Origin: Halorientalis sp. IM1011
GTDB lineage: Archaea; Halobacteriota; Halobacteria; Halobacteriales; Haloarculaceae
Direction of reading: 5' to 3'
Assembly: GCF_001989615.1 (NCBI RefSeq)
Contig: NZ_CP019067.1
Coordinates: forward strand, 1,178,001-1,242,000
Length of the DNA stretch: 64,000 nt
Shown: positions 1 to 64,000 of the stretch, piece by piece
Numbering within the stretch: the first letter of the stretch is position 1
Layout of the letters: every line of letters starts with the position of its first letter
Translations under genes and position numbers: made by a program
Notes under the pieces: model-generated
What the model was told of the DNA's origin: nothing
The model's database searches: none
What the model saw: only the letters and a program-made list of their open reading frames with translations

Positions 1-77
1 CCCTCGGGGGCCAATAATAGCTACAAACAGCGTCGTTTGCCCAGGAGCGGTGAAAATCTCGTATGGACGCCCGCAAA

Positions 78-105
78 CTTATTTCTCAACACGATAAGGT
101 GGTGA
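78..105 (+). promoter_or_regulatory. Promoter-like A/T box and Shine-Dalgarno of the CAP-domain gene
   Basis: An A/T-rich box (CTTATTTC) lies about 30 bases before the start codon, and AAGGTGGTGA at 96-105 is complementary to the conserved archaeal 16S 3' end and sits a few bases before ATG 110. This supports 110 as the start. Confidence 0.5.
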
Positions 106-109
106 CAAG

Positions 110-1213
110 ATGGGTAATCGGCATCGACGCAGGCATCACTACTCGCCCTGGGAGGTCGTCACAACGCTGACCGTACTCTTTTCGCTCGGCATTCTGGGGC
201 TCCGCGTCGCCGGGTCCGCACCGATTACCACCAACGCCGTAACTATGATCGTCATCACTGCCGCAGCCGTTGCGATCGGAGGCTATATTCTCCACTACCT
301 GCTCCGGCCCCTCCGAGATGTGTGCAGCCGTGTCTGGCGATGGCTTCTGACCACGCTGGCCCCCGGCCCCGCCTCACCACGATCCTGTCCATCGTGTGGT
401 CAATACATCCGGAGACAGGGTGGAGATTCCGTCCTCACGTGCCACAGCTGTGGCTGGACAATTGGAATCCCTGGATTACGACTGGTCCGACGGTCCCGAC
501 ATCTCCACACAGGCATTGAGACCCTGGGACGATGGCTGAGCCAGACCGGGATGGTCGTGCTTGGCTTTGCGATTGTTGTGGTGCTTATCGCGAACGCTTT
601 CGGGACCGGTGTCGCACCACTCGATGCCGCCGCGTACAACCTTGTCAACGACGACACAACGACTGCGTCACAGGTCCACGACGACATCGGTGGCATCACG
701 CCACAGCAAGAGTCGGATGACACCACCACTGGTGGATCTGACGACACTGAGATGCAGGGTGGCCTGGATCGAGCGAACCTCGAGCAGAGAATTCATGCCG
801 AAATCAATAGCGTGCGTGACGACCACGGATTGCCGCCGATCTCATTCGATACCGACCTCCGGAAGATCGCCCGCTATCACTCCAAGGACATGGCCGACAA
901 CGAGTACTTTGCCCACGAGGCGCCCAATGGTGAGACGGTGGAAGATCGGTATGCCAAGTTCGACTATTCCTGTCGTGGGTCGGGTGAAAACATCCTCTAC
1001 ACCTATTACGAGGAGCGAATCGACACGAAGCAAGGCGAAGTCTATCACTCCTCACCCGACGAACTGGCCGAGGGTGTGGTCACCCAGTGGATGAACTCGC
1101 CAGGCCATCGGGAGAACATCCTTCGATCACGCTGGAACCGAGAGGGGGTCGGTGTCTACGTCACCGAAACCGAGGAGGGGACGCGTGTCTACGTGACGCA
1201 GAATTTCTGCTGA
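110..1213 (+). CDS. Membrane-anchored CAP/SCP-domain protein with internal zinc ribbon
   Basis: The 367-residue protein has two N-terminal membrane segments (about 16-36 and 43-66), then a zinc ribbon (CPSC at 93-96, CHSC at 111-114), a third membrane segment (about 148-168), an acidic Thr/Asp-rich linker and a C-terminal CAP domain (about 222-367). The CAP fold is recognised from ARYHSKDM (His257), GEN (293) and PGHRENI (His333). CAP domains are usually extracytoplasmic and their biochemical role in archaea is unknown. The zinc ribbon, lying between membrane segments 2 and 3, would be cytoplasmic if the CAP domain is outside. A closely similar ribbon occurs in the protein at 5401-5841. A Shine-Dalgarno supports the start. 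It converges on the next gene. Confidence 0.8.
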   Translation: MGNRHRRRHHYSPWEVVTTLTVLFSLGILGLRVAGSAPITTNAVTMIVITAAAVAIGGYILHYLLRPLRDVCSRVWRWLLTTLAPGPASPRSCPSCGQYIRRQGGDSVLTCHSCGWTIGIPGLRLVRRSRHLHTGIETLGRWLSQTGMVVLGFAIVVVLIANAFGTGVAPLDAAAYNLVNDDTTTASQVHDDIGGITPQQESDDTTTGGSDDTEMQGGLDRANLEQRIHAEINSVRDDHGLPPISFDTDLRKIARYHSKDMADNEYFAHEAPNGETVEDRYAKFDYSCRGSGENILYTYYEERIDTKQGEVYHSSPDELAEGVVTQWMNSPGHRENILRSRWNREGVGVYVTETEEGTRVYVTQNFC

Positions 1214-1259
1214 GGAATCGGTTAGTCTCCGACCACAGTCAGTTGAGAGAGACGGATGT

Positions 1260-1907
1260 CTACACGTTCGTGGGTGTTCGATGCGAGTGTGTCCGAACGA
1301 GGAGTTCATGCCGATGGCCGGCCCATGATTCCAGCATCGTCTGCATGTACTCCATCGCCTCGTCGGGCGTGAAGATGCCGCGATCCACCATGTCGCCGAC
1401 GACGGCTTTCAGCGCCCGGAACTCACCCTGAGCAGCACCGTCACCCACCGGCTCACCATCGACCCACCGCACCGTCCGGAGCGCGCCGTTCCCGACCGTT
1501 GGTGCGTCAGTAACCGTCTTGCAGTCGTACGTCAGCCCGAACCAGTGCGTGCGGTAGGCCGTGACGTCGAAGTCCTGGGCGACTTCGAAGAACGCCTCGT
1601 GGTGCAGAAAGTCGAGGTACTCGGTGACGATCTCGTCTTTCGTGAGCCCGATGGCCATCGGGTTGTGGTTGACCTCGGAGGCCAGAAGATTGGCCTCGCG
1701 AACGTACCGCGAGACTGCCTGCTCGTCGGTGCTGGTTCTGAGCGTCCGGCAGAGCAACTGGTGGGTCTCCTCCGCTCGGTCACCGCCGAAGGGTGTCTCG
1801 GGCGTGATGTCGTGTTTCAGTCTGAGGTTGCAAGCGCCCCAGTGGCTGTAGTGCAGGTTGTACGATCCATCAGGTCGTTCGTAGGCAACGAGTGCACGAT
1901 GTCCCAT
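1260..1907 (-). CDS. DUF6735-like haloarchaeal protein, copy 1
   Basis: This 215-residue acidic soluble protein begins MGHRALVAYERPDGSYNLHY. The same opening (GQRALVAYER, NGRYDLHYAHWGA) is found in the protein at 23676-24233, so the two are paralogues; I recall this family as DUF6735, of unknown function. Both share an HWGA block, a central WFGL block and a GEFRALKA/GEFLRGR block near the C-terminus. The start at 1907 was preferred over an in-frame ATG 33 bases upstream because the paralogue begins at the same place. No catalytic motif is evident. Confidence 0.8.
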   Translation of the reverse strand: MGHRALVAYERPDGSYNLHYSHWGACNLRLKHDITPETPFGGDRAEETHQLLCRTLRTSTDEQAVSRYVREANLLASEVNHNPMAIGLTKDEIVTEYLDFLHHEAFFEVAQDFDVTAYRTHWFGLTYDCKTVTDAPTVGNGALRTVRWVDGEPVGDGAAQGEFRALKAVVGDMVDRGIFTPDEAMEYMQTMLESWAGHRHELLVRTHSHRTPTNV

Positions 1908-2146
1908 TTCGATCACACGGGACGGGTGATCGCCCCGCACCCCACGGGGGCGATCACCACTATGCAGTTCGCAGATTCGCCACCGACCGGCAGAACACAG
2001 CCCAGCAGCTCCCTTCCAGCTGATACCGATTGTTGGAACCGGTCACACGCCACAGCGTGATGCCAGTCCCGCACACCAACACAGCGAATCGACCGCTGCC
2101 ACTCGGTTCCATGGGAACTAACTGGTCTGTCTTTCTGAGCTACAAT

Positions 2147-2839
2147 ATGGACGCAATCACGGACGAATTTCGCGTCTATCCTCTCCCCGAGGAGAGAGAG
2201 CATCACAACCTTATCCAGTTGAATCCCGAGGGGGCTGCGGAGAGAGTTGCAAACCACCGGAGTTGGGCGGTTGCATCCGATGCATATCTGAGTGACCGGC
2301 AGGAGACGGTCGATGGACTCTCGCGCGGGGCGAAGATTCGGGCGACGATCCGGGACTGTGAGTCACCGGGACCAGCAGTGTTCGATGGGGAGATAGAGGT
2401 ACTCGAGGACGAGAGCGTCTACATCGACTACTGCGTCCTTCGATCACTCCCGGAGGAACTCCAACCGTATGCGACCCAGGTCACTGAGAGGGAGTTTCCC
2501 CGACGAGGATATTTCACTCCAGGCAGCCAGGCGGACGGTCCACAAGTATACCTCGAGCTCTATCCGATGTTCGGCGCCCAGGAGGAACTGTGGCTGGATA
2601 TCTTGCTCGGAAAACGCCCGCTCGAAGATCGATTGGCAGCCATTCCCGGCGTCGACGAACCTGCCACGGATGTCATCGTTCAGCTCCCGGAATCGGGTCG
2701 GGCGTTCGCCATCTACTACTTTCCGCCGCAGTTGGACGACGAGATGGCCGACTATCGGCGATTGTTGAACATCCCCCGAGGCTCGACCCAGGAGATGACC
2801 GAACTCTACGAGAAACTCACCGTTGATGGTGGGCACTGA
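2147..2839 (+). CDS. Hypothetical acidic protein
   Basis: This predicted soluble protein of 230 residues starts MDAITDEFRVYPL; in-frame ATGs also exist at 2111 and 2030, so the start is uncertain. There is no signal peptide or membrane segment. The middle resembles a small beta-rich domain (AKIRATIRDC, FDGEIEVLEDESVYIDYCVL), followed by LYPMFGAQEELWLDILLG. I do not recognise the family. It lies between the DUF6735-like gene (divergent) and the OB-fold gene (convergent), in the accessory-looking left part of the window. Confidence 0.6.
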   Translation: MDAITDEFRVYPLPEEREHHNLIQLNPEGAAERVANHRSWAVASDAYLSDRQETVDGLSRGAKIRATIRDCESPGPAVFDGEIEVLEDESVYIDYCVLRSLPEELQPYATQVTEREFPRRGYFTPGSQADGPQVYLELYPMFGAQEELWLDILLGKRPLEDRLAAIPGVDEPATDVIVQLPESGRAFAIYYFPPQLDDEMADYRRLLNIPRGSTQEMTELYEKLTVDGGH

Positions 2840-2950
2840 GTCCACGGGGACTGTCGGTCGTGGCTGCCGGCCGCTTGCGGCCGGGAGCGGAGGGTGGGGC
2901 GGTGGGGTTGGCGTGGAAGGGTCGTCCAAAAAAGGAGGTGTCTCCCAGCC

Positions 2951-3784
2951 CTACTCCTGGACCGTCACGAGCGTCGACCCGGTGACTGCGACCGAGCACC
3001 GGCCCTGGTACCAGCTCTTCTGTGCCCCACGCAGCACGACCTGATCACCCTCTGTGACTGGGCGCTTGCGACTTTTCTCCCAGACCGTGAACTTGATCGT
3101 GTCCGTCTCGTCCGCGATCAACCCCGACTGGGCGATGGCCGGGTGGTCGGTCGCCCACAACTGGACGATCTCACCGTCCAGGCTGACCGTCGCTCGGTCG
3201 ACCTCCGGCACGGCCGCGATCGGCACCACCGTCCCGGGTTCGCGCTGACAGCCCTCGACCACGTCCAGCACCGCCCGTGAGATGTCCGCTCCATCGACGA
3301 CCCGCGCCGCCAACCGCCGCGCGATGGCTGCTCGTGACCACCCGTCGCACTCCTCGACCAGCCGGGCCGCCTGCTCGTTGATTTTCGCCAGTTCCGCCCG
3401 GGAACACAGCTCCCGGGGATCCGTCGACCCCTGTGATGGAGCCACGCTCGCCGCGCGCTCTTGGAACGCCTGTCGTCGCTCGTGACTCCCCCGACTGGCC
3501 ACCTCGCGAGATCGGCGCTCCCGGCTGGACTGTTGCCGGTCGTCCAACCGCTGGCGCGTCCGTTTCTTCTCCATCGTCCGCGCCAGGTGCGTCTCCTCCC
3601 CTTCGAGCGTCATGCCTTCCGGGCGTGCATCGGGATGGTTGGTGTCCACCTTCGCCTGGGACTCCAGTTCCACCGTCGCCCGGAGCTCGGGCTCGTCCTC
3701 GACCGCGTACCGCGTCTCGTCCGGGTACTTCGCGTTCTGTGCATCGACCGAATCCTTATCTACGACTGTCTTTCTAGAAGTCAT
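2951..3784 (-). CDS. OB-fold (RPA-like) single-strand DNA-binding protein
   Basis: The 277-residue protein has an acidic N-terminus, a long Arg/Glu-rich segment (about 75-125, probably helical or coiled), a small helical region (about 130-185) and a C-terminal OB-fold (about 190-277) with VSLDGEIVQLW, IKFTVWEKS and GDQVVLRGAQKSWYQG. This C-terminal arrangement matches haloarchaeal RPA-like proteins, often found in accessory regions and plasmids. Likely role: binding single-stranded DNA in replication or repair of an integrated element, which is inferred from the fold. The start at 3784 (MTSRKTVVDKD) is preferred to 3823. Confidence 0.7.
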   Translation of the reverse strand: MTSRKTVVDKDSVDAQNAKYPDETRYAVEDEPELRATVELESQAKVDTNHPDARPEGMTLEGEETHLARTMEKKRTRQRLDDRQQSSRERRSREVASRGSHERRQAFQERAASVAPSQGSTDPRELCSRAELAKINEQAARLVEECDGWSRAAIARRLAARVVDGADISRAVLDVVEGCQREPGTVVPIAAVPEVDRATVSLDGEIVQLWATDHPAIAQSGLIADETDTIKFTVWEKSRKRPVTEGDQVVLRGAQKSWYQGRCSVAVTGSTLVTVQE

Positions 3785-4288
3785 TGGAGTTAGTACGCTC
3801 CGAAGGCGCTCACGCGCCGCCACCGCGATGCTACTACATCGCGGCTTTCCTCGACGTCACGTCCGACAGACCCATCTGCGCGCTCTCGCTCGCGCCTTCG
3901 CGAGCGCCCTATGGGCGCGAGCGAGAGCGCGCCTGCACAGGAGCCCCCATCCAGCACCGCGCGCCGTCCGCCCGGAGCGAGCGGCCAGCTTTAAGCCGTT
4001 TCTCGTGTCCGGCCCGGACTGCGGGTCCGTGTCCAGCGCGACTGTCGCCGAGAACGCGCGCCGCCCTGTGGCGCGCGACAGCGCAGGCGGCACCAAGCGC
4101 TGGAACGCGAAACGCCCGCGAGGGGCGCAACCGAAAACGCGCTTAATGCTGGCGCCGAGACCAGATTCATTTTAGCCCGGAACGGCGAGCTTGCTCGCCG
4201 CATGCCCGGAATGGTCGGTCGCGAGCGACGCGAGACGTGAGCGAAGCGAACGTCTCGGGACGCGAACGGCGAACGAAGTGAGCCGTGA
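3785..4288. other. Gene-poor stretch rich in inverted repeats
   Basis: About 500 bases without a supportable gene. It contains several perfect hairpins: CGCGATG/CATCGCG at about 3824-3843, a 19-bp inverted repeat at 3878-3932 (listed separately), CGGCGAG/CTCGCCG at 4183-4200 and CGAGACGT/ACGTCTCG at 4231-4257. Open frames here are low-complexity Arg/Ala/Ser translations of GC-rich repeats. It may be the edge of an integrated element or a decayed region. Confidence 0.55.
3878..3932. repeat. Perfect 19-bp inverted repeat with 17-base spacer
   Basis: The left arm at 3878-3896 (GCGCGCTCTCGCTCGCGCC) is exactly complementary to 3914-3932. The spacer at 3897-3913 is TTCGCGAGCGCCCTATG. It lies about 95 bases upstream of the OB-fold gene start. 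It could be a cruciform or protein-binding site, or a transcription terminator-like hairpin, but there is no T-tract. Confidence 0.7.
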
Positions 4289-4780
4289 GTTAGCGGAGGG
4301 CGGCACGCGGCGAGCGGTGCGGGCCGTCACGACACATCGATAGAGGAGTGGCGTCGACTGCCCGACCAGTCCACGCCGGGTGGGACCGCCCGGGGCCGCG
4401 GGCTGGGGGAGTCCCGTGAGCGACCGCAGGGAGCGAACGGGAGCACGACAGACGAGCACCGCGAGTCTGTCGGTGACCCCGGCGACGCAAGCACCCACGG
4501 CGCGCAGCGAGCCGCGGGACCCCAGCCCGCGGGGGCGGGCACTACCGCCGTCACACACCACGACCAACCGACAACCGAGACCACGTGGCCAACCACCGAA
4601 AACCACCGGACGGAATGGCTATGTGGAGACTCACGAACGGCTGTGTGGATCGCCTACTTCAGAAAGTACTACCAGTGGCACCCACGGGATCTCGTCCTGA
4701 TCGAGAACAGTCAGGACTGCCGTGTGCAATACAGTGAACCTTCGGCTCAATTTCTACACCCGCGTGTGCCCCTCAAATGA
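4289..4780 (+). pseudogene. Start-less open frame, probable 5'-truncated gene
   Basis: One frame stays open for 163 codons from the TGA at 4286 to the TGA at 4778-4780 but has no ATG, GTG or TTG until GTG 4643. The last part reads as normal protein (WIAYFRKYYQWHPRDLVLIE, then NSQDCRVQYSEPSAQFL), unlike the other frames here, and the middle is Gly/Thr/Glu-rich. The likeliest reading is the C-terminal remnant of a gene whose start was lost, or a 46-residue gene starting at GTG 4643. The family is not recognised. Its end overlaps the convergent gene at 4773 by 8 bases. Confidence 0.4.
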
Positions 4781-4988
4781 AGCGTGATACCGCGAGATAC
4801 GTCGTCGATGTGATGAGTAGCAACCAGCCAAGAACAAACGTGATTTCACCGACGATTCCCGTATCGACGCGAGATAGGACGCTAAGGTGAAACAGGATTT
4901 CGTTTGTGAGGAGAACCAGCGCGGAGAGCGGTATCAAAAGAAGGGCAATTCCCGTCTTAATCGTCTCCTCTAACTCAACCTCTTCCAT
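4773..4988 (-). CDS. Small two-helix membrane protein
   Basis: A 71-residue protein starting MEEVELEETIKTG with two hydrophobic helices (about 12-32 and 48-67) joined by a short polar loop. The start at 4988 places the charged segment directly before helix 1; an alternative in-frame start exists at 5033. Base composition is lower in G+C than in the core of the window. No family is recognised. It is one of several small membrane proteins clustered between 4.7 and 7.2 kb. Confidence 0.5.
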   Translation of the reverse strand: MEEVELEETIKTGIALLLIPLSALVLLTNEILFHLSVLSRVDTGIVGEITFVLGWLLLITSTTYLAVSRFI

Positions 4989-5091
4989 CGTATCTGATAA
5001 CGAACTTTGCGGACTAAAACACAACCGAATCACGAACTGTTCGACTCAGTGTAATCATCTATGACTGCTACTCTCAACACCAATACGCCCA

Positions 5092-5340
5092 CTATCTCCA
5101 TACGTGCTTCGCGGGGATCCAAATCAGATAAATTCGCATCAGGAACCATCGCGAACCACCTGCGTCGCCACGGTCGGGAAGATCGTGGCGTCCGATAGTC
5201 GCGAGGTCTCCGCAAAGGAGGTCGTCGGCTAGGGTCACGGAGTCGCTGTCTGTGTCAATCGTAAAGTCGTACAGGACGCGACCGCTGTTGTGCATCGCTT
5301 CGACGTGGCCGTCATCTGAAACAGTAATGGTGACGCTCAT
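5092..5340 (-). CDS. Hypothetical small protein
   Basis: A possible 82-residue protein starting MSVTITVSDDGHVEAMHNSG; an in-frame ATG at 5391 would add 17 residues. The first 50 residues look like a soluble beta-rich domain, while the last 20 (WFLMRIYLIWIPAKHVWR) look out of character, so a frameshift near the 3' end is possible. It is divergent from the zinc-ribbon gene at 5401. The function is unknown and coding status is only moderately supported. Confidence 0.35.
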   Translation of the reverse strand: MSVTITVSDDGHVEAMHNSGRVLYDFTIDTDSDSVTLADDLLCGDLATIGRHDLPDRGDAGGSRWFLMRIYLIWIPAKHVWR

Positions 5341-5400
5341 TCGTTCTCCCTGAAGCGGTTTGTACGGACATTTAACTATTACAACTGACATAGATGAAGT

Positions 5401-5841
5401 ATGAGTCCGAGCGAAGTGATGGGCGGGACCGTCCCCAAGGAGATGGATGGAACAATAGAAGAAGCTGAGAGCCGTGGAATGGAGTGTCTTGGCTGGACAC
5501 ATATGGAGGACTGGAAGGACCCAGAACCAGAATATACCGAGGATGTTCCCGCCTGGATTGAGGTTCCGGAACGGTTCAGTTTGAGCGGCAGCCGTGGTGA
5601 GTATTCAAAGATAGACGGCGACAACTGTGTTTATTGGCTGATATCTAACGGCTCGGGCAAAGCTTTGGTCTATCGCGCCCTCAAGAGCGACTACTACGAA
5701 ACCACTACAGAGGAAGGAACGTGCCCAAATTGCCAGTCGTACGTCAAGCGGCAGGAGGGGGACGATTACCTAACGTGTCATCGATGCGGCTGGCAGTACA
5801 AACCCTTGTCTGAGAGAGCGAAGAATCTATTCAAACAATGA
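5401..5841 (+). CDS. Zinc-ribbon hypothetical protein
   Basis: The 146-residue soluble protein has an acidic N-terminal two thirds of unknown fold and a C-terminal zinc ribbon with CPNC (108-111) and CHRC (126-129), spaced by 14 residues and followed by GW. The ribbon closely resembles that in the CAP-domain protein at 110-1213 (CPSC ... CHSCGW), which suggests related proteins or exchange of the module. The stop codon overlaps the ATG of the 58-residue gene at 5838 (ATGA), so the two are probably co-transcribed and translationally coupled. Confidence 0.65.
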   Translation: MSPSEVMGGTVPKEMDGTIEEAESRGMECLGWTHMEDWKDPEPEYTEDVPAWIEVPERFSLSGSRGEYSKIDGDNCVYWLISNGSGKALVYRALKSDYYETTTEEGTCPNCQSYVKRQEGDDYLTCHRCGWQYKPLSERAKNLFKQ

Positions 5842-6014
5842 AATGGGAATGCAGTTCGTGCGGGAAGGTCCACCGCTCTAACCCAAGCGAGTGTTCCAAC
5901 TGCGGGAATACAGTACTTGTGCAGCACCGTTCATCGCGACCGTCGTGGTTAGTCTGGGCGGCTGTCCTACTTGTGATTGTCGTAGGTGGACTGTTCTACT
6001 TCGGTTACATCTAG
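5838..6014 (+). CDS. 58-residue zinc-ribbon membrane-tail protein
   Basis: A very short gene coupled to the previous one by a 4-base ATGA overlap. The protein starts MKWECSSCGKVH, carries two CxxC pairs (CSSC at 5-8 and CSNC at 19-22) forming a compact zinc ribbon, and ends in one hydrophobic helix (about 38-56). It would be tail-anchored with the ribbon in the cytoplasm. The coupling and the shared zinc-ribbon feature suggest it works with the product of 5401-5841. Its stop codon overlaps the stop of the convergent gene at 6011. Confidence 0.65.
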   Translation: MKWECSSCGKVHRSNPSECSNCGNTVLVQHRSSRPSWLVWAAVLLVIVVGGLFYFGYI

Positions 6015-6277
6015 CGGTCTCCAGAAATGTAGGCGAATAACCACAGACCAGAGAGGACAACTCCAAAGAATCCAGCAGCGAGATAAATTGTGGGTATCTG
6101 AGATACGGCTGCAATCAATGAGTTCTGTCCGCTGCTGAGTGGGTCTCCTGCTCCGATATCACTAATCCTGATGACTGGAGATATCACTCGCAAACCCAAA
6201 TACCCGATTGTTCCAAGAAGTACGAGTACTATAACAGTGCTTCCAAAATCTGAGCTTGTTTCGTGCGACATACTCAT
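6011..6277 (-). CDS. Small two-helix membrane protein
   Basis: The 88-residue protein starts MSMSHETSSDFGS (a second ATG at 6271 is equally possible) and has two clear transmembrane helices (about 13-32 and 64-82) with a short polar loop. No family is recognised. It converges with the 58-residue zinc-ribbon gene, the two overlapping by 4 bases at their stop codons. Confidence 0.55.
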   Translation of the reverse strand: MSMSHETSSDFGSTVIVLVLLGTIGYLGLRVISPVIRISDIGAGDPLSSGQNSLIAAVSQIPTIYLAAGFFGVVLSGLWLFAYISGDR

Positions 6278-6555
6278 CCACTCGGAGTTCTTACTGAAAT
6301 GGGCTTGGTTCAGACCATCTGGTCAACCCGCTCGCACTCTAACCCTCCCTCCTCAACCATACTCAATATGCATCTACACTGAGCAGGGAGAGATCGCGTC
6401 TGGTTCCTGGCTGAGAGTCGGTCAGGACAGAGTCTGTCCTTCTATGCACGAATTTCGTAGGCAGCTTTCCGCTGACACGCTACAAACTGGAAGAGGTCTG
6501 TGTTCGGACTAAGAAACCACAACTGGGACAGAGCCAAGCAAGAGCCCCTGTTCAA

Positions 6556-7194
6556 TTACGATTCCTGTTCATCGTTGAAAGTGTCATATTCGAGCTTTGC
6601 GAAGAGCGCGAGTGGGAGTGTTCCAAGGCCGGCACCCACTGCGAGCAGAAGGTACACCAGAATCGCGAAGCCGCTGTGTGCCCCATCCTGAACGGCCACC
6701 CAATAGCCCATCGTGGGGCCGCCGATGACGAGTAAGACGGCAAGTAGTGGGACTCTTAGTAACCGCTTGTCACGAGGTGTTGCCAAGTAGGCTCCGGCGA
6801 CAACGCCTGCTGTGATCGGGGCAAGTCCAAGCAGAAACGCTAGTCGGTTGCAGGCCATGCTCACGAGTGTTGGATCGCCGCCATAGGACGGCGGGGGCAT
6901 GACTACGAGATTATACCAGATGAATCCCACCGCGAGTGGATATAGGACAGCGAACGCGAGGAGTGCAGACACGACACCACAGAGATCAGGAGGCAGTGCT
7001 GTCCGTCCACACAGCGTCATGGTCCCTGCCAGAAGCAGTGCAAATACCCCACCATGTAGGAGGACGGCAGTGATCGACAGTGAGTATCCGTGGAACAGTT
7101 CACCGTCGAGAAGGTATCCGATCAGGATGGTACTGGCGCCGAGAACGACCAGCGATAGACGCGGATGCTGATCGAAATAGTGCACATGCTGCAT
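6556..7194 (-). CDS. Multi-pass membrane protein
   Basis: A 212-residue integral membrane protein with about six helices, starting MQHVHYFDQHPRLSLVVLG. The start at 7194 is preferred over 7344 because the first helix follows directly and the upstream extension is not hydrophobic. Polar loops carry PPPSYGGD and TPRDKRLLR. It does not match a family I can name. It is the last recognisable gene of the accessory-looking segment before a 0.9-kb stretch without genes. Confidence 0.6.
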   Translation of the reverse strand: MQHVHYFDQHPRLSLVVLGASTILIGYLLDGELFHGYSLSITAVLLHGGVFALLLAGTMTLCGRTALPPDLCGVVSALLAFAVLYPLAVGFIWYNLVVMPPPSYGGDPTLVSMACNRLAFLLGLAPITAGVVAGAYLATPRDKRLLRVPLLAVLLVIGGPTMGYWVAVQDGAHSGFAILVYLLLAVGAGLGTLPLALFAKLEYDTFNDEQES

Positions 7195-8119
7195 GCTTGT
7201 CAGTCGATCAAGTGTTTTCTGGTTAGTGAATACCCGATCGTTTACCGGCGAGGACACGACGTCGAGCTCTATTTCGGATGTGAAATCGTCGGCAAGTGGC
7301 AGTCTCTGTACCCCCTGAAAAACAGCCGCTGTTCGCACCGGCACAGAGCCGGTTCAGGACCGCAAGTACAGGAATTTCGAGTCGTGAAACAGCTGTGGTG
7401 AACTCAGGGAGCGACCCAGTCCGGGGCCAGCCGGCCAGGCAGGGTTCCCCCACACAGCCCTACGAGCGACGCTCCGGCAGGAATAGCAATGGTGCGCTGG
7501 GCGCCCAGCCATGTCCGCGGTGATGGGATCGACTGGGATTCTGGAAACCACAAGACGGCACCGCTGTGTGGGCAATTCCACCGTCGGTTCTGCGATCGGG
7601 AGTGAGAAGTTCGTATCGACATTTCGATCCTCCAGACCGCGTTGTGCGCACGTCAACGGTGTGGTTTCTGGCTTTTCGCGCCTGTGGCGTGGCCAGTTTG
7701 GCGTGGGACTGGCCGGTCACCACGATTGGGTGATTCGAACTGCTTAGTGGTATCTTGCGGCCGAAAACAGGCTGTGTGGATATTCGAAGACCACCTGTGC
7801 GCCTCGAAACAGGACAGAGATGGCCGCTGGAGCCGCCAATCGCTGTGTGGACGTACTGGCGTCTCGACGGGATTCGAGCACGGTATCCACAGAGCCGTCT
7901 GCGCCGGGTGTATCGAGACGAGTCTGCACCAGCGGGCGTGGCTGAGTCCGTGTCGATCCATGTCGCTCGGGTGTTCGATACTGTTAGCGAACTCGAAATC
8001 GTCGGGCGGAGTAGATCAATAACGGTTCGCGATTCCACGGCTACTGGCCGACCCCTATCGGTGACTCGACGTTTCAATATCAGCGAAATCTTTTATTACC
8101 AATACGACGAGTCGAAATC
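7195..8119. other. 925-base stretch without a supportable gene
   Basis: Several frames are open but overlap one another on both strands, with no recognisable domain, no coupled neighbours and poor codon character. The 9-mer GCTGTGTGG recurs at 7563, 7771 and 7842 and, inverted, at 7452-7460. It may be a decayed region at the border between the accessory segment and the core genes. Confidence 0.5.
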
Positions 8120-9646
8120 GTGAAAGACGAGCGACAATCAGTGACTCGCCGTCGGTGTCTCGCGGCCGGAACGGCCGTCTCACTCGCCGGACTGACTGGC
8201 TGTCTGGGGCTGCTCAGTTCGGACGGGTCGGACGGTGGGGAACCCACCGAGAAGTCACCGACCGGGAATCTGGCCGAGTACGACGGCCCGTTACAGGTGA
8301 ACGGCATCGAACGGGTAGACGGCGACGGCATCGTGGTCCGGACCGAGGCCACGGTCGAGAACACCGGCAAGCGCGCCAGGCAGGCGATGCTCGTCGTGGC
8401 CCTGTCCCACACCGAGGCGGAGGGGTCCATCGACCGCCGGCGACCCCTGCTGCTCGCGTCCGGGCAGGAACGGACCGTCAGTCTCGCCTTCCAGCCGCAG
8501 TTCTTCGGCGGCGAGGAAGCCGGCCGGCCCGAGGAGGGGGAGTTCCGCTTCGAGACGACCTTCGAAGGCGACGAGGTGGTCGAGGACTACCCCGGACTGG
8601 TCTCGCCGACGGCACGGTCGGCCATCGACGGCGGCGCGTCCTGGCCCGCCGCGGCGTACGACCCGGGCGGAAGCGCGCACAATCCCGGGACCACCGCCCC
8701 CGGATCCAGTCCGACGGCGGCGTGGACCGAGTCTGCGGTCGAGTTCGCCCACCGCGATACCCAACCGGTCGTCGCGAACGGCACCGTCTACGCCGGCCGC
8801 TCCCTCAGGGCGCTGTCCGTCGACGACGGCACCGAGCAGTGGGTCCACGGAGAACCTGCCCGGACGACGCGGCCCGCTGTCGGGGACGGCATCGTGGCCT
8901 TCGGAACGCCCGAGGACTTCCGCGGCGTCGACGCGGCGAGCGGCGACGTCCTGTGGACGGTCCCCGTCTCCGGGAACATCTGGCAGGGCAGCGGCACCGT
9001 CGCCGAGGGCACGGTGTACGTGACCGACGACAAATTGTACGCCATCGACGCCGCATCCGGCGACGTGCTGTGGTCCGAGGACGTGGGCGAACCGTTGCTC
9101 GGGGCACCCGCAGTCGCCGACGGGGTCGTCGTCGCGGGCCGGAATCCACTCCAGGCGTTCGACGCTGCCGACGGCTCGCTCCTGTGGGCGGCCTCCGGCG
9201 GCGAACCCGTCGCGGCAGCGGCCGTCGCCCACGACACCGTGTTCGCTCTCAGCGAGTCCCATCTGGTAGCGCTCGACCTGGCCGAGGGACGCACGCGGTG
9301 GTTCGCACCGGGACCGTTCCAGGCGGAGCGGATCGCGGTCGGGAACGACGCGGTGTACGCCCAGCGCTCGCGCTCGTACCGGCCGGTCGCGTTCGACGTC
9401 ACCGACGGCCGGACGAAGTGGATGGCCGACGGGACCGGGGCCGTCCTCGGCCCGCCGTCCGCGTCCGACGGCATCGTCGTGTTCAACGACGAAGACGGCT
9501 CGCTACTCGCGCTGGACACCGAGACAGGGGACAGAGCCTGGAACAGAGACGTCGGGAGCAGCGTCCGCGCGTCGGTAGCCATCGCGGACGAGACCGTCTA
9601 CTTCAACGAGCCGAACGGACCGCTGTACGCCCTGACGGCGGAGTGA
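8120..9646 (+). CDS. PQQ-type beta-propeller lipoprotein
   Basis: The 508-residue exported protein starts at GTG 8120 (KDERQSVTRRRCLAAG). It has a Tat-like Arg-rich N-terminus and a lipobox ending LTGC (Cys28), followed by a low-complexity Ser/Gly/Asp linker. Residues about 45-165 form a beta-rich domain. From about 190 onward there are seven or so PQQ-like repeats with the signature A-x-D-x-x-x-G-x-x-x-W (SGDVLWTVPV, SGDVLWSEDV, DGSLLWAASG, TGDRAWNRDV). Such proteins are anchored outside the membrane; in archaea the propeller is usually a scaffold rather than a dehydrogenase. It is transcribed alone and converges on lplA. Confidence 0.85.
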   Translation: MKDERQSVTRRRCLAAGTAVSLAGLTGCLGLLSSDGSDGGEPTEKSPTGNLAEYDGPLQVNGIERVDGDGIVVRTEATVENTGKRARQAMLVVALSHTEAEGSIDRRRPLLLASGQERTVSLAFQPQFFGGEEAGRPEEGEFRFETTFEGDEVVEDYPGLVSPTARSAIDGGASWPAAAYDPGGSAHNPGTTAPGSSPTAAWTESAVEFAHRDTQPVVANGTVYAGRSLRALSVDDGTEQWVHGEPARTTRPAVGDGIVAFGTPEDFRGVDAASGDVLWTVPVSGNIWQGSGTVAEGTVYVTDDKLYAIDAASGDVLWSEDVGEPLLGAPAVADGVVVAGRNPLQAFDAADGSLLWAASGGEPVAAAAVAHDTVFALSESHLVALDLAEGRTRWFAPGPFQAERIAVGNDAVYAQRSRSYRPVAFDVTDGRTKWMADGTGAVLGPPSASDGIVVFNDEDGSLLALDTETGDRAWNRDVGSSVRASVAIADETVYFNEPNGPLYALTAE

Positions 9647-9658
9647 GTCCCCCGCCGA

Positions 9659-10474
9659 TCAGATCGGGTCCGTCCCGTCTCTGACCCACTCCTCCGATCG
9701 ATACTTCGTCTCGGCACGTTCCCGCGCCCTGGCGAGTTCGTCGTCGGTCCACGCCCCCGCCTCGGCGTCGGCCCACGTCGCGAGCGCGTCCGTCAGCGTC
9801 TCGACGGCCGCCTCGCGAGAGCGATCGGCGTAGTCCTCGATAGCGCCGACACGGTCCTCGAACTCGTCGACGGTCACGTCGTGGCCCGCGAAGACGGCGA
9901 GGTGGCGCTCGGGTCGCCCGGCGTAGGTGAGCGACCCGTGCTGGATGACGCTGTCCTTGCGCCGGTACTGGGCGTTGCCGCTGAGTTTGCGCCTATCTGT
10001 GGCCGACACCACGTCGTGGGCCGGGTGGAGTTCCCGGAGGTAACACGCCGGCTGATAGACGGCCGGGCGCTCCTCCTCGGCGAAGATCGCCGGCACGCCC
10101 ATGGCCTCGAAGGCGTCCATGATCGGCTCACAGAGCAGTCCGTAACAGTCCATCAGATCGCCCGGGAGTTCCGTGGCCGGCGCGACGATCGAGTAGGAGA
10201 TGTCCCCATGATAGTCGTGGTAAATTCCCCCGCCACCGGTCGGTCGCCGGGTGACGGTGATTCCCTCGCGCTCGCAGTACTCCCAGTCGATAGTATCGGA
10301 GTCCTGGTTGTACCCCAGCGAGAGGGTGCTGGGTTCCCACTGGTAGACTCTGACCGTGCGCGGGCCACCCGCGGCGGCGGTCTCGGCCGCGATCTCGTCC
10401 AGCGCCATGTTCATCGGCCCCTCGCGGGCCTCCTCGCGGATCAGCCGCCACTCTCGGTCGGCGAGGTCGGTCAT
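9659..10474 (-). CDS. lplA: Lipoate-protein ligase family protein
   Basis: This enzyme of 271 residues belongs to the biotin/lipoate A/B ligase family, which attaches lipoate to E2 and H proteins. Diagnostic blocks are RRPTGGGGIYHDYHGDISYS (the substrate-adenylate loop) and KLSGNAQYRRKDSVIQHGSL, carrying the conserved Lys. The C-terminal part (about 195-271) is helical and Glu-rich, as in archaeal LplA-N type proteins that may need a separate LplB subunit; none is adjacent. The start at 10474 (MTDLADREW) is chosen over 10489 by homology. It is divergent from rio2 across about 135 bases. Confidence 0.85.
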   Translation of the reverse strand: MTDLADREWRLIREEAREGPMNMALDEIAAETAAAGGPRTVRVYQWEPSTLSLGYNQDSDTIDWEYCEREGITVTRRPTGGGGIYHDYHGDISYSIVAPATELPGDLMDCYGLLCEPIMDAFEAMGVPAIFAEEERPAVYQPACYLRELHPAHDVVSATDRRKLSGNAQYRRKDSVIQHGSLTYAGRPERHLAVFAGHDVTVDEFEDRVGAIEDYADRSREAAVETLTDALATWADAEAGAWTDDELARARERAETKYRSEEWVRDGTDPI

Positions 10475-10610
10475 GGCCGCCCTTGTCACCGGGTCGGGAA
10501 AGCGGTTGTGTCGGGCGAGTTCGCACGATTCGATATAGCACTATGTGATTTACCACTGCCAGCGGGCGGACGCGTCGGGCTTTTACGGACCGGGCCGCTA
10601 CGGACGCCTA

Positions 10611-11519
10611 ATGGTCGAAAACGTCGCTCCGCTAATGCGAGAGCTCGAACCCGAGGACTTCCACCTGCTCTCGGGCATCGAGCAGGGGATGCGCTTCTCG
10701 GAGTGGGTGGCCCGGGGGAAGCTCCCGGAGTTCTCGCGGCTCTCGCCGGAGAACGTCGACTACCGGCTCGACCGGTGTGAGGACCGGGGACTGGTCGAGC
10801 GAAAGACGATCCAGTATCAGGGGTTCAAGCTCACCTTCGAGGGGTACGACGCGCTCGCGCTGCACAGCTTCATCGAACGCGAGACCGTCGAGGAGTTCGG
10901 TTCGCCCCTCGGCGTGGGCAAGGAGAGCGACGTGTACGAGGTCCGCTCCTACAAACCGCTGGCCCTGAAGTACCACCGCGAAGGGTACACCAACTTCCGG
11001 GAAGTGATGAAAGAGCGCGACTACACCTCCGACCGGGATCACGTCTCCTGGCAGTACACCGCGCGCAAGGCCGCAGAACGGGAGTACGACGCCCTCGAAA
11101 GCCTCTATCCCGACGTGAGCGTCCCGCGGCCGATCGATCAGAACCGCCACGCCATCGTGATGGAGAAGATCGACGCCACCGAGCTCTCCCGGACGAAACT
11201 CGAACCCGAGCAGGTCGTCCCCATCCTGGATCTGATCCTCGCGGAACTGGCGACTGCCTACGACGAGGGATACGTCCACGCCGATATGAGCGAGTACAAC
11301 GTCTTCGTCGGCGGTGACGGCGTGACCGTCTTCGACTGGCCTCAGGCCGTCCCGACCGACCACGAGAACAGCCGCGAGCTCCTCGCGCGCGACGTGGAGA
11401 ACATCGTCGGCTACTTCCAGCGGAAGTACCCCAGCCACGTCGACACCGTCGATACCGACGCGGTCGCGGCTGCCGTCGCCGAGAGCCGGTTCGAGACCGT
11501 CGACGACCACCGCGAGTAG
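10611..11519 (+). CDS. rio2: RIO2-type atypical serine/threonine kinase
   Basis: The 302-residue protein has an N-terminal winged-helix domain (about 1-85) typical of RIO2, followed by a RIO kinase domain. It shows GVGKESDVY (ATP loop), the Lys in ALKYHREG, the catalytic loop HADMSEYNVFV (Asp) and the metal-binding VFDWPQAV. Archaeal RIO2 is linked to small-subunit ribosome maturation. The ATG at 10611 (MVENVAPLMRELEPEDF) matches the family start; a T-rich box (TTTTA, about 10580) lies at the right distance for a leaderless transcript. Confidence 0.93.
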   Translation: MVENVAPLMRELEPEDFHLLSGIEQGMRFSEWVARGKLPEFSRLSPENVDYRLDRCEDRGLVERKTIQYQGFKLTFEGYDALALHSFIERETVEEFGSPLGVGKESDVYEVRSYKPLALKYHREGYTNFREVMKERDYTSDRDHVSWQYTARKAAEREYDALESLYPDVSVPRPIDQNRHAIVMEKIDATELSRTKLEPEQVVPILDLILAELATAYDEGYVHADMSEYNVFVGGDGVTVFDWPQAVPTDHENSRELLARDVENIVGYFQRKYPSHVDTVDTDAVAAAVAESRFETVDDHRE

Positions 11520-11693
11520 CCCGACCGTCCGATTCTGCCGCTTTTTGCCCGTTCCAGCCCGAGTTCGACAGTTTCGAGTACAGTTGGTGCGTGACGCAAA
11601 CCCATCTTATGAATCATATATCGCTATATAGAATTCGTCGATCGGACGTTGGTCGGGCGGATACTGACTGGCCGGGAGCGCGTTCGTGCGCCG

Positions 11694-12947
11694 TCAGCTT
11701 CGCCGGAACCGCCACTCGAACAGGGCGCCGGCGAACAGGCCCGCGGCGGCGGCGTAGACGAACTCCCACATGAGCCGGGTCTCGATCTCGTCGCTCGTCA
11801 GGGTGGGATCGAGCAACAGGTGCGTGCCCAGCGTCAGGTCGACGAGCCAGCGACCCACGGCCCAGAGGCCGGCGGCCGCCATCGTCGCGACGACGACGAA
11901 CAGCACGGCGAAGGTGGGCGTCATACGGACGGCCGTGAAGAGGTGGAGTTCGACCGCGACGGTGAGCGCGACCGCGGCGACCGCGACGTAGATCAGCGGT
12001 GTCGCGGCGAGCCACGGCTGGGCAGCCACGCCCCCGAACACGGGGAGCGCGGGGAGAACGAGGAGTTGCCAGGGGAGCGTCGCCCGCCGGTCACGGTAGG
12101 CGACCGTGGGAACGAGCGCGAGCGCGACCACCACCGCGACGGGAGCGGCGAACAGGATCGCACCGGCCGCGACCGCGCCGACGGTCACGAGTGCGAGGAA
12201 GCCGACCACCACCCACGAACGGCGCGCGTTCGCCCGTTCGTACCGCACCACCGCGTCGAGACTGTCCACGTCCGGGCGTTCGTGTGCGATCGAACGGAGC
12301 GGGGTATCGTCGTCCGCGTCGTGGCGGTCGAGGCCCCGGCGGAGGGACGCGACGACCGACGAGACACGCTCGGTCGCGACCGTCGCGGCGACGACGGCCC
12401 CGACCGTGTCGAAGAGCAGGTCGCCCAGCGTGTCCGTCAGGCCGTACTGCGTGAGGATCGGTTCGAAGCCGAGGAGCCGGGCCCCCAGCGCCGTCCCGAA
12501 CTCGAGAATCTCCCAGAGAACCCCGAGCCCGAGGGTAAACACGAGGACGTAGACGAACAGGAACCGGTCGGTGAGAACGACGGCCGTGCTGTGGTCGTCG
12601 ATGGCCCGTGCCACGACGTAGCCGACGGTCGCGACCACCGCGGCCGAGAGGGTGTGCGTGAGCCGGTCGTACCACCAGACCTCGCCGTAGAAGCCGAGCA
12701 GCCCCAGCGTGTGCAAAAAGAGCGCGAGCGTGATCCAGAGCGTGAACCGCGCGTCCAGTTCGATCCGGAGGTCACGCTCGATGATCGCAGGGACCAGCGT
12801 CGTCGCGAACGCGATGGCGGCGTTGACCACGATCCCGACGTTGCGGGTGTAGAGACCGACCGCCAGGATCGCCAGCATACCGGCTTGCAGGAGCCGAGTC
12901 CCCAAGTGTGCGAGGCGTCGGCGATCCGGGAGTCTCGACGGAGACAT
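11694..12947 (-). CDS. DUF2238/YjdF-like multi-pass membrane protein
   Basis: A 417-residue membrane protein with about ten helices. The first half has the hallmark blocks of the YjdF (DUF2238) family, YDRLTHTLSA and GVLWEILEFG, with conserved acidic and His residues inside the membrane. A central hydrophilic loop (about 205-245) is Arg/Asp-rich, and the second half is a further set of helices not present in bacterial YjdF, so the protein is longer than the usual 200 or so residues. The substrate is unknown. It is a single gene, divergent from the TVP38-like gene. Confidence 0.75.
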   Translation of the reverse strand: MSPSRLPDRRRLAHLGTRLLQAGMLAILAVGLYTRNVGIVVNAAIAFATTLVPAIIERDLRIELDARFTLWITLALFLHTLGLLGFYGEVWWYDRLTHTLSAAVVATVGYVVARAIDDHSTAVVLTDRFLFVYVLVFTLGLGVLWEILEFGTALGARLLGFEPILTQYGLTDTLGDLLFDTVGAVVAATVATERVSSVVASLRRGLDRHDADDDTPLRSIAHERPDVDSLDAVVRYERANARRSWVVVGFLALVTVGAVAAGAILFAAPVAVVVALALVPTVAYRDRRATLPWQLLVLPALPVFGGVAAQPWLAATPLIYVAVAAVALTVAVELHLFTAVRMTPTFAVLFVVVATMAAAGLWAVGRWLVDLTLGTHLLLDPTLTSDEIETRLMWEFVYAAAAGLFAGALFEWRFRRS

Positions 12948-13050
12948 ACGACGGTTCGGGGGACGGCGGGGTCGCAGTTAAACGCGGTTGCGATTCCCGG
13001 CGGTCGGTAGTAACCGGCGAAATTAATTGCCATGGATCCGACGTGTCCGT

Positions 13051-13749
13051 ATGGCCGAGAGGCAATCGACCAGCGTGTTCGAGTCACGAGCGGCACGCCG
13101 GCGCTTCGTCGCGGCGGCGGCGCTCCTCGTCCTCGCGGTCGCCGGCCTCTGGCTGTTCGTTCGGGAGTATCTGCCGATCCTCACGGACAGCGGAGCGCTC
13201 CGTCGGTTCGTCGAGGAGTGGGGCGTCTTCGCGCCAGTCGTGTTCGTCGCCGTCCAGGCGATCCAGGTCGTCGTCGCGCCGATCCCGGGGCAGGTGACGG
13301 CCTTCGCCAGCGGCTACCTGTTCGGGAGCGTCCTCGGAACCGTCTACAGCATGGTCGGCGTGACGATCGGGAGTGCCATCGCGTTCTGGCTGTCGCGCCG
13401 GTACGGCCGCCCCTTCGTAGCGAGCGTCGTCCGGGACGACCTGCTGGCGCGGTTCGACGGCTTCGTCGACGAAGCCGGGACAGTGAGCCTGTTCCTGATC
13501 TTCCTCGTCCCGGGTCTGCCCGACGACGTCCTCTGTTTCGTCGGCGGCCTGACCGACATCGATCTCTGGAAACTCGTCACGATCTCCTTTCTCGGTCGCC
13601 TGCCGGCGTACGTCCTGGTCAACGTCTCCGGTTCGGGGCTGGCCGAGGAGAACGTGCGCCTGACCGCCGTGACGCTACTGGTCCTGTTCGCGGGCTCGGT
13701 GTGGGGCATTTTGAACCGTGATCGACTGCTCTCGTGGGTGGCCGAGTGA
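13051..13749 (+). CDS. TVP38/TMEM64 (VTT/DedA-like) membrane protein
   Basis: The 232-residue protein has five or six helices. The SNARE-associated/VTT domain is recognised by APIPGQVTAFASGYLFG, the GSAIAFWLSRRYGRPF block and FLVPGLPDDVLCFVGGL. Members are proposed to act in lipid scrambling or membrane homeostasis. ATG 13051 (MAERQSTSVF) fits; a TTG 24 bases upstream is less likely. The gene is 87 bases upstream of coxC in the same direction, so it might be co-transcribed with it. Confidence 0.85.
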   Translation: MAERQSTSVFESRAARRRFVAAAALLVLAVAGLWLFVREYLPILTDSGALRRFVEEWGVFAPVVFVAVQAIQVVVAPIPGQVTAFASGYLFGSVLGTVYSMVGVTIGSAIAFWLSRRYGRPFVASVVRDDLLARFDGFVDEAGTVSLFLIFLVPGLPDDVLCFVGGLTDIDLWKLVTISFLGRLPAYVLVNVSGSGLAEENVRLTAVTLLVLFAGSVWGILNRDRLLSWVAE

Positions 13750-13836
13750 TCCCCGCGACGACCACGACCCTCAGACAGAATATACAAGCTCGGCGACGGA
13801 CGCGACGGTTTTCAGGCACGACGTGGAAGGCGGGCC

Positions 13837-14640
13837 ATGGGCGAGACTGCGCACGCGACGCATCACGAGGGCGAACACCGGAGTCGGTGGCCGTTCGTGG
13901 CGGCCATCGGCGCGGGCGCGCTGTACGCTGGGCTGGGACTCGCCGTCCTCGCGACGGCGGCCGACGTCTTCCCGACGGTGGTCGCCGCCGCCGTTGCACT
14001 CCTGGGCATAGTCGGGCTCTGCGTGGGACTGGCCGGCTGGGTCGTCGAGGCCTTTCTCGGAGAGCGGGTCGGCCGCGGCCACGGCCGGATCTACCGGCTG
14101 GCGACGGTCTGCTTTCTCGGGACGGACGTGGCGACGTTCGGCGCGGGGTTCGTCTACTACTTCTTCGTCCGGGCCGGCGCGTGGCCGCCGACCCACCTCC
14201 CCGATCTACTGGGATCGCTCGTGCTGGTGAACACCGCCATCCTGCTGGCCAGCAGCGTCACGCTGCACTACGCCCACCACGCGCTATCGGCGGGGCACCA
14301 GCGCCGGTTTCGCGCCCTGCTCGGCGTCACGGTCGCGCTCGGTGCGGTCTTTCTGGCCGGCCAGGCCTACGAGTACTACGAACTGCTCGTCGTGGAGGGC
14401 TTTGGCCTCCAAACTGGTGTATTCGGCAGCGCGTTCTACGGCCTGACCGGACTCCACGGATTTCACGTCTTCCTCGGCGTCGTCGTTCTGGCAGTGGTGT
14501 TCGGCCGAGCCCTCCGGGGCGCGTACGGCGCTGGACGGGACACCTCTGTGGCGACGGCGTCGCTGTACTGGCACTTCGTCGACGCCGTCTGGCTCTTTCT
14601 GGTGGTCGTGTTGTACGTCGGGGCGGCGGTGGGGGTGTGA
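13837..14640 (+). CDS. coxC: Cytochrome c oxidase subunit III
   Basis: This seven-helix subunit of 267 residues belongs to the haem-copper oxidase. It shows FGAGFVYYFFVRAGAWPP in helix 3, NTAILLASSVTLHYAHHAL, AGQAYEYY (the conserved Glu) and GLHGFHVFLG in helix 6, ending with YWHFVDAVWLFLVVVLY, the classical subunit III C-terminal helix. It stabilises subunit I proton pumping. An N-terminal His-rich stretch (HATHHEGEHRSRW) precedes helix 1. It meets the small membrane gene at 14641 end to end with no gap. Confidence 0.95.
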   Translation: MGETAHATHHEGEHRSRWPFVAAIGAGALYAGLGLAVLATAADVFPTVVAAAVALLGIVGLCVGLAGWVVEAFLGERVGRGHGRIYRLATVCFLGTDVATFGAGFVYYFFVRAGAWPPTHLPDLLGSLVLVNTAILLASSVTLHYAHHALSAGHQRRFRALLGVTVALGAVFLAGQAYEYYELLVVEGFGLQTGVFGSAFYGLTGLHGFHVFLGVVVLAVVFGRALRGAYGAGRDTSVATASLYWHFVDAVWLFLVVVLYVGAAVGV

Positions 14641-15177
14641 CTAGCCGCCCTCACTCTCCCCGTCTCCGTGCTGGCTGCGCTCGAAGGCCAGATACCGGCG
14701 ATAGATCGGCGGCGTGAGGACACCGACGATCCCGAGCAGACCGGCGGCAATCCCCAGTGGCAGGAGGAGCGGACTCACCTGCGTACAGTCGTTCTCGGTC
14801 GCGAGCGTCACGTAGTGGGCCTGCCCGTCGGCGACCACGAGGACGCCCCGACGGAACGCCGCCCGGTGGGGTGTCGCGCCTTCGACGGAGATGGACTCGC
14901 CGGGCGCTTCGATGCCGGCCCGGACCGCGCGGCGTTCGGCCGGCGATAGCTCCGCGATCCGGAGACGGTCGAGTTCCGGGCCGCCCGCCGGCGTGTGCCC
15001 CTCGCGGAGCCGTTCGGTGTCCTCGGCGCTGTAGACCGTGATCTGTGGGTCGCCACAGAACCCGATGGCGGGCTGGACGAGCGCGTAGCCACCCATGACA
15101 CCACCGACGATACCGATCGCGAGCAACACCGACCCCACGAACGGGACGCCGTAGGTCAACAGCCACTCCCGGACCAT
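14641..15177 (-). CDS. Small membrane protein in the oxidase cluster
   Basis: The 178-residue protein has an N-terminal helix (about 12-34), an extracytoplasmic domain of about 105 residues with two Cys (FCGDP and NDCTQ) that could form a disulfide, and a C-terminal helix (about 134-154). The gene starts one base after the coxA stop, so it is almost certainly translated from the coxA transcript. I do not recognise the family. Its position suggests an accessory subunit or assembly factor of the aa3-type oxidase, which is inference from context only. Confidence 0.7.
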   Translation of the reverse strand: MVREWLLTYGVPFVGSVLLAIGIVGGVMGGYALVQPAIGFCGDPQITVYSAEDTERLREGHTPAGGPELDRLRIAELSPAERRAVRAGIEAPGESISVEGATPHRAAFRRGVLVVADGQAHYVTLATENDCTQVSPLLLPLGIAAGLLGIVGVLTPPIYRRYLAFERSQHGDGESEGG

Positions 15178-15178
15178 C

Positions 15179-17434
15179 TCAGTCCCCCACCGTGCGGCGG
15201 TATTCGGCGTAGCGGATCGTCCCTGCGAGTCCGAGGCCGTAGAGCCAGTGGGCCACGAGGACGAAGCCGAGGTAGCCGACCAGTTCCAGCCCGGTCTGGC
15301 CGGTGTAGAACGCGACGGCGAACCCGGTCGACATGATCGTCGCGTAGGACAGGCCCGTGACGACGAGGACCCGGCCAGGGAGGAACTCCGCGATGGCCCG
15401 GAAGAGGATCGCCCACGTCGTGACCCCGCCGAGCAGGAAGGTCAGGTAGCCGACGAGTGCGTCGTCGCCGAACCCGACCAGCCCGCCGAGTTCGGCGAAG
15501 GCGGCCACGTCGAACACGCCGATGAACGCGCCGGTGAACAGCACGCCCGACATCGCGAGCGTCCCGAGCAACCCGCCGATGGCTCCATAGAGCGTGTCGT
15601 CGAGCACCGACCGGACGAGACCGCGGGGGTCGCTCAGGACGTGCGGGCTCCCCTTTTCGGGCTCGGTCGTGTAGGCGGGTCGAACCGTCTCGGGTTCCGA
15701 CGGGGGCAGGTCGTACTTCCGGTCGAGGCGGTCCTCGAGCCACTGCCACTCGCGGGAGAACTGGTCGGTCGCCTTGAGGTCCCACACGTCGGCGTCGTCC
15801 ACCCGGTCCCCGTTCCAGTACGACCAGATCATGTTGTAGAGCCACAGGATCGCCGAGAGTCCGATCAGGTACCCGCCGACGGTCGCGATCTGCTGGAGCG
15901 ACGCGAACTCGGCCGGGTAGTTGGCGTACCGCCGCGGCAACGCCTGAAAGCCCAGCACGAGCAGGATACCGAACGTGACGACAGACCCGACGATCAGCAG
16001 GCCGACCTGAAATCGTGCGAGTCGCCGGTCGTACCACCGGCCCGTGATGAGCGGGTACCAGTAGTAGGAGGCCGCGATCATCATCATCGGGATGATGCCG
16101 ACGGTGATGAGGTGGAAGTGGCCGACGACGTAGTAGGTGCCGTGGAAGAACACGTCGACGGGGACGGCCGCGAGGAAGACGCCGGTGACGCCGCCGACGA
16201 CGAAGGTGCCGATCGAGCCGATACAGAGCAGTCCCGGCGCGGCCAGCCGGATGTTCCCGTCCCAGATCGTCGTGATCCAGTTGAACACCTTGATCGCAGA
16301 GGGGACGGCGATGGCGACCGAGACGGCCATGAAGGAGGCGGACAATCTCGGGTTCATGCTCGTCACGAACATGTGGTGGGCCCAGACCCCGAAGGAGAGG
16401 ACGCCGATGGCCAGCGTCGAGTAGACGATGAAGCGAAAGCCGAACAGTTTCCGGCCGACGAACTTCGGGAGGATCTGGCTCATCAGGCCCGTGGCGGGCA
16501 AAAAGAGGATGTACACCTCGGGGTGGCCGAAAAACCAGAACAGGTGTTGCCAGAGGATCGGGCCACCGCCGGAGATGGCGTAGAAGGTCGTCCCCAGATT
16601 CCGGTCGGCCAGCAGCATGAGCAAGGCGCTTCCAAGCAAGGGGAAGGCAAAGAGGACGATGCCGCTGGTCGTGAGCATGCTCCAGGAGAAGATATCGAGG
16701 GTCGCCCAGGACGTCTCGCGTTCGTAGAAGATGGTGACGATGAAGTTGATCGCCCCGAGTGTCGACGCGATACCCGAGAGGTGCAGCCCGAGCAATAACA
16801 GGTCGATCTGGGGATTGGCGACCGTCGTCGACAGCGGCGGGTAGAGCGTCCAGCCGATCCCGGGCTCTTCGAGCACGCCGAAGAAGTCGACGAGGGGCCC
16901 CGACGTGAGCGCCCCCAGGATCTGTGCAGTGACCTGCGAGGGGAGCCCAGCCCGTGCGATGAGGAGGGAGGGCGGGAGCAGCCAGAAGCCGATGGCGTTG
17001 ATCCGGGGGAAGGCCATGTCGTCGGCCCCGATCAGGAGTGGGATGAAGTAGTTCCCGATGCCGAAGAACACCGGCGTGACGAAGAAAAACAGCATCGTCA
17101 CCCCGTGGGTGGTGAAGAGAGCGTTGTAGGTGGCCTCCGACCAGACGTCGGCGGCGGGCGTGAGCAGTTCCGTCCGCAACATCATCGCGTCGACGCCGCC
17201 CCAGAGCGCGGCCAGCGTCCCGAAGGCGATGTAGAGCAGCCCGATATCCTTGTGATCGGTCGTCGTCGTCCAGCGGACCACTCCCTCGCGGATGACGGTC
17301 GGATTCAGGAGCGAGCGCTCCCGATATCCGCCGTCGGCGCGTGGGCCACCACACCGGCGGGCGTAGCCGACGAACCCACAGACGAGGATGGCGAGCGCAC
17401 AGAGCACGCCGAACTCGACGAGAGCCCGGTTCAT
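15179..17434 (-). CDS. coxA: Cytochrome c oxidase subunit I with extra C-terminal membrane domain
   Basis: The 751-residue subunit I begins with one extra N-terminal helix, then the 12-helix core (about 50-560). Ligands visible are TTHGVTM (haem a), HPEVYI (CuB His, proton-channel Glu and cross-linked Tyr), WAHHMF (CuB pair) and VGHFHLIT (haem a3 and a). The K-channel Lys (SAIKVFNW) and D-channel Asp (GADDMAFP) are present, so it is a type A1 proton pump. The last 140 or so residues form four to five further helices (GGLLGTLAMSG onward) resembling stand-alone haloarchaeal membrane proteins I recall as DUF6789. It is divergent from coxB. A second coxA lies at 44971. Confidence 0.95.
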   Translation of the reverse strand: MNRALVEFGVLCALAILVCGFVGYARRCGGPRADGGYRERSLLNPTVIREGVVRWTTTTDHKDIGLLYIAFGTLAALWGGVDAMMLRTELLTPAADVWSEATYNALFTTHGVTMLFFFVTPVFFGIGNYFIPLLIGADDMAFPRINAIGFWLLPPSLLIARAGLPSQVTAQILGALTSGPLVDFFGVLEEPGIGWTLYPPLSTTVANPQIDLLLLGLHLSGIASTLGAINFIVTIFYERETSWATLDIFSWSMLTTSGIVLFAFPLLGSALLMLLADRNLGTTFYAISGGGPILWQHLFWFFGHPEVYILFLPATGLMSQILPKFVGRKLFGFRFIVYSTLAIGVLSFGVWAHHMFVTSMNPRLSASFMAVSVAIAVPSAIKVFNWITTIWDGNIRLAAPGLLCIGSIGTFVVGGVTGVFLAAVPVDVFFHGTYYVVGHFHLITVGIIPMMMIAASYYWYPLITGRWYDRRLARFQVGLLIVGSVVTFGILLVLGFQALPRRYANYPAEFASLQQIATVGGYLIGLSAILWLYNMIWSYWNGDRVDDADVWDLKATDQFSREWQWLEDRLDRKYDLPPSEPETVRPAYTTEPEKGSPHVLSDPRGLVRSVLDDTLYGAIGGLLGTLAMSGVLFTGAFIGVFDVAAFAELGGLVGFGDDALVGYLTFLLGGVTTWAILFRAIAEFLPGRVLVVTGLSYATIMSTGFAVAFYTGQTGLELVGYLGFVLVAHWLYGLGLAGTIRYAEYRRTVGD

Positions 17435-17590
17435 TGTCGAAGGGGGCTGGCGGGGGCGGCTGTGCGGGCTGGCATGAGCGACCCGTCCACGGACACGGCC
17501 AAAAAGCTACAGACCGGTCGTCGGGCTGACCTCTGTGGATTTCGAGAGGTCGAGGGACGCTTTTGGGACTCGACGTGGAGAGGGAACGCG

Positions 17591-18349
17591 ATGGGGTCTC
17601 GACACGCCCGGTGGGCCGCAGGGCTGGTCCTCGGCGTCGCCGCGCTCGCGGTCGTCTGTGCGACGCCAGCGGCCGCCCAGTCGGTCAACCGGAACCTGAT
17701 CCGGGAGCTGAACACCCAGTTGCTGTACGTCGCGCTCCCGCTCGCGGTGTTCGTCGAGGTGATCCTGATCTACGCCGTCGTCCGCTTCCGGGACAACCCG
17801 GACCCGCGGCCGACCATCGACTCGCCCAATCTGGAGGTCACCTGGACGCTCGCGACGGCCATCATCCTGCTGTTCGTCGGCGTCTCCGCGTACGTCGTCC
17901 TCACCACACCCTACTTCTCGCCGGACGCGGTCGGCGATCCAGCCGCGGCCAACGAAAGTGGTGAAGACATGGAGACAGTCCACGGGCTGGGCTACCAGTA
18001 CGACTGGCAGTTCCGGTATCCCGACGCGAACGTGACGACCCGCGGCGTGCTCGTGATGCCCGCCGACCGCCCCGTACGGCTCCGACTCTCGGCGGCCAAC
18101 GTGCTCCACTCGCTGTACATCCCACAACTGGGGATCAAGAAGGACGCCTTCCCCGGCCAGTACACGACGGTTCGCACGCGCGTGCACGAGCGGGGTACCT
18201 ACCGGGGATACTGCGCCGAACTGTGCGGGACGGGCCACTCACGGATGCGGACCGACGTGGTCGTGGTCTCGCCGTCGGCCTACGAGGACTGGCTGGCGAG
18301 CAACGAGGGCGAGTCCAACGTGACGAGCGCACCGGAACCGAGCAGTTGA
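17591..18349 (+). CDS. coxB: Cytochrome c oxidase subunit II
   Basis: The 252-residue subunit has a signal peptide (GLVLGVAALAVVCATPAAAQ), two membrane helices (about 48-70 and 88-108) and a C-terminal cupredoxin domain with the binuclear CuA site: LHSLYIPQL (His) and YCAELCGTGHSRM (Cys, Cys, His, Met). It accepts electrons, probably from a halocyanin-type donor because no cytochrome c gene is near. ATG 17591 (MGSRHARWAAG) is chosen because the signal peptide follows directly. It is divergent from coxA, with 156 bases between starts. Confidence 0.94.
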   Translation: MGSRHARWAAGLVLGVAALAVVCATPAAAQSVNRNLIRELNTQLLYVALPLAVFVEVILIYAVVRFRDNPDPRPTIDSPNLEVTWTLATAIILLFVGVSAYVVLTTPYFSPDAVGDPAAANESGEDMETVHGLGYQYDWQFRYPDANVTTRGVLVMPADRPVRLRLSAANVLHSLYIPQLGIKKDAFPGQYTTVRTRVHERGTYRGYCAELCGTGHSRMRTDVVVVSPSAYEDWLASNEGESNVTSAPEPSS

Positions 18350-18584
18350 GAGTCGCTGGACGAGTTCAGCGACACTGTCGGCGTCGAGGGCGGGACCCAG
18401 TGATCGGATCCCCAGTCGGTTCGAAATCGTATGTCGCTATATCAAACCCGGAGCACAAGTCGGGTAGGTCCGGCTCAATTCGTTGGATCGGTTCTTGATC
18501 CACCAGCAGTTTGAGTATATATTATTATTTATTAATATCCATAGATAGGATTGAAGACAGGTCTGAGATCAGTGTACTAGACGC

Positions 18585-18590
18585 TTATTA
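18585..18590 (+). promoter_or_regulatory. TATA-box candidate of the toxin-antitoxin operon
   Basis: TTATTA lies 26-31 bases before ATG 18616, the spacing expected for a haloarchaeal leaderless transcript. The preceding 70 bases (18510-18545) are strikingly A/T-rich. Confidence 0.45.
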
Positions 18591-18615
18591 CGCTCGCAGC
18601 GTTAGAACCGATAAG

Positions 18616-18777
18616 ATGGCAACTGACTCGTCTGAACCTGCGCCCGAGGACGGCGAGGACACGATGAAATTCGACGAGGGTCAAGCCGTTGCCGACCGGC
18701 TTGACGAACTGGAGAGTGGCGAGTCTGAACCAGTGTCGGAAATGCTCGAAGAGTACGACGAGCGGTTTGACGACTGA
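18616..18777 (+). CDS. Antitoxin-like 53-residue acidic protein
   Basis: A short, very acidic protein (MATDSSEPAPEDGEDTMKFD) with a predicted helix in its second half (DRLDELESGESEPVSEMLEE). It lies directly upstream of the RelE-like gene and is separated from it by a stop codon and one codon in the same frame. Its size, charge and order suit a type II antitoxin that wraps the toxin, with no DNA-binding domain seen. An upstream in-frame ATG at 18511 would add 35 residues but overlaps the A/T-rich promoter region. Confidence 0.6.
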   Translation: MATDSSEPAPEDGEDTMKFDEGQAVADRLDELESGESEPVSEMLEEYDERFDD

Positions 18778-18780
18778 TCC

Positions 18781-19122
18781 GTGGAACCGCCAGACGAGTT
18801 CCGGACGCTGCCTTCAGTCAAAGACGACCTGTTTTCGATTGCTGAGTCTGACCGTGAAGCAGGTGACAGAATCCGGGACAAGATCGAGCAATGGGAGCAG
18901 TGGCTTGAATTTGGACGTGTCCCACAAAAACATCTGACGTACCTCACTGATTCGCCCGGGGGCTACAACTTCTACCGGCAGAAGGTCGGGAACAGCGGCC
19001 ACCGGATTATCTACGAGATAAGCGACGGTATCATGACAATCGTCGCAATAGTTCCCCGAACGGATCGGACGTACCAAATCGAGAAGTACGTCGATCGGAT
19101 GGATCGCGAGACAGAAGACTGA
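18781..19122 (+). CDS. RelE/ParE-family toxin
   Basis: The 113-residue protein starts at GTG 18781. The RelE/ParE fold is recognised from the helical N-terminus (EFRTLPSVKDDLFSIAE), the strand GYNFYRQKVGNSGHRIIYEI, and IVAIVPRTDRTYQIEKYVD near the C-terminus. This layout (kRVGdYRviYei ... V..V.hR...Y) is classical for ribosome-dependent mRNA interferases; catalytic basic residues are plausible (Arg, His in the third strand). With the acidic protein upstream it forms a type II toxin-antitoxin module. Confidence 0.75.
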   Translation: MEPPDEFRTLPSVKDDLFSIAESDREAGDRIRDKIEQWEQWLEFGRVPQKHLTYLTDSPGGYNFYRQKVGNSGHRIIYEISDGIMTIVAIVPRTDRTYQIEKYVDRMDRETED

Positions 19123-19423
19123 ATCCTGTCTTCGAGGGTTCGGCTCGACTGCTACATCCCCCTGTATTCTTCAACCATCCGCACGAAATGTCGATGGTAA
19201 GCCATGAGTGAGAAAGCAGCTAAGGTTGGTCCACTTGACAGACTCGTGAGTCACGGCAGGCCGTTGTTTTCGACGTGAACGGCAGTAGAAGATTCGCGCC
19301 AGTTTGCGAATTATCGGCCACATTCCCAACTCGTGCCCGGGGCGGGCCACCTCGACGGCTCGATTCGGGACTCGGGTGGTCGACGATGCGAACAGCGGTG
19401 GACGTGTGGCGAAGTTCGAAGTG

Positions 19424-19428
19424 TTTAA
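19424..19428 (+). promoter_or_regulatory. TATA-box candidate of the rpl15e transcript
   Basis: TTTAA preceded by a purine-rich CGAAGTG (BRE-like). Using the usual 25 or so base spacing, transcription would start near 19450, about 170 bases before the rpl15e ATG, giving an unusually long leader that covers the hairpins below. Confidence 0.4.
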
Positions 19429-19457
19429 CCCCGGGAGCGGGAAAGAAGGGGTAACTC

Positions 19458-19583
19458 GCTGGTCGACGGGCACCAGCGGGCACCTGCCGGCCGTGTGGAG
19501 ACCGATGGTCTCCCGGCTCACAGGACGGGATGTGATCGGCGGGGTCTCTGACCCCGGGCAGGCGGCCGGGCCGTCCGGCCGCC
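19458..19583 (+). ncRNA. Structured leader RNA candidate upstream of rpl15e
   Basis: Four perfect stems follow each other: GCTGGT/ACCAGC (19458-19477), GGAGACC-GAT-GGTCTCC (19497-19513), GGGGTC-TCT-GACCCC (19541-19555) and GGCGGCCGG-GCCGT-CCGGCCGCC (19561-19583). CCTGCC at 19483-19488 can also pair with GGCAGG at 19557-19562 to close a multibranch loop around stems two and three; that stem would compete with the first base pairs of the last hairpin. A TATA-like box at 19424 and the absence of a gene in this stretch suggest a transcribed leader or separate small RNA. It does not show the conserved cores of SRP RNA, RNase P RNA or a tRNA. Function unknown; feedback control of L15e is one possibility. 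Confidence 0.45.
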
Positions 19584-19620
19584 GGAGGATTGAACCACTC
19601 GACGCCCGTGGTGATAGCCC

Positions 19621-20211
19621 ATGACACGGAGCTTCTACTCCCACATCCGAGAGGCGTGGGAAGACCCCGACGACGGACAGCTCGCGGAACTACAGTGGCA
19701 GCGCCAGCAGGAGTGGCGTGACCAGGGTGCGCTCGAACGCGTCGAGCGCCCCACTCGACTGGACAAGGCCCGCTCGCTCGGCTACAAGGCCAAGCAGGGC
19801 ATCGTTGTCGTGCGCGCCAGCATCCGCAAGGGCGGCGCGCGCAAACAGCGGTTCACGGCCGGCCGGCGCTCGAAGCGCCAGGGCGTGACCCGGATCACCC
19901 GCCGGAAGAACCTCCAGCGGGTCGCCGAGGAGCGCGCCACCCGGAAGTACCGGAACCTGCGCGTCCTCAACTCCTACTCGGTCGGCCAGGACGGCCGCCA
20001 GAAGTGGTTCGAGGTCATCCTCGTCGATCCCCACCACCCCGCGATCGAGAACGACGACGACCTCAACTGGATCTGCGACGACTCCCAGCGTGGCCGGGCC
20101 TACCGCGGCCTGACCAACGCCGGGCAGTCCAACCGCGGCCTCGACCAGAAGGGCAAGGGCACCGAGCACAACCGCCCGAGCAACAACAGCGGCCGCGGCC
20201 GCGCGAAGTAA
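19621..20211 (+). CDS. rpl15e: 50S ribosomal protein L15e
   Basis: The 196-residue basic protein begins MTRSFYSHIREAWEDPDDGQ and shows the L15e blocks LGYKAKQGIVVVRASIRKGG, VLNSYSVGQDG and KWFEVILVDPHHPAI, with the Arg/Lys-rich C-terminus ending GRGRAK. It is an archaeal/eukaryotic large-subunit protein that binds 23S rRNA, of family-typical length. It is transcribed alone after a hairpin-rich leader. Confidence 0.97.
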   Translation: MTRSFYSHIREAWEDPDDGQLAELQWQRQQEWRDQGALERVERPTRLDKARSLGYKAKQGIVVVRASIRKGGARKQRFTAGRRSKRQGVTRITRRKNLQRVAEERATRKYRNLRVLNSYSVGQDGRQKWFEVILVDPHHPAIENDDDLNWICDDSQRGRAYRGLTNAGQSNRGLDQKGKGTEHNRPSNNSGRGRAK

Positions 20212-20371
20212 GAGTTCGACAGCACATTTTTCGGTGCGCCGATAGCGATCGATCGCTCACGATACAATCGGCACAGTAACAGCTGTACCGACAGTTCAGG
20301 TTCGGTGACGAATTCATTGGCGACAGTTCGGCCCCTACTTTCAGGTAGCGTCGGTGTGGAACGTGTCGGAT

Positions 20372-21673
20372 ATGGAACCTCCAGCGGACGACAGGTCGGT
20401 CAGCCGACGGACCGTCCTCGGCGGAATCGCCGGACTGGGCGCTGGCGCGGTCACAACCACCGGCGTGTCGGCCCGGATCGCGGCTCAGTCGGCGGCCGAA
20501 CTGACGGTCCTGACGCGCAACCTCTACCTCGGCGTCGACCTCTTCAGACTGTTCGATGCGCGCTCGCGCGACGACGTGCTGCAGATCACCGGGACCCTGC
20601 TCGAGGAGTTCGATCCCGGCCGTGCCACGAGGCGGGCCGATGCCATTGCGGCGGAGATCGAGGCCACGCAACCGGACGCCGTCGCCCTGCAGGAAGCCTC
20701 CGCGTTGCGCGTCCAGCGTCCCAGCGATTCCGGGACGGACTCCCCGGACCCTGCGGAGACGGTCGTCGTCGATCTGCTCGACGCCGTCCAGTCGGCACTG
20801 GCCGAGCGGGGACCGGACTACGAGGTGGTCGCCTCGACTGTCACGACCGACGTGGAACTGCCGGCCGACACCGACGACGGGACCGTCGACGTGCGCCTCA
20901 CCGACCGGGACGCCGTGCTGGTCCGAAGCGACCTCGACGCGACGGCGAGCGCGAACGGGACCTACGATGCGGCCTTCGGCGTCCCGGAATGGATTCCGGT
21001 GATCGGCGGGCTCTCGGTCCAGCGCGGGTTCTGCGCGGCGGACCTGACGGTAGCTGACGAGACGGTCACGGTCGTCTCGACGCACCTGTCGTCGACGAGC
21101 GGAGATCTCCGGACCGGACAGGCAGAGGAACTGCTCGACCGACTTCCGACAGATCAGCCAGTGATCGTCGGCGGCGACTTCAACAGCGGGCCCGGTGGTG
21201 AGACCGCCGCCTACGACCAGTTGACGGCGACGCTCTCGGACGCCTACGCGACGGCGAATCCCGACCGCGACGGGTTCACCTGCTGTCAAGGGCCGGATCT
21301 CCGGAACACGGACTCACGGCTCGATAGCAGGATCGACGGCCTCCTCTACCGCGGCGACGTGTCGGCGACGGCCGCGAGTCGCGTCGGTCACCAGCCCGAC
21401 GACCGCGTCAGCTACCAGGTCGAGGGGGAGACGGTACAGGTGTGGCCCTCGGACCACGCGGGCGTCGCCGCGACGTTCGCGGTCGAGGCGACCGGGTCGA
21501 TCGAGACGGCGACGGAGAGCGAAACCGAATCCACGCCGGCGGTGGAACGGACCACGACGACCGCGACCGGAGCCACACCGAAGACGACGGTGCGAACGGG
21601 GCCGGGGCTGGGCGTTCTGGCGGCGCTCGCCGGACTCGCCGGTGGGATCGGCGGCCGACTGTGGCGGGACTGA
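20372..21673 (+). CDS. Exported endonuclease/exonuclease/phosphatase-family protein
   Basis: The 433-residue protein has a Tat signal (SVSRRTVLGGIAGLGAGAV) and an EEP hydrolase domain (about 45-370). Active-site blocks are RNLYLG, DAVALQEAS (metal Glu), THLSS, VGGDFNSGPG and SDHAGVAATF. Substrates of EEP enzymes range from nucleic acids to phospholipids, so the substrate here is open. A Thr/Glu-rich stalk (about 375-405) and a C-terminal helix after GPGLGVLAAL look like a PGF-CTERM-type anchor with Leu in place of Phe. The start at 20372 puts the twin Arg near the N-terminus. Confidence 0.82.
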   Translation: MEPPADDRSVSRRTVLGGIAGLGAGAVTTTGVSARIAAQSAAELTVLTRNLYLGVDLFRLFDARSRDDVLQITGTLLEEFDPGRATRRADAIAAEIEATQPDAVALQEASALRVQRPSDSGTDSPDPAETVVVDLLDAVQSALAERGPDYEVVASTVTTDVELPADTDDGTVDVRLTDRDAVLVRSDLDATASANGTYDAAFGVPEWIPVIGGLSVQRGFCAADLTVADETVTVVSTHLSSTSGDLRTGQAEELLDRLPTDQPVIVGGDFNSGPGGETAAYDQLTATLSDAYATANPDRDGFTCCQGPDLRNTDSRLDSRIDGLLYRGDVSATAASRVGHQPDDRVSYQVEGETVQVWPSDHAGVAATFAVEATGSIETATESETESTPAVERTTTTATGATPKTTVRTGPGLGVLAALAGLAGGIGGRLWRD

Positions 21674-21741
21674 ATCCCGGACGGGCCAACGACGGGCGAT
21701 ACGGCGACCACGTTTTTACGATCCGCGGGACAGGGTGGCCT

Positions 21742-22278
21742 ATGGAGAGTCGAAGTCGGTCGATCGCTGTCGTCGGTGCGGTGGCGATACTCCTGTTGCT
21801 CGCGGGCTGTAGCGGGCTGTCGGGCGAGGAGACGCCGACGCAGAACGGGACGGAGTACCACGAACCGGCGAGTGAATACCTGCTGTCGGCGGACAAGGTC
21901 GTCGGCTGGGAGGAGAACGGGACGCGTGCCCCGAACGCGAGCGCGGAACCGCCGGGACTGGAGTCCGGGCAGGTACTCGAACTGAAAAACGGGAGCGCGG
22001 ACCTCCAGATCGCCGTGCTGGTGTTCGAGTCGCCCGAAGACGCACGGACGTTTCTCGACGCCCAGCGCGAGACCTACCGATCTGAGGGAACCAACACGAC
22101 GGACGTGGATATCGGCGACCGGGCGTTCGGAGTTCCGGAGTTGACCGGGCCGAACAGTACGATTTCGGCGGTCGACGCCCAGCAGTCGAACGTCTACGTC
22201 CAGGTGACCGGCAACGTCCCACTGAACGCCTCGAAGCGAATCGCCAGGACGCAGTTACGAGCGATCACGGGGGAGTGA
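21742..22278 (+). CDS. Secreted lipoprotein, unknown function
   Basis: The 178-residue protein has a hydrophobic signal and lipobox LLLLAGC with Cys near residue 22, then a Gly/Glu/Thr linker. The mature domain has an alternating fold with ELKNGSADLQIAVLVFES and SPEDARTFLDAQRETY, reminiscent of small PsiF/DUF-type lipoproteins, but I do not recognise a family. Start 21742 (MESRSRSIAVVGAVAI) directly precedes the signal. It is flanked by the EEP protein and thiI in the same direction. Confidence 0.75.
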   Translation: MESRSRSIAVVGAVAILLLLAGCSGLSGEETPTQNGTEYHEPASEYLLSADKVVGWEENGTRAPNASAEPPGLESGQVLELKNGSADLQIAVLVFESPEDARTFLDAQRETYRSEGTNTTDVDIGDRAFGVPELTGPNSTISAVDAQQSNVYVQVTGNVPLNASKRIARTQLRAITGE

Positions 22279-22460
22279 ATCGCCACATGCCCTGCTCGCG
22301 GTCCACGAGCGTCACGACAGTGGTGTGGGGGAGCGTCAGCACGTCGACGATGACGAGATAGAGCGCGTGCCACCCCCGTGGATCGGCGGGCCGAAGTCGG
22401 CGGTCGGTCCGGGAGACCCACCCCGAAGGGGATTTACCTCCCAGTCGTCTCCACCACGGT

Positions 22461-23633
22461 ATGGAGCCGCCGGGCGCAGACACAGTCGTCGTCCGCTACG
22501 GGGACATGAGCACCAAGAGCAGTCGGGTCCGTCGCGGGATGGAGAAGCGACTGGTCGAGAACATCGAGGCGCTGCTCGCCGACCGCGGGATCGACGGCGA
22601 CGTGGAGCGCCGCCCGACCCGACCGCTCGTGTGGACCGACGAGCCCACCGCAGCAGCCGAGGCCGCCGCCGACGCCTGCGGCGTCGTCTCGACCAGCACG
22701 GCCCGCACGCTGCCCGCCGACCCCGACTCGATCCTCGACGCCATGGTCGAAACCGCGACCGCCCACTACGACGGGGGCAGTTTCGCCGTCAACGCCCGTC
22801 GCGCGGGCGACTCCTTCCCGATGGACAGCGAGGACCTCGGCCGCGAGGGCGGACAGGCGATCTGGGAGGCCGTCGAGGACGAGTTCGAGCCCGAGGTGGA
22901 CCTGGACGACCCCGATTTCACGGTCAACGTCGAGGTCCGCGAGGACACCGCCTTCCTCTATCTCGATCAGATCTCGGGGCCGGGTGGGCTGCCCCTGGGA
23001 ACCCAGCGGCCGGTCGTCGCGCTGGTCAGCGGCGGCATCGACTCACCCGTGGCGGCCTACGAGATCATGCGGAAGGGGTGTCCCGTCCTCCCCGTGTACG
23101 TCGATCTCGGGGAGTACGGCGGGCCGGACCACCGCGCCCGCGCCGTCGAGACCGTCCGGACGCTCGGGGAGTACGCGCCGAACTTCCGGGAACCGCTCCG
23201 CGTGGTCCCAGGTGGCGAGACGGTCGAACTGCTTGCCAAGAATCTCGAACAGGGGCGGATGCTCGCCTTCCGACGGTTCTGTCTCGCGGTCGCCGAGGAG
23301 GTCGCCTTCGAGGAAGGCGCGGCCGGGATCGTCACGGGGGAGGCCGTCGGCCAGAAGTCGAGCCAGACCGCCCAGAATCTCAGCGTCACCGATCCGATCA
23401 CCGACCTCCCCGTGTTCCGGCCGCTCCTGACCGAGGACAAGAACGTCATCACCGAGCGCGCCAAGGAGATCGGGACCTTCACCGACTCGACCATTCCGGC
23501 GGGCTGTAACCGCTTCGCTCCCGCCCAGGCCGAGACCAACGCGCGACTGGATCGCCTGCGCGACCTCGAACCCGACGACCTCCGCGAGCGCGCTCGCGAC
23601 GCCGTCGCCGACCTCGAACTGGTCGAGCCCTGA
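22461..23633 (+). CDS. thiI: tRNA 4-thiouridine synthase ThiI
   Basis: The 390-residue enzyme has an N-terminal ferredoxin-like region (1-60), a THUMP domain (about 60-165) and a PP-loop ATP pyrophosphatase domain with VALVSGGIDSPVAAYEIM. It also has GEAVGQKSSQTAQNL and the conserved Cys in IPAGCNRFAP near residue 350. It lacks the C-terminal rhodanese domain of E. coli ThiI, as usual in archaea, where sulfur comes from another donor. It adenylates U8 of tRNA and has been connected with thiazole synthesis in some lineages. Confidence 0.95.
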   Translation: MEPPGADTVVVRYGDMSTKSSRVRRGMEKRLVENIEALLADRGIDGDVERRPTRPLVWTDEPTAAAEAAADACGVVSTSTARTLPADPDSILDAMVETATAHYDGGSFAVNARRAGDSFPMDSEDLGREGGQAIWEAVEDEFEPEVDLDDPDFTVNVEVREDTAFLYLDQISGPGGLPLGTQRPVVALVSGGIDSPVAAYEIMRKGCPVLPVYVDLGEYGGPDHRARAVETVRTLGEYAPNFREPLRVVPGGETVELLAKNLEQGRMLAFRRFCLAVAEEVAFEEGAAGIVTGEAVGQKSSQTAQNLSVTDPITDLPVFRPLLTEDKNVITERAKEIGTFTDSTIPAGCNRFAPAQAETNARLDRLRDLEPDDLRERARDAVADLELVEP

Positions 23634-23675
23634 CCCTTTTGTCCGAAAGCGCGGCCATCGTGGCCCGTGACCACT

Positions 23676-24233
23676 GTGGGACAGCGCGCACTCGTCGCCT
23701 ACGAACGGACGAACGGCCGGTACGACCTCCACTACGCCCACTGGGGAGCCCACGAGTGGCATCTGGCGACCGCACTCGCCGCGATCCGGCCGGGCGGACC
23801 GATCGACCCGACCGAAGAAACCGGTCACCCCGCCGCCGTCGAACCGGAACCGCTGGCTACCGACCGGTCGTTCGCGGACTTGCTGGAAACCCACGTCGAC
23901 TGGCAGACCTACGACGCCTGCTACGTCGTCGCGAGCGACGGGACGGTCCAGCCCTACCTCGCGGCCTGGTTCGGCCTGCCGGGCCACGACACGGTCCGCC
24001 CACGTGACGGCGCACTCGTCTCGGTCGATCCCGCCCGCGCCGAACCGGACGGGGAGTTCCTGCGCGGCCGCGTCGCCGGGCTGAAAGCCGCCACACTCGC
24101 GATGGTCCGCGACGATCGCCTCACACCCGCGGCCGCCCGATCCTTCCTGGCCAGCGAAGTCCGGTCCTGGCACCTCGAAGACCGCACGGTCCACCTCGGC
24201 CCGGACGCGGATCCGGACGGCTGGCGGTCGTGA
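23676..24233 (+). CDS. DUF6735-like haloarchaeal protein, copy 2
   Basis: The 185-residue acidic protein is a paralogue of the product at 1260-1907, sharing GQRALVAYER, YDLHYAHWGA, AAWFGLPG and GEFLRGRVAGLKAATLA. The GTG at 23676 aligns with the start of copy 1; a GTG at 23667 would add three residues. The middle is shorter than in copy 1. Function unknown. It sits between thiI and nucS in what looks like stable core sequence, so this may be the ancestral copy. Confidence 0.8.
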   Translation: MGQRALVAYERTNGRYDLHYAHWGAHEWHLATALAAIRPGGPIDPTEETGHPAAVEPEPLATDRSFADLLETHVDWQTYDACYVVASDGTVQPYLAAWFGLPGHDTVRPRDGALVSVDPARAEPDGEFLRGRVAGLKAATLAMVRDDRLTPAAARSFLASEVRSWHLEDRTVHLGPDADPDGWRS

Positions 24234-24278
24234 TCGCTCCCGACGCGCTTATCCGCCGTCCACGACTACGGCCGGACA

Positions 24279-25091
24279 GTGACGGAACACGGAGAGGGAA
24301 GTGCGACAGCCGACGACGCGGCCGCCGGGAGCGACGCGAACGTGGACCCGTCAGATCGCCGATCGGACGGCGTCACCGCACTCGCGAGTCCGACGCCCGC
24401 ACGCGCACAGACGGCCGTCGCCGCGGCCATCGAGCGCGAGGACGTGGTCTCGGTGTTCGGAACCTGTACTGTGGAGTACGACGGGCGAGCGTCGAGCCAC
24501 CTCGGCCCGGGCGACCGGCTCGTCGTCTGCAAACCCGACGGGACGACGCTGGTCCACACCGACGAGGGCCACCAGCCAGTGAACTGGCAACCGCCGGGCT
24601 GTTCCCAGGCGGCGCGGCTGACCGAGGGCCGCCTCGAACTCCAGAGCCTGCGCTCGACGCCCGAGGAGGAGTTGCTCGTGCGGTTCGAGGAGATCCTGCA
24701 GGTTACCGCCTACGACCTGACCGACGAGAGTGATCTCGCTCTCGAAGGCACCGAGGAGGATCTCCGGGAGCGCATCCTCGACGATCCGGATCTCGTCGAA
24801 TCTGGGTTCTCCCCGCTGGCGACCGAACGCGAGACGCCGGCGGGCGCGGTGGACATCTTCGGCGAGGACGAGCAGGGGCGGCGGGTCGTCGTGGAGTTGA
24901 AGCGGAGGCGGGTCGGCCCGGACGCGGTGGGCCAACTCAGCCGGTACGTGGAGGCCCTGGAGCGCGATCTCCACGCCGACGCCGACGTGCGGGGGATTCT
25001 GGTCGCGCCCTCGGTGACCGACCGGGCGCGGGAGTTACTGGCCGAGCAGGGCATGGAGTTCGTGGCGCTTGAGCCCGATCCGAACTCGTAG
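24279..25091 (+). CDS. nucS: Mismatch-specific endonuclease NucS/EndoMS
   Basis: The 270-residue enzyme starts at GTG 24279. After an acidic, disordered N-terminus (1-40), it has the N-terminal NucS DNA-binding domain (VEYDGRASSHLGPGDRLVVC). The C-terminal RecB-like nuclease domain carries AVDIFGED (Asp) and VVVELKRRRVG (Glu, Lys), followed by AVGQLSRYVEAL and a PCNA-binding-like end. NucS cuts both strands at mismatched bases. It is notable that the same window encodes MutS and MutL. It is closely spaced with upstream and downstream genes. Confidence 0.93.
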   Translation: MTEHGEGSATADDAAAGSDANVDPSDRRSDGVTALASPTPARAQTAVAAAIEREDVVSVFGTCTVEYDGRASSHLGPGDRLVVCKPDGTTLVHTDEGHQPVNWQPPGCSQAARLTEGRLELQSLRSTPEEELLVRFEEILQVTAYDLTDESDLALEGTEEDLRERILDDPDLVESGFSPLATERETPAGAVDIFGEDEQGRRVVVELKRRRVGPDAVGQLSRYVEALERDLHADADVRGILVAPSVTDRARELLAEQGMEFVALEPDPNS

Positions 25092-25131
25092 AGTCGGCAG
25101 GATTTTTTCGCCGGCACCCGACGGCGAGCGT

Positions 25132-25587
25132 ATGCCCTCCAGACGAGCGATCCTGCGGCGCGGGCTCGTCGGCGTCGGGCTCGGCGTCGGAACTGCTGGC
25201 TGTTCGGCGCTCGGTGGCGAGGACCCGCCGGCGTTGACGATCCGGTTTCTGAACTACACCGACGAGCACCGTCTGGTCGTGCTACACCTGTTCCGGGACG
25301 ACCGGACGGCGTACCAGGACGCCGAAGCATTCTACGACACGGTCGACGTGCCGTCGATGGACGACGCCACCGATCCCGTGACCTACGAGGACGTTGTGCC
25401 GAGTCGACGCTACGTCGCCCGAGCCGAGATCGACCACGATCCGCTGGCACAGGAGGCCACGACCGAGTACCACTACTACCCGCGGCAGTGCGACGACGGG
25501 GACGTGCTCACTGTCGTCTGTCGCCCCTACGTCGAGGAACACGCCCGGTCCGGCCTCTACTTCACCTTCGAGCAGGAGCGCTGTTGA
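25132..25587 (+). CDS. Tat-exported small lipoprotein
   Basis: The 151-residue protein has Arg-Arg signals (MPSRRAILRRGLVGVGLG) and lipobox TAGC with Cys near residue 24. The mature part is a predicted beta-sandwich (ALTIRFLNYTDEHRLVVLHL, DVVPSRRYVARAEI) and contains two Cys (RQCDDG and VVCRPY) plus a terminal QERC. No family is recognised. It ends one base before the convergent mutS stop codon. Confidence 0.75.
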   Translation: MPSRRAILRRGLVGVGLGVGTAGCSALGGEDPPALTIRFLNYTDEHRLVVLHLFRDDRTAYQDAEAFYDTVDVPSMDDATDPVTYEDVVPSRRYVARAEIDHDPLAQEATTEYHYYPRQCDDGDVLTVVCRPYVEEHARSGLYFTFEQERC

Positions 25588-25588
25588 C

Positions 25589-28288
25589 TCACTCCTCGAC
25601 CTGCTTCTGTAGCTCCTGTAACAGCGCCAGCGCCTCCATCGGCGTCGTCGTCGCGAGGTTCTGCTCGCGGACGGTCTCGGCAAGAGCGGCGTCCGGGTCG
25701 TCCGCACCCGACCCGGCCTCGGCCGCCGCACCGTTCGTCCGTGCGTCCGGTCGGTGGCCGTTCGTTTCCTTCTTTCCGTCGTGGGAATCCTCCGATTCGT
25801 CGGCATCGAGCAGTTCCCGGGAGCGGTCGACCACGCTATCGGGCACGCCGGCCTCGCGGGCGACTTCCACGCCGTAGGAGGCGGCGGCCGGCCCCTGGCG
25901 GATCTCGTGGTCGAAGACCACGTCCTGGCCGTCCTGCTCCGCAGCGTCGGACTGCGATGCAGTCCGACTGGCCTCCGAGGAAACCTCGGAGACAGCGAAG
26001 TGCAGATTGAACACCCCGTCGAGCGCGTCGGCGGCGTCGGTGAGTTCGTGGTGGTGAGTGGCGAACAGCGTTCGCGCGCCGATCTCGTCGTGGATGTGTT
26101 CGGTCACCGCGCGGGCGATGGCGAGGCCGTCGGTAGTGCTGGTGCCCCGCCCGACCTCGTCCAGCAGGATCAGCGAGCTATCCGTGGCGTTTTCCAGGAT
26201 CGCGGCGAGTTCGGTCATCTCGACCATGAACGTCGACTTGCCACCGGCGATGTCGTCGCTGGCCCCCACGCGGGTGAACACCCGATCGACCAGCGAGAGG
26301 CGAGCGTCGGCCGCGGGGACGAAGCAACCCGCCTGCGCGAGCAACTGGATCAGCGCCACCTGGCGCATGTACGTCGACTTCCCGCTCATGTTGGGGCCAG
26401 TGATGACGGCGAAGAACTCGTCTGCATCGAGGCGGGTGTCGTTGGGGACGAACGACGACTGGGTGCGCTCGACGACGGGGTGGCGACCGCCCTCGATCGC
26501 CGTCTGCCTGGGGTCGTCGACGAACGTCGGGCGAGCGTAGTCGTACTCGGCGGCGACGGTGCCGAAGGAGACCAGCACGTCCAGACGGGCGAGCGTGTCA
26601 GCCAGCGCCTGGACGCGCTCGGATTCGGCGGCCACTGTATCGCGGACTTCCCGAAAGAGGTCGTATTCGAGGTCGTCGGCGCGCTGTTCGGCCTGGATGA
26701 TCTCGTCCTCACGGGCCTTGAGTTCCGGTGTGTAGAACCGCTCTGAGTTCTTGAGGGTTTGCCGGCGCGTGTAGTCCTCGGGCACCGAATCGAGGTTGGC
26801 GTTCGTGACTTCGATGTAGTAGCCGTGGACGGAGTTCTGGCCGACCTTCAGCGAGTCGATGCCGGTGCGTTCACGCTCCTGAGCTTCCAGCGAGTCGATC
26901 CACTCCTTGCCGGAGCGTTCGGTCTCTCGCAGGTCGTCCAGTCGGTCGTCGTACCCCTCTGCGATGACACCGCCTTCGGTGATCTCGATTGGTGGTTCCT
27001 CGCGAATCGCCCGCCCGATCAGATCCCGGATCTCGTCGAGGGCATCGAGGTCGGCGCGGATCTCCCGGAGGGTATCGCAGTCGGCGTCGTCGAGTGTGGC
27101 CTCGATCTCGGGCACCACGTCGAGGGTGTCCTTCAGCGAGCGCAGATCGCGGGCGTTGGCGCGGGCCCGGGAGACTCGGGATATCAGCCGCTCCACGTCG
27201 TATACGTCCCGAAGGAGGTCGTGGAGGCGTTCGCGAGTGCGTACGTCGCCGGCGAGTTCGCCGACGGCGTCGTGACGCGCCTCGATGGCCGCGCGCTCGA
27301 TCAGCGGTCGCCGGAGCCAGTCCTTCAGTTCGCGACTTCCCAGCGCACAGGCAGTCTCGTCCAGCACTTCCACGAGCGTCGCCCCCGCACGGCCGTGGAC
27401 CGCCCGGCGCTCGAACAGTTCCAGACTCTCCAGAGCCACCCGGTCCAGCAGCATGTACTCCCGCGGGTCGTATCGGGTGACGTGGTTGAGGTAGTCTAGC
27501 CTGTCGCGCTCGCCGTCGGTGTCGTCCCCCTCTGCGCCTCTCGTATATTCAGCGTAATCCAGCAACGCGCCACAGGCCCGGATCTCCGCGGAGTTCGAGA
27601 GGACCGTCTCCGGGTCACCGAAGTACGACGCGACCAGCTCGTTCGGGTTATCGCCCTCGAAGGCAGCCCTGTCGTGCGGGGTGACCATGCAGTCCGAATC
27701 GAAGGGGTCGGTGGGAGCGTCGGGGCCGACGACGGCCTCCGAGGGGCTGAACCGGCCGAGTTCGTCGGCGACCGCTGACTCGTCGGTCGTGCTGGTGACG
27801 TAGAAGTCGCCCGTCGACACGTCGAGGAGGGCGAGGCCGTCGGTGTCGTCGACGCGAGCGAGGCAGGCGACGAAGTTGTTGTCGTCGGTCCGCAGCAGTT
27901 CGTCCTCGGTGAGCGTCCCGGGCGTGACGATCCGGGTGACCGCGCGGTCGACGACCCCGGTGGTCTCCTCGGGCTCCTGTACCTGATCGGCGACGGCCAC
28001 GCGGTAGCCCGCGTCCAGCAGCGTCTCGATGTAACTCTCTGCGTTGTCGATGGGGATACCGGCCATCGGGTACTCCCCGGTCGAGTCCTCGCGTTTGGTG
28101 AGCGTGATCTCACAGAGCCGCGAGACGCGTTCGGCGGCGTCGCAGAAGGCCTCGTAGAAGTCCCCGACCTGAAAGAGGACGAGGGAGTCCTCGTACGCCG
28201 AGCACAGCTCGAAGTACTGGGACATCATCGGCGTCAGCTCGTCGGCCCGGTCCTGCATCGTCTCGGGTGGGCCAAGCGCCGCGTCCAT
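25589..28288 (-). CDS. mutS: DNA mismatch repair protein MutS (first copy)
   Basis: The 899-residue MutS1-type protein has the mismatch-reading motif QVGDFYEAF (Phe-x-Glu) at the N-terminus. Connector, lever and clamp domains follow, then the ATPase with [13 protein letters not shown] (Walker A), [19 protein letters not shown] (Walker B) and FATHHHELT. Near residues 766-781, between FAVSE and [11 protein letters not shown], it carries a short insertion made of two DNA palindromes. A disordered acidic segment precedes the C-terminal helix. The start at 28288 ([14 protein letters not shown]) fits; the open frame extends far upstream but there it is antisense to mobA. Confidence 0.95.
25946..25991. 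repeat. Double palindrome inserted in-frame in mutS
   Basis: GTCGGACTGC-GAT-GCAGTCCGAC (25946-25968, 10-bp arms) is followed after four bases by CTCCGAGG-AAA-CCTCGGAG (25973-25991, 8-bp arms). It encodes the Ser/Ala/Glu-rich run [16 protein letters not shown] on the minus strand and falls in a loop that is shorter in the second MutS of this window. It resembles a small mobile or recombinational palindromic element. Confidence 0.7.
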
Positions 28289-28393
28289 GGACGACCGCAA
28301 CACTGCGGGCGGGAAATGTCCTCCGGATGGCCACCGTCTGGCGGTGCCCCGTTCGGGGCGGGCTTCTTGTGAGGAGGGTCCGTACCGCCGGCC

Positions 28394-28999
28394 ATGCGAA
28401 CGGGCGTGATCGTCGCCGGCGGGTACGCCACCCGGTTCGGAGAGGGAGACAAGGCCGTCGCCGACCTCGCGGGCACCCCGATGATCCGGCGGGTCGCCGA
28501 CCGCCTCGCGCCCGTAATCGACCGGCTGGTCGTCAACTGCCGCCCCGAGCAACGCGAGGCCATCGCGGAGGCGCTGTCGGGGTACGACCACCCGCGAACC
28601 GTCGCCGAGGACGAGGAGTCGGACCGAGGACCCATGACGGGGATGTTGACCGGGCTGCGCGCGGTCGAATCCGAGTTCGCCGTCGTCGTGGCCTGCGATA
28701 TGCCCTTCGTGGCTCCCGGGCTGGTCGACCACCTCTTCGAGCAGGCCCGCCCACACGACGCCGCAGTTCCGCGAGTCGACGGCCGGGATCAACCCCTGCA
28801 GGCGGTCTACCGGACCGACGCGACCGTGGCGGCCTGCGAGGCCGCACTCGCACGAGACCAGCGGGCGGTGTTCGCCGCGCTCGCCGAACTGGACTGGGTC
28901 GCGGTCCCCGAAGCCGAGATCGAGACTCACGCCACGCTCGACTCGCTCCGGAACGTCAACACCCGCGAGGATCTGCGGAAAGCGATAGCGGAGTTCTGA
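28394..28999 (+). CDS. mobA: Molybdenum cofactor guanylyltransferase-like protein
   Basis: A nucleotidyltransferase of 201 residues starting [21 protein letters not shown], the GT-A nucleotide-binding loop with the conserved Arg and DKA. It has [17 protein letters not shown] (metal-binding Asp) and RDQPLQAVY with [10 protein letters not shown] at the C-terminus, all typical of MobA, which attaches GMP to molybdopterin. No other molybdenum cofactor gene is adjacent. It is divergent from mutS by 105 bases. Confidence 0.87.
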
Positions 29000-29061
29000 C
29001 TGCGACGGCCAGCGCCCGTACAGCGAGGGTCGCAGTCTCAGCCATGTGAGTGTCCCCCCTC

Positions 29062-29070
29062 GTTTATATT
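29062..29070 (+). promoter_or_regulatory. TATA box of the acyl-CoA ligase gene
   Basis: GTTTATATT is centred about 28 bases before ATG 29094, giving a leaderless start there and arguing against the in-frame ATG at 29082. Confidence 0.6.
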
Positions 29071-29093
29071 GTGTGAGATAGATGTTGACAGGC

Positions 29094-30752
29094 ATGGAGC
29101 ATTACAATGGTGACCAGCTGGCACACATGGGGGACCTGCCGGCGATGGCGGCGTCCCGGTACGGGGAGCAAACCGCGTTCGTCTTTCAGGGGCTGGAGAC
29201 GAGTTTCGCCGAGCTAGAGGCCGAAGCAAACCAGGTCGCGAACATGCTCGTCGAGCACGGCGTCGAGCCGGGCGAGCGCGTCGGGCTGTTCGTCCCGAAC
29301 ACGCCGCGATTCCCGAAGAGCTACTTCGGGACGCTCAAGGCCGGCGCGATTCCGGTCCCGCTGAACCTCCGGATGGACCCCGAGACGCTCGCGTTCGTCA
29401 TCCAGGACGCGGGCATCGACGTCCTGTTCGGCTCCCCGTTTCTGGCCGACGAGGTCCAGGAGCTGGCGGCGGCCGCCGAGGTCGGGACGCTGTTCCTGCC
29501 GGGCGTCACCGACGAGGGTGTCGTCAACTACTCCCACGCAATTGCCGACCACGACGAGACGTTCGATCGGGAGGCAGAGGGCGTGGATCGGGACTTCGAG
29601 GACGTTGCCGTCCAGCCCTACACGAGCGGGACGACGGGCAAACCCAAGGGTGTGCAGTTGACACACGAGAACCTGCTGTCGACCATCGAGGCCTACGACA
29701 ACGGCGGGCTCCCGCTGGATCCCGACGACACGTTCCTGCTCGTCCTGCCACTGTTCCACATCTACGGGCTGAACGCCCTGCTCGGGTCGGGCCTGTACAG
29801 CGGGTCGACGATGGTGCTGGTCGCCCAGCCGGAACCGGAACCGATGCTCGACGCCATCGGGAACAACGACGTGACCAACTTCGCGGGTGTGCCCGCGATG
29901 TACACGATGATGTTCCGTGAGTACCGCGAGAACCCCGAGAAGTACGACCTCTCCAGTTTGGAGTCGGTCACCTGCGCGGCCGCGCCGCTGGCCGACGCGA
30001 CCCGGCGGGAGATCATGGAGGAGTGGGACGTGCCGATGGTCGAGGGCTGGGGGATGACCGAGACGGCCCCCGCGGGCACCGTCGAGCCGAGTCGGGGCGT
30101 CCGGAAGGCCGCTGGCTGTGTCGGCCCCGTGCTGGACGACGTGGAGATCAAACTCGTCGATCCCGGGACCCGTGAGACGAAGGTCTCGACCGACCAGCTA
30201 GAGCCGGTCCCCGACGACGATATCGACTTCGAGGACGAGGAGAGCGTCACGGGCGAGATCGCGATCCGGGGGCCCAACGTCTTCGAGGGGTACTACAACC
30301 GCCCCGAGAAGACCGATCAGGTGTTCGACGACGAGGGGTACTTCTACACGAAGGACATCGCCCGCGTCGACGAGGACGGCTACTTCTGGATCGTCGACCG
30401 CGCCGACGACATGATCATCGCCGGCGGGGAGAACATCTACCCCGCCGAAGTCGAGGACGCCCTCTACGAACACCCCGACGTGGAGGAAGCCGCCGTCGTC
30501 GGCGCATCACACGAGGTGAAAGGCGAAGCACCCGTCGCGTACGTCGTCCTCTCGGAGGGTGCGGGCGTCAGTGAACAGGATCTCCGGGAGTTCACGCTGG
30601 ATTACGTCCCGACCTACGCCCACCCACGCCGGATCTTCTTCGTGGACGAACTCCCGCGCAGCGCCACCCAGAAGGTCCAGCGGTACAAGCTCGAAGAGGA
30701 GACCGAACAGCGGCTCGACGAACCGCTCAGTTCAGAGGACGGGGATCTCTAA
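29094..30752 (+). CDS. Long-chain fatty acid-CoA ligase (AMP-forming)
   Basis: This adenylating enzyme of 552 residues carries [20 protein letters not shown] (AMP-binding P-loop), [33 protein letters not shown] and [19 protein letters not shown], with Lys in [11 protein letters not shown] as the catalytic Lys. It activates carboxylic acids to acyl-CoA; the exact chain length cannot be read. A TATA box sets the start. It is a single-gene unit between mobA and the TumA-like gene. Confidence 0.92.
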
Positions 30753-30790
30753 CCGCGCCCGGAATCAGCGAATCGAGAGCAGTTCTCCGG

Positions 30791-31216
30791 TCACGCGGAG
30801 GCACCGGAGTGCCGACCGACGGCGTCGTGTCCGATGCTGAACGAGATGTCAAGGGTTCGTGCACCGCCCCTGAGAACTGGCTTCTTGCTCGCGCCGTCCT
30901 CCTCGAACTCGATAACGCCGAGCGCTTCCAGTTCTTCCAGGTTCCGGTGGACTTCCTTGTAGTCGCGGTCGACAGCCTCGGCAGTCTGCCGGATGCTCTC
31001 GGGCTGCTCGTTCACGATCGCTTCCAGCAGCGTCAGACTCGACGTTCGCATGAGGCGTTCGACCTCCCCGAAGTCCTCGAAATTCAGGACGAAGCGTGCG
31101 TCCTGTTCGATCGCCTCGCCGCGCTCGCCGGCTTCTGCTCGCTGGAGCCGCTCGCGCGCCGCGTCGTCGTGTTCGTCGGCCTGTCCGAACGTGATTTTCA
31201 GCGTGTCCGTGGTCAT
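30791..31216 (-). CDS. HTH regulator/antitoxin (TumA-like, HVO_A0114 type)
   Basis: The 141-residue protein has an acidic N-terminus (TFGQADEHDDAARERLQRAE) and a winged helix-turn-helix (about 55-115: LLEAIVNEQPESIRQTAEAV, DYKEVHRNLEELEALGVIEF). This is the HVO_A0114-type DNA-binding family that pairs with TumE/DUF6516 toxins. It overlaps the upstream toxin remnant by 4 bases, the classical arrangement of a co-translated toxin-antitoxin pair. It probably represses its own operon; with the toxin frameshifted it may now be a solitary regulator. Confidence 0.7.
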   Translation of the reverse strand: MTTDTLKITFGQADEHDDAARERLQRAEAGERGEAIEQDARFVLNFEDFGEVERLMRTSSLTLLEAIVNEQPESIRQTAEAVDRDYKEVHRNLEELEALGVIEFEEDGASKKPVLRGGARTLDISFSIGHDAVGRHSGASA

Positions 31217-31493
31217 GGTAAGTCCTCGATTTCGGTCATGAAACGGTCCCGGAGATCCAGCATCCCCGGGAACTCGATTGCTTCGACGCCGTCGGGCGTG
31301 TGCCGCTCGTGGCGGCCAGTCGTTTGGTTCTCGTTGTCGTACCGGAGGATGGTGCCACGACCGTCGGTGTACCCGTAATGGAGCGCGTAGCGGTAGCCAC
31401 TCGGGTACTTAGGGTCGTCCGTGCGGTAGATCTTCCGCCGGATGACCCGGTTCCATCGCGGTCCTCGACATCCTCGATGACCTCGCGGCCCAT
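31213..31493 (-). pseudogene. TumE/DUF6516-like toxin broken by a single-base deletion
   Basis: The N-terminus MGREVIEDVEDRDG (from ATG 31493) and the conserved body NRVIRRKIYRTDDPKYPSGY, then ALHYGYTDG, ILRYDNEN, GRHERHTPDG and EIEFPGMLDL are in different frames. Adding one A at 31451-31452 (GGAACC to GGAAACC) joins them as DGNR and restores a protein of about 93 residues. The body has the RYDN and H-x-RH pattern of TumE-type toxins. As read, no start codon serves the conserved body, so the toxin is inactive unless this is a sequencing error. Confidence 0.65.
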
Positions 31494-31644
31494 CGTATGC
31501 TATGGTATTCCTCCCATCAGTATGAAGTATGGGGTCGAAACCATCACCCTGAGAGCTGGGCGATCTGTTCTCGGTAGACGATGGCAGAAACGGAACGGTC
31601 AAAGGAGCGTGCGCTCACCCTCTCCGGCAACGACCAGTCCGTCG

Positions 31645-32280
31645 CTACGTTCCTTCGACCAGCCGTCGCAACTGTTCCGGTGGTACTGCGCCGCGGGCCG
31701 CGTGGCTATCGTAGGCGAACGTCGGGACGCCGGAGACGCCCTGTCGCTTCGCGTCGTCGAACAGCGTGCGGACGCGCTCGCGGAGGTCCTCGTCGTCGAT
31801 GGCGGCGCGGACTTCCTCGGGGTCGACACCGGCGTCCTCGGCGAGGTCGGCCAGCACGTCGGGGTCGCCGATGTCCCGGCTCTCGGTCCAGAGCGCCTCG
31901 AAGATGGCCCGGTCGAACTCCAGCCACGTGTCGTAGTCGTACTCGTCACGCACGCGGACCGACGCGATCTGGGCGGGCAGCGAGTCGATGTCACGGGAGA
32001 GTTCCAGATCCATCTCCACGTCGTACTCGTCCTGGAGCCGGCGGACGTTCTCTTTGGCCTGCTCGTAGTAGTCCTCGTCTTTCCCGTCGTCGACGTCGTG
32101 GTCGATGCTCCCGTCGGGGTTGCGCTTGCCCGCCCGGAGGTCGAAGGGGTGCCAGTCGATTACGAGGTCGTCGTCGCGCTCGTCCTGGTACTGGCCCAGC
32201 GAGTGCCGGCCGAGATAACAGAACGGGCAGACGTAGTCGGAGTAGACGGTGATCCGCTCGGGTGTGGACTGATCGGACAT
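31645..32280 (-). CDS. DsbA-family (FrnE-like) thiol oxidoreductase
   Basis: The 211-residue cytoplasmic protein has a thioredoxin fold with CPFC active site (YSDYVCPFCYLGRHSLG). It has a helical insertion (about 60-150) and VSGVPTFAYDSH with the cis-Pro loop near the C-terminus, so it belongs to the FrnE/polyketide-type DsbA group, which act as isomerases or oxidoreductases on thiols. There is no signal peptide. Start 32280 (MSDQSTPERITVYSDY) is preferred over 32409, which would extend into the thiDN promoter. It is divergent from thiDN. Confidence 0.85.
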   Translation of the reverse strand: MSDQSTPERITVYSDYVCPFCYLGRHSLGQYQDERDDDLVIDWHPFDLRAGKRNPDGSIDHDVDDGKDEDYYEQAKENVRRLQDEYDVEMDLELSRDIDSLPAQIASVRVRDEYDYDTWLEFDRAIFEALWTESRDIGDPDVLADLAEDAGVDPEEVRAAIDDEDLRERVRTLFDDAKRQGVSGVPTFAYDSHAARGAVPPEQLRRLVEGT

Positions 32281-32329
32281 AGACGTTCCAGGGTCCGGAA
32301 ACGGGAAAGGGGAACGGTCCGGACACTCA

Positions 32330-32365
32330 AAGCGATATAGCTGGTAGTACAACACAGTAATATTA
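32330..32365 (+). promoter_or_regulatory. Divergent promoter region between dsbA-like gene and thiDN
   Basis: AATATTA at 32359-32365 sits 26-32 bases before the thiDN ATG and is the probable TATA box. GCGATATAGC at 32333-32342 is a near-palindromic motif also seen in other intergenic regions of this window (10533, 11622, 18431). No riboswitch-like structure was seen. Confidence 0.4.
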
Positions 32366-32390
32366 GTGCGTGGCAGGCCGAGTTCGGAGT

Positions 32391-33773
32391 ATGAACCGAC
32401 GAGCGGCACCGGAGTCCCGGCCGGTCGTGCTGACAGTTGCGGGCAGTGATTCCGGCGGCGGTGCGGGCATTCAGGCGGACCTGAAGACGATGGAGGCCTG
32501 TGGCGCCTTCGGGACGAGCGCGATCACGAGCGTCACGGCACAGAACACCCGCGGCGTCGAGGGGACCCACCTGCTGCCGACCGAGGAGATCGCGGCCCAG
32601 ATCGCGGCCGTCCTCGACGACTTCGCGGTCGGAGCGGCCAAGACGGGGATGCTCGCGACCGCGGACGTGATCGAGACGGTCGCGGGCTATGCCGACCGCC
32701 TCCCGAACCTCGTGGTCGATCCGGTGATGGTCGCGGCCTCGGGCGACCGGTTGCTCGAACCCGACGCCGAGTCGGCCTACGAGGACCTGATCGCCGAGGC
32801 GACGCTCGTGACGCCCAACGCCGACGAGGCGGCGGTGCTGACCGGGATCGAACCCGAGACCGAGACAGACATGCGGGCGGTCGGCGAGGCACTCCTGGAT
32901 CTCGGGGCGACCGCCGCGCTGGTCAAGGGCGGCCACGTCGACCGCGCAGACGGGGACGGAGTCGCGGACGTGCTGGTGACCGAGGAGACCGTCGAGACGG
33001 TCCGCCATCCACGGGTCGCGACCGACGCGACCCACGGCTCGGGGTGTACCCTCTCCAGCGCCATCGCGGCCAACCTCGCTCGCGGGGAGGATCTCACGAC
33101 GGCCGTCGAGGCGGGCATCGACCTGCTCGCGCGGGCCGTGCGCTACCCGCTGGACGTTGGCGAGGGGCCGGGAAGCGTCCACCACGCGGTCGCGTTGCGT
33201 GACCGTGCCGCCCGCGACCCGACCGCTGAGGAGGTGGCCACGATCGTCGAGGAGCTCGTCGATCGCGACGTCTCACCGCTGGTCCCCGAGTCCGGACTGA
33301 CCGTCGCCGGCGCGACGCCCTACGCCGAACGCCCCGACGAAGTGGCTGCCGTCGAAGGCAATATGACGGAGACGGGTTCGGACGACTGGTCGAACCAGGA
33401 TATTCGGTTCGGCGCGTCGAGCCGTGTCGCGGCCGTCCTGCTCGCCTGCCGGGAGTTCGACGCCGACCGGCAGTTCGCCGTGAGTTGGCGATTCGACGAG
33501 GACGTGGAGGCCGCGCTCGCTGCGCTGGACGGCGAGATCGTCACGGTCGATCGGGGGGGAGACCCCGACGCAGCGGTCGGGGACGGAACGATCCAGCAGT
33601 GGACGGCCGAGCGAGCCATCGAGCGGGCCGACGGGTCGCCGGTCGCGGTCGTCGACCACGGGGACGACCGAACGGAGCCGACGGTGGTCCTGCTGGCCGA
33701 CGACACCGAAGCGCTGGTGGACCGGACGCTCACGGTACTGGACGCTCTCGGCGAGGAGGTCGCCAGATCGTAA
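32391..33773 (+). CDS. thiD: Hydroxymethylpyrimidine (phosphate) kinase fused to ThiN
   Basis: The 460-residue fusion has an N-terminal ThiD kinase (about 10-265) with TVAGSDSGGGAGIQADLKTM, VVDPVMVAASGDRLL, VTPNADEAAVLTGI and DATHGSGCTLSSAIAANLA. The C-terminal ThiN domain (about 285-455; FGASSRVAAVLLACREFDAD) supplies thiamine phosphate synthase activity in archaea lacking ThiE. The bifunctional protein phosphorylates HMP twice and couples it to thiazole phosphate. ATG 32391 follows a TATA box. Confidence 0.93.
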   Translation: MNRRAAPESRPVVLTVAGSDSGGGAGIQADLKTMEACGAFGTSAITSVTAQNTRGVEGTHLLPTEEIAAQIAAVLDDFAVGAAKTGMLATADVIETVAGYADRLPNLVVDPVMVAASGDRLLEPDAESAYEDLIAEATLVTPNADEAAVLTGIEPETETDMRAVGEALLDLGATAALVKGGHVDRADGDGVADVLVTEETVETVRHPRVATDATHGSGCTLSSAIAANLARGEDLTTAVEAGIDLLARAVRYPLDVGEGPGSVHHAVALRDRAARDPTAEEVATIVEELVDRDVSPLVPESGLTVAGATPYAERPDEVAAVEGNMTETGSDDWSNQDIRFGASSRVAAVLLACREFDADRQFAVSWRFDEDVEAALAALDGEIVTVDRGGDPDAAVGDGTIQQWTAERAIERADGSPVAVVDHGDDRTEPTVVLLADDTEALVDRTLTVLDALGEEVARS

Positions 33774-33806
33774 TCGTCGAAACTGGTGTCCCGACGCCAG
33801 TGTACC

Positions 33807-35321
33807 CTACTGCTGGCGCTGGGGCAGGCGAACGCTGGACTCGCCGGGGCGGATCGTGACGCCCTCTGACTCGCGGGAGTCGAGATACCAGGGACTGGAT
33901 ACCCCGATTTCGAGCCCGAACGTGTCGCTGGGCGAGACGAACCGCTGGAAGGTCGGGAACTCGAAGGAAACCCGGGAGACGCCCGAGCCCTCGACCCGGT
34001 AGGCTTCGCCGTTGCCGTTGATCGGGTTGCCGTTCCGGAGCATGAACACGAAGATCCGGGCCTCCGGGCCGTGTACGTCGAGCGAGAGGTCGACCTGTGG
34101 CGTGCCGTACCACTCGGCGCTCTCGCGCACGTCCCAGGTGTAGGTGACCTCCGAGTCGTACCACCAGCTCCATCGCTCGATGCGGTCGTCCCCGTCGACC
34201 GCGGCGTCCCCGAGATTGTAGCTGACGAACTCGGTGTCCTCGGGCGGGAACTGGTCCTCGGTGCGGAACTCCCCGCGCTGTTTGAGGTAGGTCGAGGATT
34301 GGGGCACGTCGGCGCTCTCGTCCCTGAGATGGCGGTCGAACCACGTCGTCGCCAGCCCGTTCATGTGCCCGCGCTGGTCCAGCGGCACGGTGATCTCCTC
34401 GGGGGCGTGGCCACCCTCGTAGAAGGCCAGCCGCGACTCGACGCCGCTGTCCTGTAGCGACCGGTAGGTCCGGACGGTCTCGATGGGCTTGAACAGCGAG
34501 TCGTCCCAGCCCTGCACGAGGAAGGTCGGCGTGTCGTAGTCGTCGAAGTACGGGAACGAGCGCCGTTCGTTGAGTTCCAGCATCGCCTCCGGAATCTCGT
34601 TGGTCTCCAGGGCCTCCTCGTACCAGTCGTACAGCCGTGGGTCGATGTTCGTATCCGGGCCGATCAGGCTCGAACTGATACCCCCGAGGCCGAGCAGGAC
34701 CGACAACCAGCCGATCTTGATGACGCCGTTGGGCGCAAGCGAGTACTGCAGGTCGTTCCAGGTGATCCGCGGGACGACCGCGTCGATCCGGTCGTCGGCC
34801 GCCGCCGCCGACAGCTGGATGCCCCCGGCGTAGGAGACGCCGTCCATCCCGACCTTCGGGTCGTCGGTGGCGTCCAGCGCCACCTCCGGCCGGTTGGCCA
34901 GCCAGTCGACCATCCGCTGGGCGTCCTTGACCTCGTTGGGGCCGTCGAGGCCGACGGTCCCCTCGGACCCCCCGAACCCGCGCGAGTCGTAGGTCAGGAC
35001 GTTGTACCCCTGCTTCGCGTGGTGTTTCGCTTTCGGCAGCGTCAGCGGCGACTCACGGAACGCGCCCCAGCCGTGCGTCATCAGGACCGCCGGCTGTGGC
35101 TCGCTGGCATCGGGCGTGTAAAACGTCGCTTCGAGCTTCGTGCCGTCCCAGGACTCGATGGTGTAATCCTCCGAGGTGACGCCCGATCCGAACGACGCCG
35201 TCGCCGTTCCAACCCCCGTAGCGAGCGCCGTCAGGGCCGCTCCCGAGGCCCCGAGGAATCGTCGCCGGTTCACCCGTCCCACATCTGTACCCCGTTCGTC
35301 CGCATTGCGATCCGCTCCCAT
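33807..35321 (-). CDS. Tat-exported S15/CocE-like alpha/beta hydrolase
   Basis: The 504-residue protein has a Tat signal (NRRRFLGASGAALTALATGV). The alpha/beta-hydrolase core (about 50-320) has MTHGWGAFRES (oxyanion region), GMDGVSYAGGIQL (nucleophile Ser), VQGWDDSLFKP (acid Asp) and YEGGHAPEE (His). The C-terminal jelly-roll (about 340-500) matches the X-Pro dipeptidyl-peptidase/CocE group. It is likely a secreted peptidase or esterase in a haloarchaeal extracellular niche. Start 35321 (MGADRNADERG) directly precedes the signal. It is divergent from the second mutS. Confidence 0.85.
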   Translation of the reverse strand: MGADRNADERGTDVGRVNRRRFLGASGAALTALATGVGTATASFGSGVTSEDYTIESWDGTKLEATFYTPDASEPQPAVLMTHGWGAFRESPLTLPKAKHHAKQGYNVLTYDSRGFGGSEGTVGLDGPNEVKDAQRMVDWLANRPEVALDATDDPKVGMDGVSYAGGIQLSAAAADDRIDAVVPRITWNDLQYSLAPNGVIKIGWLSVLLGLGGISSSLIGPDTNIDPRLYDWYEEALETNEIPEAMLELNERRSFPYFDDYDTPTFLVQGWDDSLFKPIETVRTYRSLQDSGVESRLAFYEGGHAPEEITVPLDQRGHMNGLATTWFDRHLRDESADVPQSSTYLKQRGEFRTEDQFPPEDTEFVSYNLGDAAVDGDDRIERWSWWYDSEVTYTWDVRESAEWYGTPQVDLSLDVHGPEARIFVFMLRNGNPINGNGEAYRVEGSGVSRVSFEFPTFQRFVSPSDTFGLEIGVSSPWYLDSRESEGVTIRPGESSVRLPQRQQ

Positions 35322-35491
35322 GATACCCTCCAACAACCATCACGAACGAGATGAGTTAACTGTTTATATCTGCCTGTTATTTGCGGTATTTAATATCAAA
35401 GCGTTCGTAATTTTCTGGCGGGAATCGGATCGTCCATCCGGTCGCGGTCGGACCCACAGCGTTTTACCCGGTGTCGCTCCCAGGGAGGAGT

Positions 35492-38167
35492 ATGACCGAG
35501 GCGACGGGTATCGTCGGGGAGTTTCTCGCCCTCAAGGAGGAGACGGAGGCGGATCTGCTGGCGATGCAGTGCGGTGACTTCTACGAGTTCTTCGACGAGG
35601 ACGCCGAGACGGTCGCCGACGAACTCGATCTGAAGGTGTCCCAGAAGTCCTCGCACGGCTCGTCCTATCCGATGGCGGGCGTGCCGGTCGACGATCTCAC
35701 ACCCTATCTGACGGCGCTGGTCGAGCGGGGCTATCGGGTGGCCGTCGCCGACCAGCACGAGACCGACGACGGCCACGAACGGGAGATCGCCCGGATCGTG
35801 ACACCGGGGACGCTGATCGAGACGCCCGACGACGACGCCCAGTATCTCGCGGCCGTCGTCCGAGAGGGCGAGGGCTACGGCGTCGCCGCCGCGGACGTGA
35901 CGACCGGCCAGTTCTTCGTGACCAGCGTCGACGGCGACGACCGCGAGGGGGCCCTGTCGACCGAGTTGTACAAGTTCGACCCCGCGGAGGTGTTGCCCGG
36001 CCCCGACGTGCGGGCCGACGAGGCGCTGCTGGATCGGATCCGCGAGCGGACGACGGCAACGCTGACGTTGCACGCCGCCGACGCGTTCGCACCGGGGCGG
36101 GCCCGCCACACCGTCCGCGAGCAGTTCGGGGAGGATACACTGGCGAGCGTCGGCATCGCCGACGACGAGGGGGCGATCCGGGCGGCCGGTGCGGTACTGG
36201 CCTACGTCGAGGAGACCGGGCAGGGCGCGCTGGCCTCGATGACGCGCCTGCAGACCTACAGCGGGAGCGACCACGTCGAACTGGACGCGACCACCCAGCG
36301 CAACCTCGAACTCACCGAGACGATGCAGGGCGACCGGTCGGGGTCGCTCTTTGCGACCATCGACCACACCGTCACCAGCGCGGGCGGGCGACTCCTCCAG
36401 CAGTGGCTCGTCCGGCCGCGGCAGTCCCGCCGGGAGTTAGAGCGCCGGCAGTCGGCGGTCGCCGCACTCGCCGAGGCCGCGATGGCTCGCGAGGAACTCC
36501 GGGAAGTGCTAGACGGCGCGTACGACCTCGAACGGCTCGCGAGTCGAGCAGCTTCGGGCAGCGCCGACGCGACCGACCTCCTGCGAGTGGCCGAGACGCT
36601 CGCCCTCCTGCCCCGGGCGGCCGACGTGATCGACGAAACGAGTCGGCTGGCAGACTCGCCGCTACAGAGAATCGTCACCGACGCCGACCGCGAGGCCGCC
36701 GCCGACCTCGCCGCCGAACTGGACGCGGCACTGGCCGAGGAGCCGCCCGGAACAGTCACACAGGGCGGGCTGTTCCAGCGGGGCTACGACGACGAACTGG
36801 ACGAGATCATCGAGCGCCACGAGTCAGCCAAAGAGTGGATCGAGACCCTGGACGAGCGGGAGAAGGGGCGGCATGGAATCACCCACCTGCAGGTCGACCG
36901 GAACAAGACCGACGGCTACTACATCCAGGTCGGCAAGAGCGAGGCCGACGACGTGCCCGAGGCCTACGAGAACATCAAGACGCTCAAAAACTCAGAGCGG
37001 TTCACCATCCCCGAACTGGAGGAGAAAGAACGCGAGATCCTCCGACTGGAAGAACAACGCGGAGACCTCGAGTACGAACTGTTTCGGGTCCTCCGGGAGC
37101 GGGTGGCCGACCGCGCCGAACTCCTGCAGGACGTGGGGCGGGCGCTCGCGGAACTCGACGCCCTCGGGAGTCTGGCGACCCACGCCGTCCGCAACGACTG
37201 GACCCGGCCGGAACTGGTCGAGGGCCGAGAGCTAGAGATCCGGCAGGGCCGCCACCCAGTCGTCGAGCAGACCACCTCGTTCGTCCCCAACGACCTCGCG
37301 ATGGACGACGACCGGCGCTTCCTGATCGTCACGGGCCCCAACATGAGCGGGAAGTCCACCTACATGCGACAGGCGGCACTGATCACGCTGCTGGCGCAGG
37401 TCGGGAGTTTCGTCCCCGCGGAATCGGCCCGGGTGGGCCTCGTCGACGGGATATTCACACGCGTGGGCGCGCTCGACGAGCTGGCGCAGGGCCGGTCGAC
37501 GTTCATGGTCGAGATGCAGGAACTCTCGAACATCCTGCACTCGGCGACCGACGAGTCGCTCGTAATTCTGGACGAGGTCGGTCGCGGGACGGCTACCTAC
37601 GACGGCATCTCCATCGCGTGGGCCGCGACCGAGTACATCCACAATCAGGTCCGGGCGAAGACCCTCTTTGCCACGCACTACCACGAACTGACCGGGCTGG
37701 CGGATCACCTGGAGCGTGTCGAGAACGTCCACGTCGCCGCCGACGAGAGCGACGGCGACGTGACCTTCCTTCGCACTGTTCGGGACGGGCCGACGGATCG
37801 CTCCTACGGGATCCACGTCGCGGATCTGGCGGGCGTCCCGGATCCAGTGGTCGACCGCTCGCGGGACGTGCTCGAGCGACTCCGCGAGGAGGAGGCCATC
37901 GAGGCGAAAGGCGGCGGGAGCGGCGAACCGGTCCAGACCGTCTTCGACCTCTCCTCGGGGAGTTTCGAGCGCGCGTCGGGGGCCGACGAGCGGGCGACGG
38001 CCGACGGCGGTGCGGCGGCCACCGAGGGGAGCGACGCGGCGCTCGACCCGGAGGCAGAGACCATCCTCGACGAACTGGCCGACCTCGACGTGAACGAGAC
38101 GCCGCCGGTCGAGTTGATGGCGAAAGTTCAGGAGTGGCAGGCGGAACTCGACGGCGACGACGGCTGA
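35492..38167 (+). CDS. mutS: DNA mismatch repair protein MutS (second copy)
   Basis: The 891-residue protein also has the mismatch-reading motif (MQCGDFYEFF, Phe-x-Glu), so it is a true MutS1-like protein rather than MutS2. The ATPase shows [33 protein letters not shown] and FATHYHELTG. The C-terminal region has an acidic/Ala-rich linker and a final helix ELMAKVQEWQAELDG. It lacks the palindromic insertion found in the other MutS. A GGAGG lies immediately upstream of ATG 35492. Confidence 0.95.
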   Translation: MTEATGIVGEFLALKEETEADLLAMQCGDFYEFFDEDAETVADELDLKVSQKSSHGSSYPMAGVPVDDLTPYLTALVERGYRVAVADQHETDDGHEREIARIVTPGTLIETPDDDAQYLAAVVREGEGYGVAAADVTTGQFFVTSVDGDDREGALSTELYKFDPAEVLPGPDVRADEALLDRIRERTTATLTLHAADAFAPGRARHTVREQFGEDTLASVGIADDEGAIRAAGAVLAYVEETGQGALASMTRLQTYSGSDHVELDATTQRNLELTETMQGDRSGSLFATIDHTVTSAGGRLLQQWLVRPRQSRRELERRQSAVAALAEAAMAREELREVLDGAYDLERLASRAASGSADATDLLRVAETLALLPRAADVIDETSRLADSPLQRIVTDADREAAADLAAELDAALAEEPPGTVTQGGLFQRGYDDELDEIIERHESAKEWIETLDEREKGRHGITHLQVDRNKTDGYYIQVGKSEADDVPEAYENIKTLKNSERFTIPELEEKEREILRLEEQRGDLEYELFRVLRERVADRAELLQDVGRALAELDALGSLATHAVRNDWTRPELVEGRELEIRQGRHPVVEQTTSFVPNDLAMDDDRRFLIVTGPNMSGKSTYMRQAALITLLAQVGSFVPAESARVGLVDGIFTRVGALDELAQGRSTFMVEMQELSNILHSATDESLVILDEVGRGTATYDGISIAWAATEYIHNQVRAKTLFATHYHELTGLADHLERVENVHVAADESDGDVTFLRTVRDGPTDRSYGIHVADLAGVPDPVVDRSRDVLERLREEEAIEAKGGGSGEPVQTVFDLSSGSFERASGADERATADGGAAATEGSDAALDPEAETILDELADLDVNETPPVELMAKVQEWQAELDGDDG

Positions 38168-38276
38168 GATCGAGTCCCGGGCCGATCGCGGGGTCCGCCA
38201 GCACTCATATACGGCCGATGTTCTGGTGGAGTGCCTTTAATTGCGGTCGACCGTAGTGTTCGGCCAGTGAGACACA

Positions 38277-39929
38277 GTGTCTGACGCGGCCGCGGACACG
38301 AACGGGGATGGGGACGTCGACGTCGACGCCGTCGTGATCGGCGCGGGATTCTCGGGGCTGTACATGCTCCACAAACTGCGCGAGCAGGGCCTCGACGTAC
38401 GCGTCTACGAGAAAGGCGACGAGGTCGGAGGGACCTGGTACTGGAACACGTATCCGGGAGCCCGCTGTGACAGCGAGAGCCACATCTACTGTTTCTCCTT
38501 CGACGAGGACCTGCACCGGGAGTGGACCTGGAGCGAGCGCTACCCCGAACAGCCCGAGATTCTGGAGTATCTCCAGTGGGTGGCCGACCGGCTGGACCTG
38601 CACCGAAACATCGAATTCGAGCGGGAGGTCACGTCGGCGACCTACGACGACGAGTCGGCAACGTGGACCGTCGAGATGGCCGACGGCGAGCGGGTCACGA
38701 CGCGGTACTTCGTCACGGCGGTCGGCTGCCTCTCCAAACCCTACCGACCCGATTTCGACGGGCTGGAGGAGTTCGAGGGCGAGTGGTACCACACGGCCCG
38801 CTGGCCCGAGGACGGCGTCGACCTCGAAGACGAGCACGTCGGCGTGATCGGCACCGGCTCGACGGGCATCCAGTTCATCTCCGAGGTCGGCGGCCGGGCA
38901 GATCATCTGACGGTGTTCCAGCGGACGCCCAACTACGCGGTGCCGGCCCAGAACCGCCCGCTATCGGAGGAGGAGTACGCGGAGATCCGCGAGAACTACG
39001 ACGACATCTGGGAGCGGGCCAGAGACTCCCGGCTCGGGATGCCGTTCGACCACGAACACGAGACCGACTACGGCCTCTCCGACGAGGATATCGAAGACGT
39101 TCTCGAAGAGCGCTGGCAGCAGGGCGGCTTTCGCTTCCTCCACACCTTCGAGCCCGGAGCGATCCTGTCGGATCCAGAGCTCAACGAGAAGGTCTCGGCG
39201 TTCATCCGCGAGAAGATCCGCGAGCGAGTCGACGACCCCGAGACGGCCGAGACACTCGTCCCGACCGACCATCCCTACGGCGCGAAGCGACCGCCGATGG
39301 ACTACGACGACTACTACGGCACCTACAACCGCGACGACGTATCGCTGGTCGACGTGGACGAGAATCCCATCGATCGGGTCACGACCGACGGGATCCGGAC
39401 CACGGACGACCACTACGAGCTGGACGTGCTCGTCTTCGCGACGGGATTCGACGCGATGACGGGCGCGCTCCTCGCGATCGACATCGAGGGGCGAAATCAG
39501 CGCCTCGAAGAGAAGTGGGAAGCCGGCCCCCGGACCTACCTCGGCCTGATGACCCACGGGTTCCCGAACCTGTTCACCATCACCGGCCCGCAGAGTCCTT
39601 CCGTGCTCACGAACATGCCACTCTCCATCGAACAGCACGTCGAGTGGATCGCCGACTGCATCGCGTACGTGGACGACGAGGGTTACGACCGGATCGAGGC
39701 CAGTGAGGACTCGGAGGAGCAGTGGGTCCAGAACACCAACATGCTGGCCGAGAACATGCTGTTCTCCGAGGCCAAATCCTGGTACCGCGGTGCGAACGTC
39801 CCCGGGAAGACGCAGGTGTTCACGCCCTTCCCCGGCGGCCTCGACAACTACCGGGAGATCTGTGCCCGGATCGCCCGCGACGATTACGACGGGTTCGAGT
39901 TGGGGCGGGTAGCAGCCCAGGCAGAGTGA
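38277..39929 (+). CDS. Baeyer-Villiger-type flavin monooxygenase
   Basis: The 550-residue FAD and NADPH enzyme starts at GTG 38277. It has the FAD Rossmann motif VIGAGFSGLYM near residue 20 and the fingerprint F-x-G-x-x-x-H-x-x-x-W-P as FEGEWYHTARWP near 170. The NADPH Rossmann motif is GVIGTGSTGIQF, followed by LDVLVFATGFDAMTG. It is related to cyclohexanone and steroid monooxygenases; the substrate is unknown. A single-gene unit with no metabolic partners nearby. Confidence 0.9.
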   Translation: MSDAAADTNGDGDVDVDAVVIGAGFSGLYMLHKLREQGLDVRVYEKGDEVGGTWYWNTYPGARCDSESHIYCFSFDEDLHREWTWSERYPEQPEILEYLQWVADRLDLHRNIEFEREVTSATYDDESATWTVEMADGERVTTRYFVTAVGCLSKPYRPDFDGLEEFEGEWYHTARWPEDGVDLEDEHVGVIGTGSTGIQFISEVGGRADHLTVFQRTPNYAVPAQNRPLSEEEYAEIRENYDDIWERARDSRLGMPFDHEHETDYGLSDEDIEDVLEERWQQGGFRFLHTFEPGAILSDPELNEKVSAFIREKIRERVDDPETAETLVPTDHPYGAKRPPMDYDDYYGTYNRDDVSLVDVDENPIDRVTTDGIRTTDDHYELDVLVFATGFDAMTGALLAIDIEGRNQRLEEKWEAGPRTYLGLMTHGFPNLFTITGPQSPSVLTNMPLSIEQHVEWIADCIAYVDDEGYDRIEASEDSEEQWVQNTNMLAENMLFSEAKSWYRGANVPGKTQVFTPFPGGLDNYREICARIARDDYDGFELGRVAAQAE

Positions 39930-39989
39930 GGACGCGCCGTCAGTCCGGGGGATTTGACGAAACACCGGTCGCGAAGTGAGCGGGGCCAG

Positions 39990-40322
39990 TCACTGCACGT
40001 ACGAGATCAGTTGGTCGACGGCCCGGTCGACGAGGTCCGAGGGCAGTCGGCCCTGGTGGAACTCGATCCACTCGGTCTTGATCGAGTTCACCGACCACGG
40101 CATGATCGAACTGGATTCGGGTGCGCCACCGGCGATCCAGTCGGCGTCGTCGATCGGGATTCGCTCGTCGTGCCACGTCCGTGTCGTCAGCGAGAGCGCG
40201 ACGTATTGTTCGCCGTGAAACGGTGTGTCAGCGTGATCGACGAGGAGAAACGGGCGACCCGCTGCGTCGTCGTCCTTGAACGGGTCGCCGGCCACGACCA
40301 CGTCGCCGCGCTCGTAGCTCAT
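39990..40322 (-). CDS. PemK/MazF-family toxin
   Basis: The 110-residue protein starts MSYERGDVVVAGDPFKDDDA with the PemK/MazF opening (RGDV and a proline-containing loop), then RPFLLVDHADTPFHGEQYVA, LSLTTRTW (strand) and SSIMPWSVNSIKTEWI, and a C-terminal helix. Such toxins are mRNA interferases. It overlaps the upstream HTH gene by 4 bases. Confidence 0.75.
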   Translation of the reverse strand: MSYERGDVVVAGDPFKDDDAAGRPFLLVDHADTPFHGEQYVALSLTTRTWHDERIPIDDADWIAGGAPESSSIMPWSVNSIKTEWIEFHQGRLPSDLVDRAVDQLISYVQ

Positions 40323-40663
40323 TCCGGATCGGCGGCGTACTCACGCCACTCCTCGATGTCTTCCGCGCCGAAGCGGTCGTCCAGATCGTCGAGTGTACGG
40401 TGAAAGTCGAACGCCTCGCGGACCCGAGATTCGTCACCAATCGCCCAGTAGTCACCCTTGTGCTGGAGGAGATCGCGATCTTCGAGGCGGCGCAACACGG
40501 TTCCCATCGAGGACCGCTTGACACCGGTCCCGTCCGCGATCTCCGAGGGAGTGAACGCCTTGTCGTCGTTCCGAAGGAGGAACCGAATCACTCGCTCGGC
40601 GTTCGTGGGTTCGTCGAGGTCCGCCTCGCTGGCCTCGTCGAACCGCTCGATGTCGATTGGCAT
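40319..40663 (-). CDS. HTH (MarR-like) antitoxin/regulator of the PemK pair
   Basis: The 114-residue protein has a winged helix-turn-helix (about 20-80: NAERVIRFLLRNDDKAFTPS, IADGTGVKRSSMGTVLRRLE) and an acidic C-terminal tail (DLDDRFGAEDIEEWREYAAD) that may wrap the toxin. Start 40663 (MPIDIERFDEAS) is favoured over 40690. Gene order antitoxin then toxin with a 4-base overlap indicates a type II toxin-antitoxin module. It is next to the IS200/IS605 element. Confidence 0.7.
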   Translation of the reverse strand: MPIDIERFDEASEADLDEPTNAERVIRFLLRNDDKAFTPSEIADGTGVKRSSMGTVLRRLEDRDLLQHKGDYWAIGDESRVREAFDFHRTLDDLDDRFGAEDIEEWREYAADPE

Positions 40664-40770
40664 AGTCGTCAATACTGTATCGGCTGTCATAAGCGTTTGT
40701 CCGTCATCACGTCAGGAGTGTCATCGATTCGGACCCTCGATTCTTTCGGCCTCCCGTCCGGATGGTCGGT

Positions 40771-40785
40771 ATGGCCTATATCTAC
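40771..40785 (+). pseudogene. 5' end of an ABM-like gene interrupted by the IS element
   Basis: ATG 40771 encodes MAYIY and then runs into IS sequence. The rest of the gene appears to resume at 42814 (VHAKHEIEDYDTW). The reading MAYIY-VHAKHE matches the usual opening of small ABM-type (dimeric alpha/beta barrel) proteins. The join is inferred. Confidence 0.45.
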
Positions 40786-40804
40786 AGGCGGAACAGGCTG
40801 AGTG

Positions 40805-40825
40805 CCTCGGGGCTTGACCCCGAGG
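40805..40825. repeat. Left subterminal hairpin of the IS element
   Basis: CCTCGGGG (40805-40812), loop CTTGA, CCCCGAGG (40818-40825): an 8-bp perfect stem. Its sequence is identical to the right-end hairpin at 42791. Confidence 0.8.
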
Positions 40826-40844
40826 GTGAAGGCGGTAAGCCCCG

Positions 40845-41296
40845 TTAAACGTGTTCCGTACGCTCAATATACTGCTCAATCGTGTCGGTCGAAACATCGC
40901 CTGCGGTCCCAACGTAGTACGATTCCTCCCAAAATCCGCCACCCCACAGATACTCCTCCAAGAACGGTTCGTGCTATTCCCACATCTCCCGCGCCGTGAT
41001 GCTCTTGACTGTTCGCACAATCTTGCCCGGGGCGTGCTTCGGGTGGGCGGAAAGGAACAGGTGTACGTGGTCAGGAGAGATGTGGAGTCGTTCGAAAGAC
41101 TCCGTCTCTCGTGATCCCGAAAATCGAGATTTTCGGACGACGACAGTATCTCGTAGCCGTACTCCTCACACACGTCGCGGAAACTCACTTCCAGTGATTC
41201 CTCGATTGGTTCGAGAATCGGGTGGCGGTACTTCGGACACCACACCGAGTAGTAGTTGACGTTGTACACCGTATGGTTCGACCGCTTCTCGATCAT
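40845..41296 (-). pseudogene. tnpA: TnpA (IS200-type HUH transposase) remnant
   Basis: The N-terminus is intact (MIEKRSNHTVYNVNYYSVWC, PKYRHPILEPIEES, CEEYGYEIL). Then a palindromic insertion (41117-41136 and flanks) shifts the frame. The catalytic HUH motif ISPDHVHLF, SAHPKHAPGKIV and the end SYYVGTAGDVSTDTIEQYIE follow in another frame, and a TAG at 40974-40976 interrupts WE-HEPFLEEY. With at least two lesions it cannot make active transposase; the catalytic Tyr region is also changed. Confidence 0.8.
41117..41136. repeat. Palindrome inserted in tnpA
   Basis: CCGAAAATC-GA-GATTTTCGG, a perfect 9-bp inverted repeat. Close by lies GGAGTC...GACTCC (about 41082-41101 on the opposite strand), giving two adjacent palindromes as in mutS. 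The sequence interrupts the region where TnpA should run from YEIL to ISPDHVHLF. Confidence 0.6.
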
Positions 41297-41349
41297 ACAG
41301 AATCCACACCAACAACACAATTAAGTATATCCGAAGGATATACGCAGGT

Positions 41350-41505
41350 ATGGCGGACAGTTTCGAAATAGAAGGCGAGGAAGTTCTCGACGGCGAGGTC
41401 AAACCGTTCGGGAATAGTGCCCACGTCACCGTCCCCAAACGCTGGCGTGGGGCCGACGTGAAGGTCGTCCGAACCTCAGAACCCGCCCAACAAGACGAAG
41501 AATGA
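41350..41505 (+). CDS. DUF2080-type transposase-associated protein
   Basis: A 51-residue protein starting MADSFEIEGEEVLDGEVKPF, with a short SpoVT/AbrB-like strand pattern (GNSAHVTVPKRWRGADVKVV). Haloarchaeal IS200/IS605 elements often carry this small gene just upstream of tnpB; I recall it as DUF2080. It overlaps the tnpB start by 4 bases (ATGA), so the two are coupled. It may be a DNA- or RNA-binding regulator of the element, which is not established. Confidence 0.8.
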   Translation: MADSFEIEGEEVLDGEVKPFGNSAHVTVPKRWRGADVKVVRTSEPAQQDEE

Positions 41506-42779
41506 CCGACGCACAGGCTCTCGTTAAGACGCTGGACTTCCAACTCGACATCCAGAGTGACAACGAGAGTCTGCTATACGACGCCACACTCGAAGCACGC
41601 TCGGTGTACAACGAAACCATCCGACTCGCCAAGCAAGGCTTGGACTGGGACGCAATCCCCGACCGCGTGGCCGACGACACCGACCTCGTGAAAAACACGA
41701 CTCAGCGTGTCGTCGCCAAAGCACTCGGCACGATGGAGAACTACTACGAGTACGACGACTTCGGCCAGCCCAGTCACACAAAGGACGGCGCGTACCCGCT
41801 CCGAGCAAACTACGAGGAAGGGTACAACCTGTCGCTCACCGACGACGGTGACGTGGCGTTCCGAATCAGCGCGAAGCCGTACAAGCACGTCAAGGGCGTT
41901 CTCGACGGCGACGACACCCACCTCGACGTTCTCAAAACCGCACTCGAAAGCGACGAGTGGAAGATTGGGACGGCGGAAGCCCTGTTCCACAACGACAACC
42001 CCGAGTTGCACGTCAACGTTACCAACACCGAGCAGACCGTTCGAGACAAGCAGGACTCACGAACGGTCGTCGGCGTGGACGTGAACGAGGACAACGTGGC
42101 TCTCACCGCGCTCTCCGAGACTGGCGTCGAAGACACGTTGGTCATCGACTTCCCCGAAATCAAGTTCGAGCGTCATCGCTACTTCACGATGCGGAAGCGC
42201 GTGCAGAACGCGGGGAAGCAGAGTATGCACGACACGTTGGAAGGACGTGAGGAACGGTTCGTCCGTGACCGACTCCACAAGGTGAGTCGTCACATCGTGG
42301 AGTGGAGCCGTCAGTTCGAGAAACCGTGTATCGTCTTTGAAGACCTCAAAGAGATGCGCGACAGTATCGACTACGGCACGCGGATGAACCGACGCTTGCA
42401 CCACCTCCCGTTCCGCGCCCTTCAGTTCTATACGTCGTACAAGACGTCGTTCGAGGGGATTCCGACTGGCTGGATTGACCCGTACAAGACGAGTCAACGG
42501 TGTCCGCTGTGCGGGCACGCCGAGCGAGCGAACCGCAACAAGAAGCGGTTCAAGTGTCGGTCGTGCGGGCATCAAGACCACAGCGACCGTGGTGCAAGCG
42601 TCAATATCGCCGTGAAAGGCATCGAGAAGCATCAGGACTGGAATGTGCCTGCTCTCAACAGCCTTCCCGTTGTTCGGAAGGTGCGACGGCAGGCATCGGG
42701 GGCCGTGGACGCCCCGACCGTGACCCACGACGCCGTTCGAGGTTATCAGACCGATGGTATCGTGGGGGTGTCCGATTAA
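41502..42779 (+). CDS. tnpB: TnpB RNA-guided endonuclease
   Basis: The 425-residue protein appears intact. The RuvC-like nuclease residues are present: GVDVNEDN (Asp), IVFEDLKEM (Glu) and HSDRGASVNIAVKG (Asp), and the zinc ribbon has CPLCGH and CRSCGH. The N-terminal wedge/REC part is normal (ETIRLAKQGLDWD). TnpB is the ancestor of Cas12 and cuts DNA next to a short motif using an RNA made from its own 3' end and the element's right end. The guide here would come from sequence just after about 42811. It is on the plus strand opposite to the dead tnpA. Confidence 0.93.
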   Translation: MTDAQALVKTLDFQLDIQSDNESLLYDATLEARSVYNETIRLAKQGLDWDAIPDRVADDTDLVKNTTQRVVAKALGTMENYYEYDDFGQPSHTKDGAYPLRANYEEGYNLSLTDDGDVAFRISAKPYKHVKGVLDGDDTHLDVLKTALESDEWKIGTAEALFHNDNPELHVNVTNTEQTVRDKQDSRTVVGVDVNEDNVALTALSETGVEDTLVIDFPEIKFERHRYFTMRKRVQNAGKQSMHDTLEGREERFVRDRLHKVSRHIVEWSRQFEKPCIVFEDLKEMRDSIDYGTRMNRRLHHLPFRALQFYTSYKTSFEGIPTGWIDPYKTSQRCPLCGHAERANRNKKRFKCRSCGHQDHSDRGASVNIAVKGIEKHQDWNVPALNSLPVVRKVRRQASGAVDAPTVTHDAVRGYQTDGIVGVSD

Positions 42780-42811
42780 ACCACGAGAAGCCTCGGGGCT
42801 TGACCCCGAGG
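42700..42811 (+). ncRNA. Predicted reRNA/omega-RNA scaffold at the tnpB 3' end
   Basis: By analogy with known TnpB systems, the guide RNA overlaps the last part of tnpB and the right end of the element; the end hairpin (42791-42811) would be its 3' stem and flanking host sequence its guide. The 5' limit given is arbitrary. No direct evidence of transcription. Confidence 0.4.
42791..42811. repeat. Right subterminal hairpin of the IS element
   Basis: CCTCGGGG, loop CTTGA, CCCCGAGG: identical to the left copy at 40805-40825. It follows the tnpB stop by 11 bases. Confidence 0.8.
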
Positions 42812-42813
42812 CG

Positions 42814-43095
42814 GTTCACGCGAAACACGAGATCGAGGACTACGACACCTGGGAGCGCCACCACGAGGACAACGCCGATCGGCGGGCAGCCCACGGTTCG
42901 CTCGGGTCGCAGGCCTTTCGCCCCGCCGACGGCGAGGACACGGTGATCGTTCTGCAGGAGGTCGCCGACGACCGATTGGACGAGGCGCTGGCCTACTACG
43001 ACAGCGACGAGTTCGCCGAGACACTCGAAGAAGCCGGCGTGGTCTCGCTCGCCGAGTCGGCGGTGCTGGAGAAGGTCCACGAGGGGGACGCTTGA
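42814..43095 (+). pseudogene. 3' part of an ABM-like gene cut by the IS element
   Basis: The 93-codon open frame reads VHAKHEIEDYDTWERHHEDN and continues to VVSLAESAVLEKVHEGDA. It looks like a small ABM-type alpha/beta-barrel protein (helix with DEALAYYDSDEFAETLEEAG). No start codon exists between the IS hairpin and this sequence, so the protein lost its first residues, probably the MAYIY at 40771. A read-through from IS codons (GTG/ATG near 42754) is possible but would give a foreign N-terminus. Confidence 0.6.
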
Positions 43096-43120
43096 GCCGC
43101 GGCCGTCGGGACTACCGACC

Positions 43121-43984
43121 TCACTCTGACGAGGCGGGCATCCGGACCGTCAGCACCGGGACCGGAGCGGTCCGGACGGTCTTTTCGGCGACGCTGCCCA
43201 GCAGGTACCGGTCCAGCCCGCTCCGGCCGTGGGTCCCCATCACGATCAGATCGATATCGGCCTCGTCGACGTAGGTCCGGATCGCGTCGAACGGTCGCCC
43301 CTCCAGCACGTCGGTCTCCGTCTCGGCGACGCCGGCGTCGCGTGCGGCGTCGGCGACGGACTCGACCGCATCGGTGGCGTGTTCCCGGAGCTGGTCGATT
43401 ATGACGCCGATCTGTACGTCGCCGGCCATCGCACCCGTATCGACGACCGACACCGCGTGCAACGCCGCGTCGTACGTCGTCGCGATGTCGGTCGCGCAGT
43501 CGACGGCCGGATCGGCCCCGGGGCTGCCGTCGGTCGGTACCAGAATCCGCTCGTAGGGGATACTCCCCACGTCGACCTCGGCGGGGTGGACGCTGAGGAC
43601 GGGGATATCCGACAGGCGAACGACTTTCTCGGTGACACTGCCGAGCAGATACCGGCGCACGCCGGTTCGACCGTGGGTCCCCATTACGATCAGGTCGATC
43701 CCGACCTCGTCGGCGTAGTCGAGGATCGTCTCGCTCGGGATACCTGCTCGGACGGCCGCTTCGGGCGTCGGGTCGATATCGAGGTCGTCGAGAGCCGCCA
43801 CCAGTTCCGTGCGGGCCGTCTCCGTGTGTTCGTCGACCTCGTCGTCGCTGTCGAGTTCCCGCGTGTCGACGACGTGGAGGACGGTGACGGTCGCGTCGTA
43901 CCGGTCCGCGAGGTCGGCGGCCTGTGCGAGCGCCCGTCGCGCCGGGTCGCTGCGGTCGGTCGGCACCAGAATCCGATCGAACAT
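43121..43984 (-). CDS. Tandem universal stress protein (UspA x 2)
   Basis: The 287-residue protein has two UspA domains (about 1-140 and 148-285). Each starts with a nucleotide-binding strand (RILVPTDRSDPARRAL; RILVPTDGSPGADPAV) and ends with the G-2x-G-9x-G-S/T loop (GTHGRTGVRRYLLGSVT; GTHGRSGLDRYLLGSVA). ATP-binding type. Such proteins help survive stress; the target is unknown. It is divergent from the DUF211 gene, with 109 bases between starts. Confidence 0.92.
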   Translation of the reverse strand: MFDRILVPTDRSDPARRALAQAADLADRYDATVTVLHVVDTRELDSDDEVDEHTETARTELVAALDDLDIDPTPEAAVRAGIPSETILDYADEVGIDLIVMGTHGRTGVRRYLLGSVTEKVVRLSDIPVLSVHPAEVDVGSIPYERILVPTDGSPGADPAVDCATDIATTYDAALHAVSVVDTGAMAGDVQIGVIIDQLREHATDAVESVADAARDAGVAETETDVLEGRPFDAIRTYVDEADIDLIVMGTHGRSGLDRYLLGSVAEKTVRTAPVPVLTVRMPASSE

Positions 43985-44093
43985 CGTCCCGATCTTTGAG
44001 CCGGGAGCCCTATAGGTGTGCCCCGGATCGAAGGGCGGCCCGTCCCCGGGTGACGGCTCGGGGCTTTAGGTGCGTCCGGGCCACAGGTCGGGT

Positions 44094-44384
44094 ATGGTCG
44101 CCGTTCGCAGACTCGTCATCGACGTGTTGAAACCGCACGAACCGCCGCTGCTCGAGTTTACCGAGGAGATCGCCGCCGTCGACGGCGTCGAGGGCGCAAC
44201 GGGCTCGCTGCTCGAACTCGATCGGGAGGTCCAGAACGTCAAACTCAGCCTCGAGGGAGCGGATCTTGACTACGACACCGTCGAGTCGACCGTCGAGGAC
44301 CTCGGCGGGACCGTCCACTCCGTCGACGAGGTGGCCTGCGGCGACGTAGTCGTCGAGGAGCGGCCGACCCAGCAGGACGGGTGA
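44094..44384 (+). CDS. DUF211 family protein
   Basis: A ferredoxin-like domain protein of 96 residues: VRRLVIDVLKPHEPPLLEFT, GVEGATGSLLELDREVQNVK, LEGADLDYDTVESTVEDLGG and VHSVDEVACG are typical of archaeal DUF211. Its stop overlaps the GTG start of the VIT-like gene by 4 bases. In haloarchaea DUF211 commonly neighbours metal or membrane transporters; role unproven. Confidence 0.88.
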   Translation: MVAVRRLVIDVLKPHEPPLLEFTEEIAAVDGVEGATGSLLELDREVQNVKLSLEGADLDYDTVESTVEDLGGTVHSVDEVACGDVVVEERPTQQDG

Positions 44385-44974
44385 TCGCAGTGGGACTCGG
44401 CCAGCGCGTGCGTCGCCTGCTCGGGAAGGAGGAGGTGCTGTCGATCTCGCGACGCTACTTCGTCTCCAACGGGTTCGACGGTACCCTGACCTGCATCGGC
44501 GTCGTCGTCGGCGCGGTCCTCTCGGGGGTCACGGAGGGACTGACGGTCGTCAAGATCGGGCTGGGCGCTGCGGTCGGCCTCGGCACCTCCGCGGTCTGGA
44601 GCGTCTGGGAGATCGAACGCGCCGAGACCCGCGCCGAGATCCTCCGGATGGAACGGGCGATGCTCACCGATCTCGACGACACGCGGATCGAGAGCCAGCA
44701 GCGAGGCGTGCGCCTGCTCCACGCCACCGCGAGCGGCCTCGGTCCCCTGATCGGTGTCCTCGTCCCCCTCTCGCCGTTCGTCGTCGCGGGAACGGAGAAT
44801 CTCCTGACGATGGTCGAGGCGGCCGCCGTTGCCGTGGTCCTCGGCATCGGTGTGTTGAGCGTCTTCGGCGCGTACATGGGTTCGATCTCGGGCCAGCGGT
44901 GGTACGTCTCCGCGGCCCGGATGGGACTGGCCGGACTGGTCGTGGCGCTGTTGAACCTCGTCTTGCCGGGCTAA
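44381..44974 (+). CDS. VIT1/CCC1-like (TIGR00267-type) membrane protein
   Basis: The 197-residue protein starts at GTG 44381. It has an N-terminal amphipathic part with ISRRYFVSNGFDGTLTCIGV (the VIT family opening with FDG), two helices, a cytoplasmic helical hairpin (EIERAETRAEILRMERAML) and three further helices. VIT proteins export Fe2+ or Mn2+; this shorter archaeal type lacks the second metal-binding domain, so transport is only inferred. It is translationally coupled to DUF211 and converges with coxA2, overlapping it at the stop codons. Confidence 0.8.
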   Translation: MIAVGLGQRVRRLLGKEEVLSISRRYFVSNGFDGTLTCIGVVVGAVLSGVTEGLTVVKIGLGAAVGLGTSAVWSVWEIERAETRAEILRMERAMLTDLDDTRIESQQRGVRLLHATASGLGPLIGVLVPLSPFVVAGTENLLTMVEAAAVAVVLGIGVLSVFGAYMGSISGQRWYVSAARMGLAGLVVALLNLVLPG

Positions 44975-46743
44975 CCGTCCTGCCCACTCCGTGGTGACGT
45001 CTCCGACTCCTCGTCTCCGCCGTCGGTCACGGGCAGTCGATCGATTTTCGTTCCGAGCCAGTCGAATTCGCGGGTGAACAGACCGTCCTGTCGGAGATTC
45101 CACGGATCGTCGTCACGGATCTTCGGCCCTTCGAGCCACGACTGGACGACGTTCCAGACGAAGATCAACTGGCCGATCAAGAGCAGGAACGCACCGAGCG
45201 TGGCCACCTGGTGGAGCGTCGTGATACTGGAAAGCGGCGCGATAGCCGAATCCAGCTCGTAGGTGGCGTACCGGCGAGGCATGCCGAGATAACCCAGTGC
45301 CAGCATGGCGAAGAACGTGACGTTGGTGCCGATCATCGACAGCCAGAAGTGCCACTTCGCCAGCGTGCGCTGGTACATCCGGCCCGTGTAGATCGGGAAC
45401 CAGTAGTAGATGCCGGCGAAGGCACCGAAGGCGATGGCACCCATGACGATGTAGTGGAAGTGCCCCACGATGTAGTAGGTATCGTGGAGGATCATGTCGA
45501 CGGGGATCGACGCGAGGAACACGCCGGTGACGCCGCCCAGGATGAAGTTCGAGACGAACCCGATGCAGAACAGCATCGGAGCCGTCAGCCGAAGCTTCCC
45601 GTTCCACATCGTCGTGATCCAGTTGAACACCTTCACGGCGCTCGGTATCGCGATGGCGAGTGAGACGGCCATGAACGAGGCCCGGAGCCGCGGGTCCATC
45701 CCGGTCGTGAACATGTGGTGAGCCCACACGCCGAAGGAGAGGACGCCGATGGCCAGCGTGGAGTAGACGACGAACTTGAACCCGAACAGCTTCCGGCCCG
45801 CGAAGCGAGGCAGGATGAAACTGACCAGTCCCATCGGCGGGAGTACGAGGATGTACACTTCGGGGTGGCCGAAGAACCAGAACAGGTGTTGCCACAGCAT
45901 CGTCCCACCGCCATCGACGGCGAAGAAGGTCGTGGCGAAGTTCCGGTCCAGAAGCAGCATGATGAGGGCACTGCCCAGCAGCGGGAAGGCAAAGAGAATC
46001 AGCGCCGACTGGGTGAGCATCGTCCAGGAGAAGATGTCGAGGTTCGCCCAGTTGACGTCCTCACTGCGCTCGGTGAAGATGGTCGCGATGAAGTTGATCG
46101 CGCCGATGGTCCCGGAAACCCCGACGAGGTGCAGGCCGAGCATCATCAGGTCGGCACCCGCCTGTGGCTGCTCGGCCGACAGCGGTGGGTACATCACCCA
46201 GGAGGTCTGGGCGGGGCCGATCGAGGGAATGAGAAAGCCGCCCCAGACCAGCAGTGCGCCGGGCGGGAGCAGCCAGAACGCGATGGCGTTGATCCGCGGG
46301 AACGCCATATCGTCGGCCCCGATCAGGAGTGGGATGAAGTAGTTGCCGAAGGCGGCGAGCATGGGCGTCCCGAACAGCAGCAACATCGAGATCCCGTGAC
46401 TGGTCAGGAAGGCGTTGTAGAGAGTCGCGTCGAGCAACGCGCCCGCAGGCAGGAAAAGCTGAGCGCGCATCACGACGGCCATGAGACCACCGACGGCGAA
46501 GACGGCGACGGCGTAGACGCCGTACAGTATGCCGATATCCTTGTGATCGACCGTGGTGAGCCACCGAACGATCCCACCGGGCTTTTCCTCGTGGGCCTGG
46601 TCGGCTTCGCCGTACCCGTCGCCGTCAGCCCCCATCGGTGACGGCGTGTAGGAACGCCAGTCCACGACGCGTGCGAGGGCGAACGTCACCACGAGCAGGA
46701 ATACGATCGTGATCCCGGTCAGTATCAGCCCTCTGGTTGCCAT
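44971..46743 (-). CDS. coxA: Second cytochrome c oxidase subunit I
   Basis: This subunit I of 590 residues has an extra N-terminal helix and the normal 12-helix core. Haem and copper ligands are complete: TSHGISM, HPEVYI, WAHHMF and VGHFHYIVMG; the K-channel Lys (SAVKVFNW) and D-channel Asp (GADDMAFP) are present, so it is also type A1. Unlike the coxA at 15179 it lacks the C-terminal extra membrane domain. No coxB or coxC lies next to it, so it must pair with subunits encoded elsewhere. Start 46743 (MATRGLILTG) is chosen. Confidence 0.95.
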   Translation of the reverse strand: MATRGLILTGITIVFLLVVTFALARVVDWRSYTPSPMGADGDGYGEADQAHEEKPGGIVRWLTTVDHKDIGILYGVYAVAVFAVGGLMAVVMRAQLFLPAGALLDATLYNAFLTSHGISMLLLFGTPMLAAFGNYFIPLLIGADDMAFPRINAIAFWLLPPGALLVWGGFLIPSIGPAQTSWVMYPPLSAEQPQAGADLMMLGLHLVGVSGTIGAINFIATIFTERSEDVNWANLDIFSWTMLTQSALILFAFPLLGSALIMLLLDRNFATTFFAVDGGGTMLWQHLFWFFGHPEVYILVLPPMGLVSFILPRFAGRKLFGFKFVVYSTLAIGVLSFGVWAHHMFTTGMDPRLRASFMAVSLAIAIPSAVKVFNWITTMWNGKLRLTAPMLFCIGFVSNFILGGVTGVFLASIPVDMILHDTYYIVGHFHYIVMGAIAFGAFAGIYYWFPIYTGRMYQRTLAKWHFWLSMIGTNVTFFAMLALGYLGMPRRYATYELDSAIAPLSSITTLHQVATLGAFLLLIGQLIFVWNVVQSWLEGPKIRDDDPWNLRQDGLFTREFDWLGTKIDRLPVTDGGDEESETSPRSGQDG

Positions 46744-46859
46744 GCGTGTCGGTACCACAGAGACGGTAATCAAAGACCGGATCTGCTAGCTCGTCGACGG
46801 GTGCGAACGCAGACAGAGCGACTCGACGGGTACTGCCGACAGGGGGCAGACCCGAGGCG

Positions 46860-47101
46860 TCAATTCCCGGTGGCGAGAAGACGACCGACCCCGAGCGCCA
46901 GACAGAGGGTAAGTGCGGTGCCCAGTAGCGCCCCGGCGAGCGTGCCGGCGTGCTGGCCCAGTCCCGGAAGCGCGTAGCCCGTCTGGGCCGCCGCCCAGCC
47001 GAAGACCGGCGCGAGCGCGACGAGTGCGAGGAGGCCGGCGAGTACGACAGCCGGTCCGAGGCGACCAGAGACGCGCTCCGGGCGTTCGTGACCGAGTTCA
47101 A
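46860..47101 (-). pseudogene. Hydrophobic open frame without a start codon
   Basis: The minus strand encodes a convincing two-helix sequence (AVVLAGLLALVALAPVFGWA ... GALLGTALTLCLALGVGRLL) upstream of coxA2, like small oxidase-associated membrane proteins. No ATG, GTG or TTG occurs in frame near its beginning, and upstream it becomes antisense to the nikR remnant. It may be 5'-truncated or use an unusual start. Low certainty. Confidence 0.35.
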
Positions 47102-47367
47102 CCGACAGACGGACCTCGGGGGACGCTGAGTGGGACGGTCGTCGTCCTCTACGATCCCACGAATCCGGGACCGCCGACGATACGACTGCGCTCCAGCACG
47201 AGTTCGGCGAGACCATCGTCGCGGTCCAGCACGTCCACCTGAGCGACCACCTCTGTCTCGAATCGGTCGCGGTCGACGGGGACGGCGACGAGATCGAACG
47301 ACTGGTGCGACGCCTGCGGCCGCTCGAAGGCGTCCACCAGGTGAACCTCACCGTCGTGGAGGGGTAG
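47031..47367 (+). pseudogene. nikR: NikR-like regulator remnant with two frameshifts
   Basis: Three consecutive pieces of one NikR protein appear in three frames: EAGEYDSRSEATRDALRAFV with TEFNRQTDLGG (ribbon-helix-helix part), then TLSGTVVVLYDPTNPG, then TALQHEFGETIVAVQHVHLS with DHLCLESV and LRPLEGVHQVNLTVVEG (metal-binding ACT-type domain, His and Cys). One missing G in the G-run at 47118-47122 and one missing A near 47170 explain both shifts. The N-terminal strand that contacts DNA is absent. Its stop is adjacent to the convergent ATPase stop. Confidence 0.65.
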
Positions 47368-49941
<2,574 letters not shown>

Positions 49942-50059
49942 CGATTGTCCCTGTCGATCCGCGAGACGGCGGGCGGAGCCGACGGTTTGCTACTCGGGGC
50001 AGACTTGATCGGCATTGAACATAATAGTGCGCCCTGAGGCAGGCGTCGGCCGCGAGCGT

Positions 50060-50857
50060 CTATTGCAGGCCCAGATCGTGTTGCATCGAGTTGCCGGGGC
50101 GAGGGACGCCCTTGACTGTGACCGTCTCGCCAGTCATGAACGCGGCGGCCGGCGAGACCAGGAACTGCACCACGTCGGCGATGTCCTCGCCGTGGCCGAT
50201 GCGGCGGTCGACCTGCTCCCGGGGCGGCATGTCCTCGCTGTCGATTCCGAGGGTTTCGGCGACCCCCGGCGTCTGGATCAGGCCGGGCGCGACGCAGTTG
50301 ACGCGGATGCCGTCGTCGGCCCACTCGGTCGCGACGGTCTCGGTTAGCTGGATGATCCCCGCCTTCGCCGTCGCGTAGTGGCTCTCGTTGGGCGCGGGGT
50401 GCTGGCCGTTGACGCTCGCCATGTTGACGATCTTGCCGCCGCCCTCTTCCCGCATGACCTCGCCGGCGACCTGCATCCCGTGGACGGTACCCATCACGTT
50501 CAGATCGAGGATGGAGTCGAAGCCGTTGGGCGAGATGTCCTCGAAGGGGGCGACGAACTCGCCGCCGGCGTTGTTGACCACGATGTCGAGGCCGCCGAAC
50601 TCCTCGACCACCTCGTCGACGAACGCCTCGACCTGCTCGCGCTCGCGGACGTTACACTCCACCGCGAGGGCCTCGCCGTCGGCGTCGCTCTCGTTGATCG
50701 CCTCGGCGACGGGGCCGACCCGGTCCATCTCCCGCGAACAGATGCCTACGTCGGCACCGCCCGCCGCGAGCGTCTCCGCGATCGATCGGCCGATTCCCTG
50801 ACTCGCACCGGTGACGATGGCCGTCTCGCCGGCCACGCCGAAGTCTGCTTCGTGCAT
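50060..50857 (-). CDS. Short-chain dehydrogenase/reductase 1
   Basis: The 265-residue classical SDR starts MHEADFGVAGETAIVTGASQ with the nucleotide motif TGASQGIG, NNAG, a catalytic Ser (MASVNGQ) and YATAK. The C-terminal end (FMTGETVTVKGVPRPGNSMQ) is normal for the family. The acidic residue after the second strand is absent (ICSREMD), suggesting NADP(H). Substrate unknown. Start 50857 is chosen; upstream codons are low-complexity. Confidence 0.88.
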   Translation of the reverse strand: MHEADFGVAGETAIVTGASQGIGRSIAETLAAGGADVGICSREMDRVGPVAEAINESDADGEALAVECNVREREQVEAFVDEVVEEFGGLDIVVNNAGGEFVAPFEDISPNGFDSILDLNVMGTVHGMQVAGEVMREEGGGKIVNMASVNGQHPAPNESHYATAKAGIIQLTETVATEWADDGIRVNCVAPGLIQTPGVAETLGIDSEDMPPREQVDRRIGHGEDIADVVQFLVSPAAAFMTGETVTVKGVPRPGNSMQHDLGLQ

Positions 50858-51023
50858 CGGCGGATGGGCGAGCGCGAGCGAAAAGACGCTTCCGGTGGGT
50901 TCCGCGGTGCGAACCGCTCGAAGGAATTCGGGTCGAGTCGCAACGGCACCCACCGCCCGGAACCACGTCACTGGTTCTCGTGACGGCCACAAGAGATATT
51001 CGCGCTATCGGTAAGTAACGGGT

Positions 51024-52295
51024 ATGCGAACGAAAGCACTCACAGCGCTGGCGCTCGCCGGCATGCTCGTGCTGGCGGGCTGTTCCGGCGGCATCGGCAA
51101 CGGGACACCGTCTGCCACGGACGGCGAACCGAACACCGCGGACGGGACGCCGACCGCGAGCGGGACGAGTAGTGTCGTGATCACGCAAGCAGTACAGAGC
51201 GGCGTGAACTTCTACGTCAGCGACGAGGAGAACGCGATCGGTGACTTCGAGCACCTGAACGTCACCATCTCGGAGATCGGCTTCCAGCAGGCCGAAGGCG
51301 GGTGGTCCGAACACACCGTCGACGACAGAACGGTGGACCTGACGCAGCTGCAGGGCGCGAACGCGACGCGGTTGACCACGGTCCAGCCCCCCAACGGCAC
51401 GTACACCAAGGTGTTCGCGCACGTCAGTGACGTGAACGCGACGCTGACCAGCGGGGAACAGGTCCGTGTGAAACTGCCCAGCGAGAAGCTGCAGTTGAAC
51501 TCCGAGTTCACCGTCGGCGCGAACACCTCGACGGACTTCGTGTTCGACATCGCGGTTCACAAGGCCGGCAAGAGCGGGAAGTACATCCTCCGACCGGTCG
51601 TCAGCCAGTCCGGCACGGACGTGCCCATCGAGTCCGTCGACGAGGAACTGGAAGTCGAACTCGAAGACGACGACGATGTCACCCGCGGCGGGAACGCGAC
51701 CCTCGCCGTGACGCGTGACGACGACCCCGTCGCCAACGCCACGGTCGAAATCGACGGCGAGCAGGTCGGCACCACCGACGCTGACGGCCGCGTCACCGTC
51801 GACATCCCCGATGAGCAGAAGTTCAAGCTCGTGGTGAAAGCCGGCGACGACGTGGCCGATCTCCGCGTGACCTTCGAGCAGGAGGGCGACGAGAGCGAAG
51901 TCGAAGCCGAGGAGGGTGCGGACGAACGAGAAGACGAGGACGAGTCAGAGCGTGACGACGAACGGGAAGACGACGAGAACGAGACGGACGCGGACGACGA
52001 CGAGCGCGAGGTGAACGAGACGGAATCCGACGACGATGACGAGGTCGACGACGGAGACGAGTCGGTCCTGAACGCGACGTTCGAGGGAGAGGTCACGCCG
52101 GGTGAGAACGCGACGATCTCGGTGACGGCCAACGGGTCGGCCGTCGCGAACGCCACGGTGACGGTCGACGACGAACGGATCGGCACCACCGACGCGGACG
52201 GACGGTTCACTGTGGCCGTACCGGCCGACGCCGAGGAGTTCGAGGTCGAGATCGCAGCAGGTGAGCGCGAAGCGGAACTCGAAGCCGAATTCTAG
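51024..52295 (+). CDS. DUF4382-type lipoprotein with acidic linker and repeated beta domain
   Basis: The 423-residue lipoprotein has a signal and lipobox (LVLAGC), a Thr/Gly linker and a DUF4382-type domain (about 50-195: NFYVSDEENAIGDFEHLNVT, ISEIGFQ, HTVDDRTVDLTQLQG). Two copies of a carboxypeptidase-regulatory-like beta domain follow (ANATVEIDGEQVGTTDADGR about 235 and ANATVTVDDERIGTTDADGR about 375), separated by a highly acidic stretch (about 285-345). It is exported and membrane-anchored. Its 3' end overlaps the next gene by 4 bases. Confidence 0.85.
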   Translation: MRTKALTALALAGMLVLAGCSGGIGNGTPSATDGEPNTADGTPTASGTSSVVITQAVQSGVNFYVSDEENAIGDFEHLNVTISEIGFQQAEGGWSEHTVDDRTVDLTQLQGANATRLTTVQPPNGTYTKVFAHVSDVNATLTSGEQVRVKLPSEKLQLNSEFTVGANTSTDFVFDIAVHKAGKSGKYILRPVVSQSGTDVPIESVDEELEVELEDDDDVTRGGNATLAVTRDDDPVANATVEIDGEQVGTTDADGRVTVDIPDEQKFKLVVKAGDDVADLRVTFEQEGDESEVEAEEGADEREDEDESERDDEREDDENETDADDDEREVNETESDDDDEVDDGDESVLNATFEGEVTPGENATISVTANGSAVANATVTVDDERIGTTDADGRFTVAVPADAEEFEVEIAAGEREAELEAEF

Positions 52296-53050
52296 GCGCA
52301 GGAGAAGCCGCCGTCGATCACCAGCGCCTGCCCGGTGATCCAGTCGGCTTCGTCCGACGCGAGAAACAGCATCGCGTTGGCGACGTCTTCCGGTTCACCC
52401 AGTCGCTTCAGCGGGTAGTGACGCGACATCTCCTCTTTCCGGGCTTCCCACTCCTCGTCGGTCTGGCCCTTCCGGGGCATCGGCGTGTCGGTCACGCCGG
52501 GACAGACCGCGTTGACCCGGACGCCGGCGGGGCCGACCTCCGCGGCGATGGCCCGCGTGAAGTTCACGACCGCGCCCTTCGACAGCGAGTAGCCCGTCAA
52601 CTGGGGCGCGCCGATGACCCCCGCCAGCGAGGCCGTGTTGACGATGGCTCCCGAGCCCTGTTCCCTGAAGTGGGGGAGGACGGCCTGACAGCCGTTCCAG
52701 ACGCCCTTGACGTTCACGTCGAGGACGCGGTCGCGTTCGTCGTCGTCGATGTCCTCGAAGTCCATCCGGTCGTGGGAGACGCCCGCGTTGTTCAGGAGAA
52801 TGTCGAGGCCGAACTCCTCGGCGGCTGCGTCGACGGCCGCCCGGAAGGCGTCGCCGTCCCGCACGTCGAGTTCGTGTGTCGCGACCTCGCCGCCCAGGTC
52901 CTCGACGCGCTCGGCGGTCTCGTCGAGGCCCTCGGTGTCTACGTCCGCGGCGACGATGGTCGCGCCCTCTTTCGCGAATCGGTCCGCGGCGGCCCGACCG
53001 AGACCGGAGCCTGCACCAGTGACGAACGCCGTCTTGCCTTCGAGTCGCAT
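52292..53050 (-). CDS. Short-chain dehydrogenase/reductase 2
   Basis: The 252-residue classical SDR starts MRLEGKTAFVTGAGSGLGRA; it has VAADVDTEG (Asp after strand 2, favouring NAD), NNAG, TASLAG and YSLSK, and ends ALVIDGGFSCA. It is closely similar to the SDR at 61646 (MRLQDKTVFITGAGSGIG), so the two look like paralogues. Role unknown. Confidence 0.9.
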   Translation of the reverse strand: MRLEGKTAFVTGAGSGLGRAAADRFAKEGATIVAADVDTEGLDETAERVEDLGGEVATHELDVRDGDAFRAAVDAAAEEFGLDILLNNAGVSHDRMDFEDIDDDERDRVLDVNVKGVWNGCQAVLPHFREQGSGAIVNTASLAGVIGAPQLTGYSLSKGAVVNFTRAIAAEVGPAGVRVNAVCPGVTDTPMPRKGQTDEEWEARKEEMSRHYPLKRLGEPEDVANAMLFLASDEADWITGQALVIDGGFSCA

Positions 53051-53195
53051 ACCCCTGCCTGTCGCGGATGGGACTTAAGCGGCGGGGGCAGGTCGGAGAA
53101 CGAACCAGCCGAAAATCCCAGCCCCCTTCCCGCACCGTGAATTTGCTATTTTGCGCCTTGGGTAGTATTATTGCGTTAAAGATCGAAGCACAGGT

Positions 53196-53702
53196 ATGAG
53201 CGATACGTGGGTCGAAAACACGTCGGCGTTCGACAGGGTGAAAAGCGTCGCCCTGACGCTCTCCGAGCCACGGACGGCGGGCTGGATCGCGTCGGAGGCA
53301 CAGGTCTCGGAGAACACAGCCCGAAGCCACCTCACGCGACTGGCCGACCTCGGCGTCCTCACGACGACGACCACGGAGCAAGGTACGGGATACGCACCGG
53401 ATCCCATCTACACCCGATCGCAGGACATCCGCGAACTCGTCGACGGGAGAAGCGAGAAGGAACTCGCCGCGACGGCGGCCGACGTACAGGAGGAGTTACA
53501 GGAGTACAGAGAGACCTACGACTCCGATTCGCCCGAGGCGCTCCGAGTGTCCGTAGCCGACGCCGATTGCTCGCCCGACGCGGCGCGTGAGCGACTCGAA
53601 GCCGCGTCCGACTGGGAGTACGCCCGCTATCGGCTCTCGCTTCTCCGGGACGCCCTGGATCACTACGACACGTACACCACACCCCGTTCGGCGTCGGCAT
53701 GA
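53196..53702 (+). CDS. HTH transcriptional regulator (DUF7342-like)
   Basis: The 168-residue protein has a winged helix-turn-helix (about 15-80: ALTLSEPRTAGWIASEAQVS, ENTARSHLTRLADLGVLTTT) followed by a long helix (about 85-115) with coiled-coil character and a helical C-terminus. I recall the family as DUF7342. An ATGA overlap with the next gene couples the two. The pair has the architecture of a regulator plus unknown effector. Confidence 0.75.
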   Translation: MSDTWVENTSAFDRVKSVALTLSEPRTAGWIASEAQVSENTARSHLTRLADLGVLTTTTTEQGTGYAPDPIYTRSQDIRELVDGRSEKELAATAADVQEELQEYRETYDSDSPEALRVSVADADCSPDAARERLEAASDWEYARYRLSLLRDALDHYDTYTTPRSASA

Positions 53703-54199
53703 CGCCCGGCGAGCCGTCGGGTTCCGGTGCCGAGCGACATCGAATTCTCCGACAACTCCGACGCCAACTCGAACAGCACCCGGCAGTCGACCACGCACGG
53801 GGACAGCCCGAAGGAGCCTACGCCGAGGTCACGACTCGTCTCGATCCCGATCACTTCGGTCGCACCGCGGATTCGGCGACGCTTCGGCTCGTCTGGCATC
53901 CGAACCCGGACGTGCCCGACGATGACCGGCGTCCGGACCCCACCGATCCGTCCGTCGCCGGCCCGCGCACGACTTTCGACGCCATGTTCAAGATCCACTA
54001 CAGCGAAGACGGCGGCTACGACTGCGGGTTCCACAACGAACCGAGCTCGCACGTCGACGGGTGGTTTCACTTTCAGGAGCGGGCGGATTCGGACGCCGAG
54101 TACGACTACGAACCGGCGACCATCGACGCCGGATCGCCGACGGCCGCGCTGTGGGAACTGCTCGACCTGTTGGCGGACCGACTCCGAAGCGGCGAATAG
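53699..54199 (+). CDS. Unknown partner of the HTH protein
   Basis: The 166-residue soluble protein has a helical N-terminus (HRILRQLRRQLEQHPAVDHA), a beta-rich middle (TLRLVWHPNPDV, FKIHYSEDGGYDCGFHNEPS) and a helical end (ALWELLDLLADRLRSGE). The aromatic/His-rich block HVDGWFHFQERA is conserved-looking and recalls the H-x-x-RH/DN pattern of small toxins, but this is weak. Coupling to an HTH gene makes it a candidate toxin or effector. Confidence 0.6.
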   Translation: MTPGEPSGSGAERHRILRQLRRQLEQHPAVDHARGQPEGAYAEVTTRLDPDHFGRTADSATLRLVWHPNPDVPDDDRRPDPTDPSVAGPRTTFDAMFKIHYSEDGGYDCGFHNEPSSHVDGWFHFQERADSDAEYDYEPATIDAGSPTAALWELLDLLADRLRSGE

Positions 54200-54236
54200 G
54201 ACGGCCTTTTGTCCCGCCGGCCCGAGCATCCGTCGA

Positions 54237-55442
54237 ATGTCCACGTCGGTCACGTCGCGTCGCTACGGCCTCGTCGTCGCCGGGGCACTCTGTTACACCT
54301 GGCTCACCTTCACGTGGTTCAGCCTGCCGGCCTACCTGTCGACGATCATCGCCGAGGTCGGCCTCTCGGGCACCGAGGCAGGCCTGCTCGCCGGCGCGGT
54401 ACCGCTGACCTACATCCCCATCGCCCTCTTCTCGGGCCTCGCGGTCGACCGGATCGGGCCGGCCCGGAGCCTCGCGGTTGGTCTCGTCGTGACCGGAATC
54501 GCCCAGATCGCTCGCAGCGTCGCCGGCGGCTTTCCCACCCTGCTGGCGGCCACCCTGCTCCTTGGCGTCGGCGCGACGGCGATCACCTTCGGCCTCCCGA
54601 AACTCGTCTCCGTGCTCTTTCCACCCTCGGAGACTGGACTCCCCTCCTCGCTGTACATGGTCGGCGCGGCCGTCGGGACGGCGAGCGCGTTCGGCCTCGG
54701 TCGACCGGTCGTCGGTCCCCTCCTCGGCGGATGGCGGCCGCTCTTCCTCTGGAGCGGGGTCGCCGCCATCATCTATGCGGTCGTCTGGCTCGCGGTCGTT
54801 CGGGTCGTGCCGATCGGTGGCGGGAACGGGACGGATGACACCGACTCTCCGTCGGCCTCCGTCCGTCGGGACCTCCGGCGGGTGCTCGGCCACCGAGATC
54901 TCCGATTGATGGTCGTCCTCGGCGTCGTCTACCTCGCGCTGGTCCACGGGTTGCAGGGCTGGCTCCCGACGGTGCTGGAGGCGCGCGGGCTGTCGGCCGA
55001 CCGGGCGGGCCAGACGACGACGCTTTTGGTCGGCGCGAAGGTCGTCGGCGTCCTCGCCATCCCGACGCTGGCCGATCGGGTCGACAGGCGGCGCGGGGCG
55101 GTGATCGGCTGTGGCGGGCTCGCGGCCGTCGGCGTCGCGGGCGTCATCGCGGGCGGCGCGACCGCCGTCGCGGCGCTTGGCATCGTGATCGCCGGCCTCG
55201 GCGTCGGTGGGCTGTCGCCGCTGATCCGTGCGATCCCGCCGAACCTGGAGGGGATCGGGCCGGAGTTGACCGGCGTCGCCGTGGGCCTCGTCTTCGCCGT
55301 CGGCGAGATCGGCGGCTTCCTCGGGCCCGTACTGGTCGGGACACTCCACGACCTGACGGGGTCGTACATTCCTGGCCTCGGTCTCCTGCTCGGCGGTGGC
55401 GCCGTCGCGGTCGTCGTCGGCGCAGCGCTGGGAGACGTGTAG
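54237..55442 (+). CDS. MFS transporter 1
   Basis: A 401-residue 12-helix major facilitator. The motif between helices 2 and 3 is SGLAVDRIGPARSLAVG; helix 5/6 and the cytoplasmic loop (GTDDTDSPSASVRRDLRRVL) are normal, and the second half repeats TLADRVDRRRGAVIG. The substrate is unknown; the organisation resembles nitrate/cyanate-type MFS. ATG 54237 (MSTSVTSRRYGLVVAGALCY) precedes helix 1. Confidence 0.88.
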   Translation: MSTSVTSRRYGLVVAGALCYTWLTFTWFSLPAYLSTIIAEVGLSGTEAGLLAGAVPLTYIPIALFSGLAVDRIGPARSLAVGLVVTGIAQIARSVAGGFPTLLAATLLLGVGATAITFGLPKLVSVLFPPSETGLPSSLYMVGAAVGTASAFGLGRPVVGPLLGGWRPLFLWSGVAAIIYAVVWLAVVRVVPIGGGNGTDDTDSPSASVRRDLRRVLGHRDLRLMVVLGVVYLALVHGLQGWLPTVLEARGLSADRAGQTTTLLVGAKVVGVLAIPTLADRVDRRRGAVIGCGGLAAVGVAGVIAGGATAVAALGIVIAGLGVGGLSPLIRAIPPNLEGIGPELTGVAVGLVFAVGEIGGFLGPVLVGTLHDLTGSYIPGLGLLLGGGAVAVVVGAALGDV

Positions 55443-55579
55443 GGTCCCGGACCCCCCCTCGCTTCGCATGCTCGCGGGTCACGCCGTTCCCCGCTCGCTC
55501 GTTCCGAGGACTCCCTCGCGGTGCTCGGTCGTCCTCGCTGTCGGCATACTCAAGTGGCTGAGACGACCAGCCCAGTGCA

Positions 55580-57751
55580 ATGAGCGAGGACGGGTCGATC
55601 AGGGAACTCGACGGGAAGACCGTCGAGCGAATCGCGGCGGGCGAAGTCGTCGAGCGCCCGGCCTCGGTAGTGAAGGAACTCGTCGAGAACAGCCTCGACG
55701 CTGACGCGTCCCGCGTGTCCGTGACCGTGGAGTCCGGCGGCAAGGACGGCATCCGGATCAGCGACGACGGCGTCGGCATGACCGAAAACGAGGTCCGGAA
55801 AGCCGTCGAGGAACACACCACCTCCAAGATCCGGGACATCGAGGACCTCGAGAGCGGTGTGGCGACGCTGGGCTTCCGCGGCGAGGCGCTGCACGCCATC
55901 GGCGCGGTCTCGCGGCTGACCATCGAGACCCGACCGCGTGGGGGCGGGACGGGAACCGAACTCCGCGTCGAGGGCGGCGAGGTGACGAGCGTCGAACCCA
56001 CGGGCTGTCCCGAAGGGACGACCATCGAGGTAGAGGACCTGTTCTACAACGTCCCGGCCCGGCGGAAGTACCTCAAACAGGACGGGACGGAGTTCGCCCA
56101 CGTCAACACGATCGTCACGAGCTACGCGCTGGCGAACCCGGACGTGGCCGTCTCGCTCGAACACGACGGCCGCGAGACGTTCGCCACGACCGGCGACGGG
56201 AACCTCCAGAGCGCCGTGCTGTCGGTCTACGGCCGCGACGTGGCCAAAGGGATGGTTGCAGTCGACCGGGGCGAAACGGGCGAGGGAGACGACGAGGACG
56301 GAGACGACGCGGCCGACGACTTCCCCGAGGGCCCCCTCGACGGCGTCTCGGGGCTGGTGAGTCACCCTGAGACCAATCGGGCCAGCCGCGAGTACGTCAC
56401 GACCTACGTCAACGGCCGGTACGTCCGCTCGTCGACGGTCAGGGACGCGGTCGTCGAGGCCTACGGCAACCAGCTCGCGCCCGACCGCTACCCCTTCGCC
56501 GTCCTCGATCTCTCCCTGCCGGCCGACACCGTGGACGTGAACGTCCACCCCCGGAAGATGGAGGTCCGCTTCGCCGACGCCGAGGGGGTCGCCGAGCAGG
56601 TCCGCACCGCCGTCGAAAACGCCCTGCTCCGGGAAGGGCTGATCCGCTCGTCGGCCCCCCGCGGCCGGAGCGCGCCCGAACAGACCGAGATCGCGCCCGA
56701 CCGCGATGATGGAGGGGGCGAAGCGTCCGCATCGGACGGGGCAGCGGGGCGAGACGGAAGCGAATCCGACAGCGACACCCCCGCAGAACCGGAGACCACG
56801 ACCCGTTCGCCCATCGGGCCCGACGACGTGCGGGACGCGGACCCGGAGCGACCGACCGGGGAGTCACGCGCCGGTGACGTCGGGACTGCGCCCGACACAG
56901 CAGTCGACGACGGTGCGGTCGAGAGCCACGACACCGAGCGGACCCGAACCAGTGGTGTCGAGCAGCGAACCGACGAAACGAGTGCGGAACCGACTCCCGG
57001 CCACCGAGTCGATCCGGAGTCGGCGGACGACGGAGACGCCCGGTCCGACCGCCACGCCAGCGACGGCCGATTCCGACCGGGGACCGACCAGGTCCGCCTC
57101 GGCGACGGGGAAGCGGCGACCGACGAACGTGAGTCGTTCGACCGGCTGCCGTCGATGCGCGTGCTGGGCCAGTACCGGGACACCTACCTCGTGGCCGAGA
57201 CCGACGACGGGCTGGTGTTGATCGACCAGCACGCGGCCGACGAGCGGGTGAACTACGAGCGGTTGCGCGAGCGCTTCGCCGAGGGGGCGACGAGTCAGGC
57301 GCTGGCCGATCCCGTCGAGCTGTCGCTCACCGCCCGCGAGGCCGAACTGTTCACGGAGTACGAGCCGGCGTTGCGACGGCTGGGGTTCAGGGCTGAACGG
57401 ACCGGCGACAGGACGGTAGAAGTTCGGACCGTGCCCGAACTGGTCGCGCAGGCGGCCGGCCCGGAACTGATCCGGGAGGTGCTGTCGGCGTTCGTGACGG
57501 GCGAGTCGGCGGCCGCCGAGACCGTCGACGCGGCCGCCGACGACCTGCTCTCGGATCTGGCCTGCTACCCCTCGATCACGGGCAACACGTCGCTGACGGA
57601 GGGGTCGGTAGTGTCCCTGCTCTCGGCGCTTGACGACTGCGAGAACCCCTGGGCCTGCCCGCACGGCCGGCCGGTCGTCATCGAGTTCGAGCACGGGGAG
57701 ATCGAAGACCGGTTCGAACGGGACTACCCGGGGCACGGCGGCCGGGAGTGA
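55580..57751 (+). CDS. mutL: DNA mismatch repair protein MutL
   Basis: The 723-residue protein has an N-terminal GHKL ATPase (about 10-330) with ELVENSLDADASRV, DDGVGMTENEV, TSKIRDIEDLE and GFRGEALHAIGA. A long acidic low-complexity linker (about 350-525) follows. The C-terminal dimerisation domain carries DQHAADERVNYE starting at residue 549, matching the metal-binding endonuclease motif DQHA-x2-E-x4-E, and CPHGRP at 693. So it should nick DNA like eukaryotic/bacterial latent-endonuclease MutL. It is the only mutL in the window; two mutS genes lie elsewhere. Confidence 0.96.
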   Translation: MSEDGSIRELDGKTVERIAAGEVVERPASVVKELVENSLDADASRVSVTVESGGKDGIRISDDGVGMTENEVRKAVEEHTTSKIRDIEDLESGVATLGFRGEALHAIGAVSRLTIETRPRGGGTGTELRVEGGEVTSVEPTGCPEGTTIEVEDLFYNVPARRKYLKQDGTEFAHVNTIVTSYALANPDVAVSLEHDGRETFATTGDGNLQSAVLSVYGRDVAKGMVAVDRGETGEGDDEDGDDAADDFPEGPLDGVSGLVSHPETNRASREYVTTYVNGRYVRSSTVRDAVVEAYGNQLAPDRYPFAVLDLSLPADTVDVNVHPRKMEVRFADAEGVAEQVRTAVENALLREGLIRSSAPRGRSAPEQTEIAPDRDDGGGEASASDGAAGRDGSESDSDTPAEPETTTRSPIGPDDVRDADPERPTGESRAGDVGTAPDTAVDDGAVESHDTERTRTSGVEQRTDETSAEPTPGHRVDPESADDGDARSDRHASDGRFRPGTDQVRLGDGEAATDERESFDRLPSMRVLGQYRDTYLVAETDDGLVLIDQHAADERVNYERLRERFAEGATSQALADPVELSLTAREAELFTEYEPALRRLGFRAERTGDRTVEVRTVPELVAQAAGPELIREVLSAFVTGESAAAETVDAAADDLLSDLACYPSITGNTSLTEGSVVSLLSALDDCENPWACPHGRPVVIEFEHGEIEDRFERDYPGHGGRE

Positions 57752-57853
57752 CGGCCGGGAACGCTGTCGGCGACCGCGACGGCGGGCGGTCGGGGGGTGT
57801 CGGCGTGCGAACCCACCACACGAATTAAACCCCCCGACTCCGATGTTGGGGAT

Positions 57854-58825
57854 ATGACACAGCTGGTGACGTTCGGGGAGGCGATTCTGCGGCTGTCGCC
57901 GCCGCCGACGGCGCGACTGGAGACGGCGGATCAGTTCGACGTGTGGACGACCGGTGCAGCGAGCAACGTCGCGGTCGCGGCGAGTCGACTGGGGACCGAC
58001 ACGGCGTGGATCTCGAAGCTCGCTGACACACCGCTTGGACGGCGAGCCGTCGCGGCGCTGCGCGGCCACGGACTCACGACCGACGTGACCTGGGTCGACG
58101 GCGACGAGGGCCGACAGGGGCTGACGTTCTACGAACACGGGTCGACGCCGCGGGGGAGTACGACCGTCGACGACCGCGAGCGGACGTCCATCGAGACGGT
58201 CGAGCCGGGCGGGTTGCCGATGGATACGGTGCAGGATGCCGGCGCAGTGTTCGCCAGCGGTGAGTCGCTGGCCCACTCCGGAGCCGTGGTCGAGACGACA
58301 CAGGCGGTGTTGCGGGCCGCCGGCGGGAAGTCGGTGCTGGGGCTGGACTACCGGTCCGATCTGTGGTCGACCGAGGAGGCCCGGGAGACGATCACGGGGC
58401 TGTTCCCGGCCGTCGACGTGTTCGTGACCAGCACAGACGACGCGAACCGCGTGCTGAAACAGACCGGGAAGCCGCCCGAGATGGCCCACCAGCTGGCAAA
58501 CGAGGGTGACTTCGAGACCGTCGTGATGACTCGGGGGGAGCACGGGGCGCTGGTCTGGCACGACGCGACGATCCACGAGCGCGACGCCGTCGAGACCGAG
58601 GCCGTCGACGTGACCGGACAACACGACGCCTTCGTCGGCGCGTTTCTGGGCCGCCGACTGGCCGGCGACGACGTGGGCGACGCGCTGGCCCACGGGATCG
58701 CGGCGGCGGCGCTGACCCGCACGATCCACGGGCCGGTCCCGACCATCGACACCGCGGAAGTCGAGTCCGTCATCGCCGACCTCGACGACGGCTCGCCGGG
58801 TGCCAGCGGCGGCCCGCTGAGATAG
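57854..58825 (+). CDS. PfkB-family sugar kinase, KDG-kinase-like
   Basis: The 323-residue kinase has the PfkB opening (TFGEAILRLSPP), substrate loop (GAASNVAVAASRLGTDTAWI), GLDYRSDLWS and VVMTRGEHGALVWH. The C-terminal anion-hole motif normally D-T-x-GAGD is DVTGQHDAF here, with the catalytic Asp kept but the second Gly-Ala replaced. The closest type is 2-keto-3-deoxygluconate kinase of the semi-phosphorylative Entner-Doudoroff route used by haloarchaea. ATG 57854 (MTQLVTFGEAILRL) is chosen. Confidence 0.82.
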   Translation: MTQLVTFGEAILRLSPPPTARLETADQFDVWTTGAASNVAVAASRLGTDTAWISKLADTPLGRRAVAALRGHGLTTDVTWVDGDEGRQGLTFYEHGSTPRGSTTVDDRERTSIETVEPGGLPMDTVQDAGAVFASGESLAHSGAVVETTQAVLRAAGGKSVLGLDYRSDLWSTEEARETITGLFPAVDVFVTSTDDANRVLKQTGKPPEMAHQLANEGDFETVVMTRGEHGALVWHDATIHERDAVETEAVDVTGQHDAFVGAFLGRRLAGDDVGDALAHGIAAAALTRTIHGPVPTIDTAEVESVIADLDDGSPGASGGPLR

Positions 58826-58904
58826 CCCGAAGCGGGTCGAGAGGGCGGTTCCGCCCCGGACAGCGGCTGCTCCGAGGTGGCGTCGATCGGTAACAGCCGA
58901 TAAA

Positions 58905-58912
58905 CGTATATG
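58905..58912 (+). promoter_or_regulatory. TATA box of the PGF-CTERM surface protein gene
   Basis: CGTATATG is centred about 26 bases before ATG 58935, matching a leaderless transcript. Confidence 0.55.
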
Positions 58913-58934
58913 GAAGTGTTCCGACACACTGAAC

Positions 58935-60152
58935 ATGAACCGGATAGCGACCCTGCTTCTCGTGACTGTCGTCGTGTTATCAGTTGTTCCGACAACAGCG
59001 AGCGCAGAGCGGACACAGAGTGATCTCGTCACGGTCACCGTGACGGTCGAGAACGAGGACGGACAGGCGGTCGGCGGCGCGACGCTGACCGCGAACTGGG
59101 ACGGCGGGAACCGAACCGCGACGACCGCCTCGAACGGACAGGCGCTGATGGACGTGCCCCGCGGCGCCGATGTCGACATCGAGGTACAGAGCGACGATTA
59201 CGTCCGCAACACGCCCTACGAGATCAGTGACGCCAGCCAGGAGTCGGTGACCATCACCGTCGCTGAGAAGGGGACCGCCGAAATCCAGGTGCGTGACGGG
59301 AACGGCGTGCCCGTCAACAGGGCCGCCGTCCAGCTGTTCCACGACGGCGAGATCGTCGTGAACTCCCGGACGGACTCCAACGGGTTCTACCAGAGCGACA
59401 CCATCGAACAGGGCGAGTACAGGCTCCGCGCGCTCAAATCGAGCTACTACAGTAACAGCACCACGTTCGACGTGGACGGTGACGTGAGCATCACGACCCG
59501 CATCCAGACGGGGTCGGTGCTGGCGACGTTCACCGTTCGAGACGGCCACTACGATCCGCCGCGGGCGGTTCAGGGTGCGACGGTCTCGATTCCCGCAATC
59601 CCCGACCAGTCCACGACGCTGGCGGACGGTGAGGCGACGGCCAGCGTCCCCGTCAACTCCGATCTCGAAGTACAGATCACCAAAGAAGGCTACGAGACGG
59701 TGAACGATACCCTCGAAGTGGACGAACGGGACACGTCACTCGAGGCCACTATCCGGAAGACCGAGGCGCTCAACATGGCCATCTCGGACGCACAGATCCT
59801 CGTGAACGGCAGCATCCGGGTCACGCTCACCAACGAGTACGGAACGGCACAGGAGGGGGTTCCGGTCACGCTCGACGGCGAGCAGGTCGGCGAGACCGAC
59901 GGCAGCGGTGAACTCGAAATCCGGATCGCGAACCCCGGCGAACACACGATCCGCGCCGAGTCCGAGGACCTCGCCGACAGCGCGACCGTCGAGGTCATCC
60001 GCCCGGGCGGCCCGACGCCCACGGAGACGGCCTCCGACGCCGAGACGGCCGACGAGACGACGACCTCTAGCGGCATCGGCCCCGGGTTCACGCCCGTCGC
60101 CGCCGTCGTCGCCGCACTGGTCGCCGCCCTCGTTCTCCGCCGGCGAGCCTGA
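58935..60152 (+). CDS. PGF-CTERM surface protein with beta-sandwich repeats
   Basis: The 405-residue protein has a Sec signal (LLLVTVVVLSVVPTTASA) and four or so carboxypeptidase-regulatory/Ig-like beta domains (VTVTVENEDGQAVGGATLTA; IQVRDGNGVPVNRAAVQLF; GVPVTLDGEQVGETDGSGEL). A Thr/Glu/Ala stalk leads to a C-terminal PGF-CTERM tag (GIGPGFTPVAAVVAAL ... RRRA). Archaeosortase A would cleave and lipidate the C-terminus. Probably a cell-surface adhesin or scaffold. Confidence 0.85.
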   Translation: MNRIATLLLVTVVVLSVVPTTASAERTQSDLVTVTVTVENEDGQAVGGATLTANWDGGNRTATTASNGQALMDVPRGADVDIEVQSDDYVRNTPYEISDASQESVTITVAEKGTAEIQVRDGNGVPVNRAAVQLFHDGEIVVNSRTDSNGFYQSDTIEQGEYRLRALKSSYYSNSTTFDVDGDVSITTRIQTGSVLATFTVRDGHYDPPRAVQGATVSIPAIPDQSTTLADGEATASVPVNSDLEVQITKEGYETVNDTLEVDERDTSLEATIRKTEALNMAISDAQILVNGSIRVTLTNEYGTAQEGVPVTLDGEQVGETDGSGELEIRIANPGEHTIRAESEDLADSATVEVIRPGGPTPTETASDAETADETTTSSGIGPGFTPVAAVVAALVAALVLRRRA

Positions 60153-60273
60153 ATCCCCGGCGGCGGACCGCGACCGACACCGCGATCGACTGCCGACCTG
60201 TTTTCGGGTGGCAACGTACCCCAGGGTAGCGTTCGGTATCCGGATTTAACTCGGGCACGCTCCAAGCGAGTCT

Positions 60274-61635
60274 ATGGCCGACGCCACCGGAGAGGGCCGG
60301 GTCGACGACGAGGGCACGAGCGCCCTGGGGACGCTCCGGGCGTTCTTCGCGCTGGAACGGGACGTGCTGGTCCTCTCGGTGGCCATGTTCGCGTTCAGTC
60401 TGGGGTTCCAGATGACCGGGCGGTACGTCCCCCGCTACATGAGCCTGCTGGGGGCCGGCGGGCTGGCCATCGGGCTGTACGGGACGGTGGGCAACCTCAT
60501 CAGCGCGGTCTATCCCTACCCCGGCGGCGCGCTCTCGGACCGGATCGGGTCGCGGGTGGCGCTGACGGCGTTCGGCCTCGCCTCGACGGTCGGGTTTCTG
60601 GTGTGGCTGGCCGCACCCCTGTTCGGCACCGTGACGGTCGACCTGACCGCACTGCCACTCGTCGACGTGGAGGGGGTCGTCCTCCCGGTCGGAATCTTCC
60701 TCGGCCTCTTCCTCGCGCAGGCCTGGAAGTCCTTCGGGCTGGGTGCGACCTTCGCGGTGGTCAAACAGGCCGTTCCGCCCGAGCGACTGGCGACCGGCTT
60801 CGCGAGTACCGAAACTGTTCGCCGACTGGCCTTCCTCCTCGGCCCGCTGCTCGCCGCCACGCTGATCGCCGTCTTCGGGTTCGATCTCGGGTTTCGAGCC
60901 GTCCTCCTCGTCGCCGCCGCGTTCGGACTGCTCGCGACGCTCGCCCAGCACGTCCTCTACGACGCGAGCGAGGACACCGTCGGAAAATCCTTCGAGGGAA
61001 TTTCGGCCGTCGCCGAGGATCTGCGGTCGATGCCGCCCGCGCTCCCACCGCTGCTGGCGGGCGATACGCTCGTGCGGTTCGCCAACGGCATGGTGTACGT
61101 CTTCTTCGTCATCGTCGTCACGGAGTTCCGGGCGGTCGACGTGACCCTGCCAGTGGTCGGCTACCTCTCGCCCGACGCGCTCTTCGGCGTCCTGCTGGCG
61201 GTCGAGATGGTCGTCGCGCTGCTCTCGATGGTTCCGATGTCACGGCTGGCCGATCGCGTGGGACTGAAACCCGTCGTCGCGCTCGGCTTTTCCGTCTACG
61301 CGATATTCCCGGTCCTGCTGATCAACGCACCCGCCGATCCGCTGGTCTTCGGCCTCCTCTTTGCGTTCTCGGGGCTCAGATTCGCCGGCCTACCGGCCCA
61401 CAAGGCGCTGATCGTCGGACCAGCAGAACAGGACGCCGGTGGGCGGGTGACCGGTGCGTACTATCTCCTGCGCAACACGCTCGTCATCCCGAGCGCGCTG
61501 GTGGGCGGGTACCTCTACGACGCCGTCTCGCCGGAACTGGCCTTCGGCGTGGCGACGGCCATCGGACTGGTCGGCACTGGCGTGTTCCTCGTCTTCGGGA
61601 AAGAGTTCGATCCGAACGGCACGCGTCCGGAGTGA
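60274..61635 (+). CDS. MFS transporter 2
   Basis: A 453-residue 12-helix major facilitator with YPGGALSDRIGSRVALTAFG (motif A) and, in the second half, SRLADRVGLKPVVALGF. A central cytoplasmic loop contains EDTVGKSFEGISAVAEDLRS. The substrate is unknown. It is unrelated in detail to MFS transporter 1 at 54237. Single gene, converging on the third SDR. Confidence 0.88.
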   Translation: MADATGEGRVDDEGTSALGTLRAFFALERDVLVLSVAMFAFSLGFQMTGRYVPRYMSLLGAGGLAIGLYGTVGNLISAVYPYPGGALSDRIGSRVALTAFGLASTVGFLVWLAAPLFGTVTVDLTALPLVDVEGVVLPVGIFLGLFLAQAWKSFGLGATFAVVKQAVPPERLATGFASTETVRRLAFLLGPLLAATLIAVFGFDLGFRAVLLVAAAFGLLATLAQHVLYDASEDTVGKSFEGISAVAEDLRSMPPALPPLLAGDTLVRFANGMVYVFFVIVVTEFRAVDVTLPVVGYLSPDALFGVLLAVEMVVALLSMVPMSRLADRVGLKPVVALGFSVYAIFPVLLINAPADPLVFGLLFAFSGLRFAGLPAHKALIVGPAEQDAGGRVTGAYYLLRNTLVIPSALVGGYLYDAVSPELAFGVATAIGLVGTGVFLVFGKEFDPNGTRPE

Positions 61636-61645
61636 TCGAACAGCG

Positions 61646-62419
61646 TTATCCGCCGCCGGAGGCGCGGTACCCGCCGTCGACGAGCAGGCCTTCGCCGGTG
61701 ATCCAGGAGGCCTCCTCGGAGGCCAAAAAGAGGATGGCGTCGGCGATCTCCTCGGGTTCGCCGAGTCGGCCGAGCGGGTAGCCGTCCTCCATCTTCTCGC
61801 GGGCGGCCTCGGGATCGTCGGAGGTGGCGAGCATCTGCTCGACCAGCGGCGTGTCGGTGAAGCCCGGACACACGGTATTTGCCCGGACGCCGTCGCGGCC
61901 GGCCTCGGCGGCGACGGCGCGTGTGAAGTTCAGGACCGCGCCCTTGGTCATCGAGTAGGCGGCGTTGCGCGGCAGGCCGAACACGGAAGCCAGCGAGCCG
62001 ACGTTGACGATCGCGCCGTGGCCCTGCTCTTTCATGAGCGGGAGCGCGGCGTGACAGCCGTTCCAGACCCCCTTGAGGTTCACGTCGATGACGAAGTCAC
62101 GCATCGACTCGTTGATGTCCTCCATCACCGCGGGCGGGTGGCCCGTCCCGGCGTTGTTGACCATCACGTCGAGTCCGTGTTCCTCGTGGACGGCCTCGAC
62201 GGCCGCCTGAAACTCGTCGGCCTGGGTCACGTCGACGCGGTGAGCCTCGGCCCCGCCCGTGTCGAGGTCCTGGACCTTCTCGGCTGTCTCCTCGGCGCTC
62301 TCCTCGTCGATGTCCGTCGCGATCACGTAGGCACCCTCTTCCGCACACCGCAGGGAGGTGGCCTGCCCGATGCCCGACCCGGCACCGGTGATGAACACCG
62401 TCTTGTCTTGCAGTCGCAT
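61646..62419 (-). CDS. Short-chain dehydrogenase/reductase 3
   Basis: The 257-residue SDR starts MRLQDKTVFITGAGSGIGQA with an Asp after strand 2 (ATDIDEES), NNAG, VGSLASV and YSMTK, and ends GLLVDGGYRASGGG. It is close in sequence to the SDR at 52292. Start 62419 is chosen because the nucleotide motif follows at the usual distance. Substrate unknown. Confidence 0.9.
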   Translation of the reverse strand: MRLQDKTVFITGAGSGIGQATSLRCAEEGAYVIATDIDEESAEETAEKVQDLDTGGAEAHRVDVTQADEFQAAVEAVHEEHGLDVMVNNAGTGHPPAVMEDINESMRDFVIDVNLKGVWNGCHAALPLMKEQGHGAIVNVGSLASVFGLPRNAAYSMTKGAVLNFTRAVAAEAGRDGVRANTVCPGFTDTPLVEQMLATSDDPEAAREKMEDGYPLGRLGEPEEIADAILFLASEEASWITGEGLLVDGGYRASGGG

Positions 62420-62548
62420 GGCACCAACGATTCGCTCCTCCGGCATAAATCTACCAGAATTAGCAGTGAGGGGCTTCGGGTTTCCAGAGTTAGCTCGAAG
62501 TGGTTTTTCAGCACTGGCTGGAAACGAAACTGCCGAGAGGGACTGCGG

Positions 62549-64000
62549 TCAGAACCGACGGCGTGCCAGCAGCGTGGCCGCGAGCAACGCGAGGACGGCG
62601 ACCGCGGGGCCGAAGCCGGGGCCGTCGGCGGTGGTCGTGTTCGAGGCGGTCGTCACGGTCGACGGTGACGCGTCGGACGCTGTCCCGTTCGCGGACCCAG
62701 AGTCCGACGGAGACTGCCCGGCTGGCGAGATCGTCGCGGTATCGGAGACCGGGTCACCACCACTGACACACTCGGGGTAGTCGACACCCGGATAGTCGAA
62801 CTGGCCGTCGTCGTCCCGGTCGTAGTGAACGAGGGCGAGCAGTCGAGTCGACCGGTTTAGATCTCCCGTGAGTTCGACCGAGACGGTATCCTGCCCGGGA
62901 CCGAGGTGGTCGCTCACGCCGACGAGCCGCGACTCGGCGGCGCGACGGTCGAGGTACGGCGGGAAGGTGCACCTTCCTGTGTCGTTCGCGGGGGAGAGTG
63001 CGTCGATCGACGACGCACGATAGAGCGCGACGAATCCCGGGTCGAAGAGGGTGACGTCGGCCGTTACGGTCCCGTTCGTCGCGTTCTGATCTTCCAGAGA
63101 GATGGACGGCGGTTCACTCGAACCGATGACCCCCGTCACCGCACCACGGAACCCGTCAGCCGTCAGCCGGAGCGTCGCGTTCGAGGGGAGGTCGGTCGTG
63201 TTGACACAGGCCGCAAATCGACCGTTTTCGGTCGTCCTGGTAGTCGTTTCCACCACAAACGTACCTGACTCTGGAGACACCACGTTGGCGTCGATCTCCA
63301 CGTCCGCACCGGGATAGGCATGTCCAGTCACGAGTCCGCAGCGCTCGATACCGAACCGGACGACAGAACCGGCGTCGGTATCGAACGAAATCGGTGGGTC
63401 GACGATCTCTATGTTGGTTGTCGAGGACACGTTTCCGGCAGTGACGGTCACGACGTATGCGTCACCGGTCCGGGCCGAGACCACGTCCCGGTACTCCGTC
63501 TCGAAATTGGCCCGGTCGGTCCGGAGAGCAACGTACAGCGTGCCGTTGCGCTCGTCCGGTGTGACCTGTAGCGCGCCGCCGAGCCGCGTCGCCGACAGGT
63601 TCAACATCTTCGGCCGCTTCTCGGCCAGTGTTGACTCGACGGTCTGCTCTACGCGGAAGCTGTACCGTTCGGAGTCGGTCACCGCCTGTACGAACGCCCT
63701 TTCCCGATCGATCGCGTTCGCCGCCCCAACTGTCGCTGTCAGGTCGGGTGCCGACAACGCGAACACGACCGTATCGTCCTTCGCGACCGTACGATCCCGG
63801 GTCAGCCACCCCGCCTGTATTCCATCCTGAATCGCAGCGACCGCTGAGAGCTCCGCGAACCGGTCGGTCGATGCGGACCAGACGGTCAGGCTCCCGACGG
63901 TCGCGTTCGCGGTCGTCCCGTTCGCCGTGTCGTTAGTCACCGTCTCGTTCGTCGACTGTGTTACGTCGATCGTGGAGGACCCGGCCGCCGCAGCGACCGA
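62549..64000 (-). CDS. PGF-CTERM surface protein, 5' end beyond the window
   Basis: At least 483 residues of an exported protein are visible and the frame remains open through position 64000, so the start and signal peptide are missing. It contains several beta-rich Ig-like domains (VGSLTVWSASTDRF, TYVALRTDRANFE-like, SVVRFGIERCGLVTGHAYPG), Asn-Gly-Thr glycosylation-type sequons and a calcium-loop-like DRDDDGQFD. The C-terminus is a Ser/Asp/Thr stalk and the PGF-CTERM tag GPGFGPAVAVLALLAATLLA. Probably anchored by archaeosortase. Confidence 0.8.
   Translation of the reverse strand, partial: SVAAAAGSSTIDVTQSTNETVTNDTANGTTANATVGSLTVWSASTDRFAELSAVAAIQDGIQAGWLTRDRTVAKDDTVVFALSAPDLTATVGAANAIDRERAFVQAVTDSERYSFRVEQTVESTLAEKRPKMLNLSATRLGGALQVTPDERNGTLYVALRTDRANFETEYRDVVSARTGDAYVVTVTAGNVSSTTNIEIVDPPISFDTDAGSVVRFGIERCGLVTGHAYPGADVEIDANVVSPESGTFVVETTTRTTENGRFAACVNTTDLPSNATLRLTADGFRGAVTGVIGSSEPPSISLEDQNATNGTVTADVTLFDPGFVALYRASSIDALSPANDTGRCTFPPYLDRRAAESRLVGVSDHLGPGQDTVSVELTGDLNRSTRLLALVHYDRDDDGQFDYPGVDYPECVSGGDPVSDTATISPAGQSPSDSGSANGTASDASPSTVTTASNTTTADGPGFGPAVAVLALLAATLLARRRF

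Follow-up and report, generated by a model that had tools for sequence, protein, structure and literature searches.

Mobile palindromes that insert in frame and code for protein have long counted as an oddity; they are described mainly from Rickettsia, and no mover is known for them. Mitochondrial double-hairpin elements (DHEs), in work on Allomyces, are reportedly made of two adjacent small-loop hairpins with variable stems, and are thought to be mobile. Rickettsia palindromic elements (RPEs) are small palindromic repeats that sit in frame within many unrelated genes and encode a conserved peptide; RPE-4 and RPE-6 are CGTC-tagged REPs, are often found in DNA-repair genes, and belong to a type for which no transposase is known (PMC3733652, PMC10969869). 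The CGTC-tagged REP superfamily (Di Nocera et al. 2013) has been reported from five bacterial phyla only, with intragenic copies in repair genes, and its REPs have 4–5-nt loops, 8–9-bp stems and a CCA tail (PMC3733652). The portion of PMC3119063 covered here describes the SMR-A repeats of Haloquadratum, which are ~110 bp long, have terminal inverted repeats and insert into the near-terminal palindromes of IS605-type transposons, together with PATEs, whose near-terminal palindromes are related to IS605 ends and which include 52-bp terminal-only forms; that portion describes no in-frame insertion of a PATE or an SMR-A repeat in ordinary genes.

A species-specific insertion in mutS

The window, by which we mean the whole 64,000-nucleotide stretch of DNA that was analysed, comes from a haloarchaeal genome, judging by its acidic, GC-rich gene content and by the relatives that turned up. 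On the minus strand at 25589–28225 it carries a mutS gene of the MutS1 type (878 aa), in an open frame that runs upstream to 29095 with homology from 28225. The closest solved relatives of the product are bacterial MutS proteins, and a scan of genome contigs matched distant bacterial MutS proteins only. Codon alignment with 29 orthologues revealed a species-specific, in-frame insertion of 51 bp (17 codons) at 25945–25995 on the minus strand. By tblastn it was missing from 29/29 other MutS orthologues, the nearest of which have a clean empty site; in the congeners L003 and L004 (~90% protein identity), this site reads NLHF-(R/A)ADQDGQDV. The second MutS of the window (35522–38077) likewise lacks the stretch, bearing out what the sequence-only reading had said of it, and the diverged loop in all orthologues that this reading had named as the sign of ordinary protein evolution is not what the alignment gave.

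Because a GCT repeat flanks 25945–25995, the edges of the insertion are uncertain by a few bp. The ancestral site TTC GCT GCG GAG CAG would have become TTC GCT-[48 bp]-GCT GCG GAG CAG. Alignment to solved MutS places the insertion between NVHL and HGDTIAFMHS in the ATPase domain, at what we take to be a turn between two beta-strands, and the same turn is length-variable in other, more distant genera (L007, L009 and L010). The palindromes are translated in frame on the minus strand. The description of MutS as essential in the sequence-only reading is unsupported: Halobacterium salinarum NRC-1 tolerates the loss of both mutS genes and mutL, and their deletion did not raise its mutation rate (PMC2816208).

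The insertion holds two adjacent perfect inverted repeats, with arms of the 8-bp and 10-bp lengths previously read from the sequence. On the minus strand, hairpin 1 (25973–25991) is CTCCGAGG-TTT-CCTCGGAG, with 8-bp arms and a 3-nt loop (AAA on the plus strand), and hairpin 2 (25946–25968) is GTCGGACTGC-ATC-GCAGTCCGAC, with 10-bp arms and a 3-nt loop (GAT on the plus strand). The 4-bp gap between them (25969–25972, minus strand) is occupied by a linker, GCCA, which in the form GGCA/GCCA is conserved across the family described below. A right-end tag, GACG (25945–25948, minus strand), identified from the sequence and a family-wide tally, overlaps the end of hairpin 2, and the right end reads CGTC in reverse complement; the left flank is TTCG, with no clear GACR (GACG or GACA). 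As single-stranded DNA the insert has a folding z of −5.5, and its geometry, 8-3-8-4-10-3-10, equals that of another copy (L188).

A dispersed double-hairpin family in haloarchaea

Exact-sequence searches for the mutS palindromes found no second copy in the 3.78-Mb genome, only 2-mismatch near-matches and no convincing copy in 146 family genomes, and neither the palindromes nor the element core in viral contigs. Alone, a single-copy exact palindrome would argue against mobility; structure-based searches overturned this, revealing a widespread haloarchaeal family that keeps the plan while its stems vary.

Our own-script structure survey covered sampled stretches amounting to ~784 kb of the 3.78-Mb genome. 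Single hairpins were mildly enriched in the window (30 versus 19), and it is adjacent hairpin pairs, rather than single hairpins, that carry the signal: in the 384 kb around the window there were 11 such pairs versus 0.5 expected, mostly with 3-nt loops. In 617 kb of predicted CDS there were 3 adjacent triloop pairs whose arms add up to 16 or more, where synonymous-codon shuffling predicts 0.07. Those three pairs and one shorter pair have a common linker, GGCA/GCCA, and a common reading frame, and their hosts are a haloalkane-dehalogenase-like gene, a histidine kinase, a CBS-domain gene and mutS. The idea that insertions in general are hairpins was rejected, as most short insertions among the indels that separate this species from its congeners over ~95 kb were non-palindromic. 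We also dropped a histidine-kinase locus of G002 as the G000 orthologue with compensatory stems, since synteny indicated different loci.

The family is haloarchaeal and consists of hairpin 1 (~8-bp arms, usually a 3-nt loop), the linker GGCA/GCCA, and hairpin 2 (7–10-bp arms, a 3-nt loop), with an overall size of ~45–60 bp and a right end that is often GACG or GACA. With one genome sampled per species, the linker and hairpin 2 pattern of the kinase and dehalogenase copies, GGCAAYCAGAACGC-NNN-GCGTTCTG, searched with ≤2 mismatches, was found in 124 of the 243 genomes of the order, and its reversed control had no match in any genome. The mutS/kinase variant GSCARTCGGAC..GTCCGAY occurred in 49/243 genomes of the order (1 match for the reversed control); when a sample of the phylum was searched, it matched only members of the order. 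One copy from another genus (G211) has a linker and hairpin-2 arms identical to those in mutS.

In an alignment of 24 copies, with mutS excluded, 93.4% of the cells were paired and 75 were compensatory, while slid-structure controls had 31–41% paired and ≤16 compensatory cells; compensatory changes were present in both stems. A covariance model trained on these 24 copies, again leaving mutS out (R3), scored the mutS insert (25945–25991, minus strand) best in the window, with an E-value of 1.1e-6 (next, 0.01) that is somewhat optimistic for hairpin 2, and to a lesser degree for the linker, hairpin 1 and the geometry, because more than half of the training copies came from a pattern designed with knowledge of hairpin 2 in mutS and in one histidine-kinase unit. 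R1, with hairpin 2 shifted by one column, was set aside. R2, the first narrow model, proved too restrictive and gave the mutS copy no score. No Rfam family matched the element above its gathering score, and only tRNAs were matched in 12 loci. The window contains one further weak match to the element models at 59470–59529 (R2 E 3e-5, R3 E 0.01); its stems are poor, and it may be a copy in decay or a chance hit.

The dehalogenase site is occupied by a 17-codon insertion in G000, G002 and G005 and by a decayed one in G007, and it is empty in G001, G003, G004 and G006. In the distant G018 this same spot holds a separate insertion, belonging to another subtype, whose peptide GDSEARSAAGSRTESGDG matches the CBS-protein insertion of G000 (DSEARSASGSRTQSGDGE). 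The MutS of the congener G003 has our site empty and a family member lying in frame in another loop, VACLA-SEGRSPSTSRPESDDGE-TYGLALL (41.8 bits). The unrelated Pfam hosts include CBS/MaoC, Aldedh, beta-CASP, M29, PhoU/TrkA-C, HerA-like, GNAT, MFS, prephenate dehydratase and histidine kinase, and family copies are also present at intergenic sites.

Six histidine-kinase loci (L189, L190, L203, L212, L288 and L305) have tandem in-frame N-box units, AVEHG-STGNQNAKRSDD-AVEHG-STSNRTSSDD, in which hairpin 1 forms with host sequence coding VEHG. At C1:1255390-1255440 of the genome that holds the window (L145), a 48-bp double-hairpin insertion, recognized against G002 and G004, occupies a frame that resembles a deacylase (DGRIYGRG); the linker differs from GGCA, and the insertion possibly belongs to another family. 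At G005:C1:1820260-1820310 (L162), two adjacent hairpins with 10-bp arms form an apparently in-frame insertion in a copper-ATPase-like gene, VADEVG-REAGETGLRKRGGAAATQ-FDEYRAELL. The window's own genome also has a second family of double hairpins, intergenic and with triloops, in which TCATCA/TGATGA is the linker, at C1:1259204 (L145), C1:1464180 (L171) and C1:2502141 (L182); an example is CGAGAGAGC-GAA-GCTCTCTCG TCATCA CGAGGGAC-TTG-GTCCCTCG.

End motifs, probable mobility and alternative origins

The 8 nt that follow hairpin 2 include GACR in 34 of the 46 copies, against a 9% background, and the 10 nt that precede hairpin 1 do so in 25 of them, against 12%; the reverse-complemented right end is CGTC in 30/46. 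Sense orientation in one common reading frame was found for 21 of the 22 copies called coding, a count in which the kinase copies are not mutually independent, although on inspection the element has several further open frames. In coding DNA, 43% of GACR sites are in sense orientation and codon phase 0 (GAC-R), so that target preference accounts for part of the frame bias; the remainder probably reflects selection. Several copies have direct repeats at their flanks that are imperfect and differ in length (GACGTCGG for the dehalogenase, GACGCTGTCGAACACGG for the kinases and GCT for mutS) and that may stem from target duplication or from microhomology-mediated template switching. A true target-site duplication is not favoured, since the left and right tetranucleotides of the copies listed lacked covariation by eye.

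The sequence-only reading had suggested a small mobile palindromic element, a guess that proved largely right: a family with the same plan lies in frame in many unrelated haloarchaeal genes, and the element may still be mobile. The mutS feature is very probably one copy of this dispersed haloarchaeal double-hairpin family, a non-autonomous mobile element that inserts in frame. The insertion itself, the dispersion of the family, its conserved and covarying double-hairpin fold and its fixed coding frame are direct observations, from which we infer the non-autonomous mobility.

As to how it moves, we tentatively suggest, at somewhat less than even odds, that the family spreads as folded single-stranded DNA, mobilised in trans by a Y1/HUH transposase of the IS200/IS605 type. 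The element would be copied or moved as a single strand folded into its two hairpins, the transposase would supply the movement, and targets containing GAC(A/G) would be preferred. GAC being a very common Asp codon in haloarchaea, many insertions would thereby fall in one orientation and phase. The frame so favoured would encode a soluble, polar stretch, ..SEVSS..A/G-S/N-R/Q-T/N..SD, adding a short hydrophilic loop, and selection would purge other insertions and retain those at surface turns, such as the one in the MutS ATPase domain. No transposase linked to the family was found; Y1_Tnp genes are present in the genome. At three IS605-type transposase loci of this genome, double hairpins lie, passenger-like, inside the end palindromes: at C2:147381-147444 (L307), C3:12990-13056 (L308) and C1 just upstream of 2305450 (L310), each is in a near-terminal palindrome upstream of an IS200-type tnpA. 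The window itself holds, at 40860–41272, an IS200-type tnpA (Y1_Tnp) that is broken into two parts and has a TAG inside it.

The main rival is template switching or fold-back, in which a strand end jumps during replication or repair at GAC-type microhomology to another copy of the element and back, the stems being kept perfect likewise. This would suit the variable, imperfect direct repeats that flank several copies, the kinase hairpin 1 made with host sequence, and a search for a mover that came up empty. However, the fixed linker and the right-end tag better suit a discrete element that has ends of its own, as does insertion into IS605 end palindromes, and we regard template switching as possible but unlikely. 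A host-beneficial RNA or DNA structure, acting in mRNA stability, translation pausing or protein binding, would explain the covariation through selection on structure and fits stems that stay perfect while loops vary; it is improbable, as the element is patchy among orthologues, is spread over unrelated genes and intergenic sites, has a decayed copy in G007 and matches no Rfam family. We give very little credence to ordinary protein evolution, whereby a length-variable surface turn, as seen in L007, L009 and L010, gained a Ser/Ala-rich loop whose palindromes arose by chance or codon bias, given paired perfect triloop hairpins far above the synonymous-shuffle expectation, a clean empty site in the closest relatives, and an architecture, linker and frame repeated in unrelated genes.

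A broader reading, to which we give an even chance, is that of an undescribed order-wide mobile family that moves as folded single-stranded DNA and whose GAC target and coding content lead to sense, in-frame insertion in conserved proteins, making it a recurrent source of surface loops and an archaeal counterpart of the RPEs. With its filled and empty sites, its defined target bias and hosts as tractable as Haloferax and Haloarcula, such a family would open mobility, the choice of target and the tolerance of proteins to direct testing, and could also account for puzzling repeated inserts in haloarchaeal proteins, for example the AVEHG-STGNRT..SDD units of histidine kinases.

Comparison with known systems

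We found no archaeal description of this family in the open-access papers that were searched. Like SMR-A repeats and PATEs (PMC3119063), the element is haloarchaeal and transposase-free, and the double hairpins at L307, L308 and L310, though not the mutS copy, resemble SMR-A in sitting within IS605-type near-terminal palindromes. The mutS element differs from SMR-A in being 51 bp long with two unlike hairpins, rather than ~110 bp with terminal inverted repeats, and from PATEs in that, at this genome's intact TnpA loci, the hairpins interrupt the IS605 end palindromes and are not homologous to them. The element shares subterminal hairpins, a short fixed end motif and a short, one-sided target motif with IS200/IS605 and REP/RAYT systems; unlike these, it lacks an open reading frame, and the search turned up no transposase dedicated to it.

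DHEs of fungal and algal mitochondria, compared here by general plan, have a similar layout, and are organellar and presumably unrelated in sequence. As in the CGTC REPs, the opposite strand of hairpin 2 reads CGTC-AT-stem-loop-stem-AT in many copies, and the CGTC tag at one stem end, as in RPE-4 and RPE-6, is present in mutS and in 30/46 copies. The element departs from CGTC REPs in its loops, most of them 3 nt long, and in having a TGGC tail on that strand where they have CCA; in addition, two unlike hairpins are joined by GGCA/GCCA instead of one unit forming a head-to-head dimer. As with RPEs, the element is small, palindromic and in frame in many unrelated protein genes, including the repair gene mutS, although RPEs are bacterial and the element is haloarchaeal only, as far as searched. 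By analogy, it would work like the bacterial RPEs and REPs and the organellar double-hairpin elements.
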